From a virus: a stretch of DNA of 62,458 nt. Each line of letters opens with the position of its first letter. Within the stretch, counting starts at the first letter, position 1. The notes beneath the pieces are model-generated. The model did not search any database, was not told where the DNA came from, and saw nothing but the letters and a program-made list of their open reading frames with translations. The translations under genes and the position numbers were made by a program. Of this stretch, positions 1 to 62,458 are shown piece by piece. The stretch lies in IMG/VR virus record IMGVR_UViG_3300045741_000405, positions 1 to 62,458 of that record; one strand, given 5' to 3'.

Positions 1-147
1 ATGGAAAATAGGGATGGAATGTAGAAGATGTGGATTTTCCGGTCCATGCCCCCCCCCTACAATATTCCTAAGAATGAATGCACACTATGACAGTATGGAT
101 TCATTCCTAAGAATATTTCCATTGCTACACTATAGTATTCATGTACG
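1..147. repeat. Terminal direct repeat, left copy
   Basis: Bases 1-147 match 62311-62458 at the other end of the window, except that the C homopolymer after position 48 has nine Cs here and ten in the right copy. This is what a circular assembly cut at an arbitrary point, or a terminally redundant phage genome, looks like. The unique length is therefore about 62,310 bp, and genes at the two ends are neighbours. The repeat contains two copies of the genome-wide palindrome (64-75 and 103-114). Confidence 0.9.
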
Positions 148-272
148 AAATATGTACCGAATATCCGTACACTATCCACCATAGCTACTATCCCTACCCA
201 CATAGGCGTTTCGCTTACCGATGACCCGCAGCATCCCATTGCGTATAATCGCTTACGTCGCATCTGGAACAT
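57..272 (-). CDS. Doubtful small ORF in the convergent end region
   Basis: A 71-residue reading frame fills the otherwise empty 57-310 region downstream of the last leftward gene. It has no convincing Shine-Dalgarno sequence. Its last third is largely the translation of two palindrome copies (IFLGM and SFLGI), and it resembles no family I recognise. A second in-frame ATG lies at 263. The alternative is that 1-310 is simply a non-coding region between convergent transcription units. Confidence 0.25.
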   Translation of the reverse strand: MFQMRRKRLYAMGCCGSSVSETPMWVGIVAMVDSVRIFGTYFVHEYYSVAMEIFLGMNPYCHSVHSFLGIL

Positions 273-310
273 CTGATTTTTCAGCTTTTAAAAGTAAAAG
301 CATCTGACTC

Positions 311-523
311 TTATTCCTCAGGAATAAAGAAGTCTTTAGGTAGGGTATCTATCTTAGTATTTACCAGGTGGATCAGGTAGCGCAGCATATCTGGGTAGGT
401 GATACCCCAAGTAGCGCATTTGTACTTGAACTTCTCTTTCTCCGCATGATCCACTTTAAAAGCAGCTAGCCATGATTCATTATGAGAATCAGGAACGCAG
501 TGAGTGATTCGATTATTATCCAT
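311..523 (-). CDS. Small hypothetical protein, 70 aa
   Basis: The start has a perfect AGGAGG five bases upstream, so the gene is very likely translated. The protein is soluble, charged and not recognised. Its last codons (FIPEE and the TAA stop) are exactly the palindrome variant TTATTCCTGAGGAATAA, so this repeat supplies both the C terminus and the stop codon. It is the last well-supported gene of the leftward block. Confidence 0.7.
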   Translation of the reverse strand: MDNNRITHCVPDSHNESWLAAFKVDHAEKEKFKYKCATWGITYPDMLRYLIHLVNTKIDTLPKDFFIPEE

Positions 524-566
524 ATTATCCTCCTAATGATGATTATATAGATAATGAGGATAATGT

Positions 567-767
567 CTATGAATTAATAAGTAGAGCTACCTTAGAGAGT
601 TTATAGTGGAGGAAGTATTTCGTACCACAGGCGATACAGTGATAGTACTCTACTAGAAGTGGTCCGTTCCTACCTGGGGTAGGATCATTGGGTTTGGAAC
701 ATACAGGACATGTGGCCGGTAGCTGGGTAGATAAATACCGTTTGACGGAAACAATACGCTCTTTCAT
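567..767 (-). CDS. Zinc-ribbon protein, 66 aa
   Basis: Two CxxC pairs, CPVC near residue 20 and CIAC near residue 44, form a rubredoxin-like zinc ribbon. The flanks are basic. Such single-ribbon proteins are common in phages and usually have no assigned function. An AGGATC sequence upstream of the ATG can act as ribosome-binding site. The gene sits between the Pmp3-like gene and the 70-residue gene in the leftward operon. Confidence 0.65.
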   Translation of the reverse strand: MKERIVSVKRYLSTQLPATCPVCSKPNDPTPGRNGPLLVEYYHCIACGTKYFLHYKLSKVALLINS

Positions 768-769
768 CG

Positions 770-1003
770 TTAGGATCCTGAATGATTCGATTGAATTTTA
801 TTCCTCAGGAATAATGCGTTTTGAGCGCGGATGAGATTGTTCGCTACCTTTACCCTGTTGTAATCGTTCACTACAAATAACGCATGAATTATTCCTGGGA
901 ATAACCCAAGGACACACAATGGTATGTTCAGAATAGCTTGAAATGGCTTGCCACATCCAAGTATCGCTAATGGCGGTAATATGATCGCTAAAAAATACAT
1001 CAT
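770..1003 (-). CDS. Pmp3/UPF0057-like membrane peptide
   Basis: The 77 residues contain two hydrophobic segments with the family pattern: a first helix ending LPPLAILGCG and a second helix followed by PGIIHALFVV. Pmp3 (YqaE) proteins are small membrane proteins linked to ion homeostasis and stress in bacteria, yeast and plants. A role in the infected cell is inference. Two palindrome copies are read in frame: 889-904 encodes the family-conserved LFPGII stretch, and 798-814 encodes LFLRN in the C-terminal tail. AGGATT lies upstream of the paired ATGATG start. Confidence 0.75.
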   Translation of the reverse strand: MMYFLAIILPPLAILGCGKPFQAILNIPLCVLGLFPGIIHALFVVNDYNRVKVANNLIRAQNALFLRNKIQSNHSGS

Positions 1004-1043
1004 GGTGAGAATCCTAAAAGTAGTGAATGATTCGATTGAATTG

Positions 1044-1277
1044 TCACCCCTCGTAATGAGAGAAAAAGAATCGGTACGGAGTACATACCCGCTTGTTCTC
1101 GTCTATGTACCTACGGTATCTGTACACCGCTACAGTATGAGTAATGAGATTATTCCTAGGAATAATTGAGAACATCGATTCGTTCTCCATCCTGATAGGG
1201 TAACGAATCTCCTCACCACATATGGAAGAATCGTGAAATACCTCACCATCACCAGGTCCACCTACAAGTATTACCAT
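1044..1277 (-). CDS. Small GGPxDG-type phage protein
   Basis: The N terminus MVILVGGPGDGE and the later YRYRRY segment resemble a widespread family of small phage proteins of unknown function. A full palindrome copy (1149-1166) is read in frame as IIPRNN in the middle, between two parts that look family-like. The start is preceded by another copy (1282-1295) whose AGGAAT is the only ribosome-binding site candidate, seven bases from the ATG. Confidence 0.65.
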   Translation of the reverse strand: MVILVGGPGDGEVFHDSSICGEEIRYPIRMENESMFSIIPRNNLITHTVAVYRYRRYIDENKRVCTPYRFFFSHYEG

Positions 1278-1297
1278 CAGCTATTCCTAAGAATAAT

Positions 1298-1615
1298 TCA
1301 AATGGGGTTACGAACTAAACTACACTCGTCCATGTACCGATCCTCAGATCCGTCCTCCACCCAATAATCATTACTAGATATAACTAACCCAAGATCATTC
1401 GTCGAATGCACTACACTGTCTGACCCGTTCTTGATATCTAATAACTTCTGAATAAATCCAGCAAGATTACCTCGATACCTCGCCTTCACATGATCCCTCA
1501 ACTCCAATGCCGTTACATGATGAACACTCCTACCACTACCACTGTACCCAATAAAACCAATAACACCTACCGGCCTACTACCTACCGTTAAATAAATCCA
1601 CTTCAAGTTAGTCAT
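1298..1615 (-). CDS. Hypothetical protein, 105 aa
   Basis: I start this gene at the ATG at 1615 because GGAGG lies five bases upstream. An in-frame TTG at 1627 overlaps that site and is unlikely. The N-terminal part is rich in Gly and Val, with a polar C-terminal half, and no family is recognised. The stop is followed directly by a palindrome that also serves the next gene. Two more copies (1627-1644 and 1655-1673) lie just upstream. Confidence 0.6.
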   Translation of the reverse strand: MTNLKWIYLTVGSRPVGVIGFIGYSGSGRSVHHVTALELRDHVKARYRGNLAGFIQKLLDIKNGSDSVVHSTNDLGLVISSNDYWVEDGSEDRYMDECSLVRNPI

Positions 1616-1841
1616 CAAAACCTCCAATTATTCCTAAGAATAATCCCATTCCTCATTATTCCTCAGGAATAATTCATAGGAATAATGCCTATGTCATTAT
1701 GGCAGTTCACCACAAAAACACCCCCTCCATTCTGCATATATAATACTGCCTTGAAAAATTCCCCACTTTGTCATAACTATGGTTATCATAATTAGTTCTG
1801 ACACACATGTGAAAATTGGGGCATTTTGCCACACTTTTAAA

Positions 1842-1878
1842 GGGGGTGGACCTAAAAATAGCTGCGGGGTCCACCCCC
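1842..1878 (-). terminator. Hairpin terminator after the DUF6745-like gene
   Basis: GGGGGTGGACC (1842-1852) pairs perfectly with GGTCCACCCCC (1868-1878), giving an 11-bp GC-rich stem with a 15-base loop. Read leftward it is followed by only a short T-run (TTTAAAAG), so it is an imperfect intrinsic terminator. It lies just past the stop of the leftward gene at 1905-3059. Apart from this hairpin and two palindromes, I see no gene in 1616-1904. Confidence 0.6.
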
Positions 1879-1904
1879 ATGGTAATGGAAGGAAAGAGAA
1901 AAGT

Positions 1905-3059
1905 CTAAGTAAGAACCTCAGGGTCCCAATCCTCAATTCCACTCAATACCCCGTACCTACGATAATTCAAAGCCTCCCTAATCGTACCACAGTCTGGATG
2001 CACAGGCTCTAAATGAAATATCCCCTCACTGTGGTTAACCATCTTCAAATATACCCTCTGCATCCCAATACCAAAGTCTATCCGATAAAGCTCGTAAGAT
2101 GCACCCTTCTTCAACTTGTCCGCACACATATCCAGTAACTTGTGCGGACAAACTGACAAAAGACGCTCTACACCTACCTTCCGTATGAATTCCCTACGGA
2201 CTTCGTTGTTTTGGATAGTGGTGTAATAAAAAGGATCAAGCTTTTCCGCAGGCGTATCACAAATGTACGCTGGCATGGGTATGCCATTAATACGCCAAAT
2301 GCTTACTCCGTCACGGTATTTTATGGCTGGACCGGTGGTACAACCGATGTCATTCCCCTCAAATAGCATTAGTTCTGGACGATCCTGTAGGATGGCTACG
2401 TCTTCGTATGCGTCCCACCACCCACAGTGTTGTGCAAGTTCTACAAGCCCCTCCAGCTTATCTCGATCTTCCAGATTATAGATAGTCCCAAAGAATTCGT
2501 AGAAAAGAAGCCATGCTGCTTCATGGCATCCAAGCATCTGAGAACCAACATGCGAAGAGATGAACGATTTACCTCTTCCTACCGTAGCGGTAATGTGCTT
2601 AATCAGCGTGCCCATAAGATCGTCAGTCTTTTTAAGGATCGGTAGTATCTTGCTCTTCTTATTCCCACAGAAATTGGATACTACCTCAATAATTTTTTCG
2701 GTACATCGCCTATGTACTTCCTCTGTCTCTAACCCATCGAATCTTAGATCTTTAAAATACTCTTCAAACTCTTCTCTAAAGGCATTAGCCCCTATTTTTT
2801 GAACTATGGTTTTGATTTTTGTGCCCACCCCAAACTCAATAGCTTTGAGTAATGCAGCCATCATGGCGCAGCTTATTGGAGATTTGGCATGTAGGAATAG
2901 CTTTGGGATAGGTTTCTTAGCTATCTTGTAACACTTTATAGCGGCTTTTTTGGCTTTTCCGTAGTCTAAGGGGTCACAGCTTGTGCCTATTTTTAGCCAT
3001 TTTTCCCCAAACTCGATAGCCGAGGCTTCTTGTTCCTTGGTTAAAACTGGTCTTTCCAT
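1905..3059 (-). CDS. DUF6745-like protein, 384 aa
   Basis: The C-terminal half matches the pattern I recall for DUF6745: a helix-rich part, then DRPELMLFEGNDI, GPAIKYRDG, a WRINGIPMP stretch, NNEVRREFI and a late REALNYRRYG segment. The molecular function of that family is not known to me. The N-terminal 180 residues are helical and lack recognisable motifs. The start is preceded by a palindrome (3062-3079) whose AGGA is seven bases from the ATG. The neighbour upstream, a small GxTGHHH protein, is a partner I have seen beside such genes, which supports a two-gene cargo module. Confidence 0.7.
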   Translation of the reverse strand: MERPVLTKEQEASAIEFGEKWLKIGTSCDPLDYGKAKKAAIKCYKIAKKPIPKLFLHAKSPISCAMMAALLKAIEFGVGTKIKTIVQKIGANAFREEFEEYFKDLRFDGLETEEVHRRCTEKIIEVVSNFCGNKKSKILPILKKTDDLMGTLIKHITATVGRGKSFISSHVGSQMLGCHEAAWLLFYEFFGTIYNLEDRDKLEGLVELAQHCGWWDAYEDVAILQDRPELMLFEGNDIGCTTGPAIKYRDGVSIWRINGIPMPAYICDTPAEKLDPFYYTTIQNNEVRREFIRKVGVERLLSVCPHKLLDMCADKLKKGASYELYRIDFGIGMQRVYLKMVNHSEGIFHLEPVHPDCGTIREALNYRRYGVLSGIEDWDPEVLT

Positions 3060-3079
3060 GTATTATTCCTAGGAATAAT

Positions 3080-3406
3080 TCAGTCTTGAGAGACTGATTT
3101 CTCCATTTTTTCGTAGTCATACTCATACGTCGGACCGAATTCGTAGATTTTACCGGGGGAAAGACTCACGGAATGGTGGGTTTGATGTTCCAAGCTCACT
3201 CCTTCTTCTGTAATAACTGCGAACACTCGTCCATCTGCCTCAAAGACTTCGAACTGTTCCTTCGTCCCAACTAATTTGTGATGGTGTCCAGTAGCTTCTC
3301 CCTCTCGGATGATTACTCGATCAGTTTTAGCGGCATTTTTAGGAAGCTCTTTGACTTCCCAGATGTTTACGTCCCCTTGTTGACCACATTTATTGATTCG
3401 GTTCAT
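3080..3406 (-). CDS. Small GEATGHHH protein, partner of the DUF6745-like gene
   Basis: The 108-residue protein has QQGDVNIWEV near its start, then REGEATGHHHKL around residue 40, and a later LEHQTHHSVSL with a YEFGPTYEYD strand. This is the layout of a small beta-rich family common in bacteria and phages. The clustered histidines suggest metal binding, which is inference. AGGAGG stands five bases before the ATG. The stop is followed at once by the palindrome at 3062-3079. Confidence 0.7.
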   Translation of the reverse strand: MNRINKCGQQGDVNIWEVKELPKNAAKTDRVIIREGEATGHHHKLVGTKEQFEVFEADGRVFAVITEEGVSLEHQTHHSVSLSPGKIYEFGPTYEYDYEKMEKSVSQD

Positions 3407-3414
3407 AAGTCCTC

Positions 3415-3744
3415 CTATAGGCCACGAGAATGAAGTATCCCTGCGATATCTTCTCTGGATTTATTAGATGTATCATTCCAGGAAATGATTTCGAAGAACA
3501 ATTTGCTACCATCTTCTTTGAGCGATGGATAGGTGGTGCATAATTTTTCGTATACCCCAAGAGCAGCACCGTATTCTCCCATTCTTAGGAATAATTCGTA
3601 TTCCTTCTTAGACATTTTTCCAAATGTTCCTTCATACGCAGCTCCTAATGTGCAACTTGAACGTCCATCGCAGCCAAACAGGCAACGAACGCTCTTATCT
3701 GGACGAATACTTGTTCCACGGATGATTGCATTGGATAGTTTCAT
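3415..3744 (-). CDS. Hypothetical Cys-containing protein at the end of the repeat array
   Basis: From the ATG at 3744 the product starts MKLSNAIIRG and is a 109-residue soluble protein with CLFGCDGRSSC (possible metal site) and a helical C-terminal half. A palindrome copy at 3581-3595 is read in frame as LFLRM. The ATG overlaps the TGA of the last repeat micro-ORF (ATGA), so it looks translationally coupled to the array. An in-frame ATG at 3879 would add a Glu-Pro-rich N terminus (ELEPEP repeats). I prefer the short form, but the long one is possible. Confidence 0.6.
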   Translation of the reverse strand: MKLSNAIIRGTSIRPDKSVRCLFGCDGRSSCTLGAAYEGTFGKMSKKEYELFLRMGEYGAALGVYEKLCTTYPSLKEDGSKLFFEIISWNDTSNKSREDIAGILHSRGL

Positions 3745-3911
3745 CGGCTCCGGCTCCTGCTCCTGCTGCGGCTGCGGCTCCAGCTCATGCTCATGCTCCA
3801 GCTCCCGCTCCGGCTCCAGCTTCGGCTCCGGCTCCAGCTCTCGCTCCGGCTCCGGCTCCAGCTCCCGCTCTTGCTCCATCGATTAGTCTGGATCATCATG
3901 TGGATGGTCAT
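3742..3911 (-). CDS. Ser-X repeat micro-ORF 8
   Basis: It starts MTIHMMIQTNRW. Its SR-stop overlaps the ATG at 3744 of the non-repetitive gene 3415-3744, so the run of repeat ORFs ends in a normal gene. Confidence 0.38.
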
Positions 3912-4132
3912 CGGCTCCAGTTCCTGCTCCTGCTGCGGCTCCCGCTCCAGCTCCAGCTCCCGCTCCGGCTCCGGCTCCAGCTCAGGCTCCAGCTACGGAT
4001 CCCGCTCCCGCTCCCGCTCCAGCTCCGGATCCGGCTCCGGCTCCCGCTCCCGCTCCCGCTCCGGCAACGGATCCAGCTCCGGCTCTCGCTTCTGCTCCAA
4101 CGATTAGCTTGGATCATCATGTAGGTGGTCAT
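3908..4132 (-). CDS. Ser-X repeat micro-ORF 7
   Basis: It starts MTTYMMIQANRW and then has Ser-Arg/Gly/Trp dipeptides with scattered Ser-Ile and Ser-Leu. Both ends show the ATGA overlap. Confidence 0.4.
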   Translation of the reverse strand: MTTYMMIQANRWSRSESRSWIRCRSGSGSGSRSRIRSWSGSGSGIRSWSLSWSRSRSGSWSWSGSRSRSRNWSR

Positions 4133-4305
4133 CGGCTCCAGACCCCGCTCAAGCTCAGGCTCCTGCTCCCGCTCCGGCTCCGACTCCCGCTCCTGCTCCA
4201 GCTCCGGCTCCAGCTCCAGCTACGGATCCAGCTCCCGCTCGCGCTCCGGCTCCTGCTCCGGTTCCAGCTCCATCGATTGGATTGCGTCATCATGTGGGTG
4301 GTCAT
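4129..4305 (-). CDS. Ser-X repeat micro-ORF 6, short unit
   Basis: It has the same MTTHMMTQSNRW leader, followed by the second-shortest repeat tract of the array. The start and stop overlap those of its neighbours as ATGA. A Glu-frame extension from 4494 is possible. Confidence 0.38.
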   Translation of the reverse strand: MTTHMMTQSNRWSWNRSRSRSASGSWIRSWSWSRSWSRSGSRSRSGSRSLSLSGVWSR

Positions 4306-4526
4306 CGGCTCCGGCTCTGGCTCCGACTCCAGCTCCCGCTCCAGCTCCAGCTCCCGCTCCGGCTCCCGCTCCAGCTCCCGCTCCAGCTCCCGCTCTCGCT
4401 CCTGTTTCGGCTCCTGCTTCGGCTCCCGCTCCAGCTCCCGCTCCAGCTCCCGCTCTCGCTCCTGTTTCGGCTCCTGCTTCGGCTCCAGCTCCATCGATTG
4501 GATTGCGTCATCATGTGGGTTGTCAT
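4302..4526 (-). CDS. Ser-X repeat micro-ORF 5
   Basis: It starts MTTHMMTQSNRW and then has Ser-Trp/Arg/Gly repeats, with an internal duplication of about 60 bases visible at 4380-4490. Both ends show the ATGA overlap. Confidence 0.4.
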   Translation of the reverse strand: MTTHMMTQSNRWSWSRSRSRNRSESGSWSGSWSGSRSRSRNRSESGSWSGSWSGSRSGSWSWSGSWSRSQSRSR

Positions 4527-4747
4527 CGGCTCCAGCTCCCGCTCCGGCTCCAGCTCCCGCTCCGGCTACCGCTCCGGCTCCTGCTCCTGCTGCGGCTCCA
4601 GCTCATGCTCATGCTCCAGCTCCCGCTCCCGCTCCGGCTCCAGCTCATGCTCCAGCTCCCGCTCCCGCTCCCGCTCAGGCTCCGGCTCCGGCTCCAGCTT
4701 CGGCCCCCGCTCCATAGATTAGCTTGGATCATCATGTGAATGGTCAT
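4523..4747 (-). CDS. Ser-X repeat micro-ORF 4
   Basis: It starts MTIHMMIQANLW and then carries Ser-Arg, Ser-Gly and some Ser-Met dipeptides. The stop overlaps the start of unit 5. A longer in-frame start at 4984 would add a Glu-rich segment read from unit 3, so unit 3 DNA would then be read in two frames. Confidence 0.4.
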   Translation of the reverse strand: MTIHMMIQANLWSGGRSWSRSRSLSGSGSGSWSMSWSRSGSGSWSMSMSWSRSRSRSRSGSRSGSWSRSGSWSR

Positions 4748-4764
4748 CGGCTCCAGCTCATGCT

Positions 4765-5016
4765 CTAGCCCCTGCTCCAGCTCATGCTCCGGCTCCCGCT
4801 CCGGCTCCCGCTCCCGCTCCGGCTCCCGCTCCCGCTCCAGCTCCAGGTTCTGCTCCCGCTCCCGCTCCTGCTCCCGCTCCTGCTCCCGCTCTCGCTCAGG
4901 CTCCGGCTCCCGCTCCGGCCCCAGCTCCAGCTCCCGCTCCCGCTCCCGCTCCTGTTTTGGCTCCTGCTTCGGCTCCAGCTCCATAGATTGGATTGCGTCA
5001 TCATGTGGGTTGTCAT
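4765..5016 (-). CDS. Ser-X repeat micro-ORF 3, ends early
   Basis: It starts MTTHMMTQSNLW and has the longest repeat tract. A TAG at 4765-4767, where other units have TGG, stops it a few codons before the next start at 4747, so the ATGA coupling is lost here. The upstream Glu-frame extension begins at 5211 and reaches this ATG in frame. Confidence 0.35.
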   Translation of the reverse strand: MTTHMMTQSNLWSWSRSRSQNRSGSGSGSWSWGRSGSRSLSESGSRSGSRSGSGSRTWSWSGSGSRSGSGSRSGSRSMSWSRG

Positions 5017-5243
5017 CGGCTCCCGCTCCCGCTCCCGCTCCAGCTCAGGCTCCCGCTCCAGCTCCAGCTCCCGCTCCCGCTCCGGCTCCAGCTCCGGCTC
5101 CCGCTCCTGCTCCGGCTCCCGATCCCGCTCCCGCTCAGGCTCAGGCTCCGGATCCGGCTCCAGCTCCAGCTCCAGCTCCCGCTCCTGCTCCCGCTTCGGC
5201 CATAGGTCCAACGATTAGCTTGGATCATCATGTGGGTGGTCAT
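5013..5243 (-). CDS. Ser-X repeat micro-ORF 2, 76 aa
   Basis: It starts MTTHMMIQANRW and then alternates Ser with Gly, Arg or Trp. The start overlaps the stop of unit 1 and the stop overlaps the start of unit 3, both as ATGA. GGAG is present three bases before the ATG from the preceding hexamers, so coupling rather than an independent site is expected. Confidence 0.4.
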   Translation of the reverse strand: MTTHMMIQANRWTYGRSGSRSGSWSWSWSRIRSLSLSGSGIGSRSRSGSRSWSRSGSGSWSWSGSLSWSGSGSGSR

Positions 5244-5452
5244 CGGCTCCAGCTCCAGCTCCCGCTCTGGCCCTCACTCCCGCTCCCGCTCCTGCTCCGA
5301 CTCCAGTTCCGGCTCCGACTTAGGCTCCGGCTCCAGCTCCCGCTCCGGCTCCGGCTCCCGCTCCGACTCCAGGTTCTGCTCCCGCTCCAGCTACAGATCC
5401 CGCTCCAGCTCCAACGCCAAGGATTAGATTTTGTCATCATGTGAATGGGCAT
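5240..5452 (-). CDS. Ser-X repeat micro-ORF 1
   Basis: This first ORF of the array starts MPIHMMTKSN, a divergent form of the leader shared by the other units, and continues as alternating Ser and Trp/Arg/Gly. An in-frame ATG at 5470 lies inside the upstream terminator hairpin and is less likely. The stop overlaps the next start as ATGA. Confidence 0.35.
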   Translation of the reverse strand: MPIHMMTKSNPWRWSWSGICSWSGSRTWSRSGSRSRSGSWSRSLSRSRNWSRSRSGSGSEGQSGSWSWSR

Positions 5453-5460
5453 GTGAAATG

Positions 5461-5495
5461 GCCTGCCCATGGGATCATTATTTCCATGGGCAGGC
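5461..5495 (-). terminator. Hairpin after gene 5507-5794
   Basis: GCCTGCCCATGG (5461-5472) and CCATGGGCAGGC (5484-5495) form a perfect 12-bp stem with an 11-base loop. Read leftward it follows the stop of the gene at 5507 and precedes the hexanucleotide array. The following T-content is low (CATTTCAC), so it may terminate only in part or act as a processing structure. Confidence 0.6.
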
Positions 5496-5506
5496 TACTA
5501 TCCTTT

Positions 5507-5794
5507 CTACTTCTGAGTTCTAGGGAGAGGGTGCAGCCAGATGGAGATGTCGACCACTGCGGCCCGTGCAACCCACACCGGTGAGCCATCGGGATAGGGC
5601 TCAACCTCCGCGAATTGGCCGGTTTTTAATGAGTCGGCGAATCGGCCTGTCTCCGCAATCCAGGCGGCATCCTTCAAAATGAAATATTCAGGAGTCACCT
5701 CCTCACATTTCCCAGTGAAGTAATTGGTGCAAGTCTTGATAAAAATCGACTTGCCGGTGAACGGACAACCGCTTTGCTTTTTGGCTTTTGCCAT
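5507..5794 (-). CDS. Conserved phage/bacterial hypothetical protein, 95 aa
   Basis: The pattern YFTGKCEEVTPEYFILKDAAW, then ETGRFADSLKTG, EVEPYPDG and a final AVVDISIWLHPLP is one I recognise from many phage and bacterial small proteins, but I know no name or function. It is a compact, probably beta-rich protein. AAGGAT lies a few bases before the ATG. It is the first gene of the leftward block and is divergent from the terminase operon. Confidence 0.8.
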   Translation of the reverse strand: MAKAKKQSGCPFTGKSIFIKTCTNYFTGKCEEVTPEYFILKDAAWIAETGRFADSLKTGQFAEVEPYPDGSPVWVARAAVVDISIWLHPLPRTQK

Positions 5795-6006
5795 TAGCTA
5801 TCCTTTCTTGCTAATTCCACGAATCCACTACTCTTTTTTCTGTTTGGCACTGTCACGGATGGTACGATGCTTAAGATGGAAGATCAAGAAGAAATTTTAA
5901 AATTTTTGTTCCTCCTCGAAAGTCTTGTGGATACCCGTACAGGTTCAGAGCTTAGCCCATAACGGTTTTTTGGTGTGAATTTTTATTTCTCTACTATAGT
6001 TTCTGT
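5795..6006. promoter_or_regulatory. Divergent promoter region before the structural operon
   Basis: Rightward, a TATAGT at 5995-6000 is a good -10 box placed so that transcription would begin at about 6007, the A of the first ATG. TTGGTG at 5970-5975 is a weak -35 at 19 bases. Further upstream, AAATTTTAAAATTTTTGTT (5892-5910) resembles the AT-rich elements before 43642 and 60039. No palindrome copy lies here. The leftward promoter for 5794 was not resolved. Confidence 0.5.
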
Positions 6007-6687
6007 ATGGCAAAAAAAGAAATTCTCAACCTTGATGAACTTGATCTTCCGTTGAGCAGTTTGAAAACCACACCAAGAGAAAAAAAGATCTTGGAGAAGC
6101 AGCAGTATCTTCAGGAAACAAATATTTCTGTTGGGAGGTGCCATGATTGCCCGGTAAACGATGCTTGCGCGTACCGGAGTGAGACCTCAATTACCTGTGG
6201 TGCTGCAAATGCCGCGATTAAATATTTTGAGGACGAAGTATACAAAGTTCCGCATATCTCGAAAGAAGATTCAATAGGGATACGCTCTTTGGCCAGCATT
6301 TATGCTTCAGGAATAATTGCGGAGCTGTATTTCAAGCGCTTTGGTTCTGTTGGGTTTAAGGTACTGGCAGATGGATCAAGACAAAGAGCGTTTATTGAGC
6401 TACATACGCAGTATTTGAGGATTCAGAAGCTTTTACAGGAGGGTTTAGGGCAATATGGGCTTACTCCAATGGGTCGAAAGCAGCTTATTCCTAAGAATAA
6501 TGGGTCGGAAATAGGCAAAAACAGCCTACATTTGTACCTTCAAACCATCGGAAAAGGACCAAAAAAGGCTGAAATTATCGACCAAAAAGAGGAAAAACAA
6601 GCCCTTCCAGAGCCATCTTTGCTACCAGATGGGATAGAATACCACCCATTAGAGGGTCTAAAAGTAGGCATTTTGAATGAATCTTAA
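6007..6687 (+). CDS. Probable terminase small subunit
   Basis: The protein has a Cys-rich N-terminal part (CHDCPVNDACAYRS and CG, residues 38-62), a helical middle, and LLQEGLGQYGLTPMGRKQL near residue 150. That last segment is the typical end of P27-type small terminases. It overlaps the large-subunit gene by 11 bases, the usual order. A palindrome copy (6485-6500) follows the GLTP motif in frame as LIPKNN. There is no Shine-Dalgarno sequence before the ATG and the predicted transcript starts at or next to it, so initiation may be leaderless. The N terminus MAKKEILNLDE recurs in two other proteins here. Confidence 0.7.
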   Translation: MAKKEILNLDELDLPLSSLKTTPREKKILEKQQYLQETNISVGRCHDCPVNDACAYRSETSITCGAANAAIKYFEDEVYKVPHISKEDSIGIRSLASIYASGIIAELYFKRFGSVGFKVLADGSRQRAFIELHTQYLRIQKLLQEGLGQYGLTPMGRKQLIPKNNGSEIGKNSLHLYLQTIGKGPKKAEIIDQKEEKQALPEPSLLPDGIEYHPLEGLKVGILNES

Positions 6688-8191
6688 GGATCAAATCGAC
6701 ATAATTTCCTTCTGTAAGGATCCAAAACTACTGAATCTTCCCCTTTTGGATACCCAAGAGGTAATTTTAAGGGCTATTTATAACCTTCCAGTTACCCCAG
6801 AGCAACGCAAGCTCTACCGGGACGTTTTTGATACTCCATATCCAAAGATAAAACGACCATACGATCAAACTTGTCTTGTTCTTGGTCGTGGTAGTGGTAA
6901 GTCTACCCTGTCAGCCGCCATTGCCGCTTACGAAGCTTGTTGCACGGATTGGAAGAAGTATCTCCGACCTGGTGAGGTAGCTAACATATTCATATTCGCC
7001 ACTAGAGAGCAACAGGCTATCGAGGTTGGGCGGAATATGATCTTCAATATGATTGAGGCTTCTCCAATTCTGAGGTGCTTGATTGAATCCGGTAAAGATC
7101 AAGAGTTGCGGTATCTACCCAAATCAAGAGCTGGAACAATGGTGCTTTCTACGGGTGCTGCTATTACTGCCATGCCCTGCTCTGCTAAAGTTGGTAGAGG
7201 ATATCCTATTGCCATCATTATCCTAGATGAGGCAGCTTGGTATGCTCGGGAATCAAAGAATGATGCCACTGATCAAGGCATCTATGACGCGATGTTTCCG
7301 AGAATGTTTCAGTTTAAAGAAGATGCGAAAATGATCATCATTTCCTCCCCAGCAGATAAAACTGGCCTGGTTTGGGAAAGGTATGAAAAACGCGAGAAGC
7401 ACAAAGATCTCTATCTTTGCGTACGTGCCCCTACTTGGAAGATGCGGACAGATCTAACAAAGGATCAGTATCGTAAATTCGTAGACACACAAAGAATTCT
7501 TTCCCCACTTGGGTATAACAGAGAACTCGGAGCAGAATTCTCGTCCACGAAAGATCCACTATTGGATCGTGTATCTATTGAACGATGTACCAGAAAAGAA
7601 TTGGTGTACACACCCTTATCAAGGGATACCAAGTATTCGTACGTCATGGCGTTTGATGCAGCCTTTGGTGATAACGATCGTTTTGGGATTGCCATCGGGC
7701 ATATTGAGGAACGTAAAAAAGATGAGTTCAAGGTCATCATCGATCTTGCTGAGATAGTTTCAGCGATGCCCGGAGATGATTTTGTGTCTTATGCGGCTGC
7801 GCGTGTTGTTGAGCTATACCGTAAATATGACCTCTTTGAGGTATTTTGCGACCAATACCAGGCCGATTCATTTGGATCTATCCTTGAAGGGCAGGGGTGC
7901 AATGTCACGGCCGATGCATGGACAGCCGCTACACATCGTACCAAGTATGGTAGGTTAAAGAATTTCGTAAAACGACAGCTCATCGAATTTCCAAATAATG
8001 ATGACCTTATTGATGAACTGTGCGGAATGCAGATTCGTTTCCTTCCTACCTCTGGGCAGTACACGGTGGAGCATCAGATCGATGGGCATGACGACATCGC
8101 AGATGCGGTTGCTGAAGTTACTTTTCGACTCACAGAAGATCTCCAAATGGCACAAGGGGTGTACACGTCAGACGGGCAGCATATAAAGTGA
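6677..8191 (+). CDS. terL: Terminase large subunit
   Basis: This is the DNA-packaging motor ATPase and nuclease. Walker A is GRGSGKST near residues 70-77, Walker B is IIILDEAAW near 181-188, and the motif III region is IIISSP. The C-terminal RNase H-like nuclease shows FDAAFGD near 324, CDQYQAD near 390 and HDDIADA near 470, which supply the acidic metal-binding residues. The length of 504 residues is normal. It works with the preceding small subunit and docks on the portal encoded next. The TGA stop shares its A with the palindrome at 8191. Confidence 0.95.
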   Translation: MNLKDQIDIISFCKDPKLLNLPLLDTQEVILRAIYNLPVTPEQRKLYRDVFDTPYPKIKRPYDQTCLVLGRGSGKSTLSAAIAAYEACCTDWKKYLRPGEVANIFIFATREQQAIEVGRNMIFNMIEASPILRCLIESGKDQELRYLPKSRAGTMVLSTGAAITAMPCSAKVGRGYPIAIIILDEAAWYARESKNDATDQGIYDAMFPRMFQFKEDAKMIIISSPADKTGLVWERYEKREKHKDLYLCVRAPTWKMRTDLTKDQYRKFVDTQRILSPLGYNRELGAEFSSTKDPLLDRVSIERCTRKELVYTPLSRDTKYSYVMAFDAAFGDNDRFGIAIGHIEERKKDEFKVIIDLAEIVSAMPGDDFVSYAAARVVELYRKYDLFEVFCDQYQADSFGSILEGQGCNVTADAWTAATHRTKYGRLKNFVKRQLIEFPNNDDLIDELCGMQIRFLPTSGQYTVEHQIDGHDDIADAVAEVTFRLTEDLQMAQGVYTSDGQHIK

Positions 8192-8238
8192 TTATTCCTA
8201 GGAATAATTCTATTCTTAGGAATAATCTCAAAATCCAC

Positions 8239-8268
8239 TTGACGAAGGTTAATCAAACCAGGTTAATT
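8239..8268 (+). promoter_or_regulatory. Possible promoter and operator before the portal gene
   Basis: TTGACG (8239-8244) and TTAATT (8263-8268) are spaced by 18 bases and fit a sigma-70-type promoter. The octamer AGGTTAAT occurs twice (8247-8254 and 8260-8267), 13 bases apart, one copy overlapping the -10, as an operator might. Two palindrome copies (8191-8208 and 8212-8226) lie just upstream. This 100-base gap is unusual inside a head operon. Confidence 0.45.
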
Positions 8269-8292
8269 GTAAGAGAATAGATAAGGATTGAA

Positions 8293-10185
8293 GTGGCAAA
8301 AGAAACTCGTGTTCCGGCACGAAAGCGAGAACATTCTTCTACCTTAGGGGCGGTAATAGTTCGTGGTCCAACCCGTTTAATTAGTGACGCTGCTTTTATG
8401 TCTGGGCAGGACGTTGGTGGACCCGTTGAAGCACTCAGCTTCAATCGCATTGCAGCCTCGCACGCATGGGTGTACGCTTGCTGCCGAGCTATTTCGCAAA
8501 ATATTGCCGGAGTACCAGTTCGGTTTACGACTGGAAAATTAGACAATCTTAAAGAATTTACAGTAGACGACCGTGGAAATAAAGGGGAGCTAGTACAGTT
8601 ATTTGACCAACCCAATCAGTGGATGACTGGATTCCAGATGTGGGAATTGACCACAATGCTGATGAATCTGGATGGATCCGCATTTTGGGCATTAGAACGA
8701 AACGATATCACGCAAATTCCAAAATCGATTCTTGTTCTTAGGGCGACAAATTTTACGCCGGTCTATTCCGAGGTGAATGGATCAATTGTTTCTTGGATTT
8801 ATCAAGATCCATATACCCAGAATCGTGTGCCGCTTTCTTTAGCTCAGACATTGATGTTTAAATTCGCTAATCCCTATGATCCAGTATGGGGATTAAGCCC
8901 TCTTGCGGCTGCTTCAAGAGGGGTAATTTTGGACATGCTTGCGGCTGAGTATTCGCGGGCATTCTTTGAGAACTCAGCCGATCCTTCCGGTGTGATTGTC
9001 TCTGAGAAAAGACTGTCTGAGACGCAAGCCAACCAGATTATTTCTTGGTGGGAATCTAGGCATCGTGGTGCGGGGACAGCTAAGAAAATTGGTATTCTGT
9101 ACGGAGGAATGAAATATCAAACTACTGGAATCTCCCAAAAAGACATGGAGTTTCTGGAACAGCGGAAATGGACACGGGACGAAGTTCTTGCAGTATTCAA
9201 AGTACCGAAGTCAGAAATTTCCTTGTTTGAGGATGTCAATTTCAGTTCCTCGGTTTCCCAAGACAAGGGGTTTTGGCAGAAAACCCTAATCCCCATTCTC
9301 AAGAATTATGAATCGGTTTTATCTGCTCATTTTGTAACGGGTCTTCGTGCCACGGTTGACCCGAATCTTAGGATCTCATTTGATCTAAAATCAGTTTCAG
9401 CTCTTCAGCCAGATTTCTCAGAGCAGCTTAAAGCCGCAGAAGCTCTCAATAGGATCGGATACCCGATCAACGATATAAACGAGCGGCTTAAGCTTGGGAT
9501 GCCTAAGAAGGATTGGGGAGATACTTGGTTCCTTAATTCCGCTTTGATCACGGTTGAAGACGCTATCGCTGGAGTTGGTAAAGGAGTCACAGACGCTACT
9601 GGAGCACCTGTTCCTGGGCAGGCTAAACCTTCTCATCCTTCTGTTCCCGGTAGTAATGGGAAAGTTCCGCCAAGTTCTACTGATCCTAATGTTCCAAAGG
9701 ATCCAAAACCTCCCTCTGCCTCTGGGCAGACTAAAGCTCCGGTAGCAGCCAAGAAGATCTCGCAAGAGCTTTCAATTATTCTTAGGAATAATGAGGAAAT
9801 TCTTAAATCGGAACTTAAGGCATACTTTTGGAGACTTAGGGCGCATCAGCTTTCAAAAGCCCTTGAAAAAAGTGAAGTATACGATCATCAGGTTTGGGGA
9901 CAAAAGCTATCAAAGCGGTTGCAACCCCTTTTGTCCGACATGCTTACTAAAATCAGCACCAATATTGGTAAACCAAATCATCAATTAGAGTACACTCCTC
10001 CAGAATGGTTTAGCGTAATGGAGGAGCAACTGAAGAACGAGCTGATGCGCCTCTCCTCTAATCCGTCTGAAGACATGATTGCACGGCTAAAGAAATTCTT
10101 TAACCACATTACGAGCCAAGAAAATCTAACGTCACTGGCTCGTATGGAGATACATAGGGCGTTAGGCGCATTAGATGGAGTTTAG
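8293..10185 (+). CDS. Portal protein, HK97 type
   Basis: This is the dodecameric ring at the head vertex through which DNA passes. Residues 50-400 follow the HK97-like portal pattern: HAWVYACCRAISQNIA, a WELTTMLMNLDGSAFWALER segment, LSPLAAASRG, the long central helix and KVPKSEISLFEDVNFSS. It is longer than usual at 630 residues. A Pro/Ser/Lys-rich linker (about 440-490) is followed by a palindrome read as IILRNN (9775-9792) and then an extra helical domain. The start is GTG with AAGGAT upstream. The extra domain could be a scaffold or an internal protein fused to the portal. Confidence 0.92.
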   Translation: MAKETRVPARKREHSSTLGAVIVRGPTRLISDAAFMSGQDVGGPVEALSFNRIAASHAWVYACCRAISQNIAGVPVRFTTGKLDNLKEFTVDDRGNKGELVQLFDQPNQWMTGFQMWELTTMLMNLDGSAFWALERNDITQIPKSILVLRATNFTPVYSEVNGSIVSWIYQDPYTQNRVPLSLAQTLMFKFANPYDPVWGLSPLAAASRGVILDMLAAEYSRAFFENSADPSGVIVSEKRLSETQANQIISWWESRHRGAGTAKKIGILYGGMKYQTTGISQKDMEFLEQRKWTRDEVLAVFKVPKSEISLFEDVNFSSSVSQDKGFWQKTLIPILKNYESVLSAHFVTGLRATVDPNLRISFDLKSVSALQPDFSEQLKAAEALNRIGYPINDINERLKLGMPKKDWGDTWFLNSALITVEDAIAGVGKGVTDATGAPVPGQAKPSHPSVPGSNGKVPPSSTDPNVPKDPKPPSASGQTKAPVAAKKISQELSIILRNNEEILKSELKAYFWRLRAHQLSKALEKSEVYDHQVWGQKLSKRLQPLLSDMLTKISTNIGKPNHQLEYTPPEWFSVMEEQLKNELMRLSSNPSEDMIARLKKFFNHITSQENLTSLARMEIHRALGALDGV

Positions 10186-10186
10186 T

Positions 10187-11200
10187 ATGGATACTAGAAC
10201 GCATAATTTCGAATGTTCCATTGCGACGAATGTTGACGCGACTTTTCCACCCGATAGATTTCGTTTTGTCGCATCGAATTCTCAAGTGAATCGCAACGGG
10301 GATATCGTTGAGTTGGATGGATGGGATACGTCCAACTGGGAAAAGAATCCTGTTATTCTTTGGCAGCACGATTCTAAGTTGCCCCCAATTGGTCGTGGCG
10401 TGAATATCCAGAAGGATAAGAGCAAGAATGCTCTTATAGTGGATGTAGAATTTGCTGATCGAAGCATTAATCCTCTTGCGGGGACTGTGCATGATTTGAT
10501 CAAGCATGGGTATCTCAAAGGAGTTTCCGTTGGCTTTAAGCCGATGGAATATTCCGAGAGAACGGATACTGAAGATGCCAACCCATGGTTTCCGCCGTTG
10601 CATATTACCAAGCAAGAGCTTCTTGAGATTTCTGTGGTGAATATTCCGGCGAATCCTGGAACTCTTCTTGTGACTAACTCCGCCCAGCGTGAACTGGCCT
10701 ATCAGCATGGAATTATTCCTGGGAAGGTCCAGCGTCTCATTTTTGAGGAAAAGGATATTTCCAAATGTCAAGAATGGGCTAAAAATCACGATTTCAAGGT
10801 GGATAAGGTTTCACAAGATGGTGGGTGCCATGTTTTTGAGCAAGCGGAAGAGACTGTTTTCCAAGATCTTCGTCCGATCACGCTTGAAAAAGGCATTAAA
10901 GCATTTGTTGGCAAACCGCTAATTACCACACCGGCTGCAATTATTCCTAGGAATAATGAGATTGTATTCCCAAAGGAATACCTTGAGGCGATGAATTTGT
11001 TTGTTAAGCATTCCTCAGAGCAGGCAAGTACTCTGAAGGAGCTTAAAGATGCGATTAAAGGTCTGGCATCTTTGGTGGATGCTGTGTCTGAGCGAGAGAC
11101 TGTGACACCCGGCGAATCGCCTGAGAGGATGTCTGAACAGTATTTGGCTCAGGTACGGGATTCTTTGAAGAGTGCGACCGAGTTGTTTATGGTCAAATAA
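10187..11200 (+). CDS. Prohead maturation protease (S78 type)
   Basis: From the ATG at 10187, His61 (WQHD), Ser114 (LKGVSVGF) and Glu147 (LLEISVVNIPANP) fall at nearly the positions of the HK97 gp4 catalytic residues as I remember them. I chose 10187 over the in-frame ATG at 10175 because GGAG lies six bases upstream and it follows directly on the portal stop. A palindrome (10940-10957) encodes IIPRNN between the protease and a C-terminal helical region that may serve as scaffold. A partial copy at 10712 reads IIPGK. Confidence 0.88.
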   Translation: MDTRTHNFECSIATNVDATFPPDRFRFVASNSQVNRNGDIVELDGWDTSNWEKNPVILWQHDSKLPPIGRGVNIQKDKSKNALIVDVEFADRSINPLAGTVHDLIKHGYLKGVSVGFKPMEYSERTDTEDANPWFPPLHITKQELLEISVVNIPANPGTLLVTNSAQRELAYQHGIIPGKVQRLIFEEKDISKCQEWAKNHDFKVDKVSQDGGCHVFEQAEETVFQDLRPITLEKGIKAFVGKPLITTPAAIIPRNNEIVFPKEYLEAMNLFVKHSSEQASTLKELKDAIKGLASLVDAVSERETVTPGESPERMSEQYLAQVRDSLKSATELFMVK

Positions 11201-11212
11201 GGAGTTTCTTAA

Positions 11213-12376
11213 ATGAGTACTGAAGTCATCAAATCTCTTCAGAATTCCATTGAAGAGTTTACCACCGGGTTTAAAGGTTTTCAGGATAGTCTTACGGCTA
11301 GACTGAATGCCACTGAAAGTCGTATGGCCACTCTTGAGCAGGGTATCAAGGACAAACTTATTCATGAAACGGGTCCAAAAACGATCCCGACGAATAAGTG
11401 GTCTTTTGCTCGGCTTTGTGCGGCTGTTGCCACTAAAGATTGGTCGTATGCTCCGTTTGAATATGAGGAAATCAAGAAATACCGAGAGCATACCCAACAG
11501 GCTGGAAATTTCGGTCTTGGTGGATCGTTTATTCCTCCTTTGTATTCTGCTGAGATCATTACGCTTCTGCGTACTCAGCTTATCCTTCCTTCGCTTGGGG
11601 TGAATATCATTTCGGGGCTCACGCAAGCTCCTGTGATTGTTCCCAAGATTACTGCCGGTTCGACTGCGTACTGGATTACCGAAGGAAATGCTCCTACGGC
11701 TTCTGACTTGTCTACTGGGCAAGTACAGCTCTTGCCGAAGAAGTGTGCGGCGTTGGTGAAGCTGTCCAACGATCTTCAGCTTCTTTCGAGTCCTTCCTTC
11801 GAGGCGATTGTGCGGGCTGATATTGCTCGTACTCTTGCTGACGCCATTGAGAAGGCTGCTTTCCAGGGTACCGGCGTTGGTGGACAGCCAACTGGTTTGG
11901 ATAACAACGTTCCAGCTATTCCAACGAATACCTATACTTCTACAGATACTACTACTAAGGTTGCTTCTTGGGCCAAGATGCTTAAGGTTTTGGATGAGGC
12001 AAACGCACTTAACGGCAACATTGCGTATGCTGCTAATACCACGGCGTTTTGGTTCCTTGGTAGCCTTACGGATACGACCGGTCGTCCGATTCTTCAGCCG
12101 AATAATTCCTCTAATACGGCGTCTGGCCCGTACCTTCAGGGAAGTATTCTTGGTATTCCGGTTTATCGGTCTACCAACATCGCTAGTGGTACTGCTTATG
12201 CCGCTAACTGGAATGATTTCCTGATGGGTATTTGGTCTAACGTTGAGATTGCCAGCTCCTCTGAGACATCTACGGCATTCCAGAATGACGAAATGTGGAT
12301 TCGAGCGATTGCCAGAGTTGATTTCGGAGTTCGGCGTAAGGAGTCGCTTTGCAGGATGACGACTATTACTTCGTAA
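11213..12376 (+). CDS. Major capsid protein, HK97 fold
   Basis: A coiled-coil N terminus of about 50 residues, likely the cleaved delta domain, is followed by the HK97-type body. GGSFIPPLYSAEII, the long spine helix around ALVKLSNDLQLLSSP, GTGVGGQPTGL and the C-terminal FGVRRKESL are all typical. AAGGAG stands before the ATG. The gene directly follows the protease, whose product would remove the N-terminal region. Confidence 0.93.
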   Translation: MSTEVIKSLQNSIEEFTTGFKGFQDSLTARLNATESRMATLEQGIKDKLIHETGPKTIPTNKWSFARLCAAVATKDWSYAPFEYEEIKKYREHTQQAGNFGLGGSFIPPLYSAEIITLLRTQLILPSLGVNIISGLTQAPVIVPKITAGSTAYWITEGNAPTASDLSTGQVQLLPKKCAALVKLSNDLQLLSSPSFEAIVRADIARTLADAIEKAAFQGTGVGGQPTGLDNNVPAIPTNTYTSTDTTTKVASWAKMLKVLDEANALNGNIAYAANTTAFWFLGSLTDTTGRPILQPNNSSNTASGPYLQGSILGIPVYRSTNIASGTAYAANWNDFLMGIWSNVEIASSSETSTAFQNDEMWIRAIARVDFGVRRKESLCRMTTITS

Positions 12377-12412
12377 TGATTATTCCTAGGAATACTTTGG
12401 AGAACATGAATC

Positions 12413-12856
12413 ATGAATAGTAGACTTGCAGCTTCCGCTGCTGTACTTAATCCCGGAGCTGGGCTTACTCTTTTTAAGCCGCAATCAATTTCGGCTGGAA
12501 CAGCTCAGACTTTGGGGCCGTCTTCTTCGACCGGTGTGAACCTTAACAACATTAAGGGAGCCACTGGTGATTTGCTCGTGATCGTTTCCGGTACTAATGG
12601 TGCCGCGCCCGGTACCTGTGATGCTAAAATCACGGAATCGGCTACTACCAATGGAACCTATACGGCCATTACGGGAGCTGCGATTACGCAGGTAGCTGCC
12701 ACAGCTAATCTTGATTGGACGGCGGCTATTCGTATTCCTTGGTCTGGTCGACTTGGCTTTATTCGTATGGATGTTGCGATTGGTGCTGGCACTAACCCCA
12801 CTGTTGTTTCTGGGGTGCTTGTTTACGACGGTACGCAGGTGTTGCCGGTTCAGTAA
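12413..12856 (+). CDS. Probable head decoration or minor capsid protein
   Basis: This is a 147-residue Ala/Thr/Gly-rich beta protein directly after the capsid gene, the usual place for a decoration protein. GGAGA precedes the start region. The nearer ATG at 12407 runs into a stop after four codons, so 12413 is the start. A strong terminator follows. The assignment rests on position and composition. Confidence 0.6.
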   Translation: MNSRLAASAAVLNPGAGLTLFKPQSISAGTAQTLGPSSSTGVNLNNIKGATGDLLVIVSGTNGAAPGTCDAKITESATTNGTYTAITGAAITQVAATANLDWTAAIRIPWSGRLGFIRMDVAIGAGTNPTVVSGVLVYDGTQVLPVQ

Positions 12857-12875
12857 TTGACTATCTGCCCCTCGT

Positions 12876-12909
12876 CCCCCTCCACTATCCTGCCCTTTAG
12901 TGGAGGGGG
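12876..12909 (+). terminator. Strong intrinsic terminator after the head operon
   Basis: CCCCCTCCACTA (12876-12887) pairs perfectly with TAGTGGAGGGGG (12898-12909), and GTTTTATT follows. This is a classic GC-rich stem with a U-tract. It separates the head genes from the lysis cassette. Confidence 0.85.
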
Positions 12910-12946
12910 GTTTTATTGATTATTCCTAAGAATAAAGGAGTCACGA

Positions 12947-13339
12947 ATGCGAAGGTTTTACTTTCTAATTGTCGTGGGCTCTTTAAGTTTTAATTCTGTT
13001 TCTTGTTCGCTACTTAATCAGGGATACCGAGATCAGATTACGGCTAAAGAAACAGAGATTAAAATTCTACAAAGTCAGATTAAGTCCACGAGTACTCCAC
13101 CAGATGCCCTTCAGGGGCTCAAGGATCAATTAGCACAAGCGCAAAAGGACGTGGCCGATCTCAAGGTCACAGCCACCAAAGAAGTGGTTAATAAGGCGGC
13201 TTCTGCCGGGTTGAACATTGCCGGCTATCTTGGGCCACTTGCTGGAACTTTGTTCCCACCGGCCGCTGGGATTATTGCGCTAATTGCGGCAGCGCTTACT
13301 GCTGCGAAAGATGCTACGGCTAAGAAGGTGGTGGCGTAA
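12947..13339 (+). CDS. Secreted or lipoprotein-like protein of the lysis cassette
   Basis: A signal peptide of about 18 residues ends in SVSC, a weak lipobox at Cys20. It is followed by a Gln/Lys-rich coiled coil (about 30-90) and a hydrophobic Gly/Ala-rich segment near the C terminus. A spanin-like or membrane-associated lysis accessory role is plausible because three small membrane proteins follow in tight coupling. AAGGAG is upstream, abutting the palindrome at 12919-12935. Confidence 0.55.
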   Translation: MRRFYFLIVVGSLSFNSVSCSLLNQGYRDQITAKETEIKILQSQIKSTSTPPDALQGLKDQLAQAQKDVADLKVTATKEVVNKAASAGLNIAGYLGPLAGTLFPPAAGIIALIAAALTAAKDATAKKVVA

Positions 13340-13605
13340 TGTTAAAAGATTTGATTGCCATTACGAAGTCAGACGCGGATTTCTTTCGTGGTATTTGGAC
13401 CTCGAAGAAATACTTCCTTACTCTTGTCTGGTTGATCATGTCGGTCCAGTTGGTGGAACATTGGATTGACTCCAACCCTGGGATCGCCATTCATGCAATC
13501 TATGGTGGAGCTATTGTGATTGCTGCCTATATTTTCGGGCAGTCTTTTGTAGAGGCTTCTGCGGCTAAAGCACATTCGAAGGTTCCAACGGATAAGCCAC
13601 AGTAA
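13339..13605 (+). CDS. Holin-like membrane protein, 88 aa
   Basis: Two hydrophobic segments (about residues 26-42 and 50-68) with a charged C-terminal tail suit a class II holin or a phage-holin-family protein. The start overlaps the previous stop as TAATG and the end overlaps the next start in the same way, so the four genes 12947-14254 are translationally coupled. Confidence 0.55.
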   Translation: MLKDLIAITKSDADFFRGIWTSKKYFLTLVWLIMSVQLVEHWIDSNPGIAIHAIYGGAIVIAAYIFGQSFVEASAAKAHSKVPTDKPQ

Positions 13606-13976
13606 TGGATACTCGGTTTGAGCTTCTTTTCTTTATTTCCTTCTTTATCCTTCATGGATTTTGTCTGGTAACCTCTGTCCTAATCAATGGCAAGTTAAAC
13701 AAATTTGGGGGAGCTTGGGGAAAACCATTTAGGTTTTTTTCCTTGGCATTCGCTGTGATTATGGCCACATCTTTAACAGCCATAATTTGGCTTATTTTGA
13801 AGCCATCCGATTTTGATGACAGTAGCGCTTTACTGATTATCCCCGTGTTTATGGGTGTGTATATTTTTTGGTTTGGGCTGAGAAAATACTTACGGATTGT
13901 GACGGCACATCACGACAAGTTAGGTGAATCTCGAATAATCGAGATTAAGAATTTGACCGAGAAGATTTTCTCATGA
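13605..13976 (+). CDS. Membrane protein of the lysis cassette, 123 aa
   Basis: Three strong hydrophobic segments (about 7-28, 44-65 and 75-92) are followed by a charged helical C terminus. No family is recognised. A holin or antiholin role is inferred only from position. Both ends overlap their neighbours. Confidence 0.55.
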   Translation: MDTRFELLFFISFFILHGFCLVTSVLINGKLNKFGGAWGKPFRFFSLAFAVIMATSLTAIIWLILKPSDFDDSSALLIIPVFMGVYIFWFGLRKYLRIVTAHHDKLGESRIIEIKNLTEKIFS

Positions 13977-14254
13977 ATATGGTGCATTCAGTGGACGAAG
14001 GCCAAATCCCAATCCCATCCGGCACTACAGAAAGTATGCAGATTTGGGGTAAGATGATCGTTCGAGAAATCGAACGTGTTGCGGATCAACTAGTGGCCAT
14101 CAATGTCAAGATTGCCGCTATTGAGACCACAGCCACCAAATTTGAAGTCAGCATTGCTGTTTTGAATGCTAAGGCTGGCGCTATGGGATTATTGGCCGGA
14201 ATGATTGCGAGTACGATCATTGGGCTTTTGTTCAAGTTTGTTTTCAAAGGGTAA
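13973..14254 (+). CDS. XhlA-like holin or haemolysin accessory protein
   Basis: A predicted coiled coil (about residues 20-65) leads into one C-terminal transmembrane helix ending KFVFKG. This is the layout of XhlA-type lysis accessory proteins. ATGA overlap with the previous gene supports co-translation. A second ATG lies two codons in (13979). The TAA stop shares its A with the palindrome at 14254. Confidence 0.55.
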   Translation: MNMVHSVDEGQIPIPSGTTESMQIWGKMIVREIERVADQLVAINVKIAAIETTATKFEVSIAVLNAKAGAMGLLAGMIASTIIGLLFKFVFKG

Positions 14255-14276
14255 TTATTCCTAGGAATAATCGGCA

Positions 14277-17200
14277 ATGCTTCGTAATGACACGCTTCCG
14301 CACACTCCTCCACCAACGTTAGCGTTGCAGTCTCATGGGGTAGAATTTGCAGATATGACATTTGGGACGCCATTAAGGCGTGTTTCTGCTGCCACTCTTG
14401 GGATAACTAATACAGCTAGGGGACTTCATACAGAGTATCCACAGTTATCGGCGTTTAATGCTGATGATTCACTGCTTCTTTGTACTACTGGTGGTGGAAT
14501 TAGGGGTGGTGGGAATATTGTAGCTCGGGATAACCCAACTCAGATTTTGCATGTCCTTGAGTTCACATCTGGGCTCAGTTCTGCCCATGAAGGTTCATCA
14601 GTACGATGGGATCCTGTTATTCCTACGCGGCTGTGGTTTTATCAAGATGTCAATGTCGGTGGGGCAACCCTGACTGGTAATACCACTGCTGGAAGTCCAA
14701 CGATAACTAGCTGTGTATCCACTATTGGGTTTAATCCTGGAGATACTGTATATGTTTTGGGAGCTGGTCCACTAAATAGTCAGGGCAATGACGGAATGTG
14801 GAAAAGTACTGTGGTGAGTACCACAGGAAGTACCATAACGTTAAATTCAAACGCCACAGTTTCTAAAACTGGTACGAGGTATAATCGAACTGCGAGATTG
14901 TGTCGGTATGATTTAAACACTTCTGTTGTTCCATATACACGGACAATAACGACAGTCTATGATTTCACAGAATATTTTCGTGTTGAGAATTCTGGTGGAT
15001 CAACAAATTGGACCGGTGGTAATTCTAATTCAGCACCTTCTGCGTCTTGGGAAGAGATGTCCGATGATGGTTCTTGGATGGCTGGAGTTGGGACAATTGA
15101 TGGAACTAAACTTGGGTATGGGTATATAAGTAATTCTTCGGCTGGATCGTCTGGAACAAGTTTCGCACCAAGAAATCATGAAGTATTTGCGTTAAATGTT
15201 AAGACAGGAATTAAGAAAGTTATTAACGTAGTTCAAAGTCCTGCCGCGTTACCTCCTTCTTTGGGTGGGACATTAGGGGCAGCTTATGAGCCTTATGGAA
15301 CCAATGATGCTGTTGATTCCATAGATTGGTGTGCGATGTCGCCTTCAGGTAATTATGTGATTGTGCAGAACAACACTAATATCTGGTTAGGTGGTCTTTG
15401 GTCTCAGGCTGGTGGATCCAATGCCTATTCTACTAGTACTGGCGCGTATGCCGGAAAATTATCCGGTCGTCTTGGGCACGGAGATCTATTTCAAGATGCC
15501 GCTGGGACAGAGTGGCTAATACAAGATCAAAGTGGCGGCACGGATAGTATGGCCGGGGATTACATTTCCATGGTCAAAATACCACAGGGAGTTACTTGGT
15601 TTGTTGGGCAGGAATTTACTTCACTTGGGGTAGATAAAACGAATACTTTTGCGAATGGGCAAGTAATCAGAATTCTAAAACACAAGTACGCCAATATTCA
15701 CGTTTCAGCTAGGAACACTGGGTTAAAGAGCTATGTTCTTGTTGAATGCTACGGAACAAATTTTTCTAACGTTGGGTTTGATCCAGATTTTCGAGATGAG
15801 GCTGTCATAGTTTATCTTGATTCGAGATGGGGTAATCCGAATGTAATAGACAGTCTGCATTTTGAACGTCTATGTCATTTTAGATGTAGCCGAACTGCGG
15901 GGGTGGGTGAGGCAGACGGGTACTATAGGGAAGCACATCCGGCTATCTCCCACAATGGAGAGTACGTGGCGTTTACCTCTGATTGGGGAAATAATGCAGT
16001 TCCAACGGATGTTTATATTGCTGATTTAGCTTGGTTTAAGCATTTCCCGTCTACCAAGACTTGGCGTAGAGCACCTAAAATCACAAATTATGCTAATCGG
16101 TACAATGACCACAATGGTTGGACTGCTTTAGCGGGAGCATTGGGGTTTACACGAGACCAAGATGGAATCTATCTTGAGGGCGCTACTTGTGGAGTAGATG
16201 GAAAAGTCGCCGTAACTGGCGGGCATGGAATTCCGTATGGTAATGATCTTTGGAGATTTGATCCAAATTTATGGCGATGGATTAATGTAATTCCCACTGA
16301 TCCAAATCCATGGAATTCTAATATCGGACAAACTTCAGATGTAATTAAGCAGACCAGAAGAGTCCAAACCGCCACAACGAATTCTACGAATGTCACATTT
16401 TCATTCGGATCAAATGCCGGGGACGTCCCGAATAATGGACAAGGTATTGATTGGGTGGCCGGGACTACGTTAATTAATGTTTGGGATTATAAGTTCACAA
16501 CTCAGAAATATTCGAATCTCGGTTTGGCGTCAGTTTCTTCTACCTCATGCGTGTTTACTTCAAGTGTAACGCTCGCGGTAAATGATATTTTGATATCCAC
16601 AGCGCTACCACAAAATAACCAATTTCCGCCGTGGTACTCCTTTGCCAAGCCATGGATTGGGCATCCCTATTGCAGCGTAAAATCAATGGGGGATTCAATT
16701 CTTGTTGGGTCCAAAAATTCTGGGCAACCAACAGTATATTGGAATCACATTTGGAAGTACTCGCTGAATAGTGGATATTCGTTGGTTGATTTTGGAGTTA
16801 CTGTAACAGGTGGATTTTCATTCCCAGGAATGGGACTTGGAACATACAACAATCAAGATGCTTGGCAGGCTGCTCCAACAGCGTATATCTCTACGACAAA
16901 TCAAGTGTTCAAGTACAACAATCAGGGAAGCCCTGCCGGCTCGCAATCGGCTACCGGCTCGATTGGAATTTTTGATATAGCTACAAAAATATGGTCGTTC
17001 TATGCACCTACACCGAATCCAGGAAGAAGAGAGGGTTCGGCGTGCGTTTATGATTCTCTTCGAAATCGTGTATGGTTATTCGGACAAGGAGACGAAAATA
17101 GTCCTGGAGTATGGGCAAACGCAAAAAATGATGTGTGGTACTTCGACTGTTCCACACATATTTGGGCACAGGCAACTACAACCGGAACTTCTCCATCTCC

Positions 17201-17639
17201 TAGAGGACAATGTAGCACGGAATATGATCCAGTAAGCGATACATGGTTAATAGCTTATGGGAGAGCTGGGGATCAACAAAATGGAAGTACGGCAGCTAAC
17301 CCATACTACAATGATGCCTATGTTCTTCATTTGGACACCCTTGCTTGGGAAAGACTTCCAGATGTTCCAGTTTTAGCTTCACCTATAAATGGCTCTACGG
17401 CTGGGTTTGGGGCGTCTCTTGGATGCTATTTACCACAGCCGTACAATTGTTATGCGGTAATAGATTATCAACGCGATCGTGGCCCCACACCTGGTGGAGG
17501 CGTAAATGGGGATGCTTCAGACGATCCAACCTTTTTATTCCTAAGAATGGTGGAGACAGGTTCTCCTCCACCTCCGCCCCCACCTCCGCCACCTCCGGTA
17601 TTTTCGGGTACCCCAATTATTCCTAGGAATTTCATGTAA
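14277..17639 (+). CDS. Large Kelch-like virion protein, 1120 aa
   Basis: The C-terminal third contains Kelch-type blades (NDVWYFDCSTHIWAQ, then SPSPRGQC and YNDAYVLHLDTLAWERLP), so a beta-propeller is likely. The N-terminal two thirds are beta-rich and also resemble propeller repeats. Near the end a run of prolines (about 17567-17598) is followed by a palindrome read as IIPRNF right before the stop. Another copy (17535-17548) reads LFLRM. A host-surface or carbohydrate-binding role is inferred. The start follows the palindrome at 14254-14271. Confidence 0.65.
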   Translation: MLRNDTLPHTPPPTLALQSHGVEFADMTFGTPLRRVSAATLGITNTARGLHTEYPQLSAFNADDSLLLCTTGGGIRGGGNIVARDNPTQILHVLEFTSGLSSAHEGSSVRWDPVIPTRLWFYQDVNVGGATLTGNTTAGSPTITSCVSTIGFNPGDTVYVLGAGPLNSQGNDGMWKSTVVSTTGSTITLNSNATVSKTGTRYNRTARLCRYDLNTSVVPYTRTITTVYDFTEYFRVENSGGSTNWTGGNSNSAPSASWEEMSDDGSWMAGVGTIDGTKLGYGYISNSSAGSSGTSFAPRNHEVFALNVKTGIKKVINVVQSPAALPPSLGGTLGAAYEPYGTNDAVDSIDWCAMSPSGNYVIVQNNTNIWLGGLWSQAGGSNAYSTSTGAYAGKLSGRLGHGDLFQDAAGTEWLIQDQSGGTDSMAGDYISMVKIPQGVTWFVGQEFTSLGVDKTNTFANGQVIRILKHKYANIHVSARNTGLKSYVLVECYGTNFSNVGFDPDFRDEAVIVYLDSRWGNPNVIDSLHFERLCHFRCSRTAGVGEADGYYREAHPAISHNGEYVAFTSDWGNNAVPTDVYIADLAWFKHFPSTKTWRRAPKITNYANRYNDHNGWTALAGALGFTRDQDGIYLEGATCGVDGKVAVTGGHGIPYGNDLWRFDPNLWRWINVIPTDPNPWNSNIGQTSDVIKQTRRVQTATTNSTNVTFSFGSNAGDVPNNGQGIDWVAGTTLINVWDYKFTTQKYSNLGLASVSSTSCVFTSSVTLAVNDILISTALPQNNQFPPWYSFAKPWIGHPYCSVKSMGDSILVGSKNSGQPTVYWNHIWKYSLNSGYSLVDFGVTVTGGFSFPGMGLGTYNNQDAWQAAPTAYISTTNQVFKYNNQGSPAGSQSATGSIGIFDIATKIWSFYAPTPNPGRREGSACVYDSLRNRVWLFGQGDENSPGVWANAKNDVWYFDCSTHIWAQATTTGTSPSPRGQCSTEYDPVSDTWLIAYGRAGDQQNGSTAANPYYNDAYVLHLDTLAWERLPDVPVLASPINGSTAGFGASLGCYLPQPYNCYAVIDYQRDRGPTPGGGVNGDASDDPTFLFLRMVETGSPPPPPPPPPPPVFSGTPIIPRNFM

Positions 17640-18376
17640 TGGCTATTGTTCATGAACAAGCAGGTGGCGCAACGTCCTCTTCTGTCACCACGATTAACTC
17701 TGCTTCTGGAGTAGCCCTTAAGAACAATTCGATTTTAATTGTTGCAGCTACTTCCACAAATTTTTCAAATACACTAACGATTTTTGATTCGATTGGAAAT
17801 ACGTATACCAACTTTAATTCTATGCCACTTGTTAACCAATCGAGTACTGGGGTGATTCGTGTGGCTTGGGCTCGAAACACTACTGTTTCGACGAATACGT
17901 TCTCACTATCTCAATCGCTTACCACGAATATTGGATTTAGTTGGTGTGAGATTTCTGGGCTTGATACCACACCCTCTTTTATTGGGGCGCAGCTTACTGG
18001 AACTGCGAATACTTCTACGATCTCAATTGGTCCGGTAAGTAATAGCGTTGCCAATGCCATTCTTCTTTGTATTGGATGCGAACCAGGAGACACAGGCGAT
18101 GGCCGTAGTGTTGGGTCAGTTCCGAGTGGGATGCTTCTTTCTACAGATAATCGGATTCTAATTGAGTACAAGATACTATCTGCATTAGAATCAAATACAC
18201 CGCAGATTAATCTTCAATATGCGGGACCCGGTTCGTGGGCTGGGATTGCGCTAGTTTTGCAGGAGGTTGCTCCAGTATTTCCGCCACCTCCTTTTTTGGA
18301 TCGGCAAGGACATAGACCTTTAATAGCAAAGAATCAGTATTCTAAACCGGATAGACTTTTCAGGATTGGACGATAA
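17639..18376 (+). CDS. Putative structural protein, 245 aa
   Basis: This is a Ser/Thr/Asn-rich beta-sandwich-like protein of the kind often encoded in phage structural blocks (AWARNTT, GFSWCEISGLD, WAGIALVLQE). The start overlaps the previous stop as TAATG. The C terminus is basic and Pro-rich. The role is not known. Confidence 0.6.
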   Translation: MAIVHEQAGGATSSSVTTINSASGVALKNNSILIVAATSTNFSNTLTIFDSIGNTYTNFNSMPLVNQSSTGVIRVAWARNTTVSTNTFSLSQSLTTNIGFSWCEISGLDTTPSFIGAQLTGTANTSTISIGPVSNSVANAILLCIGCEPGDTGDGRSVGSVPSGMLLSTDNRILIEYKILSALESNTPQINLQYAGPGSWAGIALVLQEVAPVFPPPPFLDRQGHRPLIAKNQYSKPDRLFRIGR

Positions 18377-18386
18377 GGAGTAACTT

Positions 18387-18851
18387 ATGGCCGGAGTATA
18401 CGGAGTAGTAACAGCAGAAAATTTCTCTTGTAATTCGTCTTCTATTCCGATGACGATCGCACAAATCGTTGCTGGGACAAATCACCGTGTAGTGATTAAG
18501 GCATGGAGAATTTTCTTTGAGGGAACCACGTCAACAAATGCCCCGGTAGAAGTTCGATTTTTACGGCAATCAAACGCGACTGGATCTGGAGCGGCCATAA
18601 CAGTAGAAAAAAAGAATTCCGCAGATGACGAAACTCTTGTGACTACGGCAATAAGCTGTTCTGCTTCTGGGTCTCAGCCAACGAATACTGGAAATCCGCT
18701 ATTTATTGGTCGAATTCACCCACAAGGAAATTATGGGGAAATGGTGGTATTCGATAATCCGATTATTGTTCCTGGTGGAACGCGGCTTGGAATTCTATTA
18801 ACTGCCCCCAATACCGTTGAAGCCACCATTACGGTTGATTTCGAGGAGTAA
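18387..18851 (+). CDS. Putative structural protein, 154 aa
   Basis: This is a beta-rich protein with AAGGAG before the ATG. Segments such as AWRIFFEGTTSTNAPVEVRF and a late PGGTRLGILLTAP look like a jelly-roll virion protein. The stop shares its A with the palindrome at 18851. Confidence 0.6.
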   Translation: MAGVYGVVTAENFSCNSSSIPMTIAQIVAGTNHRVVIKAWRIFFEGTTSTNAPVEVRFLRQSNATGSGAAITVEKKNSADDETLVTTAISCSASGSQPTNTGNPLFIGRIHPQGNYGEMVVFDNPIIVPGGTRLGILLTAPNTVEATITVDFEE

Positions 18852-18872
18852 TTATTCCTAGGAATAATTGAG

Positions 18873-20099
18873 ATGGCTCTTCAGATCAAATCAGGATCAT
18901 TTACGCTAAATGGGACCACCGGTTCTCAGACTGTGACTGGAGTTGGATTTACTCCAGTAGCCGTAATTTTCGCGGTACAGAATCTCACAACTGATGGAGT
19001 AGATTCTGGGAGCGGCAAACTCGGTTTTGGAATGGCCACCTCCTCCACTAAACGAGTTGGATTTGCCATAGCGGATTCATGTAGAGCGACAGATAATGCC
19101 GCTTGTATCCTCCTGTATTCCGGTGGTGGATCTTCTTTATGCAATGTTGATTTAACAAATTTCAATAGCGATGGTTTTGTTTTAAACATTGTTCAGACGA
19201 ATGGCTCGCAGCGAGTTGTTTGTTACACCGCGATTGGTGGGGCAGATGTAACGAATGCCGAAGTGGTGCAATTCCAATGTCCTGCCTCAACTGGATCATA
19301 TTCCTATAGCTCTTTATCCTTCAAGCCTGACGCGATCATATTCATGACCGCTGGGTTTACCGCATTGCAAACTTCCGAGATTGCTACCGGAAGGCTTGGG
19401 ATTGGCTTTACTTCTGGTTCGACTAATAGTATGTGCATGACCATGGCGAGTGAAAATACCGCTGGGTCACGTAAGCAGCTTGCCAAATGTATTCACCTCG
19501 CAGATGTTGCCAATACTATAAAACTTGACGCAACTCTAACATCTTTTGATAGTGCTGGGTTCACCTTGAATTTCGGGACTGTGGAGACGAACGATTACAT
19601 TTTTGGGCTCTGCATAAAGGGTGGGCAGTATACCGTAGGAACTTTTACAGAATCTACAACGAACAATTCTCAGGCTATAACCGGTATTACATTTGCCCCC
19701 AAAGGGCAGTTATTGATGAGCTATAACGCGGTCTCTGGGACCTCTTCCTTATCTGATGTTCGTAATTCATTTGGATCAGGAGAAAGTTCCACTTCCAGAT
19801 GGTGTGTTTGGAAAGGCACATTCTCACCGTCTGATGATTGCGTATATTTGGACAGGACGAAAACAATTCGATTGATGACCTCGGCTTCTTCCACGAATAC
19901 GAATCAGGGAATTGCCGACCTTACTAGTGAGGATGGGGGTGGGTTCACACTAAGTTGGACGGCTACAGATGGGACAACACGAGAGATTATTTACCTTGCT
20001 ATGGGAGATGCCCCTGGAGCTGAAACAATAACCATAGATAAGTGGTTTCAACCCGCTTCAAATATCGTTAGGGAACCGTATCGAGTAGTCGCTTACTGA
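18873..20099 (+). CDS. Structural protein with two related halves, 408 aa
   Basis: Similar patterns (a G-F-x-P segment, an RLGFG or RLGIGF segment, an FNSDGFVLN or FDSAGFTLNF segment) occur in the first and second 190 residues, so the gene probably arose by internal duplication. It is Cys- and Ser-rich and beta in character, with a likely surface or lectin-like role. The only ribosome-binding site candidate is AGGAA inside the palindrome at 18851-18868. Confidence 0.6.
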   Translation: MALQIKSGSFTLNGTTGSQTVTGVGFTPVAVIFAVQNLTTDGVDSGSGKLGFGMATSSTKRVGFAIADSCRATDNAACILLYSGGGSSLCNVDLTNFNSDGFVLNIVQTNGSQRVVCYTAIGGADVTNAEVVQFQCPASTGSYSYSSLSFKPDAIIFMTAGFTALQTSEIATGRLGIGFTSGSTNSMCMTMASENTAGSRKQLAKCIHLADVANTIKLDATLTSFDSAGFTLNFGTVETNDYIFGLCIKGGQYTVGTFTESTTNNSQAITGITFAPKGQLLMSYNAVSGTSSLSDVRNSFGSGESSTSRWCVWKGTFSPSDDCVYLDRTKTIRLMTSASSTNTNQGIADLTSEDGGGFTLSWTATDGTTREIIYLAMGDAPGAETITIDKWFQPASNIVREPYRVVAY

Positions 20100-20111
20100 A
20101 AGGCTAAAAAC

Positions 20112-20570
20112 ATGCCACGTCGTTATGCCGTTTCTATCGCCGGACAGACTAATACCGCTGGAAAAGTACTCTGGGATATTCTTGCCACGGCCACAGTACG
20201 GCCAACGTTGTACGATCTCATCATTGGATCGCACGCTACTCCGGCTGATAATTCTTGCCAGTATGAGGTATATTTGGCAGCGGATGCTGGAACTACCCCA
20301 ACAGCTAGCGTAACTCCGAAAGCATTGGATGCTACTGATCCAGCCGCAACTGCCTCGTCTCATAAGGGGATATATTCTGTTGATCCCGCTGTTAGCGGTG
20401 GAGCCCTACTTGAAATTCCTTTGAATCTCCGTTGTACGTTTAGATGGATTGCCACACCCGGTGGTGAGCTTATTGCTTCTGCAGCAACTACCTCTGGATT
20501 CCTCTTTAAATCCATTGCTGTGAGCGGTTCTGCGTACACAGTTGATACTGTTGCTCATTACTGGGAATGA
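20112..20570 (+). CDS. Putative structural protein, 152 aa
   Basis: This is a beta-rich Ala/Thr-rich protein. The segment RPTLYDLIIGSHATPADNSCQYEVYLAADAG is a pattern seen in virion proteins of uncultured phages. It directly follows the duplicated structural gene in the same operon. No specific role is assigned. Confidence 0.6.
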   Translation: MPRRYAVSIAGQTNTAGKVLWDILATATVRPTLYDLIIGSHATPADNSCQYEVYLAADAGTTPTASVTPKALDATDPAATASSHKGIYSVDPAVSGGALLEIPLNLRCTFRWIATPGGELIASAATTSGFLFKSIAVSGSAYTVDTVAHYWE

Positions 20571-20590
20571 ATCATTATTCTTAGGAATAA

Positions 20591-20875
20591 ATGATGGGCA
20601 TTATAAAAACTCTTGAAGAGTTTAAATTTTTAGCACAATCTGTTAGAAAACCAAGTGGGTATTTTGTTTTAAACGGTGAACAGATCGCGGATACCGTTCA
20701 ATGTGGGCATTGCCAAAAGCATTGGGTACCGATGCGCGGGTCTGGAATTCGTCGTGGTTGGTGTATGAATTGCGGAAAACCCACTTGTGGTTCTCAACAA
20801 TGTGATAACTGCATTCCTGCGGAACGTAAACTTGAGTTGATCGAAAAAGGGATAAATCCGCGTCAATCAGAATAA
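20591..20875 (+). CDS. Zinc-finger protein, 94 aa
   Basis: Residues 37-76 carry eight cysteines (CGHCQKHW, CMNCGKPTCG, CDNC), a double zinc-binding module frequent in small phage proteins between head and tail genes. The function is unknown. The start is ATGATG. The palindrome at 20574-20590 ends directly against it and supplies AGGA, and the second ATG (20594) has the better spacing. Confidence 0.65.
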   Translation: MMGIIKTLEEFKFLAQSVRKPSGYFVLNGEQIADTVQCGHCQKHWVPMRGSGIRRGWCMNCGKPTCGSQQCDNCIPAERKLELIEKGINPRQSE

Positions 20876-20881
20876 GGTAAA

Positions 20882-22252
20882 GTGGCCAAACTTTTCCAAT
20901 ATCAAAGTCTCTCCGTAGAGCCAGCACATCTTCTTGATAAAGAAGAGACCGCTGCCCATTTGGATAAGTGGTGGCAGCAACCGTCCGAGCCAATAGTTAA
21001 GAGAAGACGTCCAGTAGCTAATATCGGTATTACGGTAGTAGATCCTCTTCTTTTAACTCTACCGGAAGAAACAGCGTCACACTTAGATAAATGGTGGCAG
21101 CAACCGTCTGAACCAATAGTTAAACGAAGACGTCCAGTAGCTAATATTGGGCATATCTCTATTGAGCCTCTTCTTATCACACAAAAAGAAGAGACTGCCG
21201 CTCATATAGATAAGTGGTGGCAGCAATATTCAGAACCAATAGTTAAAGTTCGTCGTCCAGTAGCCAATATTGGGTTTACTACCACTGATCCAAAGCATCT
21301 TCTTGATCCCGGTCCGGCTCCAGCAACCGGTGGGCCACTGTGGACAGCAAGAAATCTTGCGCCACGCGGGATCAATTTCACACCTGTAATTTATCCAGCT
21401 CTTGCTGTTATTACTGGAACAGCCACAAATTTCATAGAGATAGTTGGGCCACTTCCAACTCCGATTAATCGGTATCTCAAGCCACCTACCTCGCACCAAA
21501 CGAAAAGACAGATAAGATTTAAACGACATTTCTACCAAGGAATGTACGTTATAGATCCTTCGTTGGGAGTAACTGCTCAAGCAGATAATCGAACAGAGAA
21601 TAAGGCCAATCAACAGACGGCAGTTTCCGTTCTTGTAGAATGGCTAACTCAGCAAGTTATTCCTAAGAATAATTTGAATGAGAATCTCGGGCAGATCTTT
21701 TCACAGATCACAAACCTAAAAGAGAATAAAGGAAATCTCACTCCAACAGCTTCCGAGTTAACAGAGAATCTACTTCAGCTCATTCCGCAAGCCAATGATC
21801 TAAATGAATGGCTTGCTCAAGCGGGTGTTTCCGCCGTTTCTAATACTGCAACGAATATCCTCGAATGGATTCAAACTACTACCCCAGCTCAAAGCACTGA
21901 TCGAACAGAGAGCCTTGTTTTCCTTCTTTCTTCAGCTTTAACTTGGAATGAATGGCAGACCTCGTTGCTTCGTTCGGCTATCGATTTCTTTGAGTACGAG
22001 GGCTATCTCGGACCTACCGCTACGAATTTCTGGGAAATAACTCTTTCCGCCGCCTTTATTAACTCCTTGTCTCTGGATAGAATTGAGATCAAGCAGTTAG
22101 TGAGTACGGTGACAACGAATGTTTCTGAATTCCGGTTGGGCACTGGAGTGGTTGTGCTAACGAGAGATCTTTTTACGGATGTTCTTATTTCGCAAGATTT
22201 ATTCGTGGATAGTCAAATAACGCAAGATTCAGTCGTAGACGTTGATATTTGA
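20882..22252 (+). CDS. Structural protein with three tandem Trp-rich repeats
   Basis: A 41-residue unit is repeated three times at exactly 123-base spacing (20942, 21065, 21188), with the core LDKWWQQPSEPIVKRRRP. The rest is beta-rich and Asn/Thr-rich with several NxxEW segments. The start is GTG right after the zinc-finger gene. A palindrome copy (21657-21672) is read in frame as VIPKNN. The repeats resemble Trp-rich segments I have seen in uncultured phage proteins. The role is unknown. Confidence 0.6.
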   Translation: MAKLFQYQSLSVEPAHLLDKEETAAHLDKWWQQPSEPIVKRRRPVANIGITVVDPLLLTLPEETASHLDKWWQQPSEPIVKRRRPVANIGHISIEPLLITQKEETAAHIDKWWQQYSEPIVKVRRPVANIGFTTTDPKHLLDPGPAPATGGPLWTARNLAPRGINFTPVIYPALAVITGTATNFIEIVGPLPTPINRYLKPPTSHQTKRQIRFKRHFYQGMYVIDPSLGVTAQADNRTENKANQQTAVSVLVEWLTQQVIPKNNLNENLGQIFSQITNLKENKGNLTPTASELTENLLQLIPQANDLNEWLAQAGVSAVSNTATNILEWIQTTTPAQSTDRTESLVFLLSSALTWNEWQTSLLRSAIDFFEYEGYLGPTATNFWEITLSAAFINSLSLDRIEIKQLVSTVTTNVSEFRLGTGVVVLTRDLFTDVLISQDLFVDSQITQDSVVDVDI

Positions 22253-22264
22253 AAAGGATGTCCC

Positions 22265-23026
22265 ATGTCAATCATTCAAGCTGAATTGATTCAATATCAG
22301 TCGGCAAATATGCCGGTGGACGATGTGTCCACTTCCGGTGGTGGAATCAATGTTGCCGGAAGAGCCGATCTATTTTCTGCGGAAGTTCCGTCTCCGGCTC
22401 AAACGATCAAGCTTGCCTCCACTAACGCCGGGGATACTAGAACTGTAACCATCTTTGGGCGGAATAATGCTGGAGCGATTGTTTCTGAAGCTAAAGCATT
22501 GACCGGAACTACGGCGGTTACAACCACGCAGGCATTTGAACGTATCTCTAAAATCACGGTTTCCACTACGACCACGGCAGGAATCGTGATTAACGTTATG
22601 CGAACGAATCCAGCGGACGATGGTATTCTTGCCGCTATCCCAGCGGATATTACGAGTTGTCAGAGAATGTTCTATGATTCGCAATCAGAAGCTTCTCAGG
22701 CCGTTCGGTATGAGAAATTATTCTGGAAGAATACCAATTCTACGCTCACCCTGAATAACGCTACCGTTAAGCTCACTTCCAATCCGCTTTCTAAAATCAA
22801 GATTGCTCTTGAGGCGTCCTTAAATGACACCAATTCAGTTGCCAATAGGAAAACGGTCCCGAGTGGTGGGCTTACATTCGTTGATCAGAATTCAACTCCG
22901 TCAGTTCCAACTGGAGCCATTCCCTCTGGATCGGCAATTGGTACTTGGGTACAGCAGACGTTAGCGATTGCTGATGCCGCTGCGAAATCTTCTCATCAAA
23001 CCCAGCTTACTGGAACCACTACCTAA
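22265..23026 (+). CDS. Putative structural protein, 253 aa
   Basis: This is a Ser/Thr/Ala-rich protein with several beta segments (TRTVTIFGRNNAG, CQRMFYDSQSE, YEKLFWKNTNS). It is probably a virion component, judging by its position. AAGGATG precedes the start. The TAA stop shares its A with the palindrome at 23026. Confidence 0.6.
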   Translation: MSIIQAELIQYQSANMPVDDVSTSGGGINVAGRADLFSAEVPSPAQTIKLASTNAGDTRTVTIFGRNNAGAIVSEAKALTGTTAVTTTQAFERISKITVSTTTTAGIVINVMRTNPADDGILAAIPADITSCQRMFYDSQSEASQAVRYEKLFWKNTNSTLTLNNATVKLTSNPLSKIKIALEASLNDTNSVANRKTVPSGGLTFVDQNSTPSVPTGAIPSGSAIGTWVQQTLAIADAAAKSSHQTQLTGTTT

Positions 23027-23041
23027 TTATTCCTAGGAATA

Positions 23042-23287
23042 ATGATGCCGGTGTCTACCGATGACATCCTTTTACCAACACCTGGATTGGAGGTCCGTCC
23101 GGCATGGGACCAGCGTTCTTGGAGTTGCTCAGGAAGGATTCTTCTTTACCGAGAGGATTTAAATCATTTTAGGATTCATTGTGGGTTCGATATTTCTGCG
23201 ATGATCCGAAATATTCCTAAGAATGGAAAAGAGTACCAAATCGCATGCCCAAAATGTGGGAATCTGATTACGGTACAAAGGACGTAG
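23042..23287 (+). CDS. Zinc-ribbon protein, 81 aa
   Basis: A single C-terminal CPKCG with an upstream HCGF forms a small metal site. A short palindrome core (23213-23224) is read as NIPKNG. The start ATGATG abuts the palindrome at 23026-23043, whose AGGA is the likely ribosome-binding site. The function is unknown. Confidence 0.6.
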   Translation: MMPVSTDDILLPTPGLEVRPAWDQRSWSCSGRILLYREDLNHFRIHCGFDISAMIRNIPKNGKEYQIACPKCGNLITVQRT

Positions 23288-23291
23288 AATA

Positions 23292-23612
23292 ATGGATGTA
23301 ATCCATTTAGTAGCAGGTGACACGCTAAATCGAATTGTTCTTCGCGCAGTAGACAGGACTACGAAAACGGCTATTGATTTATCTCCTTATGCGAGCTTTA
23401 GTCTAAAGCTGCATGGACCGGTAAGTGGTACAAGGGCTATGGCGCAATATGATGGTTCATTGGCAACTGGCAGAGTGGTATATCGACCGTCTGCTACAGA
23501 TTTCCCAAATCCTATGACAGTATATGGGCAGTTAGAAATACGAGATAGTGCAGGAAACATCATTGGAACTTCTTACCCACCTGTAGCAATTCATGTGGCG
23601 GCTAAGTACTAA
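23292..23612 (+). CDS. Small beta-sandwich structural protein, 106 aa
   Basis: The pattern VAGDTLNRIVLRA, SLKLHGPVSG and MTVYGQLEIRDSAGN resembles the N-terminal domain of BppU-like phage proteins. It precedes the connector gene and is probably a minor virion protein. Confidence 0.55.
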   Translation: MDVIHLVAGDTLNRIVLRAVDRTTKTAIDLSPYASFSLKLHGPVSGTRAMAQYDGSLATGRVVYRPSATDFPNPMTVYGQLEIRDSAGNIIGTSYPPVAIHVAAKY

Positions 23613-23614
23613 TC

Positions 23615-24223
23615 ATGGCTGATCCATTTTATCTTGCTCAATTAACCAGCGTAAAGAACACAATTGGTGGTGGTATTGCCGAAGATACTACAGGTAAATA
23701 TGACGTGGTGGTTACTCAGTTGATGACTGAAGTTACTTACCAAATGCAGATCTACCTGAATCGTATTATCCAAACCCAAACGAATAAGATTCAATATTTT
23801 GATTGGCTTGGGTACTACACCCAATTAAGTCTCGAGACATTCCCAATTGATACCACAGCAACTTTTTCTATGTGGGTTGATGCGCTAAGGCAGTTCGGAT
23901 CCACGTCAAGTTACCCAGCTTTGAATTATGACGTGCAATCAAAATCAGGGATTGTACGCTTCAATTATCCACCTCTTAGCTATGGTTATGGTGTGGTCAA
24001 GGTGCAATATTCCGGAGGAATGGGAGCTACTACAGAGGAGTTTGCATCTAACTATCCGGACATTTCAGGGGCATTTGCCACTGAGGTAGCTTTCAGATTC
24101 CAGAATAGAAGTACCCTTGGAAAGATCGCAGTAACCGTTTCTGGAGCCTCTGTAACAACCTCACAGCGCGGGATATTTTTACCCCTGGTAACGGATGTTC
24201 TTGATATGTACCGAAGGGTTTAA
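23615..24223 (+). CDS. Head-tail connector protein
   Basis: This is a 202-residue protein in the standard slot ahead of the gp10-like and tail terminator genes. Helical segments and FNYPPLSYGYGVVKVQYSGG are typical of head-completion adaptors in siphoviruses. It would sit below the portal. The assignment comes from gene order and general pattern. Confidence 0.6.
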   Translation: MADPFYLAQLTSVKNTIGGGIAEDTTGKYDVVVTQLMTEVTYQMQIYLNRIIQTQTNKIQYFDWLGYYTQLSLETFPIDTTATFSMWVDALRQFGSTSSYPALNYDVQSKSGIVRFNYPPLSYGYGVVKVQYSGGMGATTEEFASNYPDISGAFATEVAFRFQNRSTLGKIAVTVSGASVTTSQRGIFLPLVTDVLDMYRRV

Positions 24224-24241
24224 TTCCTAGGAATAATTACT

Positions 24242-24838
24242 ATGGGCGCTTCCTTTAGTGTAAAGGCAAATGCTTTTGGGATAGAACGGCTAACTCGAAA
24301 ACTTGATTTCGCAGCTAAAAATTCAAGAAGTGTCATTGCAAATGTTCTTCGTTCTGAAAGTAGAGGTCTCATTGCGGAACTCAAAAAGAAGTACATGTCC
24401 GGTAGACCTGGCGTATACCGAAGAACGGGGGCGTTACAGAAGAGCCTTAAAGCCAATGTTCAAATTAGCACGGGGGAAGTCTCGCTTACTATAGGTTCTA
24501 ATTCGATCTACTTTAATCTTCAGAAATATGGTGGTGTGGTAACCCCAAAAGTTGCTCAATATATGGCGATTCCAACTAACTATGGATTAACGGCCAGAGG
24601 ATTGAAACGATTTCCAGGTGGCCCAGGAGGTTACCCAGGACAATTTGGGGTCAGAAGATCGCAAGATGGACGGTTATTCCTATTCCTATTCCAGAAGATG
24701 GCCGGAAATACCACACATAGATTGGTCAAGTCTGCCTATATTCCACCAAGGTTGACTTGGGATGCTGCTGTGTTGCGATATTTACAAAGAACCACTTTTC
24801 CTAAGATTCGTGAAAAAATGGTTGATTTACTCGCATGA
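24242..24838 (+). CDS. HK97 gp10-like head-tail joining protein
   Basis: The order of helices and the YRRTGALQKSLKANV segment fit the HK97 gp10 or minor tail completion family. A basic C-terminal part follows. AGGA of the palindrome at 24222-24238 is the nearest ribosome-binding site. The end overlaps the next start as ATGA. Confidence 0.7.
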   Translation: MGASFSVKANAFGIERLTRKLDFAAKNSRSVIANVLRSESRGLIAELKKKYMSGRPGVYRRTGALQKSLKANVQISTGEVSLTIGSNSIYFNLQKYGGVVTPKVAQYMAIPTNYGLTARGLKRFPGGPGGYPGQFGVRRSQDGRLFLFLFQKMAGNTTHRLVKSAYIPPRLTWDAAVLRYLQRTTFPKIREKMVDLLA

Positions 24839-25284
24839 GTTCAAGAAGAGAACTTATTCTTCAGAATATTGAAACGACCTTAAACACCATTTCAGTTGAG
24901 AATGGGTATGAGGTTACTTTACTTAGGGTAGCCCGAGTTCCTTCTTCTCCATTCGACAATGCTCTTTTTCCCTGTGTGATGATTCTTGATCAGGGGGAAG
25001 ACAAGGAAGAAGGAATACCGGTAAATAAGACTACATGCACCCTGAAGATTGAGATAGTATTTTGGAATGACGAATATGTGGATATGTCCACTAAAGCCAT
25101 TCAGATCCAATCCTCAATTGAGAAGGCGATGAAAGTGGATAATCTTCGAGGTGGGTATGCCTATGATACGAAAGTGATTTCAAATTCATTCCTTGTTGAG
25201 GAAGAGCATTTCCCGCTTGGTGGTGGGACTATCATGTATGAGATTTATTACCGGCACGCTCTTGGCGATCCATACTCAGGTTGA
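24835..25284 (+). CDS. Probable tail terminator protein
   Basis: This is a 149-residue protein in the slot between gp10-like and tail tube genes, with RRELILQNIETTLNTI at the start and a beta-rich core ending EIYYRHALGDPY, as in gpU-like terminators. It is coupled to the previous gene. The TGA shares its A with the palindrome at 25284. Confidence 0.65.
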   Translation: MSSRRELILQNIETTLNTISVENGYEVTLLRVARVPSSPFDNALFPCVMILDQGEDKEEGIPVNKTTCTLKIEIVFWNDEYVDMSTKAIQIQSSIEKAMKVDNLRGGYAYDTKVISNSFLVEEEHFPLGGGTIMYEIYYRHALGDPYSG

Positions 25285-25318
25285 TTATTCCTAAGAATAA
25301 TTTGTTGGAGATTTAAAT

Positions 25319-26335
25319 ATGCCTCCAAGCAGAGGAAATCCGTTACTCAGAAAAAATACGCTTGTCGTTGTCAAAATGGAATCAACGGAAGGAACTGAGG
25401 CAGCGCCTAATCCTTCTACGGATGCTAAGATTTTGAATGTGAACGCGCAGTTCAAGATTGAGACCAAGCAGATTGAACGTAATCTTGTTGGACCTGGATT
25501 CGCTCGGAAGCGCTCTCTTATTGCAGAGAAGCTCGCTCGAATTACTTTCGAAACTGAAATCATGGGGTCTGGGACCGCTGGAACACCTACTACCTGGGCT
25601 ACGCTTCTTGCCGCTTGTGGCTTTAAGCACACCAATGTTGCTTCTACGTCTGACACCTATGATCCAGTAACGAATCCAAGTACCTTTGATAACACTGGAG
25701 CGGCTGGAAACTCCTCTCTTACCATTTATGTCTATGAAGATGGTATCGTTAAGAAGGCGAGAGGATGTAGAGGAACCTTCCGAATCAAGGGTGAGGGTGG
25801 AAATCCCTGCATGATTGAATGGGAGTTCCTCGGAGTATATGTTGGAACGGCTGATGTGGCTTACCCTACTCTATCCAGTGGTGCGGATGGGTCTACAGTG
25901 AATCCACCACTTTTAGAGTCGGCGGCTTTTACCTTCCAAGGGTTGGCATCGGATATTGTACTTATCAAATCCTTGAACCTTGATATCGGGAACAATATCG
26001 TTCCCCGTTGGGATGTGAACGTTTCTTCTGGGGTTAAATCCATCTTTATTTCCGATCGACGTGTTACTGGATCGATTGATCCTGAAGCGATGCTTACCGC
26101 TGATTTTGATCCTATTGCAAGATTGAATACTCCTACCGTTGGGGCTTTTAATATCACTATTGGGACTACAGCAGGGAATAAATTCACGATTACTGCTCCC
26201 GCTGCGGAGTGTCAGATTGTGGACGTCCAAGAGGGTGAGCGAGATGGGATTCTTCACTATACGCTGAATCTCCAATTCAATTGCCCAGTGGTAGAGGATG
26301 CGAACAATAAGGAAATTCGTTTCGCGTTGGTGTGA
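25319..26335 (+). CDS. Major tail tube protein
   Basis: The 338-residue protein has a beta-rich organisation with VNAQFKIETKQIERN, LARITFETEIMGSG and a CMIEWEFLGVY segment, as in large tail tube proteins. It lies directly before the tail chaperone pair and the tape measure, as expected. GGAG precedes the ATG. The TGA shares its A with the palindrome at 26335. Confidence 0.78.
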   Translation: MPPSRGNPLLRKNTLVVVKMESTEGTEAAPNPSTDAKILNVNAQFKIETKQIERNLVGPGFARKRSLIAEKLARITFETEIMGSGTAGTPTTWATLLAACGFKHTNVASTSDTYDPVTNPSTFDNTGAAGNSSLTIYVYEDGIVKKARGCRGTFRIKGEGGNPCMIEWEFLGVYVGTADVAYPTLSSGADGSTVNPPLLESAAFTFQGLASDIVLIKSLNLDIGNNIVPRWDVNVSSGVKSIFISDRRVTGSIDPEAMLTADFDPIARLNTPTVGAFNITIGTTAGNKFTITAPAAECQIVDVQEGERDGILHYTLNLQFNCPVVEDANNKEIRFALV

Positions 26336-26366
26336 TTATTCCTAGGAATAATTGAAAGGGCATTAG

Positions 26367-26741
26367 ATGATTCCGGCAGACACTACAGAGATCGTTGAGT
26401 TCACGCTCGATAGCGAGAAAGATCTTCCAGAGGATAAGAAGGCAGTTTTTAAAGTTCGACCGATTACAGTTCGTGGAATGCGTATGATTACTCGAATGAC
26501 CAAGGATCCGGATACCAACGTATCCTTTAGGATTGATCAGACCTTGGATCTTTTGAATCTGCACATCACCGGGTGGAGAAACGTATTCCATCCTTCAGGT
26601 GAGCCTATTGGATTCGAAATCGATAACCGTGGGTATTCCATTGAAACCAACTGGGATAATTTTGCGCTTCCGAGGATAGTTGAGATATTCCAAAGAATGA
26701 TCAAGGCGATGGGTATTTCAGGAGATGAAGCAAAAAACTGA
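26367..26741 (+). CDS. Tail assembly chaperone, frame-0 product
   Basis: This is a 124-residue acidic protein between tube and tape measure, equivalent in position to lambda gpG. Its last codons contain A AAA AAC (26732-26738), directly followed by the TGA stop. A -1 slip there gives a fusion with the next gene (26367-27091), as in lambda G-GT. AAAGGG precedes the start. Confidence 0.8.
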   Translation: MIPADTTEIVEFTLDSEKDLPEDKKAVFKVRPITVRGMRMITRMTKDPDTNVSFRIDQTLDLLNLHITGWRNVFHPSGEPIGFEIDNRGYSIETNWDNFALPRIVEIFQRMIKAMGISGDEAKN

Positions 26742-26799
26742 CAATGGGGGCATTGATCTCCGCTGGATACTATGATGTCCAATGCGATAAATGCCCCCA
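26720..26799 (+). promoter_or_regulatory. Programmed -1 frameshift signal
   Basis: All three parts of a classical signal are present. AGGAG (26720-26724) acts as an internal Shine-Dalgarno stimulator. The slippery heptamer A AAA AAC (26732-26738) is in register with the zero frame. After a 6-base spacer a perfect 10-bp stem follows: TGGGGGCATT (26745-26754) with AATGCCCCCA (26790-26799). The -1 frame continues into 26744-27091. Confidence 0.88.
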
Positions 26800-27091
26800 G
26801 AGATCAGAGGAGTATCAAAAGCTACATGGATGTCTTGGGCCAGTTACTCAACCGGTATATGCTTGGGATGATTTTATTTGGTATGAGTGCCCAAAGAAGG
26901 TTATGCCCAGTTGGACCTATGAGTTCTTTTCCTTGTACTCCTTATGTAGGCTAACGGAGTCATGGCCAATGTCCGGCTCGATCCTCGATCAGACCTATAA
27001 GTTCATGCAAGCAGCTCTTCTTGTTGAACGAGTTTGTTCTGAAGCTCGTGAGCAAGAGACGAAATTGAACGAGAAGAATCATGGCAAATAA
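26744..27091 (+). CDS. Tail assembly chaperone, frameshifted part
   Basis: This 115-residue stretch lies in the -1 frame of the preceding gene. It is most likely translated mainly as the C-terminal half of a fusion protein. It contains CDKCPQRSEEYQKLHGC and a second Cys-containing stretch. The ATG at 26744 has no good ribosome-binding site, which supports the fusion. Its end overlaps the tape measure start. Confidence 0.75.
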   Translation: MGALISAGYYDVQCDKCPQRSEEYQKLHGCLGPVTQPVYAWDDFIWYECPKKVMPSWTYEFFSLYSLCRLTESWPMSGSILDQTYKFMQAALLVERVCSEAREQETKLNEKNHGK

Positions 27092-28763
27092 CGTAGATAT
27101 TAAAATCACAGTTAGCACAGCCAATGTCGATGCAGTCTTATCTAAACTTAAAACCAATCTTCAGGGTGTTGATACGTCCGTTAAAACTGTAAATACCCAG
27201 CAACAGGTTGGCGGGAACATCAACAATAACTTGGCCAAGTCTGTTGGATCTTTAGACACTGGGTGGAGCAAATATCGTACAACGCTTGGCTTAACCTTAC
27301 GGCAGATGAACCCACTCATTAATTCCACTTTTGATTTCATCAGAACACTTGCGAGACTCAGGACTATTTTCTTCTTGTTTTTAACCGTTTTTGCCGTTCG
27401 CCCAGCAATCCGTGTGTTTGAGGAATTCGCCAAAGGATCTACAGAATTCCAAAAAACATTGGAGCAACTAAATGCAAATTTCGATGTGATGAAAGAGCAG
27501 ATAGGGACAAAATTAGCGCCATTATTCCGAGCAATTGCTTTAATGATTGATATTGTAAAAATCAAACTTCTCCAGATTGGGGTTGCTATAGTTCCAGCTA
27601 TTGCTGGGCTATCTGTATATGCGGTACGCATATTTAATGTATTCAAATCAGTTGCTTATGGTCTAAAAAGCGCTTTTGTTGCCATTGATTTATATTTTTC
27701 TAAAGGTACACAAGAAAAGATAGATGAACAAAAAACAGCTATAGCGAAGTATACAAAGGATCTTGAGAAACTATATGCGCTACAAAAGCGTGGTGTGGAA
27801 TATGCAACAGATCCCCAGAGTTGGTGGGGAAAATCAGAGCCTATAACAGATTTAATCAACAATACTATAGATTTAATGGGTCGAGCCTCCAGGGAAATTG
27901 AAAGTCTTGAACACGGCTCAAATGCAGCTGCCGACGCAGCGATAAAAAAAGCCATGGACACGCTTGGCGAAGATATGGCCGCAGCGGCAGAGGCATGGGG
28001 GGCAGATCCAGATAAAAATCCATTCGTAATAATGCTTAACGACGTATCCGAAAAATTAACTGCCAGTGGGGTAGATAAAGATCTTGAAAATGCCCTGCAA
28101 GATCTTTTGGATAACTTAGCCGGAAAGGTTAAGGACAACGGTAAAAACGCGGCGGGGGAATGGGCAACAGGTTTTAAAGTTGGGTTTGCGAAGTATCAAA
28201 GAACTCTCTTAGCTGACGTAACACAGCTTGCAGAAGGAATTGCTCAAGCACTTGAGACTGGCTTAGGGGATACCTTCCTGAATATCATGGAAGGTAAATT
28301 TAACAAGTTTAAAGACATTGTTGTTTCAACGCTTCGAGCGGTTCAAAAAGCCATAGCGGATTTCTTAGCTCGTGAGGCGGTTGGAGCAATCCTTAAACAG
28401 GTAATAGGTCCAATTGCACAAGGAGCTGTTGGACTATTTACACCTTCTGCGGGTGGTGGGACTCAATCCGCAAATACGATTGTTGCAAATAATCCTGGAT
28501 TGGTTGAGCACGCTTCAGGTGGTATTGTCTATAACCCATCTGTTTCACAAGTTGCTGAGCATGGTCCTGAAGCGATTATCCCACTTCAGTATCTAAATTC
28601 GCGTAAGAGTGGTGGGAATACGGTTATTTTCAATATCAATACCGTAGACGGGCAATCCACGGCAGCGTTCTTCAATCAGCATCAAGATAAGATCATCAAT
28701 ATCGTGAACCGTGGAATTACTGGTGGGAGTCAATCCATGCGTACCGCATTCGGTAAGAAGTGA
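27081..28763 (+). CDS. Tape measure protein, 560 aa
   Basis: The gene follows the chaperones. It has an N-terminal coiled region, hydrophobic segments around residues 90-110 and 150-200, and a C-terminal SGGIVYNPSVSQVAEHGPEAIIPL segment typical of tape measures. At about 0.15 nm per residue the tail would be near 80-85 nm (inference). The start overlaps the chaperone end. The stop is directly followed by the palindrome at 28764. Confidence 0.88.
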   Translation: MANNVDIKITVSTANVDAVLSKLKTNLQGVDTSVKTVNTQQQVGGNINNNLAKSVGSLDTGWSKYRTTLGLTLRQMNPLINSTFDFIRTLARLRTIFFLFLTVFAVRPAIRVFEEFAKGSTEFQKTLEQLNANFDVMKEQIGTKLAPLFRAIALMIDIVKIKLLQIGVAIVPAIAGLSVYAVRIFNVFKSVAYGLKSAFVAIDLYFSKGTQEKIDEQKTAIAKYTKDLEKLYALQKRGVEYATDPQSWWGKSEPITDLINNTIDLMGRASREIESLEHGSNAAADAAIKKAMDTLGEDMAAAAEAWGADPDKNPFVIMLNDVSEKLTASGVDKDLENALQDLLDNLAGKVKDNGKNAAGEWATGFKVGFAKYQRTLLADVTQLAEGIAQALETGLGDTFLNIMEGKFNKFKDIVVSTLRAVQKAIADFLAREAVGAILKQVIGPIAQGAVGLFTPSAGGGTQSANTIVANNPGLVEHASGGIVYNPSVSQVAEHGPEAIIPLQYLNSRKSGGNTVIFNINTVDGQSTAAFFNQHQDKIINIVNRGITGGSQSMRTAFGKK

Positions 28764-28783
28764 ATTATTCCTAGGAATAACTG

Positions 28784-29452
28784 ATGCAAACATGGGCCAT
28801 CTCCCCTCAGTACGCGCATACCGAGTCCGAGACTTATAAGACTCAACAGACTCCATTTGATCTTGGAATGGTCCAAACCAGAGCATATTGGCTCAGACCA
28901 AAGAGACGCTTCCAGCTTCAATGGAATGCAGCAGTTCAATCAGAAGTAGAATCTATTCGTTCATTCTTTAGAGACATCAATGGGCCAGCCGGAGCATTCC
29001 TTTATTCTCCAGCCGATCCTATACCAGCACCTCATCGATCGGGGGACCCGGCTGAATCCACAGCAGGGTCCCTTTCTTTACGCACCTACTATTGGGTAAT
29101 TACCTGGGTGACTGCGAGTGGAGAGACAGGTCCTTCTCCAGAAGGTACGTTTCAAGTATCGGCTAACAAGCTGCTAAATATCACGGTTCCAAAGTTCTTC
29201 TACAAATCCATTACGAAATGTCGAGTCTATGTTGGAACCTCTTCTGGGTCTTACCAGCTTCAGAATGAGGTAACCACATCAGGTGGAACGTTTATCCAGA
29301 ATTCTACTGGGCTTGTTGGTGGGGCAGCTCCACCGACTTCCAATACTGCAAAAGAGACTGTCACGGTACACCTTCAGGATGATTCATTTGATATTCAGAA
29401 GAATACCGCTGTTTCATACGCGATAAATCTAACCTTTGAGGAAATCCCTTGA
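28784..29452 (+). CDS. Minor tail protein (DUF2460-like position)
   Basis: The N-terminal part FDLGMVQTRAYWLRPKRRFQLQWNA with a following helix resembles lambda gpM or DUF2460-type tail-tip proteins. An Ig-like segment with WVTASGETGPSPEG is inserted in the second half. The end overlaps the next gene as TTGA. The palindrome at 28764-28781 supplies AGGA before the ATG. Confidence 0.65.
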   Translation: MQTWAISPQYAHTESETYKTQQTPFDLGMVQTRAYWLRPKRRFQLQWNAAVQSEVESIRSFFRDINGPAGAFLYSPADPIPAPHRSGDPAESTAGSLSLRTYYWVITWVTASGETGPSPEGTFQVSANKLLNITVPKFFYKSITKCRVYVGTSSGSYQLQNEVTTSGGTFIQNSTGLVGGAAPPTSNTAKETVTVHLQDDSFDIQKNTAVSYAINLTFEEIP

Positions 29453-31407
29453 GTAGCGCAATATCCTCTTTGAACTATACGGCGTTTGCAAAAGCTACCG
29501 TATTTGGAACCTTCACAGCCTCTCAGACTACTCTTACGCTCAATACAAACCATGGGGCTCGTTTGCCGGCTCCGCCTTTTAGATTTGTACTTCGAAACGC
29601 TTCAGACTATCAAGATGCCGCAGATGCGTTTTGGGCTGGGCAAGCTGAGATTTGTGAATGTACCGCCAAGTCAGGGGATACCCTTACTGCAATCGAACGT
29701 GGACTTGAGGGGACGATAGGATTTGTTGGGGTAACTGGAAAGACATACAAACTCGAAGTAACTCCACTTGTTTCCTATGTGGAGACTGTGAATACCCGCC
29801 ATCTTAATCCAAAGTCTCCTGAGTTTGGAGCTAAGGGTGATGGATCAACGGATGATACTGCAGCGATTCAGGCATGTATTGATAAGATTCCAGCTACAGG
29901 TGGGAAGATCATTTTCCCACCTGGGACCTATAAGATCACAGCCTCACTCAAGTATATCCCTTCTACCTTTGCTGCAAGTTCAGGTGGCCTTGTCATCGAA
30001 GGTTCTGGAGTTGATTGTACGGTAATTAAGGGTAATTCCCTCACAAGCGCGGTTCTCAAATCTAAAGATACCACTAATAGGTATTGGAGAATTGCCTTTA
30101 GAGATATCACCATTTCCAATACTTCCAGATACGTTTCTGGTGGTATTGGAGTAGAACTCTCTAAGGTGATGGACTGTAACTTCCACAATGTTCGAATCAA
30201 TGAAGTGGAGACTGGGATCTACGCTAAGGATGAATCCTGGTATAACCTCTTAGACGGTTGCTTTATCCAAGGGTGTATCACCGGAGTTAAGCTCGATAAC
30301 GGTTCATCTACTCCAGCCAATGAGTGGACGTTTAACGGTGGGAAGATTCTCGATACGATCAATGGAATGATTCTTGAGGGGGTCACCAATACCAAAGTAT
30401 TTGGGACATCTTTTGAGACATTTGTAAACGCTCTTCATATCGGGCCGACCGCCAATACCTCGAATACGACCGTTTATTCCTCAAGAATGGAAAACGGTAC
30501 GGCTGGAAGTTCCGTTGGCGTTTCCGCCGTTGCCGATAATGGATCGGGAATATTTCGAGTCACCACGGCATCCGCTCATGGATACTCTACCGGAAATAGA
30601 GTTGCCGTTGTTGGGGCAACTGGGACAGGTTCTTCCACGCTCAATCAGGGTTATGTAGCGACGGTAATTGATTCAACCCATTTGGATCTTCAGGGAGCTA
30701 CCTATTCAGGTCCACCCACAGTTACAAGCGCAGTACTATGGCCTGGATCAGGTCCAGCTATCCCCATTGTTTCCGTGGCCGATAATGGTGGTGGGCTCTT
30801 CAGAGTTACCACCCCATACCCGCATGGGTTGTACACCAACAATCAGGTGAAGGTAACCGGGTCAACTGGAACTGGATCATCGAACCTGAACAATACTCGA
30901 ACAATCACAGTAATCAGCTCAACGACATTTGATCTCGTTGGGTCTACTTATTCAGGTCCACCAGCTACCACAGCAGCTCAAATTTGGGGGGCTGGAATCC
31001 AGATCTTCTCTGGATCTACTTACCCAATGATCATGCAACCACACATGGTTTTTGCTGGAAGTACTCAGAAGATTTTGGGGGTATTCCCATCTGCTTCAAA
31101 TGTTTTTATGCAGGGGCTTCGCAAGGAAGCTGTTGGATCCTCGTCTTCCACAGGAACAATCACACTAGACGTAGCCAATGTATCTTGGATTATTGGGAAT
31201 GCCGGTTCAGCTACTACAGTAACTGATTTCGTGAATGGGTACACTTTCCAAGTGATTGGGTTTATTCCTACGACTGCAAACTACACACTCCAACACAATG
31301 CTTCTTCTGGAATTTTTACGAATACAGCGGCAAATAAAACTCTTGCAGCGAATCAAACTACCTTCTTTGTTAATCACAGCGGACTATGGCGGGAACTTAA
31401 ACTCTAA
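29449..31407 (+). CDS. Tailspike-like protein with pectate-lyase-type beta-helix
   Basis: Residues 125-165 (FGAKGDGSTDDTAAIQACID, then FPPGTYKI) are the hallmark of the pectate lyase 3 superfamily fold used by phage depolymerases. Two related segments of about 75 residues follow (around 355-430 and 440-510, each with SVADNG, FRVTT, GTGSS and YSGPP). The product probably binds or degrades a surface polysaccharide. The start is TTG with GAGGA upstream, overlapping the previous stop. The location among tail-tip genes is unusual but fits a tip-associated spike. Confidence 0.75.
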   Translation: MSSAISSLNYTAFAKATVFGTFTASQTTLTLNTNHGARLPAPPFRFVLRNASDYQDAADAFWAGQAEICECTAKSGDTLTAIERGLEGTIGFVGVTGKTYKLEVTPLVSYVETVNTRHLNPKSPEFGAKGDGSTDDTAAIQACIDKIPATGGKIIFPPGTYKITASLKYIPSTFAASSGGLVIEGSGVDCTVIKGNSLTSAVLKSKDTTNRYWRIAFRDITISNTSRYVSGGIGVELSKVMDCNFHNVRINEVETGIYAKDESWYNLLDGCFIQGCITGVKLDNGSSTPANEWTFNGGKILDTINGMILEGVTNTKVFGTSFETFVNALHIGPTANTSNTTVYSSRMENGTAGSSVGVSAVADNGSGIFRVTTASAHGYSTGNRVAVVGATGTGSSTLNQGYVATVIDSTHLDLQGATYSGPPTVTSAVLWPGSGPAIPIVSVADNGGGLFRVTTPYPHGLYTNNQVKVTGSTGTGSSNLNNTRTITVISSTTFDLVGSTYSGPPATTAAQIWGAGIQIFSGSTYPMIMQPHMVFAGSTQKILGVFPSASNVFMQGLRKEAVGSSSSTGTITLDVANVSWIIGNAGSATTVTDFVNGYTFQVIGFIPTTANYTLQHNASSGIFTNTAANKTLAANQTTFFVNHSGLWRELKL

Positions 31408-31425
31408 TTATTCCTAGGAATAATC

Positions 31426-32769
31426 ATGCTGGGATCTGGAGCTATTGGGGTTGGTGCGATTGGTTCTTCGATTGTGTATTCGAAGACCATCTCCTCTCGT
31501 CTGCTTCAATCAGATATTCTTGGTGCTATAGACACAATGAACCAAGAGGGGATTTGGGCACACCTTTTTGAAGTAAATGTGGATAGCACCACAGTTCTAT
31601 ACCTCACAGATTTCCATGATCCTATCATCTACAATTCCACTACATATACCCCCTATCCCATCGCTATCGAAGCGGTCACTACTACGGCAAAACCCGAGAA
31701 CAAAACCTTCACGGTTACCGTAGCAAACATCGATCGAAGCATTGCCGCTTACTTAGAGCTTGGGAAAATTCTTGGGAATGACGTCAAAATCATTTGGGCA
31801 TTTATTCGAAAGGCAGACGGAGAAGTTCTCAAAGGGTACCAAGATATCTATCAAATTCTTTCTGGGGAAATTAACGAGGATAAAGCCGCTGCCGTATTTG
31901 AGGTTGGTAAGTACAATCTCTTTAAAGCGAAACTCCCGCATACACGTTGGATTGATTTCCGTTGTGGCTTTGTCTACCGATCCATCAATGAATGTGGATA
32001 TGGGCGAGAAGAATTCAAAGGGCTTTCCCAGCTTGATTTTAAGCAGGGTGGTGACGGGTATAAAAACGTTCAAGGTTGGTATGCACTTAACCTGGCTAAT
32101 TGCACCTCCGCTGATATCAACGTCCTAGACGCAGATTATCTGAGTATTCGGATTGCCACTTCAGTTAACTGCAACTGGAATCAAACCACAAAAACAGGTC
32201 CGTTCTTCTACCGAAAGCTTCTTTGTTCCGACGTCATTAACGTACTTCCTGATTTCGATATCCAGGTTCTTATGGGTGGTGACCCCAATGAGGTGCAAGA
32301 AACAGAAGGACTACTTATCTGTACTGATTCAGATTCAACATCGAATTGGGTATTTATCGCCAGAAGAGTTCTATCCGGTTCAACGGCTTCTTTGGTGATA
32401 ATGAAGAACCTTGCCGGAACTGAAACTACTGAATATTCCACTGGGGCAGATAACCTCAATCTTAGGGTAGTAAAATCAGGAACCTCATTCGTCTGTTACG
32501 CGAAGGCTAATGACGCAGCAGCTACTTGGGTTCAGTTAGTTTCAGTAACGCAAGCAAACCTCAATGGAGTAAATCTACGTGTTGGAATTGCCTTTGGTTC
32601 CGGTGCCTCTGGAAGATCGTCCATATTCGCAGGAAGAGCAGATTACTTTCGCATGGTCTCTGGAGGGTACCGAACCTGCAATCGAACCATAGAGGACTGT
32701 AGAACACGGGAGAATATCAGACGAATTGATGCGGCCCCATCGATCCTACATGGCGCATTGAATCTCTGA
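31426..32769 (+). CDS. Tail-tip L-like protein (DUF2163 type) with inserted lectin-like domain
   Basis: Residues 35-180 follow the DUF2163 or L-like pattern (DFHDPIIYNSTTYTPYPI, then VEVGKYNLFKAKLP equivalents and FRCGFVYRSINECGYG). The C terminus has TCNRTIEDCRTRENIRR. The two Cys pairs match the iron-sulfur cluster layout I recall from lambda gpL. Between them lies an extra region of about 215 residues with a jelly-roll or LamG-like look (WYALNLA, YFRMVSGG). Palindromes flank the gene on both sides. Confidence 0.7.
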   Translation: MLGSGAIGVGAIGSSIVYSKTISSRLLQSDILGAIDTMNQEGIWAHLFEVNVDSTTVLYLTDFHDPIIYNSTTYTPYPIAIEAVTTTAKPENKTFTVTVANIDRSIAAYLELGKILGNDVKIIWAFIRKADGEVLKGYQDIYQILSGEINEDKAAAVFEVGKYNLFKAKLPHTRWIDFRCGFVYRSINECGYGREEFKGLSQLDFKQGGDGYKNVQGWYALNLANCTSADINVLDADYLSIRIATSVNCNWNQTTKTGPFFYRKLLCSDVINVLPDFDIQVLMGGDPNEVQETEGLLICTDSDSTSNWVFIARRVLSGSTASLVIMKNLAGTETTEYSTGADNLNLRVVKSGTSFVCYAKANDAAATWVQLVSVTQANLNGVNLRVGIAFGSGASGRSSIFAGRADYFRMVSGGYRTCNRTIEDCRTRENIRRIDAAPSILHGALNL

Positions 32770-32784
32770 TTATTCCTAGGAATA

Positions 32785-33273
32785 ATGAGTATCCTACCCC
32801 CTCCCCAAAGCATTGAACGAACTATTACGCATCTAAAGAACATTGCCCAATCCATGATTGGGATTCCCTACAAGCATTTAGGGAGAGATCCCAAGGTGGG
32901 TTTAGATTGTTGGGGTTGTGTGATTGAATTCTATAAACGTGTTGGGGTTTCTCTTCCAGACCCTATCAGTAGCTACTCTCGGGATTGGTACAAATCTGAT
33001 TCCTATATTTGGGAGAACCAATCCAAGTACTTCTCTGTGGAATGCTTCCCAGCACCTTCCTATATTGCAGTTCAGAAAATTAGCGCTCCAGTTCCAAATC
33101 ATCTTTCAGTGGTGATTGACCACACGTATGTTTTGAATTCCTCGGATAACTTTGGAGTTCATTTTCTTCGTTTGTTTTCCATTCGGAAATACATCGTGAA
33201 TTACCTTAGAATAGACGCCTTGAAGATTCGAGATGATCTCGACACCACGATTATTCCTAGGAATAAAGCATGA
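32785..33273 (+). CDS. NlpC/P60-type tail-tip peptidase
   Basis: GLDCWGCVIEFYKRVG (from about residue 34) contains the catalytic Cys region. His116 in PNHLSVVIDH is a candidate for the second catalytic residue. In lambda-like tails the equivalent (gpK) sits between L and J, exactly as here. The product would open peptidoglycan during DNA entry. A palindrome (33250-33266) encodes the last residues IIPRNK. The start lies only a few bases past another copy. Confidence 0.75.
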   Translation: MSILPPPQSIERTITHLKNIAQSMIGIPYKHLGRDPKVGLDCWGCVIEFYKRVGVSLPDPISSYSRDWYKSDSYIWENQSKYFSVECFPAPSYIAVQKISAPVPNHLSVVIDHTYVLNSSDNFGVHFLRLFSIRKYIVNYLRIDALKIRDDLDTTIIPRNKA

Positions 33274-36200
33274 TCTCACTTATCGAGAATTATTCCTTTA
33301 AGCAAGATGTCCGGACGGAGTTAGACGGGAGAGAATGGAACGGGCGTCCAATTCTCGATCTTATTCCTGAGGAATATCAGTACTCCCCGAACTTGACGCT
33401 CCAAGTCTGCCAGAATTTGGATAGCCTCACAGTTGAGGATCTCGCCGTTCGGGTTCTTGCAGACGGCGACTCTATCCGTATTCGGATTATTCCAAAGGCG
33501 GATATTATAACCGTAGCTTTTGTAGTCCAGCTTATTATTGGCCTTGCTGTTGGGTATGCCATCAGCGCCATCATCAATGCCATTATTGGTCCGCCTAAAA
33601 AGCCCAAGAAGGATTTAGAAGAATCAGCTACTTATGATTTCGATACAGCGCAGAACACCACCAGGAATGGAACGGCAATTTCGGTGGTGTACGGGCAGAT
33701 CCGTGTAGCCGGACAAATCCTTCTTGCCAAGACTAGTACCCGCACAGATGGAAAAGTAGCGGTACGTATGTTGATTGGGCTTGGAGAAGGTGGAGATTAT
33801 GGGTGGCAGTCCATTTGTGGATTCTCAGCAGATCAAAACGTAGTTGCTCCATCTGATTCATTAGAGATTAATGGAAACGTAGCTTCTACGTATCAAGGCG
33901 TAGTGATGTCCACCCGTCTTGGATCACCGCATCAAGGAATCATAGCGAACTTCACAGATAGCGTTATTCGAACTCAAAATTTGGATATCCTCCTCACTTC
34001 CGGCAACGAACAAATTTATTCCGGAGTGAATCCAGTTGATTCGACTGAGATCAAACTTAGATTCCCGAATGGTCTATTCGCCCTTTCCTCGAAGGGGAAT
34101 CTCACTTCCAAAACGGTTACGATTGACATTCGGTATCGTACTTCAGGTGGATCATTTGGTAGTCCAACGACTGTCACCATCACTCGGTCTACCAGACAGG
34201 AATTTACTTATTCCTACAGAATAGATGGAAGGAATAAGACGATTACGGATGTCGGGGTAAAACGTATAACGGCGGATGACGTTGGGGTTAACTCCGTTTC
34301 CATAGTGAATTTTTACGAAGCGAACGAGATCACCAACGATGATCTTGCGTATCCGAATAAGGTTCTTGTTGGAATCGATGCTCTTGCTACCGATCAACTG
34401 CACGGCAATCAGCCATCTATCTCCTGCCTCGTCCAAGGGCTCAAGGTAAGGGTTTACTCAGACGTTGATACTTATAGTCCGATATGGACACAAAACCCTT
34501 CCTGGATCATTTTGGACCTATTGACGAACAAACGGTATGGGCTTGGGCAGCACATCAGTATTTCAGATTGTGACATTCAATCCTTCATTGATTTTGCTGC
34601 CTTCTGTGACTATCTCGTCCCAGTTCCCGGTGGTGCATCGGAACCGAGATGTAGATGCAATATTGTTATCGACACGATCAAAGACGCTTGGGATTGGATC
34701 TATGAGATAGCACAAACATCTTTCGCATCTATTTTTTCTATTGGTGGGGTTTATCGAATTAAGGCTGATACGACCGGAAGTCCGGTAATGATGTTTACCC
34801 CTGGGAATACCAAGAATGTAGTTTTTGGGTACACGCCACCGAGAGATCGAATCAATTATGTTGAGGCGTCATTTCCGAATGAATCGATCGATTACGCGCA
34901 TGACTATGTGGTTGGGCTTGATCCCTCTGTTGTGGATACGAACCTCTACGTAAAAGAGAGTACTGAATTTCTTTCTATTACCAGAAGGACTCAAGCTCTT
35001 AGGTTGTCCAATTACAGAATCAATGCCAACACATTACTCACGAGGTATGCCAGTTGGGAATCTGACATTGCCGCAATGCGGTGTGAACCCAATGATATTG
35101 TGGAGCTTGGGCATGATTCCGCAGCATGGGGACTTTATTCCGGGATAGTTCAAACCGCAGGAACGGCGGATATTACCGTTGATCGTGAGATTACGTTTGT
35201 TGGTGGGCATACTTATTTAGTTCGGGTATTCCATTCCGATGGTTCATTTGAGTCTAAGACGATATCCCAATCTGCTGGGACATACACCAGATTTGGAATC
35301 GTTGGAAGTTGGGATCAGGTCCCGCAGCAATATAGACCCTATTGGATAGGTGAGCAGACTTCATCGATCAAACAATTCAAGGTCATGGAAACCACCATGA
35401 ACCCTGATATGACGGTGAAGATCTATGCGATTGAGTACAATCCACTTGCCTATGCCGATACGATTATTGCCCAACCAACGCAAGTACCGGAGATAGGGTT
35501 TAATCCCGGTGAGTTCCCACCAGATGTAACTAATCTATCTGTGAAAGAACGAGTCTATATCAATCCAGATGGTTCACTAACTCGGGCGATTGATGTTTCC
35601 TTTAACCCACCGGTATCTCCGATTTATGCCCATGCGGATATTTGGATTAAATTCCATGCCGATGCTACTTGGCCGATTACGCCATCGGTATCGGTTGTTA
35701 AGGGTGGTTATTTCCAAGTTCCTGGAGCCTACGACGTAGGGACAGTCTTAGACGTAGCGGTATCATCAGCTTCAGTCTTCGGAATAAGGAAGCATCCCTC
35801 CCTTTCCCCACAAGTCACAATCACACTTGCGAATTCTACCACTGTTCCAGCAGACGTGACTGGATTCACCGTTGTTCGATATGGTGACAATCTGGCCTTT
35901 AGCTGGACTGCGAATGTCGATGCGGATATCGATTATTACGAGATTCGAAATTCAACAATCAATACATGGGTTTCATCTCAGCTTATATCGAAGGTTTCAG
36001 CTACAGCATTTGATACCCCGATTTTCTTTGCCTCTACTTCTTCGTACACTACGTACTACCTAATTAAAGCGGTGAATACTTCGGCAAATTCTTCCGCGAA
36101 TGCTGCCTCAGTAACTCTTACGATAGATCCGAAGGTCAACCAGAACATTGTCATTTACGGAGATTACCGTAGAGGCACTGGAACGAATCTCACGATAGCC

Positions 36201-36881
36201 GCTGATTGGGCTACAGGTACGATTACCAATTTCGATCTTACTGGATCTACTCCAAAGACACTTGGAGTACATACCGTTGGCACTCAATCTGTCTTTGAAA
36301 CAAACGAAATAGATATTGGATCGATTCTTAGATCCAGAGTAACGGTTTATGCGGTTGGGCAACAGATTGATCCCACATTGGATTGGTCACACGCCTCATT
36401 TACTTGGGATCAAGGTAATCTCAGGAATTGGACTGGACCGATTGGAACATCGAATATCGCTATTCAGCTTCAATGGAAATTTGGGAATACTACTGGATCA
36501 GGGTCCTATGCTCCATTTATCCCTCAAGAAGCCACTTTTAGGTACGCACGGTTTAAAGTTCTTTTCGACGTAACAGACACTCAGTATGATGGGGAGTTAG
36601 TGGAGTTCCAAGTCACGATCGATGTTCCAGATATCATTGATCACCAAACTGTTACCGTGACAAATGGAACAGGGACGATCACGTATGGGAAATCATTTAC
36701 CCAATCGGCAAAAATCTCAAAGGAAGTGAACATCAAAGATGGGAGACAGGGGGATTATTACGCGATCTCTTCCGAAACGAATTCTGGATTTACGATCACG
36801 ATCTATGATCAATCCGGAGTTCAACTTGGCACTGGATCGAATAATAATCGAACCGTTGATGTTTTGGCCAAGGGGTACTGA
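33270..36881 (+). CDS. Tail tip attachment protein J-like, 1203 aa
   Basis: The early segment with SAIINAIIGPPKKPKKD and the following NGTAISVVYGQIRVAGQIL pattern are typical of TipJ or gpJ proteins. A central phage-tail domain with DVWI-type segments, two fibronectin-III-like domains (about 840-960) and a C-terminal beta domain follow. It would form the central tip fiber and contact the receptor. ATGA overlap couples it to the peptidase. The copy at 33361-33376 is a palindrome variant read as LIPEEY. Confidence 0.85.
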   Translation: MISLIENYSFKQDVRTELDGREWNGRPILDLIPEEYQYSPNLTLQVCQNLDSLTVEDLAVRVLADGDSIRIRIIPKADIITVAFVVQLIIGLAVGYAISAIINAIIGPPKKPKKDLEESATYDFDTAQNTTRNGTAISVVYGQIRVAGQILLAKTSTRTDGKVAVRMLIGLGEGGDYGWQSICGFSADQNVVAPSDSLEINGNVASTYQGVVMSTRLGSPHQGIIANFTDSVIRTQNLDILLTSGNEQIYSGVNPVDSTEIKLRFPNGLFALSSKGNLTSKTVTIDIRYRTSGGSFGSPTTVTITRSTRQEFTYSYRIDGRNKTITDVGVKRITADDVGVNSVSIVNFYEANEITNDDLAYPNKVLVGIDALATDQLHGNQPSISCLVQGLKVRVYSDVDTYSPIWTQNPSWIILDLLTNKRYGLGQHISISDCDIQSFIDFAAFCDYLVPVPGGASEPRCRCNIVIDTIKDAWDWIYEIAQTSFASIFSIGGVYRIKADTTGSPVMMFTPGNTKNVVFGYTPPRDRINYVEASFPNESIDYAHDYVVGLDPSVVDTNLYVKESTEFLSITRRTQALRLSNYRINANTLLTRYASWESDIAAMRCEPNDIVELGHDSAAWGLYSGIVQTAGTADITVDREITFVGGHTYLVRVFHSDGSFESKTISQSAGTYTRFGIVGSWDQVPQQYRPYWIGEQTSSIKQFKVMETTMNPDMTVKIYAIEYNPLAYADTIIAQPTQVPEIGFNPGEFPPDVTNLSVKERVYINPDGSLTRAIDVSFNPPVSPIYAHADIWIKFHADATWPITPSVSVVKGGYFQVPGAYDVGTVLDVAVSSASVFGIRKHPSLSPQVTITLANSTTVPADVTGFTVVRYGDNLAFSWTANVDADIDYYEIRNSTINTWVSSQLISKVSATAFDTPIFFASTSSYTTYYLIKAVNTSANSSANAASVTLTIDPKVNQNIVIYGDYRRGTGTNLTIAADWATGTITNFDLTGSTPKTLGVHTVGTQSVFETNEIDIGSILRSRVTVYAVGQQIDPTLDWSHASFTWDQGNLRNWTGPIGTSNIAIQLQWKFGNTTGSGSYAPFIPQEATFRYARFKVLFDVTDTQYDGELVEFQVTIDVPDIIDHQTVTVTNGTGTITYGKSFTQSAKISKEVNIKDGRQGDYYAISSETNSGFTITIYDQSGVQLGTGSNNNRTVDVLAKGY

Positions 36882-36899
36882 TTATTCCTAGGAATAATT

Positions 36900-37337
36900 A
36901 TGGCGTACAAGATTGAACGGTACTCAGTAACAGTTGGCTCCAACTCTTTGAGTCTCCCAAAGAGCGCAAATATCATCGGCGTTCAGGACGATGCTGGAAC
37001 GAAGTACATCATTGTTCTTTACGATGACACTCTTGTTGGGACTGATTCCCGTACCATTGTTTACGGTGATGGAACCAACGTAACTACTTCCAATGGAAGT
37101 ATTCATCTTGCAGGTAATTTAAGGCAGATTTACGAGCCGTGGCTTGCTCCAGGAACTCCCGGAGCACATGCCGCGACGCACCAACATGGTGGTGGAGACG
37201 AGGTGGCTACGGTAACTCCTACCGCCAATGCTATCCCTAAAGCCAAAGCAGACGGAACACTTGATTCCGGGTGGCTTGGGGGTGGTGGTGGGGGTTTGAC
37301 ACAAGCTCAGATATTAGCCCGAGGTTTAGGCGCATGA
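36900..37337 (+). CDS. Tail fiber-associated protein, 145 aa
   Basis: The segment APGTPGAHAATHQHGGGDEV is a common element in phage fiber proteins, and a glycine-rich stretch lies before the C terminus. AGGA of the palindrome at 36881-36898 is six bases from the ATG. The stop overlaps the next start as ATGA, so the two are probably subunits of one fiber. Confidence 0.65.
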   Translation: MAYKIERYSVTVGSNSLSLPKSANIIGVQDDAGTKYIIVLYDDTLVGTDSRTIVYGDGTNVTTSNGSIHLAGNLRQIYEPWLAPGTPGAHAATHQHGGGDEVATVTPTANAIPKAKADGTLDSGWLGGGGGGLTQAQILARGLGA

Positions 37338-39871
37338 TTATTCTGGATGCCACCACAGACACCATCAAAGCAGTTCTTGGTGGGACTGTAACAACGAATC
37401 AACTTCAATGTGTTGCGGCGTGGAGAGACATTACCACTTCCGCCTACACACCTGGAAAGACCGTAATCAACACCAACAACACCACGGACGTTACCGTTGT
37501 TGGCTCTCCCGCTGCGTCTACCCAAAGAGTGGTGGACTATCTTTCGATTCACAATAAGGATACGGTTTCTCAAACTGTAACGATCAAGTTTGACGCGAAT
37601 GGCACTCAGTACATTTTATGGAAGGGGACCATTGCGGCGGATAAGAAAATTGAGTACCAAGATGGGATTGGGTTTCACGATCCTTTTGCTACGGCAGGAG
37701 GGGGAGCTGCTGATGGATATAACATCCTTGCGGCTGGAACACAGACTGCTAATACTACCGGAACAGTAAATTTCGCAAATTCAAATGGCATTTCATTCGG
37801 AATGTCTAATAGCTCTCAGATAACGGCGAGCTATACGGTCCCATCTACGGCTGGACTTGTCTCAGCCGTGAATATTTCAGCAGGTACTACCAATTCGAAT
37901 CTGTCCAATTTTTCTTTTAAGGACACTAACGGTATTTCATTTGGGCTTAGTGCCGGATCGATCATATCCGCATCTGTAGCTACCAGTCTTACAAATGTCA
38001 ACGTATCTGCCGGAACGACGTCGAATAATTTATCGGCGATGGTTTTCTCAAACTCAAATAATGTCTCATTCGGATTAAATGGATCTACGGTAACTGCCAC
38101 AATCACCGTTCCTTCTCAAACGAATCAAACTGTTGGTTTATATGCGTCTTCGAATACCACTTTAACTTCCTCGGGAACCGCAGATGCTCGAAGTCTTTCA
38201 TTCCGAGGAATAGGTGGAGTTACTGTAGGATATTCTGCTAATGAGCTTCTTCTTTCTGGCGTAACTACGGGAGGGCTTGTTTCCGCAGTAAATATCTCCG
38301 CTGGAACTACCAATTCAAATTTGTCTAACTTTTCATTCAAAGATACCAACGGTGTTTCATTTGGATTAAGCGCCGGTTCGATCATCTCAGCTTCGGTGGC
38401 TACCAGTCTTACTGCGGTTAAGATTTCCGCTGGAACTGCCTCAGCGAATCTTTCCGCTTTGACTTTCTTTGATTCAAACAATGTATCCTTTGGATTTAAC
38501 GCTTCAACCGTTACGGCTACCGCAAGCTTTCCAGCGCAGACCAATCAGACTATTGGAATTTATGGTTCCTCGAATACCACCCTAACTTCTTCTGGGACGA
38601 TTGATGCTAGAAGCCTTTCGATACGTGGGGTTGGCATTATCAGCGTTGGTTATTCATCGAACGAGATAGTTCTTTCGGTTCCATCCGGTGGTGGCGGAGA
38701 CGGGTTTAACCAAGCTGGGTTTACCAATTCTACTGCGAATTCAAACATGTCCTTGGTATGGGCTGGAAATAGCAATGGAAGTGGGAATCTAACTTTTGGA
38801 CTAACTGGATCTACCATTACCGGATCCGCAGCACTGAGTGGTATCGGAGCTGGTGTATCCAATCTGGGCAATACCGCTGGGTCCACAGGAACGGTGACCA
38901 CTGGGAATGTGGTTTTTGTCGGTAGTAACGGGATTACTCTTTCACAGTCTACTGGAGCCGCTGGAAGTAACGCTACGATTACTATCATGCGGAATCCTCC
39001 CACGTCATATTTTGAACCTCCAATGCGTGGGCAGACTCTCACGGGAACTCAGGCAAACGGAACTGTCTATGTCCAACCATTTTGGTTGGAAGAAGCGCAT
39101 ACGATGTACCGTATGCAGATTTTGCAGAGTGTTTCAACACAATCTGCAACCACTTGCTCTTTGTCCTATTCCTTTTCTAGCCAGACAAGTTCCAATGCGA
39201 ATAATACCTGGGGACAATCTGGAACCGTATTACTCTATTCAAGAGTCTCCACTGGGACAAACGCAAGTAGTTCCCAATTGGTTAGCTTCTTCTCGGCTTC
39301 CTACTCCCATTCCGTAGGAATATCTCATTCGATTACTTGGTCTACCAATGCTAGTTCTGCCACTGCCTCGTTCACCTCCACTGGGCAGGTTCAATACAAT
39401 TCAAGTATTGATAGCGTTGGTGGGCTTACCACAAGTTCCTTCAGTACAAGCGGATCAGGAAGTACAAGCAGTACTTCAACAAATCAAAATAGCTCCTCAT
39501 GGAGCCATATCAATTCCTTCCTAAGCTCGGTTATGTCAGGATTGAGGCCGATTTTAATTCCTTTCGCCACGTCTCTTACTCCGGGGGAATATTGGCTCGC
39601 ACATATCCAATCCTCAGCTTCGGGAACTACGAACTATAACCATTCACGAGTTGTCAGTATCCAACCGCAGCTTATTTGTTACAGTACCGTTACAGCGAAT
39701 ATTGCAGAGATAGGAGGTACCGCAACGCTTGCATCTTCTAATATAATTCAAGGATGGGGTAGCTATAGCGCGAGTTCAAATACCTCAGCGGCTTCTGGTA
39801 TTCCACATACGGCGATTAGCCCGAATTCGCAGCTTCAAACATGGTTCAATATGATGGCATGGGTGAAATGA
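37334..39871 (+). CDS. Large tail fiber protein, 845 aa
   Basis: I start at ATG 37334, coupled as ATGA to the previous gene. An in-frame upstream ATG at 37271 would overlap it by 67 bases. The body consists of several Ser/Gly-rich units of about 44 residues, with ISAGTTNSNLSNFSFKD and SFGLSAGSIISAS-type motifs. A polar Ser-rich C-terminal domain (SVGISHSITWSTNASS) follows. The repeated units are ready substrates for recombination and fiber-length change. Confidence 0.75.
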   Translation: MIILDATTDTIKAVLGGTVTTNQLQCVAAWRDITTSAYTPGKTVINTNNTTDVTVVGSPAASTQRVVDYLSIHNKDTVSQTVTIKFDANGTQYILWKGTIAADKKIEYQDGIGFHDPFATAGGGAADGYNILAAGTQTANTTGTVNFANSNGISFGMSNSSQITASYTVPSTAGLVSAVNISAGTTNSNLSNFSFKDTNGISFGLSAGSIISASVATSLTNVNVSAGTTSNNLSAMVFSNSNNVSFGLNGSTVTATITVPSQTNQTVGLYASSNTTLTSSGTADARSLSFRGIGGVTVGYSANELLLSGVTTGGLVSAVNISAGTTNSNLSNFSFKDTNGVSFGLSAGSIISASVATSLTAVKISAGTASANLSALTFFDSNNVSFGFNASTVTATASFPAQTNQTIGIYGSSNTTLTSSGTIDARSLSIRGVGIISVGYSSNEIVLSVPSGGGGDGFNQAGFTNSTANSNMSLVWAGNSNGSGNLTFGLTGSTITGSAALSGIGAGVSNLGNTAGSTGTVTTGNVVFVGSNGITLSQSTGAAGSNATITIMRNPPTSYFEPPMRGQTLTGTQANGTVYVQPFWLEEAHTMYRMQILQSVSTQSATTCSLSYSFSSQTSSNANNTWGQSGTVLLYSRVSTGTNASSSQLVSFFSASYSHSVGISHSITWSTNASSATASFTSTGQVQYNSSIDSVGGLTTSSFSTSGSGSTSSTSTNQNSSSWSHINSFLSSVMSGLRPILIPFATSLTPGEYWLAHIQSSASGTTNYNHSRVVSIQPQLICYSTVTANIAEIGGTATLASSNIIQGWGSYSASSNTSAASGIPHTAISPNSQLQTWFNMMAWVK

Positions 39872-40599
39872 AGGCAGAAATCATTCAGTTGGGCATGGCA
39901 GGGCAGCATAACGATAATCTTGCTGAGTCTACTCGGCAGGTTATCGAAGGTGGTTCCTGGAAAAAGCAAAGAACGATCATGCTAATTCCAGCAGCCGCGA
40001 CTATTCCAACGAAAGTATACCTATCACATTGTTCGTTGATCTTCCCACCAAATCAAGCGGCACATCGTATGGCAGCTCTTGGTATGGAAGTAGGAGATGC
40101 GTTTTCACAATCTATCGAGCAAATACTTGCACACCCAGATCTTTCTCAATGGGAGTACCTTCTTACGGTGGAACACGACAATATGCCGCCATGTGATGGA
40201 CTCGTAAAACTCATCATTCAGATGGAGAGACATCCTGAATTCTCTGTCATTGGCGGACTCTATTGGACAAAAGGACCCGGTGGTTGCCCGCAGATTTGGG
40301 GGGATCCAGCCGATCCAGTATTGAATTTTAGGCCACAGCCACCGGTAGCTGGAAAGTTGGTTGAATGTTGCGGAACTGGAATGGGATTTACTCTTTGGCG
40401 TCTTTCCATGTTCAAAGACAAAAACCTTCGGAAGCCGTGGTTCAAAACGGTGGCTGGAACTGAAGGAGTTGGAACTCAAGATCTTTACTTTTGGGGAGAT
40501 GCTCGAAAGTACGGGTATCGGTGTGCAATCGATTGTAGCGTCCTTGTAGGGCATTATGACCATACCGGCCAATTTGGTCCGGCTGAGACTGTTTGGTGA
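39868..40599 (+). CDS. Glycosyltransferase-like protein
   Basis: MLIPAAATIPTKVYLSHCSL, then EYLLTVEHDNMPPCDGLV (a DxD-like site) and VIGGLYWTKG look like a GT-A fold nucleotide-sugar transferase. In phages such genes next to fibers may modify fibers, DNA or surface sugars. I chose the ATG at 39868, overlapping the fiber stop. In-frame ATGs at 39841 and 39856 also exist. The TGA shares its A with the palindrome at 40599. Confidence 0.6.
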   Translation: MKAEIIQLGMAGQHNDNLAESTRQVIEGGSWKKQRTIMLIPAAATIPTKVYLSHCSLIFPPNQAAHRMAALGMEVGDAFSQSIEQILAHPDLSQWEYLLTVEHDNMPPCDGLVKLIIQMERHPEFSVIGGLYWTKGPGGCPQIWGDPADPVLNFRPQPPVAGKLVECCGTGMGFTLWRLSMFKDKNLRKPWFKTVAGTEGVGTQDLYFWGDARKYGYRCAIDCSVLVGHYDHTGQFGPAETVW

Positions 40600-40626
40600 T
40601 TATTCCTAGGAATAATTGAGGGAGCA

Positions 40627-41163
40627 ATGGAATTACTTAAGATCGATTTGGGGTGTGGGAAGAACAAGAAGGAAGGGTTTCTTGGGGTAGATTCTATTTC
40701 ATTTCCAGGAGTTGATATCGTTGCTGATCTACGCCAACCATGGCCGTGGAAAGATAATGAAGTGGACGAAGCCCATTGTTCGCATTTTCTTGAACATCTT
40801 ACAGCAGATGAAAGAATCCATTTTGTTAATGAACTTGATCGAGTACTAAAACCAGGTGGCAAATGTACGCTTATTTGCCCCCATTGGAAATCTTGTCGGG
40901 CTTATGGTGATCCAACCCATGTTTGGCCACCTGTATCTGAATTTTGGTTTTACTACCTATCCAAGGAATGGCGTAAAGCAAATGCACCACATACCGATTC
41001 AGAAATAAGAACACCCGGTTTCAAATGCGATTTGGAATGCACCTGGGGTTACGGATTAGACCCCTCGCTTCTTGTCCGAAACGTGGAATATCAGCAACAT
41101 GCGATGAAGTTTTATACTGAAGCGACACCCGATATCATTGGAACTCTGAAAAAGAAGGTATAA
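40627..41163 (+). CDS. SAM-dependent methyltransferase
   Basis: LKIDLGCGKNKKEGFLGVD is motif I of class I methyltransferases. VDEAHCSHFLEHLTADERIHF and LDRVLKPGGKCTLICP are the usual later motifs. The substrate is unknown. Together with the preceding glycosyltransferase-like gene it suggests a glycan or small-molecule modification. GAGGGAG precedes the ATG. Confidence 0.8.
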   Translation: MELLKIDLGCGKNKKEGFLGVDSISFPGVDIVADLRQPWPWKDNEVDEAHCSHFLEHLTADERIHFVNELDRVLKPGGKCTLICPHWKSCRAYGDPTHVWPPVSEFWFYYLSKEWRKANAPHTDSEIRTPGFKCDLECTWGYGLDPSLLVRNVEYQQHAMKFYTEATPDIIGTLKKKV

Positions 41164-41177
41164 AGGACCGTCATGGT

Positions 41178-41249
41178 TGCCCTATAAACGTACTTGAAGG
41201 CTTTATAAGATCCCAAGGTCGTCAAGACCGTCACTGCGTTTATAGGGCA
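41178..41249 (+). ncRNA. Structured RNA or terminator between methyltransferase and fiber genes
   Basis: TGCCCTATAAACG (41178-41190) pairs perfectly over 13 bases with CGTTTATAGGGCA (41237-41249). CTTGA and TCAAG inside the 46-base loop can form a second stem. A TTTT follows the outer stem. GACCGTCA occurs on both sides. It could be a terminator with a large apical domain or a structured RNA. No coding is seen in 41164-41321. Confidence 0.5.
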
Positions 41250-41321
41250 TTTTAGACACCTTTAAGACCTATCTCGGAAAATAAGGACTTACGTTATTCT
41301 TAGGAATAAAGAGGTAATCGA

Positions 41322-42452
41322 ATGAGCCAGGTCTGGAATATTGCAATCCCGTCAAATGAACTTCTTTCGACTTCTCGCACAACGATCAACGATGCATTTC
41401 AGACATTGCAAACGCATTGGATTGGTTCATCGAATCCATCCACGCTTGTAGATGGCATGATATGGGTGAACACTACGAATGGGAAGCTCAAGGCGAGGGC
41501 GGGTGGAGTTACCTATGACATTGGGAATTGGGCGCAGGCGTATTTAGGATTGCTTCCGATTGACGGATCGATTGCCATGACTGCCAATCTCAATATGGGC
41601 AGCCACAAGATTACCGGGGTTACTGCCGGGTCTACTGGGACAACTGAAGCAGCGAATGCCCAGCAGATTGATTCAAGGTTATCGAGGGCTGGGGATACTT
41701 TGGATGCTTCAGCGGCTTTGCACTATAGCTCAGGTAGTCCACCCACGCTTGATGCCTATGCCCTTACGAACAAGGAATACTGTGACCTCAAGGTTTTGAA
41801 ATCTGGGGACACGGGTATCTCTGGAAGATTGGCATACTCAGTTTCTCCTGCGTTTACTGCTGATTGGACAAGAGGGTCAGGTGAGATCCCGAATATTCTA
41901 CGTAGAGATGAGATTGAGAATCTGACCTCATTCAATACTTCAGTTGGGCATAGTCATGATGGAAATAATTCCAGGAAGATAGAAGTTACTTCTCTTCTTG
42001 GGAACGGTCAGAATCCGTATGATCAATTAATTGCTTTGGGCGGTAGTCCTCCAGCCGGTGTAGCATGGGAAGCTACACATGGACCGCATGTACTGAATGA
42101 CACTCCTGGTACCACGCTGTTTACTAGGACTACGGATGTTACGAGTTACACAGACGTAGATGCTTCTGCAGCAGTTCCGGCTGAAGTTCGCGCCAGAAAA
42201 CAGGTGCTAATAATATATTTGTCTATCGCAGGTCTGATAGGGGTTTCAACCATATTCCACCAATTTAGTGTTAGATCCGCTGGAGGATCGGGTGGAACAG
42301 ATTATGATTGTTCCTTTACGTTTAACGGGATTGGACACATGTTTCTGGTTCCTCTATCTGCCTCAAGGCATTTTGAGTACAAATTAATTGGTCCTTCCGC
42401 CTCTGGAGGTACGGTAACTGCCAAGCCGCTTGGCTATCTTTCCAATCCATAA
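41322..42452 (+). CDS. Tail fiber or baseplate protein, 376 aa
   Basis: The N terminus with WNTTINDAF-like and MIWVNTTNGKLKARAGG segments, followed by ANLNMGSHKITGVTAG, is typical of phage fiber shaft proteins. The C-terminal 120 residues look like a beta-sandwich tip domain. AGAGGT stands before the ATG. The TAA shares its A with the palindrome at 42452. Confidence 0.72.
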   Translation: MSQVWNIAIPSNELLSTSRTTINDAFQTLQTHWIGSSNPSTLVDGMIWVNTTNGKLKARAGGVTYDIGNWAQAYLGLLPIDGSIAMTANLNMGSHKITGVTAGSTGTTEAANAQQIDSRLSRAGDTLDASAALHYSSGSPPTLDAYALTNKEYCDLKVLKSGDTGISGRLAYSVSPAFTADWTRGSGEIPNILRRDEIENLTSFNTSVGHSHDGNNSRKIEVTSLLGNGQNPYDQLIALGGSPPAGVAWEATHGPHVLNDTPGTTLFTRTTDVTSYTDVDASAAVPAEVRARKQVLIIYLSIAGLIGVSTIFHQFSVRSAGGSGGTDYDCSFTFNGIGHMFLVPLSASRHFEYKLIGPSASGGTVTAKPLGYLSNP

Positions 42453-42471
42453 TTATTCCTAGGAATAAATC

Positions 42472-42666
42472 ATGAACAGCTATCTCGCTCAGATTTGTGG
42501 TAACTATTTTCAGCTTCTATCCATTTCTCAGAAGTTATTCCAAGTCCCACAGAAGGTAACCAAAGAGGATTTGGAATTACTTTTCAAGATCACAACGGAT
42601 CAGGCTGATTTCATCAAAGCGGGAGTACTTGCTTTTGATGATTTGAAGAAGGCTACCATAACCTGA
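42472..42666 (+). CDS. Small hypothetical protein, 64 aa
   Basis: This is a helical protein with KEDLELLFKITTDQADFIKAGVLAFDDL and no recognised family. The palindrome at 42452-42468 provides AGGA seven bases before the ATG. A second copy (42666-42683) begins at the last base of the stop. It is the last gene of the tail operon. Confidence 0.6.
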   Translation: MNSYLAQICGNYFQLLSISQKLFQVPQKVTKEDLELLFKITTDQADFIKAGVLAFDDLKKATIT

Positions 42667-43041
42667 TTATTCCTAGGAATAATTGGTTCTACCCCCTTCT
42701 CCCCCCAACACCCCTCTCTTCCCCCTTAACCCCTAGCTCTCCCCTTAACCCCTCTAGTTCATCTTTCTAGTTCATCTTTCTAGTTCATCTTTCTAGTTCT
42801 TTCCTGCTTCGGAAGAACGAGTGGAACAAGTCCCCCCTTACCCCCCATCTATTTTGATAGGGTTTATAAGGAGGACTTAGGCCACTCCACTTCGGAGGGA
42901 AGGTGCAACAAGTCCCGAGAAGAAGCACCAAGATGTAGATCATACCATCCTTAGTTGTGGTGTCAATACCAGTACTTTTATTTTTACTCTTGCCATTATT
43001 CCTAAGAATGGTAGACTCCAGAATTAGATGAGGTGCAATAC
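42667..43041. other. Non-coding switch region with tandem repeats and RNA structures
   Basis: The region has no gene. It begins with a pyrimidine-rich tract carrying CCCCTTAACCCCT twice (42713-42752), then three and a half copies of the 13-mer CTAGTTCATCTTT (42754-42800). A long-range stem follows (GAGTGG with CCACTC, and AAGTCC with GGACTT, between 42819 and 42887), and then a GGTGC/GCACC hairpin (42902-42929). AACAAGTCCC recurs at 42825 and 42907. A palindrome at 42995-43009 closes it. It separates tail genes from the regulatory and replication block. Confidence 0.55.
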
Positions 43042-43302
43042 ATGAGTAAAGAAATTATAGATCTCGATATGCTTGTGGAGGAGGATACTCCACCCCTTAC
43101 CCACATGATCCAGTCTTGGAGGGATTTGAAACCACATGACAAGGTTAGGATCACCATCACTGGCGATGTGGTTTCAGTCTTAGGAATATTCCGTCCATTC
43201 CCAACCCTTCAGATCCGATGCAAGGAAACCGGAACTAAATTGTTCCATCCTGATTCAGAAGGATGCACGGTGGAGTTCCTCCATCGTCCAGAACGGATGT
43301 GA
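43042..43302 (+). CDS. Small hypothetical protein, 86 aa
   Basis: The ATG at 43042 has GAGGTG six bases upstream. An in-frame GTG at 43033 lies inside that site and is unlikely. The N terminus MSKEIIDLDM resembles those of the regulator at 43642 and the small terminase at 6007. The rest is a beta-rich domain (KVRITITGDVVSVLG) without recognised family. The stop shares its A with the palindrome at 43302. Confidence 0.6.
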   Translation: MSKEIIDLDMLVEEDTPPLTHMIQSWRDLKPHDKVRITITGDVVSVLGIFRPFPTLQIRCKETGTKLFHPDSEGCTVEFLHRPERM

Positions 43303-43330
43303 TTATTCTTAGGAATAATTGGAGGTGCAG

Positions 43331-43549
43331 ATGATTACCGTGACGATGGGTAAGGTCATTATCTCAATCAATGGGAACTCCACAGAAGTCACTGTGGAAG
43401 AGGCCAGGGATCTTTTGAAGCAACTCAAAGAGCATTTTGAGATTCACAAGCCTAATCCATTCATCCCCTACCGAGAGAAAGATCACCCACTCCCATCCAT
43501 AGCTCCCTATACTGGACCTGAGATAACACCGTATTTCAAGCACAGTTAA
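43331..43549 (+). CDS. Small hypothetical protein, 72 aa
   Basis: GGAGGTG precedes the ATG. A beta-hairpin-like N terminus (MITVTMGKVIISINGNSTEV) and a helix are followed by a Pro-rich tail. No family is recognised. It ends just before the AT-rich promoter region. Confidence 0.6.
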   Translation: MITVTMGKVIISINGNSTEVTVEEARDLLKQLKEHFEIHKPNPFIPYREKDHPLPSIAPYTGPEITPYFKHS

Positions 43550-43595
43550 AATTTTTTAAAATTTTAGTTGTAAAGGTTTTTATTTGTGATAGAGT
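43548..43595 (+). promoter_or_regulatory. Promoter for the regulator/ParB/replication operon
   Basis: An AT-rich element (AAATTTTTTAAAATTTTAG) is followed by TTGTAA (43568-43573), a 16-base spacer and TAGAGT (43590-43595). The sequence ATTTTAGTTG at 43561-43570 recurs exactly at 59941-59950, at the same distance before the next promoter's -10, so the two probably share control. Confidence 0.6.
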
Positions 43596-43641
43596 ACAGC
43601 AATAGAAATGAGGTGCTTCATGGAGCAGACAGGAGGTGTTC

Positions 43642-43977
43642 ATGAAAAAGGAAATTCTGAACTTGGACGAGGAGGACGCGAAGATTCCAACTGATGCAGA
43701 GGGATCGGAAGCGATTCGAAGAATTGGTGAACTGCTTTATGCCGCACGGATGGCTAAGAAGCTCCGTCTGAAAGATGTTTCTAAGGATCTGGAAATCCCT
43801 TCTTCGGCCCTTTCCAACCTCGAAAGCGGCGTAGCGGCTCCGACATTTACCGTTGTTCGACGTATCGGGGATTACCTCGGAGTAGACCAAAAGGTGATCC
43901 AGGATTTATACATCGCATTTAAGGTCTATCGTGTACGGAAGAAATACGAGATTCTTGGGAATCTTAAGAAGGAGTAG
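43642..43977 (+). CDS. XRE-family transcription regulator
   Basis: Residues 25-85 form a Cro/C1-type helix-turn-helix (LLYAARMAKKLRLKDVSKDL, then SALSNLESGVAAPTF). The ATG at 43642 has a perfect AGGAGGTG upstream. A GTG at 43636 lies inside that site. The N terminus is MKKEILNLDEED, shared with two other proteins here. As first gene of the replication operon it is the best candidate for the lysis-lysogeny or early-late repressor. Confidence 0.82.
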   Translation: MKKEILNLDEEDAKIPTDAEGSEAIRRIGELLYAARMAKKLRLKDVSKDLEIPSSALSNLESGVAAPTFTVVRRIGDYLGVDQKVIQDLYIAFKVYRVRKKYEILGNLKKE

Positions 43978-43980
43978 TAT

Positions 43981-44862
43981 ATGTCAGATGATCTCGGGAT
44001 CGATGAGGCTCTTGCGGATTTGAAAGTTGGGGATGATACTTCGACCAAGGTTATGGATATCCCGCTGAAAAGTCTTCAGCTCGAAAACCTTGATCGCAAT
44101 AAGACGGAGTTCAGCGGCGAGAAGCAGCAAGAATTGATTGATTCAATCCAGGCCCAAGGATTGATCTCACCAATTGTGGTTCATGAGCTTGAGGAGAAGC
44201 CGGGAACCTATCGGGTCATTGCCGGCAAGCGGCGCGTGATGGCCTATAAGAAACTCAAGCGTGAAGCCATTCCAGCCATCATTCGAAATGTCTCCGGTGA
44301 GTTCGATTTCCAGTCTCAGGTGATTCTGGATAACGTGGTCCGAACCCAGCCGGATGTGGGCAAGTATGTTCCCATCATTAAGGAATGGCTTGAGACCGGC
44401 GTTTGCAAGTCTCAGGAGGAAGCAGCGAAGAAACTCGGGCTATCTCAGTCTTGGGTTTCCAAAATGCTTCGCTATGAAGAATTGCCGGATGAAGTGAAGG
44501 CAGGTATCAAGCCGGCAAATCTTCCTTCTTCCGACGAAATCGAGGGGGCTTCACCTGAAGAAATCGTTAAAAAGGTTTCCGATAAAATCTATACCAAGCT
44601 GCCTTCGGAATATCTTAAGCCTTCTGAGGGTGATGCCGTCCCACTCAAAGTCCATGTCTCGAAGAAAGCGATTAGACTTCAGGTGGAGATTGCTTTCTCT
44701 GAACTCAAAGACAAGTCTATTTCCCAGCAGATTGCCGCTCATCTTGAACGGATTGGGGAAAAGGAATTGTTCTCGAATATCAAGAAATTCAAGAACATGG
44801 AGTTCTCTAATAAGGTGAACGGCAAAGACACTGAATCTACCGATAAGGCTAATGGGGACTAA
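43981..44862 (+). CDS. parB: ParB/Spo0J-like DNA-binding protein
   Basis: An N-terminal ParB domain shows IPLKSLQLENLDRNKTEF, GLISPIVVHEL and AGKRRVMAYKKL, the last replacing the usual GERR box. A helix-turn-helix follows (SQEEAAKKLGLSQSWVSKML, about residues 140-160), and the C terminus is helical. There is no ParA nearby. ParB proteins bind 16-bp palindromes, and the genome's repeated 16-18-bp palindrome is a candidate site (inference). It overlaps the next gene by 11 bases. Confidence 0.8.
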   Translation: MSDDLGIDEALADLKVGDDTSTKVMDIPLKSLQLENLDRNKTEFSGEKQQELIDSIQAQGLISPIVVHELEEKPGTYRVIAGKRRVMAYKKLKREAIPAIIRNVSGEFDFQSQVILDNVVRTQPDVGKYVPIIKEWLETGVCKSQEEAAKKLGLSQSWVSKMLRYEELPDEVKAGIKPANLPSSDEIEGASPEEIVKKVSDKIYTKLPSEYLKPSEGDAVPLKVHVSKKAIRLQVEIAFSELKDKSISQQIAAHLERIGEKELFSNIKKFKNMEFSNKVNGKDTESTDKANGD

Positions 44863-45259
44863 TTCGATCGATTGGGGTCTTTTGTATAAGAGGTTGGGGG
44901 AATTCCAAGAGAAGCTCGTTATTCCTGGGAATACCCCAGCCTCTTTTCAGCGTTCACTTGATTCCGCATACTACGTTCAGCAGCAGGTTACAATTGCGCA
45001 TAACCTTCTTTTACAAAAACGGGCCGATGTCGAAAGTAATCTCCTCGGTCTTAGAACTGAGGCTAAACTTCATTCGAGCGGGTTTAACATTGAAAACGGA
45101 ATCCATACTAAAATCTCTGAAGCAGCAGCATTTATTGTCCAATGTGAGGCACTCATACTTTGCATGAACAAAGTCCTTGCTGCCTGTAAGGATCTCCGTA
45201 ATGACGTTTCAAAAAGGGTAAAGCTCATGGAACTTGAGCGAGTATTCGAAAAGGATTAA
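44852..45259 (+). CDS. Helical protein next to the SSB-like gene, 135 aa
   Basis: This is an almost entirely helical protein with heptad-like leucines and no recognised domain. A palindrome variant (44919-44933) is read in frame as VIPGNT near residue 25. It sits between ParB-like and SSB-like genes, so a recombination or replication accessory role is plausible. Confidence 0.6.
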   Translation: MGTNSIDWGLLYKRLGEFQEKLVIPGNTPASFQRSLDSAYYVQQQVTIAHNLLLQKRADVESNLLGLRTEAKLHSSGFNIENGIHTKISEAAAFIVQCEALILCMNKVLAACKDLRNDVSKRVKLMELERVFEKD

Positions 45260-45261
45260 CA

Positions 45262-46026
45262 ATGGCAGAATTCGATTGGAACTCCGAAGAATTTCAGAGG
45301 CAGACTACCAAAGAGATTGGTTGGTATAAGTGTTTGGCAGGTTTTAAGGATATTATTCGAATCATTTCTAAACCTCATGCGATCATGCGGCACAATTGGG
45401 GAACGAATAATAGCTTTCAAACTTCCCTTTGTTCCAAGGAGAAGTATGGATCTTGTCCAGTTTGCTCTATGCTCGCAAAGGATCCCAATCACAAATACCA
45501 AAAGGTATATTCGGCAGCAGTTCTTCATATCCTCCGAAAACCGAATGCCGGTAAAGCTGAAGTGATCGGGAAACTCCTCGCCTGGAGATTTGGAGATGAC
45601 AAGAAGAACGCTATCCTCGAACAGCATTCCATTCTGGCGATGACCGGTAAAACGATTTTCGATGCTGACCTTCAGATCGCCGTAGATCCCTCACACAAAG
45701 AGGGTGAGAAGATGCAGAAGCTCCTTATCAATCGATTGGATGAGAATGTCCTTCCCAAGTTCCAGGCAAGTAAGGAACACAAAGCGCATTTTGCGGAACA
45801 AATGTCCGAAGAGAACTTGAAGAAGATTCTTGCCAAATTCTATCCTTCGCCAGATCAGCTTAAAGCGTCGGTGAAGGATTTGGTAGATGACGCGGCAGCT
45901 TCATTTGATCCAGCCGATATGGACTCCCTTGTTGAGGAATCCAAACCAACGAAAAAAGTAAAATCAGCGCCGGTTATCGAAGAAGAGACTGAAGATGACG
46001 ATTCGCTCGCAGATCTCCTGAAGTGA
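45262..46026 (+). CDS. Probable single-stranded DNA-binding protein
   Basis: A Cys site (CSKEKYGSCPVCSM, about residues 54-67) lies within a beta-rich N-terminal half, and the C-terminal tail is strongly acidic (EEETEDDDSLADLLK). This is the layout of T4 gp32-like phage SSBs. The neighbours (nuclease, RecA-like, polymerase) fit. The TGA shares its A with the palindrome at 46026. Confidence 0.65.
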   Translation: MAEFDWNSEEFQRQTTKEIGWYKCLAGFKDIIRIISKPHAIMRHNWGTNNSFQTSLCSKEKYGSCPVCSMLAKDPNHKYQKVYSAAVLHILRKPNAGKAEVIGKLLAWRFGDDKKNAILEQHSILAMTGKTIFDADLQIAVDPSHKEGEKMQKLLINRLDENVLPKFQASKEHKAHFAEQMSEENLKKILAKFYPSPDQLKASVKDLVDDAAASFDPADMDSLVEESKPTKKVKSAPVIEEETEDDDSLADLLK

Positions 46027-46042
46027 TTATTCCTAGGAATAA

Positions 46043-46567
46043 ATGCCCCCAAACAAAACTTGGAAATCCACCGAGTACCAAATTGCAGCCTTACTTGGTG
46101 GAAAACGTACACCTCTATCGGGCTCCAATTCTGGCCACCATACGTCTTCAGACGTTTTAGGTCTCCCAGATCGATTCTACATTGAGATCAAGCGCAGGAA
46201 GGCGTATACGACGTTTTTCACCCCTTATATCGAGCATTTGAAGCGTGGCAGGCATTTCGTTATTCCTGGGACTAACCTAATCTTCTTCTGGCTTTCCCCT
46301 AAAGGAGAGTTTGAGAAGAACCCGTCCTCCTATTTATCTCCGTCGAATCCGAATCGAACCCGTGCTATTAAATCTTTATTTGAGGCAACGCAGAAGTTGG
46401 GGTTACACGAAGGAAGATCAATTCCAATTTTGATTTTCCGAGGTCATTCCATGAAGGGGTTTTTTGTTTTACTCAAGAGGATAGACTTGAAGGAATTTAC
46501 GGAGCTTTTGAATGAAGCCGGGCTTCGACGTGAACAGCTCGCATTGGAGAAGCAATCTTCTTCGTGA
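46043..46567 (+). CDS. PD-(D/E)XK-type nuclease, possible Holliday junction resolvase
   Basis: The early segment GGKRTPLSGSNSGHHTSSDVLGLPDRFYIEIKRRK shows G-S, D and ExK in the order of Holliday-junction resolvase-like nucleases. The protein has 174 residues and a Lys-rich middle. The gene sits before the RecA-like gene, where a resolvase makes sense. The palindrome at 46026-46042 abuts the ATG and supplies AGGA. Confidence 0.65.
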   Translation: MPPNKTWKSTEYQIAALLGGKRTPLSGSNSGHHTSSDVLGLPDRFYIEIKRRKAYTTFFTPYIEHLKRGRHFVIPGTNLIFFWLSPKGEFEKNPSSYLSPSNPNRTRAIKSLFEATQKLGLHEGRSIPILIFRGHSMKGFFVLLKRIDLKEFTELLNEAGLRREQLALEKQSSS

Positions 46568-47312
46568 TTCCTCTTATTGTCGGCTGAAGATTTACGCCCT
46601 TTTATTTTTCCGAGTTAAGCGGGCACATACTGAGATTGCCACACGTTCCCCAGTTCGAAAGCGTTTCTTCGTAGAAGTTTCAAGTAGTAGTATCCACCTA
46701 CCATTCTTTAAAAGAATCTTTCATCTCCTCGATAACCGAATTGTCTGTCATTTTACCTATGGGGCAAAGGGAGTTCCCTATAGGGAGTATACAGCGGTTA
46801 GGGTGGATCTATTTGTCAAAGATTCGAATCGAAAGCAGACGTTCATCGATAAGACAATTTCAATCCCAGCATTTGTTTACAAGCCACTTTTACTTTTATC
46901 TGCCACTGAGGAGCAGCGGATCGTTGGGATTGGGGCTGGGATAACTAAGGCAAGCGATTACCTATATTCGTTAGTTGTTTTTAAGTTCAAGGAATTACCG
47001 GGTCTTTATGCCCTCATGTTTAAATCCACTTGGGATTTTTACTATCGATTATTCCGCCATGAAACGCCGCTCATTGTTCTTGGAAAGAGGACTATTCTTA
47101 GGAATATAAAATGCCATCCAGATCAAAAGGAGAAAGCTTTTCAGAAGCTATTGCTTTCTGCCGCAAACGAGGTCAGTTCCAATCGCACAGTACTTCCATA
47201 CCTAGGGTGCCTACTCAAATCATTGGGATTGATTGGCTCCTTGGAGGGGGGGTACCTAAAGGACGGATTACCGAGATTTCCGGAGAAGAGAATTCTGGCA
47301 AAACTACTTTAG
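46512..47312 (+). CDS. Hypothetical protein overlapping the RecA-like gene
   Basis: The gap between 46567 and 47111 is filled by this open frame, which begins inside the nuclease gene. It has basic and hydrophobic stretches and no recognised family. It runs 200 bases into the RecA-like gene in another frame, which is unusual. A palindrome core (47093-47106) just before the RecA start is read as ILRN. The true 3' end may be near 47100, with a lost stop or a frameshift nearby. Treat the end coordinate as uncertain. Confidence 0.4.
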   Translation: MKPGFDVNSSHWRSNLLRDSSYCRLKIYALLFFRVKRAHTEIATRSPVRKRFFVEVSSSSIHLPFFKRIFHLLDNRIVCHFTYGAKGVPYREYTAVRVDLFVKDSNRKQTFIDKTISIPAFVYKPLLLLSATEEQRIVGIGAGITKASDYLYSLVVFKFKELPGLYALMFKSTWDFYYRLFRHETPLIVLGKRTILRNIKCHPDQKEKAFQKLLLSAANEVSSNRTVLPYLGCLLKSLGLIGSLEGGYLKDGLPRFPEKRILAKLL

Positions 47313-48103
47313 CTGCCGAGATAACGAAAGCATTCCAGCATGAAGAAGAGCGAGTTCTCTATCTCGACTATGAGCATTCAGTTGATTTGGGATTCTTCAA
47401 GAAGATTGGTGTGGAGATTTCCAACGAGGCATATTTCTTATACGAGCAACCATTTTCCCTTGATGAGGGTGTGGAGACAATTCTCAAGCTTGTTAGAACA
47501 GGCGAAATTGGTCTTCTTATAATTGATTCTATAGCGGCGATGGTTCCGAAGCAGGAACTTGAAGGGGAGTTCACGGATCAAACTATTGCGCTACAGGCTC
47601 GGCTGATTAGCCGATTTTGTCGTGATCTTATTGGCCCACTTGGAAGCACGAATACCGCTGCGATATTCATTAATCAGACACGTTCGAAAATAGGTGGGTT
47701 TTCTCCGCAGCCTAATCCGCAGATTACCTGTGGTGGGAATGCCATCAAGTTTTATTCGTCCATTCGATTCACGACCAAACGAATCGAAGCTCCCAAACTT
47801 GGTGGAATTCGATGTCGTGCAACGCTCAAAAAGCAGAAGACTTGTTTCTCAACTCCTATTTCAGTTGAGTACGAGATTACCAAAACTGGAATTGATCATT
47901 ATGGGGCATTGTGTAGAGCCGGTCTTGATACTGGAGTAGTGGTCCAAAAGGGTGGGAAGATTCTTCATGGCGAAACACAGGTTGCTGGCAGTTCCGCTGA
48001 GTTCATAGCGAAGATTGAAGCGGACCAAAAGCTCAGAGCTAAAATCAGTGCTGAAGTGCTTTCTATCTGGAATAAGACGGATCTTTCCATTGTGGAAGAG
48101 TAA
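47111..48103 (+). CDS. RecA/UvsX-like recombinase
   Basis: Walker A is GEENSGKT (about residues 58-65), Walker B is LLIIDSIAAM (about 137-146), and FINQTRSKIG is the L1/L2 region pattern of RecA. The 330-residue length fits. It would catalyse strand invasion during recombination-dependent replication with the neighbouring SSB-like and SNF2 proteins. AGGAA of the palindrome core at 47093 is the ribosome-binding site candidate. Confidence 0.9.
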   Translation: MPSRSKGESFSEAIAFCRKRGQFQSHSTSIPRVPTQIIGIDWLLGGGVPKGRITEISGEENSGKTTLAAEITKAFQHEEERVLYLDYEHSVDLGFFKKIGVEISNEAYFLYEQPFSLDEGVETILKLVRTGEIGLLIIDSIAAMVPKQELEGEFTDQTIALQARLISRFCRDLIGPLGSTNTAAIFINQTRSKIGGFSPQPNPQITCGGNAIKFYSSIRFTTKRIEAPKLGGIRCRATLKKQKTCFSTPISVEYEITKTGIDHYGALCRAGLDTGVVVQKGGKILHGETQVAGSSAEFIAKIEADQKLRAKISAEVLSIWNKTDLSIVEE

Positions 48104-48122
48104 TTATTCCTAGGAATAATCC

Positions 48123-49769
48123 ATGCAGATAGAGGTTCGAAAAAATGGTTTCTGTATTGTCCACGATATTGAGCAGCACCTTATACAAGATGCCGTACTT
48201 GGAAGAATTGGTGGCTCAGTATCCAGATATACTGGATGGAGATGGCTTCCGTATCTCAAGAGTAAGGCTCATGAGTTTATTTTTCGAAGCACGTCAGATA
48301 AGGAAAACCTTCAAAATCTGATCGATAGGCGCAAAAGTGCTGAGATAGTTCACACCGAAAAAATAGAGAGTACAGAGTTGTATTCTGCCGTATCCACAAT
48401 CGCATTGTGGCCGTGGCAGGTATCAGCAGTTGAACTTATTCTTAGGAATAAAATCGCCTATATTTCCTATGACGTTGGGCTTGGAAAAACTTTATCTGCG
48501 ATTACGGCGATTGTTGTTCTCAGGAAAAGACAGGCGATAAAATCATCCCTTATCCTTTGTCCTGCTTCCATTCTGTATCAGTGGAAGGATGAGATACTCA
48601 ACACGATTAAAAGTGAATTTCAGCCAACGATTGAGATTGTCCGTGGATCCAAATCTCAAAGAGAGGATTCCTGGACGAATGAGGCGGATATTTACCTTAC
48701 TACTTATGAGTCTTTCCGTGAGGATCAGACAAGCCATAGGGTAGCGGCAAAGGATAGGATAAATCTCATTGTGCTTGATGAGGCTTGGAAGGTTAAGAAT
48801 TACCAGGCACAGGTTCATGAGGCGATACGATCTTTTGTATCCCCCAAATTGGAGTATCGCATCGCTCTTAACGCTACTCCGATAACGAACAACTATCTGG
48901 ATATCTTTGGGGCATACGCGATTCTTGATCCTCTTTTGTTTATCTCCAGAAAGAACTTCCTTTCTCGTTATGCGGTGTACAAGAAAATCTACATTAGGAA
49001 ATTGCATCGTTCTATTCAATCTTTGGACGGGTATCGGAACACGGAAGAAATAGAACGGCTTGTTTATCCTTCTTTACTGCGGAAAAACTCCGAATCAATT
49101 GGAAGAGAACTTCCATCTATTTTGGTTGTGCCATATTGGGTGGAATTGAATGCCAAACAGCGGAAGGACTACGATTTATTAAAGTCCAATATGCTTTTAA
49201 ATCCCCTTGAGAAATGCACAGCAGCGAGATTGGTATGCTTGGATTTAGCGGCTGTTGTGACGTCTGCGAAGTATCTTGTTTTACTGGATATTTTGAAAGA
49301 GGTTTTGCAGGGGCGTAAAGCGGTTATTTTCTCGGAGTCTGCAAGGTATGTTGAAGTACTAAAATCAGAGGTAGGTAAGCAGGGGTATCTCGCTCTGTCC
49401 ATTACTGGGAGTGATTCTGCACAGGACCGAATGGTATCAGTGGACAAGTTCAATCAATCTTCGCAGCTTTTATTCACGACAAGGGCTGGGGAAGCTGGGC
49501 TAAATCTTCAAGCAGCGGACTATGTGATCAACATGGATTTGCCTTGGACACCTTCTTCCCTTAAGCAACGTGTTGGAAGAGTACGTCCATTTCTTGGTGG
49601 TTCTTCTAGGGCCATCACTGTGATCAATGTCCTTACTCGTGATACGATTGAGGAGAGAATTATTGAGATTATCAGAGCTAAACGGCAGATGATTTCGAAT
49701 TTCTTCAATCAACCGGAAGATGATTTGGTTGGTGAGTTCAATCCGAATAATCTTGTGAAGATGCTTTAA
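48123..49769 (+). CDS. SNF2-type SF2 helicase or translocase
   Basis: Motif I is YDVGLGKT (about 116-123), motif Ia is ILCPASILYQW, motif II is DEAW (about 218-221) and motif III is LNATPITN. Motifs V and VI are GEAGLNLQAADYVINMDLPW and QRVGRVRP. A palindrome (48436-48451) is read as LILRNK only a few residues before motif I. The order between recA-like and polymerase genes suggests replication fork remodelling. The palindrome at 48103-48120 gives AGGA before the ATG. Confidence 0.9.
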   Translation: MQIEVRKNGFCIVHDIEQHLIQDAVLGRIGGSVSRYTGWRWLPYLKSKAHEFIFRSTSDKENLQNLIDRRKSAEIVHTEKIESTELYSAVSTIALWPWQVSAVELILRNKIAYISYDVGLGKTLSAITAIVVLRKRQAIKSSLILCPASILYQWKDEILNTIKSEFQPTIEIVRGSKSQREDSWTNEADIYLTTYESFREDQTSHRVAAKDRINLIVLDEAWKVKNYQAQVHEAIRSFVSPKLEYRIALNATPITNNYLDIFGAYAILDPLLFISRKNFLSRYAVYKKIYIRKLHRSIQSLDGYRNTEEIERLVYPSLLRKNSESIGRELPSILVVPYWVELNAKQRKDYDLLKSNMLLNPLEKCTAARLVCLDLAAVVTSAKYLVLLDILKEVLQGRKAVIFSESARYVEVLKSEVGKQGYLALSITGSDSAQDRMVSVDKFNQSSQLLFTTRAGEAGLNLQAADYVINMDLPWTPSSLKQRVGRVRPFLGGSSRAITVINVLTRDTIEERIIEIIRAKRQMISNFFNQPEDDLVGEFNPNNLVKML

Positions 49770-49785
49770 TTCTTAGGAATAATTG

Positions 49786-51774
49786 ATGAAGCATATTCAT
49801 GTCACGATTCAAGATTCGAACAGTTTGAAGCAGGAATTTGAGCTTCTTTCCAAACGTCGAAGTATTGGGTTTGATGTGGAGACCACGGGTCTTGATTGGT
49901 GGTCCAAGGATTCCAAGATTGTTGGATATGGATTGGGGTTCATTCAGGATAAAGAAACCATTCGGACTATTTACATTCCAGTTGGGTTAGATAAATCTTG
50001 GGTGAGTTTTGATGAAAAGCATACATCTGACCTTCTCAGACCAATTCTTTCAGATGAGAGCACAGCTAAGTTTGGAGCGAATATTAAATTCGATTCCCAC
50101 TTTGCTCGTAAATACGGTACAAAAATTAGTGCAGCTCATGACGTTCAGGCCATGGCTCGATTGGTTAGGTCCGGGTTTCATAGAGTAGGTTTAGAGGAGC
50201 TAATTAAGAATGAGTTCCAAGGAAGCCATGGTACATGGCAGGAACTAAAAACGTGGGGTAGGGAAAACGATATTCGAATAACGGACGGGGAAGTCGATCC
50301 AGGGGCATATGCAAAAGTAGATCCAAAGGTTCTCGGTAGGTATTGTGGGGAAGACGTTTATTGGACTCTACGTCTGGCATTTAGATACCTGAAGGATCTT
50401 CGTTCTGACCCGAGATTGTGGAGTCTTTATAAGAATGTTGAGCAGCCATTGATTCGATGCACGGAATCAATGGAGCATGAAGGGATCAGAATCGATCGAG
50501 GATATCTACAGTCTTGTAGAGAACGTCTTCTTCCTTTGGAAGAAAAGAATGAGAAACGGATTTATGATTTAGCGGGAAAGAGATTCAATATTAACTCGGT
50601 GAAACAGATAACAGAAATACTTCTTCCAATGGGTGTGGTTCCGCAGTTGCGAAGAAGAAAACGAAAAGACGGGTCTACGATCGAAACCCCAACGGTCGAT
50701 AAGAAATGTTTGGACAGCTATAGGAATCTCCCGATCATAGAAGCGATTCTTGAGTACAAAGGGATCAAGAAGCTCTTATCCACCTATGTAAACCCGCTTC
50801 TTGATCAGAACTCAGAGATCATTCATGCGTCAATAAAGCCGGAAGCGGCAAGGACGGGAAGGCTATCAGCGGTAAATCCGAATTTGATGAACCTTCCGAA
50901 TGTGGATGAATCTCTTCCTTCTTATAAGCGGGAGAATTCGATTCGAAGGGCAATTATTCCTAGGAATAATGGGTTTCAGGATGGGGTTTACCACGAGAAC
51001 GTCCTTCTTTCTGTTGATATGAAACAGATTGAGTATCGGTTACTGGCACATTTCTCAGAGGATCCAGCGCTTATCGAGGTATTTAAGAAAGGGCAAGATT
51101 TCCATGCGTATGTTGCCGGCCAGTTATTTGATGTTCCAGGTGATAAATTGGATAAGCACCAAAGATCCATTGGAAAGAAATTTAATTTCGCTCAACTTTA
51201 CGGGAGTAGTCTTGCTCATCTTGCTGAGCAGTGCGGAATCACGATTAAGAGAGCTGAAGGAATTGACAAGCAATATCGGGATCGTTTCCCTAGCATCATA
51301 CAATTTAAGCAAAGAACAGAATGCCAGTGTGTCAAAGAAGGAGGAGTGAGAAATGCTTTCGGTCGATTCAGAGCCCTTCCAAATTCCCTCAGTTACCGCG
51401 CAGTTAACACGCTTATCCAAGGAACTGCGGCAGATCTTTTCAAAATCGCAATCATCCGAGTTACAGAATCTCTTCAAGATAAGAATTCAAGGCTTTTATT
51501 TCCGGTCCATGATGAGCTTGTGATTAATTGGGATTTAACAGATGGGGATATTGTTTCTCCGATCATTAAGGCCATGACGATTTTTGAAACGAAGGGGGTT
51601 TCATTATTTCGCGTACCTTTGGATGTGGATGTAGCTATTTGCAGGAGTAATTGGGAAGAGCAAGAGGATTTGGATATCGAAGTGATTACGCAGGCTCATT
51701 TCGATAGGGTATCCAATGAAGAAGAAAAGATGCGAAAAATGTCTCGGGACAAAACATGTCCGAGTTGGGGATAG
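49786..51774 (+). CDS. polA: Family A DNA polymerase with 3'-5' exonuclease
   Basis: Exonuclease motifs are FDVETTGLDWW, NIKFDSHFA and YCGEDVYWTL. Polymerase motif A is VDMKQIEYR, motif B is GKKFNFAQLYG, and motif C is VHDELVI. There is no 5'-3' exonuclease domain. A full palindrome (50953-50970) encodes IIPRNN exactly where family A enzymes have an FIPREG-like loop, so it replaces rather than adds sequence. The ATG at 49786 is preferred to the TTG at 49783. AGGAA of the palindrome at 49768 is eight bases away. Confidence 0.93.
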   Translation: MKHIHVTIQDSNSLKQEFELLSKRRSIGFDVETTGLDWWSKDSKIVGYGLGFIQDKETIRTIYIPVGLDKSWVSFDEKHTSDLLRPILSDESTAKFGANIKFDSHFARKYGTKISAAHDVQAMARLVRSGFHRVGLEELIKNEFQGSHGTWQELKTWGRENDIRITDGEVDPGAYAKVDPKVLGRYCGEDVYWTLRLAFRYLKDLRSDPRLWSLYKNVEQPLIRCTESMEHEGIRIDRGYLQSCRERLLPLEEKNEKRIYDLAGKRFNINSVKQITEILLPMGVVPQLRRRKRKDGSTIETPTVDKKCLDSYRNLPIIEAILEYKGIKKLLSTYVNPLLDQNSEIIHASIKPEAARTGRLSAVNPNLMNLPNVDESLPSYKRENSIRRAIIPRNNGFQDGVYHENVLLSVDMKQIEYRLLAHFSEDPALIEVFKKGQDFHAYVAGQLFDVPGDKLDKHQRSIGKKFNFAQLYGSSLAHLAEQCGITIKRAEGIDKQYRDRFPSIIQFKQRTECQCVKEGGVRNAFGRFRALPNSLSYRAVNTLIQGTAADLFKIAIIRVTESLQDKNSRLLFPVHDELVINWDLTDGDIVSPIIKAMTIFETKGVSLFRVPLDVDVAICRSNWEEQEDLDIEVITQAHFDRVSNEEEKMRKMSRDKTCPSWG

Positions 51775-52270
51775 TTGGGTAAGGTGTGATTGCCTACAAC
51801 GGCAATTGGTGGAAGATACGAAATTATTCTTAGGAATAATGCTCGAAGGTGGATGGGAACAATATGAGCGAAACGATACTCTCCGAGCTATTTATGAAAT
51901 CAATGCACAATTATTTGGAGTTTTCGACCTGTACGGCAACAGAGCAGATAGACGGTGGAAACTTGTCGCTCTCATTTCGAATCATTTTGCCAAAAAAGGA
52001 ACAACAATCACAGCGACAACGCTTAATGAATTGGTTGATGGGAAGTTTGGGCGAGATCAATTTCATTGGGACCGTTGCTGTCAGTCTGAGCTTCTCTGGC
52101 TCAGACTTGACTATACAAGGAAGCATTCCTGGAATGAGTCTGTTTTTTGTGAACTGCTTTCGAGAAGAACTCAGTACCTTACTATAATCACTTCGAGCAA
52201 TCCACTTAGGCATTCTTTATTTGAGATTAACCTTCTTGATTGTTCTGGGGTGATTCAGCATGAGGTTTGA
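51716..52270 (+). CDS. Degenerate DnaC-like helicase loader with zinc ribbon
   Basis: CEKCLGTKHVRVGDSWVRCDC (residues 6-26) is a zinc ribbon often seen at the start of phage loaders. A palindrome (51823-51840) follows, read as LFLGI. The later part aligns by eye with DnaC: ISNHFAKKGTTITATTLNELV, then LLSRRTQYLTIITSSNPL for the end of the AAA+ core and sensor 1. The Walker A position reads YGNRADRRWKL and the Walker B position LLWLRLDYT, so ATP-binding residues are missing. It lies directly before dnaB and overlaps polA, as loader genes often do. Confidence 0.55.
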   Translation: MKKKRCEKCLGTKHVRVGDSWVRCDCLQRQLVEDTKLFLGIMLEGGWEQYERNDTLRAIYEINAQLFGVFDLYGNRADRRWKLVALISNHFAKKGTTITATTLNELVDGKFGRDQFHWDRCCQSELLWLRLDYTRKHSWNESVFCELLSRRTQYLTIITSSNPLRHSLFEINLLDCSGVIQHEV

Positions 52271-53618
52271 GTATGTAATTCTACGAAAGCTATTTGACGA
52301 TCCGAGTTCCAGGGAACGGCTTAAGCATTTAGAGCAGTTTGGGTTTCAAGAGGACATTCTCAAGTTTATCTATCGGTCTATCTTTGTTTCGAAGCTTCGA
52401 AATGTTCCAATTTCTCCGGAGTTCTACCTGAATTTCGTTGAGAGTAAGCGGCTAAAAGAGAAAACGCATGGGAAGGTAATTGAAGTAATCGGTTCTATTT
52501 TCGCGCTTAAATCACCATTAGAAAGTGAGGTGGAATATGCCATCAAAGGACTCAAGTACGAAGCAGAAACAAGAGCCTTCTGTAGACAGCTTGAAACCGC
52601 AGCAAAAGAAGTTTCTTTTGGAAACCTTGAATCGGCTAAACGGGTTCTTTACGAGGGAAAAGAACAATTACTTGCTTACTCAGATAGCGATAGCAGACGG
52701 AAATCAGCACGTTCGATGGCTGAGTTACGACCTAAGACGCTTGAAGGCAGCTACTCAACGGGCTTTAGAATCATTGATCAAATCGTAGGTGGTGGGCAAC
52801 GTACCGAGCTTTGGCTCGTCGCTGGGTATGTGGGCGAGTTGAAGTCTACCTTTTTGATTTCTATCGCCCACAACCTTTTTCTCAAGGGTAAGAAAGTTCT
52901 ATTTGTTTCTCTTGAGATGTCTATGGACGAGGTAAAGCAGCGATTGATAGGGCAGCACATTGCGTATATGGGAAAAATGGTTCCTTCATCTGAGATATCC
53001 TCGCAATTATTCCTAGGAATAAATGAGCAGTATTACCGTGAAGCGGTTGTAGATTTTGATTCCAATCCGGTATATGGGGATATTGAGATTTACCAACCGG
53101 AGTTAGGGGCGTCAATTATTGATGTAGGTAGGCAGATTGAAACAGGTTCACGTATTCTGGATGCTGTTATTATTGATTATGCGCAGCTTCTCACTCCACT
53201 TTCAAAGTCTTTAGAGCATCGGCACTCGCTCAATGATACGCTTCGGTACGCGAAGAAGATGGCCCTTGAGGCGTATGGGCGTAAGGGTGTGTTTATTGTG
53301 TCTGGGCATCAGACTTCTTCTGATGGTAGACATAGGGCGGAGGAGAAGGGGTTTTATGATTTGGCAGCCCTTTCTGAATCCATAGGAGCGGCTCAAATTG
53401 CGAATGTAGTTATTTGGTCCCTATTCACTGAAGAGATGCGAAGAAGAAATGAGATCAAGATAGGTCTTTCCAAGAGTCGTAATACCACTACCAATGGGTC
53501 GATCCATTTTCTTCCCGTAGATCTATCCTTTGGCCTTATTGGGAAAGAACCAATAGTAAAATCAGCGAATACGGTTTCTTCTGATTCGCTTGATGATTTG
53601 ATCAGCGATTATTCTTAG
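52260..53618 (+). CDS. dnaB: Replicative DNA helicase, DnaB type
   Basis: A helical N-terminal region precedes the RecA-like core: P-loop AGYVGELKSTF (about 181-191), VLFVSLEMSMDEVKQRL, AVIIDYAQLL and SGHQTSSDG. The Gly normally before the P-loop Lys is replaced by Leu (ELKST). A palindrome (53006-53022) is read as QLFLGIN between Walker A and B regions. The stop TAG is the one inside the palindrome variant TTCTTAGGAA at 53608. Confidence 0.88.
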   Translation: MRFEYVILRKLFDDPSSRERLKHLEQFGFQEDILKFIYRSIFVSKLRNVPISPEFYLNFVESKRLKEKTHGKVIEVIGSIFALKSPLESEVEYAIKGLKYEAETRAFCRQLETAAKEVSFGNLESAKRVLYEGKEQLLAYSDSDSRRKSARSMAELRPKTLEGSYSTGFRIIDQIVGGGQRTELWLVAGYVGELKSTFLISIAHNLFLKGKKVLFVSLEMSMDEVKQRLIGQHIAYMGKMVPSSEISSQLFLGINEQYYREAVVDFDSNPVYGDIEIYQPELGASIIDVGRQIETGSRILDAVIIDYAQLLTPLSKSLEHRHSLNDTLRYAKKMALEAYGRKGVFIVSGHQTSSDGRHRAEEKGFYDLAALSESIGAAQIANVVIWSLFTEEMRRRNEIKIGLSKSRNTTTNGSIHFLPVDLSFGLIGKEPIVKSANTVSSDSLDDLISDYS

Positions 53619-53626
53619 GAATAAGT

Positions 53627-54280
53627 ATGAACCTGCGTGAACGAGTAAATTCAAAAATTTTTGTTGACACTCTAATTTCACACTTTAAAATGCGTGCCAA
53701 TGCGAGTGGATTCATGGTTTGTCCATTTCATTCGGATTCGAGACCTTCCTTTAAGGTATACGGGAAGGAGAAGGGGTGGTTTTGTTTCCAGTGTCAAAGG
53801 GGAGGAGGTGCGGTTGAATTCCTTGCTTACCTTAAAAGATGTTCTTTTGAAATGGCGACAAAAGCATTGGCTAAAAAATGGGGAATTAGCGAACAAACAG
53901 ACTTTGCTAACTTATCCATTGCGACCTTATCAGACGAAGAACGTGCAAGGCTTGAACAAGCTTCTCGACATAGCTTCTTTATTGGATGGCAACGCCAAAA
54001 GTGTATTGATTTCTTTGCTGAGTTAGAGAAGGTCCCGAGTAAGTACAAGGAGTTTGTATATGACGCCTGGTACAATTTTGGAATTCCTCATCTCGAAAGA
54101 TATCGGTATTTATATCTTACTGATGGTTCTTCTCGCGTCCTTGATAAGTATGTACCGGAGTTCAAAGACTTCATAAAATCGAAGGTTCATTGTTGGAGAT
54201 ATCATGCTGAAACAGGAACTCATTCAAAGATATTACGCGCTAGATCAGACAAGGTTGAAGCTCGAACGAGAAGCGCGTGA
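53627..54280 (+). CDS. CHC2 zinc-finger primase-like protein, no TOPRIM seen
   Basis: Residues 33-65 (CPFHSDSRPSFKVY, then CFQCQRGGGAVEF) are the DnaG zinc-binding motif. The remaining 150 residues show no DGxxD or other TOPRIM motif, and at 217 residues it is much shorter than full primases. It could be a DNA-recognition primase subunit or a remnant. It directly follows dnaB. The palindrome at 53608-53624 carries its ribosome-binding site. Confidence 0.7.
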   Translation: MNLRERVNSKIFVDTLISHFKMRANASGFMVCPFHSDSRPSFKVYGKEKGWFCFQCQRGGGAVEFLAYLKRCSFEMATKALAKKWGISEQTDFANLSIATLSDEERARLEQASRHSFFIGWQRQKCIDFFAELEKVPSKYKEFVYDAWYNFGIPHLERYRYLYLTDGSSRVLDKYVPEFKDFIKSKVHCWRYHAETGTHSKILRARSDKVEARTRSA

Positions 54281-54503
54281 GATATCTGATTTGGTGAAGG
54301 ACCTTAAAGAGAGAATCGTAAACAGTCTCAATAAGGGGAATGAGGTTGAGGCAGGGGCATTCACTGTTCGTATGGCGGAAGGTGGAAGATATCCTTCTTG
54401 GAAAGAAGAATTTGAGAAACGTCTTGGGGAAGAGGCGGTACAAGAGGTGATTTCTAATACTCCCTATAAGAAGGTATTACTTGTGGAGCCTGCAAGTGAC
54501 TGA
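54204..54503 (+). CDS. Small helical protein, paralog of 61599-61967
   Basis: The pattern LEREAREI, then a second helix, YPSWKEEFEKRLGEEAVQEVI and SNTPYK is shared with the protein at 61599-61967, so the two are paralogs. No function is recognised. GGAG is upstream. The 77-base overlap with the primase gene is long but this start is well supported. Confidence 0.65.
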   Translation: MLKQELIQRYYALDQTRLKLEREAREISDLVKDLKERIVNSLNKGNEVEAGAFTVRMAEGGRYPSWKEEFEKRLGEEAVQEVISNTPYKKVLLVEPASD

Positions 54504-54699
54504 TGGATTTTTTAAGACTTGGAGTAGGAAGGGTGTGAACAACCCAAAGGCTAAGTTATCGGAGGATGACGTCAAGGAAATTCGAAGACTCCATGCTTCA
54601 GGAAAACTGACTAAGCACATTGCGGAGGATTATGGTGTAGCGATTACTACGATTGCAGCGATTGTGACTCGAAGGGCATGGAAACATATCATTGATTAG
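54496..54699 (+). CDS. Small helix-turn-helix protein, 67 aa
   Basis: From the GTG at 54496 the product contains NNPKAKLSEDDVKEIRRLHASG and HIAEDYGVAITTIAAIV, a homeodomain-like or NUMOD-like helix-turn-helix. GGAG is seven bases upstream. It probably binds DNA as an accessory regulator. The start is tentative. Confidence 0.6.
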   Translation: MTDGFFKTWSRKGVNNPKAKLSEDDVKEIRRLHASGKLTKHIAEDYGVAITTIAAIVTRRAWKHIID

Positions 54700-54709
54700 G
54701 AAAAGGGTA

Positions 54710-55060
54710 ATGCGGCAGAGAAATTTCAAAGAGGAAGGGGCAGAGCTACAAAAGAAAATGAGTCTTTTTGGGATTACTTCTAAGGAACTTTCTGAACGTA
54801 TCGCTTGTTCACATAGTCTTGTTAATTATTGGTTGAATGGCACAGGTTCTTGGCGAAATAGTAGGTACTACAGATCCGTTATGAATATTCTTAAGCCAGT
54901 GGATGCGAAGTCTGAAGATTCAGTTAGTAAAGAGCCTATTAATGTTTTTGAATGGATATTTGAAATGATGATGTTGATCAAAAGTGTTCGTGGTAAGGTT
55001 AAAATACCGGATCAAATTCTTGATGGAATTAAGGGAGCATTGAATCAGCTTTATTCTTAG
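54710..55060 (+). CDS. XRE-like DNA-binding protein, 116 aa
   Basis: The segment GITSKELSERIACSHSLVNYWLNGTGSW is a helix-turn-helix of the Cro/C1 type. The ATG at 54710 has AAAAGGG upstream. A TTG at 54692 is the in-frame alternative. The stop TAG is part of the palindrome at 55051-55066. It is the third small DNA-binding protein of the block. Confidence 0.6.
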   Translation: MRQRNFKEEGAELQKKMSLFGITSKELSERIACSHSLVNYWLNGTGSWRNSRYYRSVMNILKPVDAKSEDSVSKEPINVFEWIFEMMMLIKSVRGKVKIPDQILDGIKGALNQLYS

Positions 55061-55080
55061 GAATAATTTGCCTGCCTGTG

Positions 55081-55153
55081 GGGGAAGCCACACCAACTTC
55101 AGTTAACCCCTTCAAAGAAGTCCTCTTTTTGTATGACTCAATTAGGCTTCCCC
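55081..55153 (+). terminator. Leader hairpin or attenuator before the Ski2-like helicase
   Basis: GGGGAAGCC (55081-55089) pairs with GGCTTCCCC (55145-55153), followed by TACTTTTTAG. The enclosed 55 bases contain a CTTC-AAA-GAAG hairpin and a T-run. It could terminate read-through or attenuate the helicase gene, whose TTG start lies at 55193. No coding is visible in 55067-55192. Confidence 0.5.
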
Positions 55154-55192
55154 TACTTTTTAGTCTTAGGAATAGTGGAGAAAGGTGGTTGA

Positions 55193-57145
55193 TTGAGAGC
55201 CAATGAATTCCCTTATGGAGCATATCCATTCGACGAGTTTAACCCCCTTCAAAGATTGGTACTCCCGGAACTGGAATCGGGAACCAATGTCATTGTGGAG
55301 GGTAAAACTTCATCGGGAAAAACTATTTGTGGTGAGATACTTAGTGCTACTGCCTTATTTCAGGGCAGACAGGTCCTCTACCTCTGTCCGTTGAAGGCTT
55401 TGGCGGAGGAGAAATTAGAAGAATGGACTTCGCCAACTCATCCTTGGTACGCGCACAACATAGCGATTATTACGGGTGATTATGTTCTTACGCCATCGAA
55501 GAAGCGAGAGCTTGAGAATGCGGATGTAATTATCTCTACGTTTGAGATGTTTTCGGTGAGATGCCGTATGTCGCTCAGTGAGGGGTCTTCGTGGTTATTT
55601 AATCTTGGATCCTTGATTATTGATGAGGCTCATTTTTTGTCCTCGGATGGTCGTGGTGATCATTTAGAGCACGCGCTACTCCTTTTCACTAAAATCAATC
55701 CCAATTGTCGGATTGTATTTCTTTCAGCTACTCTTTCGAATTCTCCCGATATTGCGATTTGGCTTACCCAGTTGAATCTTAGGCCGACGGTTCATATTAA
55801 GTCTGATTATCGTCCTTGCCCGCTTCGGATTCATTTTCATGCTTATGAGCCATCGGGTAATCCATTTACATCTTCTGGACCTGATTTACAGAGACAGTTG
55901 AAATATCTTTTTAGTCTTGATACTGAGTCTCAATGGCTTGTTTTTGTGCATTCCAAGGCGCATGGAAGGTTAGCCATTGAGGTAGCGAAGAAGGTTTGGG
56001 CTTCTCGGGTAGGGTTCCACAATGCAGACCTTGATAAAGGGTCAAGGAAGGCTCTGGAAGGGGCTTTCAAGTCTGGTGAGGTAAGATGTCTTATTGCTAC
56101 TTCCACACTTGCCTATGGTTGTAATATGCCCGCTAGGAGGGTAGCCATATTTGGTCTTAGGAGGGGATTTAGTGAAGTAGATCCTTTGGACATTATTCAG
56201 GAATGTGGGAGGGCGGGTAGGCCGAGGTACGATAATGAGGGTGATGCGTATGTCATATTGGAGAAGAGGCAGCTTCAGGATGGATGGGATCATTTAATCC
56301 GAGAGGGGATCGGAGTAAAATCAAGGTTATCCACTAAGATTGGGTTTCATCTTATTGGGGAGATTGCGGAGGGGAGGATAGCGGAGAGAGATCAGGTTGT
56401 AGCATGGGCAAAGCGATCATTGGCATACCAACAGGAGTTGATTTGTGAAAAGAAGCTCACTGAAGCACTCACTTTATATAGAACTCACGGATTGGTTCAC
56501 ACATCGTTTGAAGGACCCGATAAGTTCGAAGCAAGTATTCTTGGACGGATTGCATCAGCGCATTACTATGATCCGATGGATGTGGTGTCTTGGAGAAGGA
56601 ATTTAAATACGGTCAATGAGAGACAGCTACATCGAAATGATGCTGCTTTAGCATGGATGTTCATGAGGATTTCCTCAATTGTTGGATTTATTCCGAAGGA
56701 CTTGAAAGGGTATGTTTCCTCATATCTTTCGGAAATGAAAAAACTGGATTTAACTTTTGGCACCGATGGTACTCTTGCAGCGGCCACAGTTCTTCATTTG
56801 CATTTAACTGGCCAGGTGGAGACAGCCAAGAGATTCCCATCGATCCTTATATCAATTATTACCGATATCGATCGAATGCTTTCGTGCATTCAGCAGATAG
56901 ATCAGAGAATATTCCATAATCATTCCCAGGAATATTTTAAGCTTCTTCGGCAAAGGGTTCGGTACGGGGTTAATTGGGAAGAAGCTGATTTGTGTTGTAT
57001 TCCAGGGATTGGAAAGGTGCATTCAGGGGCGCTTGTTGAGAGTGGGATTTTGGATCAGAAATCATTTTGGGCAAATCCAGGCAAGGTGAAGACGGTAATT
57101 CCTTACAAGTTATACGACAAATTATTTACGAAGGTGGAGGCATGA
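55193..57145 (+). CDS. Ski2/Hel308-like SF2 helicase
   Basis: Motif I is GKTSSGKT (about 37-44), motif II is IIDEAHFL, motif III is LSATLSN and motif VI is QECGRAGRP. The C-terminal LCCIPGIGKVHSGALVESG is a helix-hairpin-helix. The architecture matches Hel308 and other Ski2-like helicases that process stalled forks. The start is TTG with AAAGGTGG upstream. The end overlaps the next ATG as ATGA. Confidence 0.88.
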   Translation: MRANEFPYGAYPFDEFNPLQRLVLPELESGTNVIVEGKTSSGKTICGEILSATALFQGRQVLYLCPLKALAEEKLEEWTSPTHPWYAHNIAIITGDYVLTPSKKRELENADVIISTFEMFSVRCRMSLSEGSSWLFNLGSLIIDEAHFLSSDGRGDHLEHALLLFTKINPNCRIVFLSATLSNSPDIAIWLTQLNLRPTVHIKSDYRPCPLRIHFHAYEPSGNPFTSSGPDLQRQLKYLFSLDTESQWLVFVHSKAHGRLAIEVAKKVWASRVGFHNADLDKGSRKALEGAFKSGEVRCLIATSTLAYGCNMPARRVAIFGLRRGFSEVDPLDIIQECGRAGRPRYDNEGDAYVILEKRQLQDGWDHLIREGIGVKSRLSTKIGFHLIGEIAEGRIAERDQVVAWAKRSLAYQQELICEKKLTEALTLYRTHGLVHTSFEGPDKFEASILGRIASAHYYDPMDVVSWRRNLNTVNERQLHRNDAALAWMFMRISSIVGFIPKDLKGYVSSYLSEMKKLDLTFGTDGTLAAATVLHLHLTGQVETAKRFPSILISIITDIDRMLSCIQQIDQRIFHNHSQEYFKLLRQRVRYGVNWEEADLCCIPGIGKVHSGALVESGILDQKSFWANPGKVKTVIPYKLYDKLFTKVEA

Positions 57146-57495
57146 ATTTACTAGATCAGGTTCAGCAAGCGGTAATTGACATGAATGAGGGGAGGGAGTT
57201 GACAGGGGAGGTAGGGGATCTTGTTTCAGTAGCACTTAACCCAATTAGTTTTATTGATCATGGGTTAGCGAAATTGATTGCCCATTTGCATGAAGAATCT
57301 TATTCAGCGAGAGAGATCAATCAAGTTTTGGGATATCTCCGAGAAACGATTAGTAAGTTTGTATCAAGACTTCCTACACCTCATACCATTCTTGAAGCAG
57401 CTAAGAATGGTTCTCCAGCAGAAGCGTCGGTGGTGTCTGATAACGGTATTGACGTGCCAGACGAGGAAGGGGAGGAGGTATCGGGAAAGGTATGA
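57142..57495 (+). CDS. Hypothetical protein, 117 aa
   Basis: The start at 57142 is preceded by GGAGG and coupled to the helicase as ATGA. The protein is largely helical with an acidic C-terminal tail (DVPDEEGEEV). It couples to the MazG-like gene by another ATGA. No family is recognised. Confidence 0.65.
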   Translation: MNLLDQVQQAVIDMNEGRELTGEVGDLVSVALNPISFIDHGLAKLIAHLHEESYSAREINQVLGYLRETISKFVSRLPTPHTILEAAKNGSPAEASVVSDNGIDVPDEEGEEVSGKV

Positions 57496-57824
57496 ATTTA
57501 GACTATTACCAAAATCAGGCGAAGGAATATGCGACCTATCCGAGGATTGATGGGAAGGGTTATATTTATCCAGCTCTCGGATTATCTGGAGAGGCTGGGG
57601 AGGTATGTGAGAAGATCAAGCGTATCTTTAGGGATGATGCTGGAGTATTTAGCACAGTTCGTAGAGATTCCTTGAGGTTAGAGCTTGGAGATGTTCTTTG
57701 GTATATTTCCCAGCTTGCAACGGAGTTTGGGTTTGAGTTATCGGACATTGCATTAGCGAATCTTGAGAAGCTTCAGAAGCGGAAGCTCAATGGAACTCTT
57801 TCTGGAGATGGAGATTTGAGATGA
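57492..57824 (+). CDS. MazG-like nucleotide pyrophosphohydrolase
   Basis: LGLSGEAGEVCEKIKR (about residues 29-44) and LELGDVLWYISQLATEFG carry the EExxE and ExxD-type metal site of all-alpha NTP pyrophosphatases. It would hydrolyse nucleotides and may affect (p)ppGpp or dNTP pools. It is coupled to the previous gene and overlaps the next one. Confidence 0.85.
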   Translation: MNLDYYQNQAKEYATYPRIDGKGYIYPALGLSGEAGEVCEKIKRIFRDDAGVFSTVRRDSLRLELGDVLWYISQLATEFGFELSDIALANLEKLQKRKLNGTLSGDGDLR

Positions 57825-58018
57825 AGGTTATTCCTAGGAATAAGAAGAAAGCCAAGCCGATGAATCCTACTCCAGTTGTTCTTGCTTTAGAGGATATTAG
57901 TAAGTGCAGGGACATTATTGAGGCAGGGTTTCACCGTAACTGTGCTTTTATTCGTCACCTTGATGGGTATATTAAGCATTTGAAGAAGCTCATCGCCAAA
58001 GGGGAGTTTCAGGAATAG
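57821..58018 (+). CDS. Small basic protein, 65 aa
   Basis: The N terminus MKVIPRNKKKAK is formed by an in-frame palindrome (57828-57843), and a helical rest with IEAGFHRNCAFIRHLDGYIKHLKKL follows. GGAG lies eight bases before the ATG, which overlaps the previous stop as ATGA. No family is recognised. Confidence 0.6.
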   Translation: MKVIPRNKKKAKPMNPTPVVLALEDISKCRDIIEAGFHRNCAFIRHLDGYIKHLKKLIAKGEFQE

Positions 58019-58372
58019 ATGGCACATGACCGAGAATTTAAAAAGCGTTTGGAAGATGGAAGAATACAGAAGCATCGGATTCCATCCACTGATGCCATCG
58101 AGATCAATGAGGGTATTGGAGCGGTTCGTTTTGACGTTCTTTCGAAGCATGTTTTGCCTACTGGGATATCTACGTGGGTGAATCTATTTGTGGTATTTCG
58201 ACAGCGGAAGAAGAACACGAACGAGATATCCAAGGCGAAGATATCTTTGAGGAAGTATCAGTGTATTGGGGAGAAATGGGGAAGAAGGCAGAATTTCAAC
58301 ATAAACTCGGTAAAGGAAGCTAAAGCTATCCTGGAATTACTTAGGGTGGTGTATCCTAATGCGTTCATTTAA
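58019..58372 (+). CDS. Hypothetical protein, 117 aa
   Basis: This is a basic, beta-rich protein with an INEGIGAVRFDVLSKH segment. CAGGAATAG immediately before the ATG gives AGGA at five bases. No family is recognised. It overlaps the next small membrane gene. Confidence 0.6.
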   Translation: MAHDREFKKRLEDGRIQKHRIPSTDAIEINEGIGAVRFDVLSKHVLPTGISTWVNLFVVFRQRKKNTNEISKAKISLRKYQCIGEKWGRRQNFNINSVKEAKAILELLRVVYPNAFI

Positions 58373-58523
58373 GGCTTTCCTTGCTTTTATAACGGTACTT
58401 ATTTGTGGTTTAGTGTTTCCCTTCAACCAGCTCATTACCTATCGGCAGTATGTCACTATCGTTGGTTCATTCTTAGGAATAATGTCTTTTCTTTACCTTA
58501 TCTGGGTTTTAGTAGAATCATAG
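58359..58523 (+). CDS. Small two-helix membrane protein, 54 aa
   Basis: The frame MRSFKAFLAFITVLICGLVF begins with one transmembrane helix. A short loop and a second helix (TIVGSFLGIMSF) follow, and the end is VLVES. AGGGTGG lies upstream. The palindrome core at 58469-58484 is read as SFLGI inside the second helix. A small holin or accessory protein is possible but not supported further. Confidence 0.6.
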   Translation: MRSFKAFLAFITVLICGLVFPFNQLITYRQYVTIVGSFLGIMSFLYLIWVLVES

Positions 58524-58536
58524 AGAGGAGGTAAGC

Positions 58537-58593
58537 ATGGCAAAGAAGAAGCCCAAGAAGCCGATGCCGGGAATGCCCAAGCCAGGTTGTTGA
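58537..58593 (+). CDS. 18-residue basic microprotein
   Basis: An unusually strong AGGAGG six bases before an ATG leads to a Lys/Pro-rich 18-residue peptide, MAKKKPKKPMPGMPKPGC, ending in Cys. A perfect terminator follows 10 bases later, so the mRNA is made to end here. The product could be a DNA- or membrane-binding peptide. Its size means it would be missed by most gene finders. Confidence 0.55.
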   Translation: MAKKKPKKPMPGMPKPGC

Positions 58594-58603
58594 GCTAAAA
58601 TCA

Positions 58604-58626
58604 GGGGAGGAATTCTATTCCTCCCC
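58604..58626 (+). terminator. Intrinsic terminator after the microprotein
   Basis: GGGGAGGAAT (58604-58613) and ATTCCTCCCC (58617-58626) form a perfect 10-bp stem with a 3-base loop, followed by ATTTATT. A copy of CTAAAATCAG overlaps its left edge (58595-58604). Confidence 0.75.
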
Positions 58627-58660
58627 ATTTATTCCTAGGAATAATTGAGGGGTACTCACC

Positions 58661-58939
58661 ATGGCCATACATTGGTCCGATCGTGTCCTTAGACATACCT
58701 ACGTTACGGATATGTCCGGAAGAAAATGGTTGGTATCTACCGTGTTAGTAATTCACAAATGGGGAGCAAGCCCAATATCGTTCTATGAAACGATGGTGTT
58801 TCAGTCTCTACCGAATAATGAAATTGATTATACAGATCAGTACGTAGAGCGTTATGCGAATGATCATGAAGCTATCTCCGGCCATGAGAAAGCTTGTGCT
58901 CTTGTAGCAGGATGGAATGATGCCGTACACAAAGAATGA
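58661..58939 (+). CDS. Hypothetical protein, 92 aa
   Basis: GAGGGG precedes the ATG, and the palindrome at 58629-58644 is just upstream. The protein has aromatic beta segments (HTYVTDMSGRKWLVSTVLV) and an acidic helical end. No family is recognised. It overlaps the next gene by 23 bases. Confidence 0.6.
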   Translation: MAIHWSDRVLRHTYVTDMSGRKWLVSTVLVIHKWGASPISFYETMVFQSLPNNEIDYTDQYVERYANDHEAISGHEKACALVAGWNDAVHKE

Positions 58940-59117
58940 AGCTACTCTTGCAGCTATCGAAGTGCTTGAATTCTTAGAGCACCTTCCACAGATAAAAAAG
59001 ATAGATGGTAAATGGACCTATTTTGGATATTGGTCCAAGGAATTCGTCCAAGCACTACACGATATATGTTACAGGGAACGGAAGAGATTGGAAGAACATG
59101 AAGATAGGCAGGTATGA
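58917..59117 (+). CDS. Hypothetical protein, 66 aa
   Basis: This is a helical protein with an aromatic middle (KWTYFGYWSKEF) and a charged C terminus. AGGATGG lies upstream of ATGATG. No family is recognised. It is the last gene before the large non-coding region. Confidence 0.55.
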   Translation: MMPYTKNEATLAAIEVLEFLEHLPQIKKIDGKWTYFGYWSKEFVQALHDICYRERKRLEEHEDRQV

Positions 59118-59218
59118 GGTAATATTCCTTTCCCAATAAATAGGGTACCAACTAAACCCTATTATTATCCTCCCCCAAAACACTCCCTCCCCCCTACCCA
59201 TGGTAATTATTCCTAAGA

Positions 59219-59485
59219 CTAAAATCAGGATTATTCCTAGGAATAATTGAGAACTAAAATCAGAGTTCGATATCATACAGCTAAATTAGATTCAGCTAAA
59301 ATCAGTGGGTTGAAGATATTCTTCAGGAATAATTGGGAACTAAAATCAGTGCCCATCCAAGAGGTACAAACAACTAAAATCAGTGCTCTATGGAATTAGG
59401 GGCAACTAAAATCAGAACCCAACAAAACTAAAAACAGAATTAGCTAAAATCAGTTTTAACTAAAATCAGTTTTAACTAAAATCAG
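59219..59485 (+). repeat. Iteron array CTAAAATCAG, ten copies
   Basis: Copies begin at 59219, 59254, 59296, 59340, 59374, 59406, 59428 (one mismatch, CTAAAAACAG), 59444, 59460 and 59476, all in the same orientation. The spacing shrinks from about 40 bases to exactly 16 bases for the last four. A palindrome copy sits between the first and second. Further exact copies lie at 9385, 9947, 48039, 49359 and 58595. Confidence 0.88.
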
Positions 59486-59616
59486 GCCGCCGGCCCAGCC
59501 AGCTACCCCCCGCTCTGGGCGCGAAAACTTGCCATGTATCCGCGCCCTGTTTTTCGGTGGGGAATTTTTCCCAGTGGAATTTTTCCCACAAATGGGAAAT
59601 TTTTCCCATAGGCGTT

Positions 59617-59815
59617 ATTCCTACGAATATAGGAAAAATTCCTACGAATATAGGCGTTATTCCTATAGGCATTATTCCTACGAATATAGGCGTTATTCCT
59701 ACGAATCTTTCCTATAGGAATTTTTCCTACGAATATAGAAATTTTTCTTATAGGCATTATTCTTACGAATATAGGCGTTATTCCTATAGGCATTATTCTT
59801 ACGAATATTGGAATC
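59617..59815. repeat. Second palindrome-like array (TTCCTACGAATATAGG)
   Basis: The sequence GTTATTCCTACGAATATAGG and its variants occur about seven times between 59617 and 59815, alternating with TTCCTATAGG and CATTATTCCTA. Each unit shares the TTCCTA and GGAAT parts of the genome-wide palindrome but has CG in the centre and AT-rich arms. TTTTTCCCA repeats precede it. Both strands are formally open here, but the reading is simple repeat sequence, not a gene. Confidence 0.8.
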
Positions 59816-59926
59816 TTTTACCATAGGCATTATTTGGCATGATATTTTATTTTTTGAATTGGCATAGCAATTGCGCCGCGCGCGTGCGCGATGATGATAC
59901 GTATTGGATCGGCTTTGTGGGATTTT

Positions 59927-59976
59927 GAAAATTTTCAAAAATTTTAGTTGCGAGACCTTGTTCCTAGGGCTATAGA
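59927..59976 (+). promoter_or_regulatory. Promoter for the early-type operon
   Basis: An AT-rich element (59931-59946, GAAAATTTTCAAAAATTTTA) is followed by TTGCGA (59948-59953), exactly 17 bases and TATAGA (59971-59976). ATTTTAGTTG at 59941-59950 is identical to the same element before 43642. Transcription would start near 59983. Confidence 0.7.
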
Positions 59977-60038
59977 TGAGCGTAGATATTAAGGATTCGG
60001 ATGGGCCGGATCCCAAATATCGAAAGAAGGAGATAGAC

Positions 60039-60221
60039 ATGATTCGCACCGAGAAAATTTCCGCTACGTACTACATCGCAGTCCGATCTAGCTATGATCC
60101 GATGCGCGTATGTGGTGTCAATGGTGGTGGGGCGACGCGGGCGAAAGCTAGGGCCGATCTCCTGCGCCAAGAGCGGTCGGCCGGAGTATGTCATGCCCGC
60201 CGCCAGGAGCAGCGGAAGTAA
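60039..60221 (+). CDS. Hypothetical basic protein, 60 aa
   Basis: The ATG at 60039 has AAGGAG eight bases upstream. An in-frame ATG at 59976 lies inside the -10 box and cannot be used from that promoter. The protein is Arg/Gly/Ala-rich with two Cys and no recognised family. It is the first gene of the early-type unit. Confidence 0.5.
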   Translation: MIRTEKISATYYIAVRSSYDPMRVCGVNGGGATRAKARADLLRQERSAGVCHARRQEQRK

Positions 60222-60269
60222 TTTAATGGGATTTTTTTGTTGGTTCCTTTTTTGGAGATTTTTTTATCG

Positions 60270-60452
60270 ATGGAAAAGTATGATGGATGTCCGATGTGTG
60301 GCATGCAGATTATCTACGGCGATGAGCGCTCGACGTGGTATCGTGGGCGATGGTACTGTTCATCCGATTGCGTCGGGGAGGCCGATGCGGAATACTGCGC
60401 CGAAATAGACGCGGAAGCTGACGCCGATTTCATCGAACAGGACCTCTACTGA
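60270..60452 (+). CDS. Zinc-ribbon protein with acidic tail, 60 aa
   Basis: CPMCG and CSSDC form one metal site, and the C terminus is acidic (AEIDAEADADFIEQ). The ATG at 60270 has GGAG about 13 bases upstream. An in-frame TTG at 60237 is the alternative. The function is unknown. Confidence 0.55.
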   Translation: MEKYDGCPMCGMQIIYGDERSTWYRGRWYCSSDCVGEADAEYCAEIDAEADADFIEQDLY

Positions 60453-60495
60453 GTCAGTATGGATTCATTCCCAGGAATAATGGAGGGAAACAGCA

Positions 60496-61521
60496 ATGGC
60501 ACATATGATCGAATCTCGATTCGTTGTTGGTTCGACGAATATCTGGAATACGAAAAATCTGCAAGCGGAGGGGGTTCGAGCGATCCAGCTCGAAAAAGCC
60601 CCATCGATCGCTGAAGCGATTACTCTCGCTGGGCTTAACTGGCGGGTGGCGTTGGACTCTATCTATGATGGGAATGGGCGGAGTATCGATGGGTATTTTC
60701 GTACGATGCGCGCGGACACTAGTGCTACTCTCGGAGTAGTCCAGAGCCGCTATCGGCCACTGCAGAATGTTGACGCTTTTGCATCTTTTCAGGGGCTCAT
60801 TGACTCTGGGAAGATGACACTTGAGACTGCTGGCTCTTTGCGTAATGGCCAGTTAGTCTGGATTCTTGGAAAAATTTGGGAAGCTACTCTTTCGCAGCAT
60901 GACCATCTCGTATCCTATCTTTGCCTTTCTAATGGCCACAATGGCCGTTGGACTCTGAAGGTACAGGGAACAACGACTAGGGTTGAATGCCACAACACGT
61001 TGATGCAGTCGACGGCCAAAGGTGATTTTACCTCGATCAAACATACTCGATCCATTGGTGATCGGCTTTCGAAGGAGATGCAGATGTGGGAGAGTATGAT
61101 TCGCACCAATGAATCTTTTGCGATCGACTGTCAGAAAATGCTCGACACTATGCTTTCGGAGAAGCGAGCGTACGAGTATTTCGATGAGCTTTTTGTCGCC
61201 AAAAAAAAGCCAACCACGGAAAAGGAATCGGTGATGGATGATCTTTTGCGGGGTGGATCGGTAGAACGGAAGCAAGTGGTTGATGAGTTGCTTGATGGTC
61301 GAGCTACGAAGGTGCGCGACAGGGTTCGTGAAATTTACGAATCCCAGGATAAGATTGTAGGTGGTGCGCGTGGTACTGCTTGGCGAGCGTATCAGGCGGT
61401 TACTAGCTATTTGTCTCATGATGCATCCCGGACGGAAGATGGGGCGAAGTTGAAGGAGATCGTTGACGCCGATCCTAAGGTAGCAGAAGCGCATAGGCTA
61501 TTGATGTCGATCATTGCGTAG
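60496..61521 (+). CDS. DUF932-type phage/plasmid protein
   Basis: The pattern GYFRTMRADTSATLGVVQSRYRPLQN, GRWTLKVQGTTTRVECHNTL and HTRSIGDRL is that of the DUF932 or TIGR03299 family of phage and plasmid proteins. The family is linked by gene context to early genes and anti-host functions, but its activity is not established. GGAGG lies upstream, next to the palindrome variant at 60467. Confidence 0.82.
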   Translation: MAHMIESRFVVGSTNIWNTKNLQAEGVRAIQLEKAPSIAEAITLAGLNWRVALDSIYDGNGRSIDGYFRTMRADTSATLGVVQSRYRPLQNVDAFASFQGLIDSGKMTLETAGSLRNGQLVWILGKIWEATLSQHDHLVSYLCLSNGHNGRWTLKVQGTTTRVECHNTLMQSTAKGDFTSIKHTRSIGDRLSKEMQMWESMIRTNESFAIDCQKMLDTMLSEKRAYEYFDELFVAKKKPTTEKESVMDDLLRGGSVERKQVVDELLDGRATKVRDRVREIYESQDKIVGGARGTAWRAYQAVTSYLSHDASRTEDGAKLKEIVDADPKVAEAHRLLMSIIA

Positions 61522-61598
61522 TCTAGTCCATTATTCCTCAGGAATATTCATGTCGGATATTCCTGAGGAATAATCTATCAATGGAAGGGAATGTACAG

Positions 61599-61967
61599 AT
61601 GGAAAAGAACGAATTAGTTCGGATGTGTTATGTCCTGCGAGAAAAGCGATGTGCTCTTGAACGTGAAGGCCGGGAAATCAAAAAGATTGAAGATAAGTTG
61701 ATCGAACAGGTGAAGGATGCTATGTTCGGTGGATTTGAACTTTCCACCGAAAACTACATTGCATCGGTGAAGAAAATTGGCATCTTTCCATCGTGGAAAA
61801 CTGTGGTCGAAAAAGCACTTGGAGAAGCGTATATCGAAAAGGTGATTGACGAAACACCACCGACATATGGTATCGAGATTAAAAGGAGAATGGATGCTAC
61901 CATGCGGGAGAAGATTGAGGATGCATTCCCTGATATTCTTGCGCAAGCGAAGAGAATGGTAGGCTAG
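61599..61967 (+). CDS. Small helical protein, paralog of 54204-54503
   Basis: The shared pattern is LEREGREI, then a second helix, FPSWKTVVEKALGEAYIEKVI and DETPP. I chose the ATG at 61599, which aligns with the start of the paralog and has AAGGGA upstream. An in-frame ATG at 61581 is the alternative. Two palindrome variants (61531-61546 and 61558-61574) lie upstream as an inverted pair. Confidence 0.7.
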   Translation: MEKNELVRMCYVLREKRCALEREGREIKKIEDKLIEQVKDAMFGGFELSTENYIASVKKIGIFPSWKTVVEKALGEAYIEKVIDETPPTYGIEIKRRMDATMREKIEDAFPDILAQAKRMVG

Positions 61968-61968
61968 T

Positions 61969-62154
61969 ATGGGAAAGATAGTAGTATTGAGTGTTTTTCT
62001 TTCTTGGGCATTTTATTTTTTCCGACCAGAGTTTGAATCCTCTTGGATATCTTTCTCATTTTGGATGATGGTTCTTATTCTCATTCAGTTGGTGATGGCA
62101 TTGATTGATCCGAATGTGGGGAGAGATCTTCGGAGGAGGGGAAGAAGATACTAA
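61969..62154 (+). CDS. Small membrane protein, 61 aa
   Basis: Two hydrophobic segments (about residues 3-19 and 29-47) are followed by a basic C-terminal tail (GRDLRRRGRRY). GGTAGG lies a few bases before the ATG. No family is recognised. It is the last gene before the strong terminator. Confidence 0.6.
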   Translation: MGKIVVLSVFLSWAFYFFRPEFESSWISFSFWMMVLILIQLVMALIDPNVGRDLRRRGRRY

Positions 62155-62230
62155 TGGGAATGCCAAAAACTATCGTAGTGAGCATGGATATAGCATCTTG
62201 AACTATTCATGAGATGCTCAGTGGTGCGTA

Positions 62231-62264
62231 AGGGAAAGAGTATCTATGATGGTACTCTTTCCCT
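62231..62264 (+). terminator. Strong intrinsic terminator at the end of the rightward genes
   Basis: AGGGAAAGAGTA (62231-62242) pairs perfectly with TACTCTTTCCCT (62253-62264), followed by a run of Ts. It closes the rightward transcription unit before the convergent leftward block that begins after the circle closes. Confidence 0.9.
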
Positions 62265-62310
62265 TTTTTTATTGGAATGTAGCAATGGAATGTATAGATG
62301 GAATGTATCG

Positions 62311-62458
62311 ATGGAAAATAGGGATGGAATGTAGAAGATGTGGATTTTCCGGTCCATGCCCCCCCCCCTACAATATTCCTAAGAATGAATGCACACTATG
62401 ACAGTATGGATTCATTCCTAAGAATATTTCCATTGCTACACTATAGTATTCATGTACG
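62311..62458. repeat. Terminal direct repeat, right copy
   Basis: This is the right-hand copy of the repeat at 1-147. The one-base difference lies in a poly-C run and is most likely a sequencing or slippage difference. Just upstream (62275-62340) are several imperfect direct repeats of GATGGAATGTA, which run into the terminal repeat. Confidence 0.9.

Follow-up and report, generated by a model that had tools for sequence, protein, structure and literature searches.

Organisation of the Ser-X array

Does a hexamer repeat in a tailed phage genome encode a set of small proteins, or are its open reading frames (ORFs) an accident of the repeat? The sequence under study is the 62,458-nt IMG/VR record IMGVR_UViG_3300045741_000405 (positions 1 to 62,458, one strand), analysed as a whole and called the window here; it is a complete virus record, and its terminase, portal and capsid genes mark it as a tailed phage. 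On the minus strand, from 5452 to 3741, we found the eight tandem micro-ORFs reported by a first-pass annotation of the same DNA, each of 56-83 amino acids and each composed of a 12-residue leader followed by an (AGC NGG)n body that reads as Ser-X. Along this strand they are ORF 1 (5240-5452, 70 aa, leader MPIHMMTKSNPW, with a further in-frame ATG at 5470), ORF 2 (5013-5243, 76 aa, MTTHMMIQANRW), ORF 3 (4765-5016, 83 aa, MTTHMMTQSNLW), ORF 4 (4523-4747, 74 aa, MTIHMMIQANLW), ORF 5 (4302-4526, 74 aa, MTTHMMTQSNRW, with an internal 60-bp duplication), ORF 6 (4129-4305, 58 aa, again MTTHMMTQSNRW), ORF 7 (3908-4132, 74 aa, MTTYMMIQANRW) and ORF 8 (3741-3911, 56 aa, MTIHMMIQTNRW). The coordinates bear out the stop/start coupling that had been claimed: at seven of the eight stops an ATGA joins the stop to the following start codon, ORF 8 being joined in this way to the gene at 3744. 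ORF 3 is the exception, its premature TAG being separated from the following ATG by 17 nt. The gene coupled to the array (3415-3744, minus strand) encodes 109 amino acids and had no Pfam, PHROG or PADLOC match. Farther downstream, with the same orientation as the operon, come a 108-aa protein that matched a PHROG weakly and then a DUF6745 protein (1905-3059, minus strand).

The start-to-start distances are 227, 227, 269, 221, 221, 173 and 221 nt (the first measured from 5470; 209 from 5452), and all equal 5 modulo 6, as had been noted before. We agree that this phase is no proof of selection: because a leader of 36 nt, a body of 6n, a stop of 3 and an overlap of 4 always leave 5 modulo 6, the spacing is an arithmetic consequence and therefore adds no evidence. 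Within the hexamer GGAGCN of the window, position N is saturated (A 32, C 77, G 70 and T 58 of 237 units), whereas at each of the other five only 3-13% of units depart from the consensus.

The gene preceding the array, which the first-pass annotation did not include, is the key to the finding. It lies at 5507-5794 as the first gene of the minus-strand operon and encodes a 95-aa protein ending in LHPLPRTQK. Between it and ORF 1, at 5461-5495 on the same strand, RNA folding of an 80-nt piece gave a hairpin with a 12-bp stem (-29.4 kcal/mol); this strong hairpin spans the alternative ATG at 5470 and would hide that start.

Other repeats are present in the window. An 18-bp palindrome, ATTATTCCTAGGAATAAT, recurs at 51 dispersed sites from 888 to 60481 (three mismatches or fewer, against an expectation of 0.04). 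Copies often directly follow a stop codon and in some cases lie in frame within a gene, reading IIPRNN. The gene for a ParB-like protein is found at 43981-44862 in this phage. A tandem-repeat cluster at 59426-59834 holds degenerate copies of the palindrome (TTCCTA..TAGGAA) and is a possible origin, partition or packaging site. In the structural gene region, a 123-bp tandem repeat (2.5 copies, 20963-21274) lies inside a 456-aa ORF.

The Ser-X frame is the coding frame

Three frames cross the repeat, giving Ser-X, Glu-X and Gly-Ala, and the Glu-X frame also runs in-frame through each unit of the window. The window leaders had a pN/pS of 0.25 in the Ser-X frame compared to 3.32 and 0.54 in the other two. 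A start codon followed by an open run was present in the Ser-X frame of 66 of the 67 neighbour-found arrays, whereas each of the other frames had them in 32-33 of the 67. In a set of some 100 arrays that had three or more types of N, an ATG within 75 nt and an open frame were found for Ser-X in 73/96, compared to 19/98 and 9/97. Inside the window array there is one stop in the Ser-X frame, five in the Glu-X frame and 16 in the Gly-Ala frame, and both the Gly-Ala and Glu-X frames were ruled out as coding by these stops and by their missing starts. TGA and TAG codons that arise from T at N together with A in the next two bases were depleted in the window (1 observed, 5.6 expected; P=0.011, or P=0.035 once duplicates were collapsed).

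The first-pass annotation had proposed dN/dS on leaders versus repeats as a check. The leaders had the low pN/pS given above; in the repeat body of the window synonymous changes were not clearly favoured over non-synonymous ones. This missing synonymous excess is consistent with recent slippage.

The serine codon is exchanged between phages while the peptide is kept

All six serine codons served as the dominant serine codon in one phage or another. In a first scan the dominant codon by phage was TCG in 48, AGC in 13, TCT in 4, TCA in 4, AGT in 3 and TCC in 2; in a second it was TCG in 34, TCT in 18, AGC in 8, TCA in 5 and AGT in 1, which sums to TCG 82, TCT 22, AGC 21, TCA 9, AGT 4 and TCC 2. 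As TCN and AGY codons cannot be interconverted by one change, the peptide is therefore the conserved thing. By this comparison of sequences, selection acts on the Ser-[Arg/Trp/Gly] peptide and not on a DNA or RNA motif.

NGG codons made up 1534 of 1604 X codons. The set of bases at N was almost always either {A,G,T} or else {C,G,T}, which yields Trp, Gly and a single codon for Arg. Of 65 distinct arrays, 56 used only one of AGG and CGG for Arg, always with Trp, and all but four of these also contained Gly. The choice of Arg and Ser codons tracked the GC content of the locus (P=1e-5 and 3e-4). In a single phage (L356), the ORF after the Sm-like gene has Tyr (TAC 12, TAT 2) in place of Trp, together with CGC and GGC, and is apparently an independent form of the same peptide design. 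Overall the bodies consist of 45% S, 17% R, 15% W and 13% G with a median net charge of +10, and R, W and G follow one another in random order; this is an RS/RG-type composition, with Arg, an aromatic residue and Ser/Gly, positive charge and random order.

The upstream gene encodes a predicted Sm-like protein

AlphaFold modelled the 5507-5794 protein with a pLDDT of 91.6 and a pTM of 0.80, and the two divergent branches of its family gave pLDDT values of 91.6 and 89.2. Searched against the PDB with Foldseek, nearly all of the top 50 matches of the first branch (E 0.0019-0.032) and all of the top 50 of the second were Sm/LSm chains, with E values of about 0.001-0.03 across both branches. From its membership of family alignment A1, the model and the Foldseek matches, the product of 5507-5794 is predicted to adopt the Sm/LSm fold, a strongly bent five-stranded barrel. 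There was no Sm, LSm or Hfq model among the Pfam or NCBIfam matches of the partner, and no PDB sequence match of note; the window protein had no Pfam match and one weak PHROG match. As no sequence profile ties the partner to Sm or Hfq, the assignment therefore rests on the fold. With regard to the Sm1/Sm2 signature, the RNA-binding residues were not clearly conserved, and the RG of Sm2 was found in some members only. The window protein is 33-50% identical to A1-type members and 18-23% identical to A3-type members, and the window, with its Sm-like gene of the A1/A3 type directly beside the Ser-[RWG] micro-ORFs (5452-3741), shares the arrangement of the family.

The cassette recurs in many phages

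Scans of IMG/VR for (GGAGCN)7, and subsequently for a pattern that forced mixed N, returned many unrelated phage contigs. The mixed-N pattern occurred at 86 loci in IMG/VR compared to 20 in 84,980 prokaryote genomes, and the cassette was present at three of these 20 (L125, L128 and L137). One protein family, that of the Sm-like protein, supplied the upstream ORF in 60 of the 72 array loci that had an upstream ORF, and in four more (L168, L169, L044 and L203) the partner lay just downstream instead. A scan of IMG/VR with the partner only, ignoring the repeat, was carried out for the two branches and gave 238 and 326 relatives. A Ser-[RWG] micro-ORF adjoined the partner in 148 of the 159 loci kept (the best 79 of the 238 and the best 80 of the 326), a set biased by seed alignments that came from AGC-array loci and by the keeping of only the best 80 relatives, in which the majority serine codon was still TCG. 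By branch, the adjoining ORF was found at 74 of the 79 kept loci of the first, with two more cut by contig ends, and at 74 of the 80 of the second, with three more cut and three carrying short versions. Three Sm-like genes (L220, L223 and L275) had no recognisable adjoining Ser-X ORF; L220 and L223, relatives with 85% identity, may reveal what takes its place.

The Ser-X start was at -4 (ATGA) from the partner stop in 66 of 126 cases. Copy number was one in most loci and ranged from one to eight; the eight copies of the window are the maximum of 233. Leaders in other phages followed the consensus M-N-[AQ]-A-[IV]-L-R-x-G-[FWY] with a modal length of 12; those of the window (MTTHMMTQSNRW and the others) have this length, and their scores against the leader profile of the other phages (P 0.06-0.40) fell short of significance. 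No other copy of the window leader DNA was found, and the window TerL had no relatives in IMG/VR. Among the cassette loci we saw no fusion of the Sm-like gene with a Ser-X tail; the cassette was found in no plasmid and no cultured phage, and its only GenBank examples are two Manatee Spring metagenome records. Pfam matches in the genes flanking the cassette were mostly to DNA replication, recombination and modification, and such DNA-metabolism neighbours suggest early expression.

Arrays change rapidly and in frame

The sole difference between L077 and L198 is an in-frame 48-nt indel, and the arrays of L285 and L286 differ by 10 substitutions and one 6-nt indel beside a neighbour gene that is 100% identical. 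Frame-breaking indels in most units of related phages, which the first-pass annotation had held up against its own reading, were not seen in close pairs, and the array indels of near-identical pairs were multiples of six. The hexamer could have arisen through single base changes, which convert TGG to CGG/AGG or to GGG; slippage would then lengthen and homogenise the array in frame, with selection keeping Trp, Gly and one Arg codon mixed. Leader constraint, the opening of the Ser-X frame in 66 of 67 arrays, the six-codon serine swap and the in-frame indels support the earlier proposal of a real operon of paralogous micro-genes, and the Ser-X array is almost certainly a translated phage operon, forming a coding cassette with its Sm-like partner.

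Weighing of alternative explanations

One alternative sees in the array a hexamer satellite, non-coding or selfish, or a protein-binding or G-rich DNA or RNA motif, with accidental ORFs. It would fit the frame-preserving nature of hexamer slippage, the near fixation of five of the six bases in the window and the synonymous sites of the window array, which are no freer than others; ordinary Ala-Pro linkers such as that of Vibrio phage MZH0603 also contain (GGAGCN)n. The Ser-[RWG] pattern nevertheless survives the switch of the hexamer between TCN and AGY codons, the Tyr version lacks the GG dinucleotide period, only the Ser-X frame combines a start with an open run in nearly all arrays, and the leaders are constrained. 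The DNA motif was not conserved irrespective of the peptide, a DNA/RNA motif or G-rich array as such is ruled out by the serine codon swap and the Tyr variant, and we find the satellite explanation scarcely credible. A hidden Ala-Pro linker was likewise ruled out, as it had no consistent frame; the Vibrio phage match is merely such a linker. It is very improbable that translation itself, rather than its product, is what matters, with runs of NGG slowing or releasing ribosomes and so tuning the next gene. The near exclusive use of NGG at X and the ATGA coupling to the next gene would suit this mechanism, and PMC12204400 describes peptidyl-tRNA drop-off caused by NGG codons near the start. Serine, however, is retained although its codon would be irrelevant to such a mechanism, the Tyr variant has CGC, GGC and TAC codons instead, and the leader places NGG beyond the sensitive first codons.

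Two further alternatives accept the peptide as the product. In a toxin-antitoxin or lysis-type module, an Arg/Trp-rich peptide would harm membranes or translation and the Sm-like protein would restrain the peptide or its mRNA. The pair of small genes with a 4-nt overlap (the -4 class above) and the cationic, Trp/Arg-rich peptide speak for such a module, but a membrane toxin would rarely come as eight successive copies, be hypervariable in order and length, or have a hydrophilic Ser in every other position; PADLOC gave no matching model and the flanking genes are mostly of DNA metabolism, and we hold this explanation to be rather unlikely. A nucleic-acid or host-protein decoy, serving anti-defence or host takeover and needing only charge and aromatics, with the Sm-like protein as an operon partner without direct contact, is in our view an unlikely explanation. 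It would account for a conserved composition in random order and for rapid array turnover, and DNA methyltransferases and recombination genes are among the neighbours. Against it, one protein family adjoins nearly every locus, sometimes in swapped order (the four downstream cases above), which argues for joint function.

A possible role in RNA handling

With slightly better than even confidence, we take the best overall explanation to be an RNA-acting phage operon of an Sm-like protein and detached cationic-aromatic tails. Sticker-spacer RNA-binding disordered chains have a composition like that of the Ser-X body, and some eukaryotic Sm/LSm proteins carry RG-rich tails (those of SmB, SmD1 and SmD3, and the LSm4 tail). 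Like RS/RG-rich RNA-binding tails, the Ser-X body is probably a disordered chain that is both cationic and aromatic, in which case Arg and Trp would act as 'stickers' and Ser and Gly as spacers. Together with the Sm-like protein, the peptide may act on RNA, serving as a detached tail tunable by copy number, and the pair would bind RNA, possibly making ribonucleoprotein condensates early in infection. An RNA or condensate role of the cassette seems to us a plausible proposition at somewhat below even confidence. Only tentatively can a prokaryotic split Sm ribonucleoprotein system be suggested, in which an Sm-fold ring and free hypervariable Ser-[Arg/Trp/Gly] peptides would serve RNA condensates or RNA handling in early infection, at a strength set by the number of tandem copies and by slippage of the hexamer in frame.

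Relation to known systems

Pfam, PHROGs and PADLOC held no model covering the Ser-X peptides, the defence families of PADLOC did not match the cassette, and in the open-access literature we found no paper with these peptide strings or with the pairing of an Sm-like protein and Ser-X peptides. The cassette is widespread in uncultured phages and undescribed. Standard annotation has overlooked this protein family because it looks like a junk repeat and its micro-ORFs have no homology model. The six-codon swap is an unusually clean proof of selection on a low-complexity peptide, and two ideas become testable: that phages, like eukaryotes, possess Sm-type proteins whose tails are disordered, cationic and aromatic, and that in-frame hexamer slippage drives fast viral protein evolution.

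The (GCTCCN)n Ala-Pro linker of Vibrio phage MZH0603 (QGT52240.1) has the same hexamer by chance but is a single in-frame linker within a normal protein. Myoviridae sp. ctTUS972 (MW202573.1, Manatee Spring) also has the cassette, whose products (UOF78857.1/UOF78858.1) bear no annotation beyond hypothetical protein; unlike the window, it has a single Ser-X ORF of 43 aa with TCG serine codons. DUF6948 phage proteins (PF22253) and a phage 'Sm-like domain containing protein' have a similar predicted fold in a viral structure library, although the PF22253 model was matched by none of the 26 partner-family members scanned. Sm/LSm/Hfq proteins (archaeal SmAP, Lsm1-7 and the LSm domains of Edc3 and LSM14) resemble the partner in its predicted five-stranded barrel and give the best PDB matches for both branches, whereas the partner is phage-encoded, known by predicted fold and without a sequence-profile match, and the classic Sm1/Sm2 signature is not conserved in it. 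The RG/RS-rich tails of SmB/SmD1/SmD3 and LSm4, SR proteins and FUS-type sticker-spacer regions share with the phage peptides the Arg and aromatic stickers, the Ser/Gly spacers and an Sm-fold partner, but in the phages the tail has a micro-gene of its own, alternates Ser-X strictly, is rich in Trp and is present in up to eight copies.
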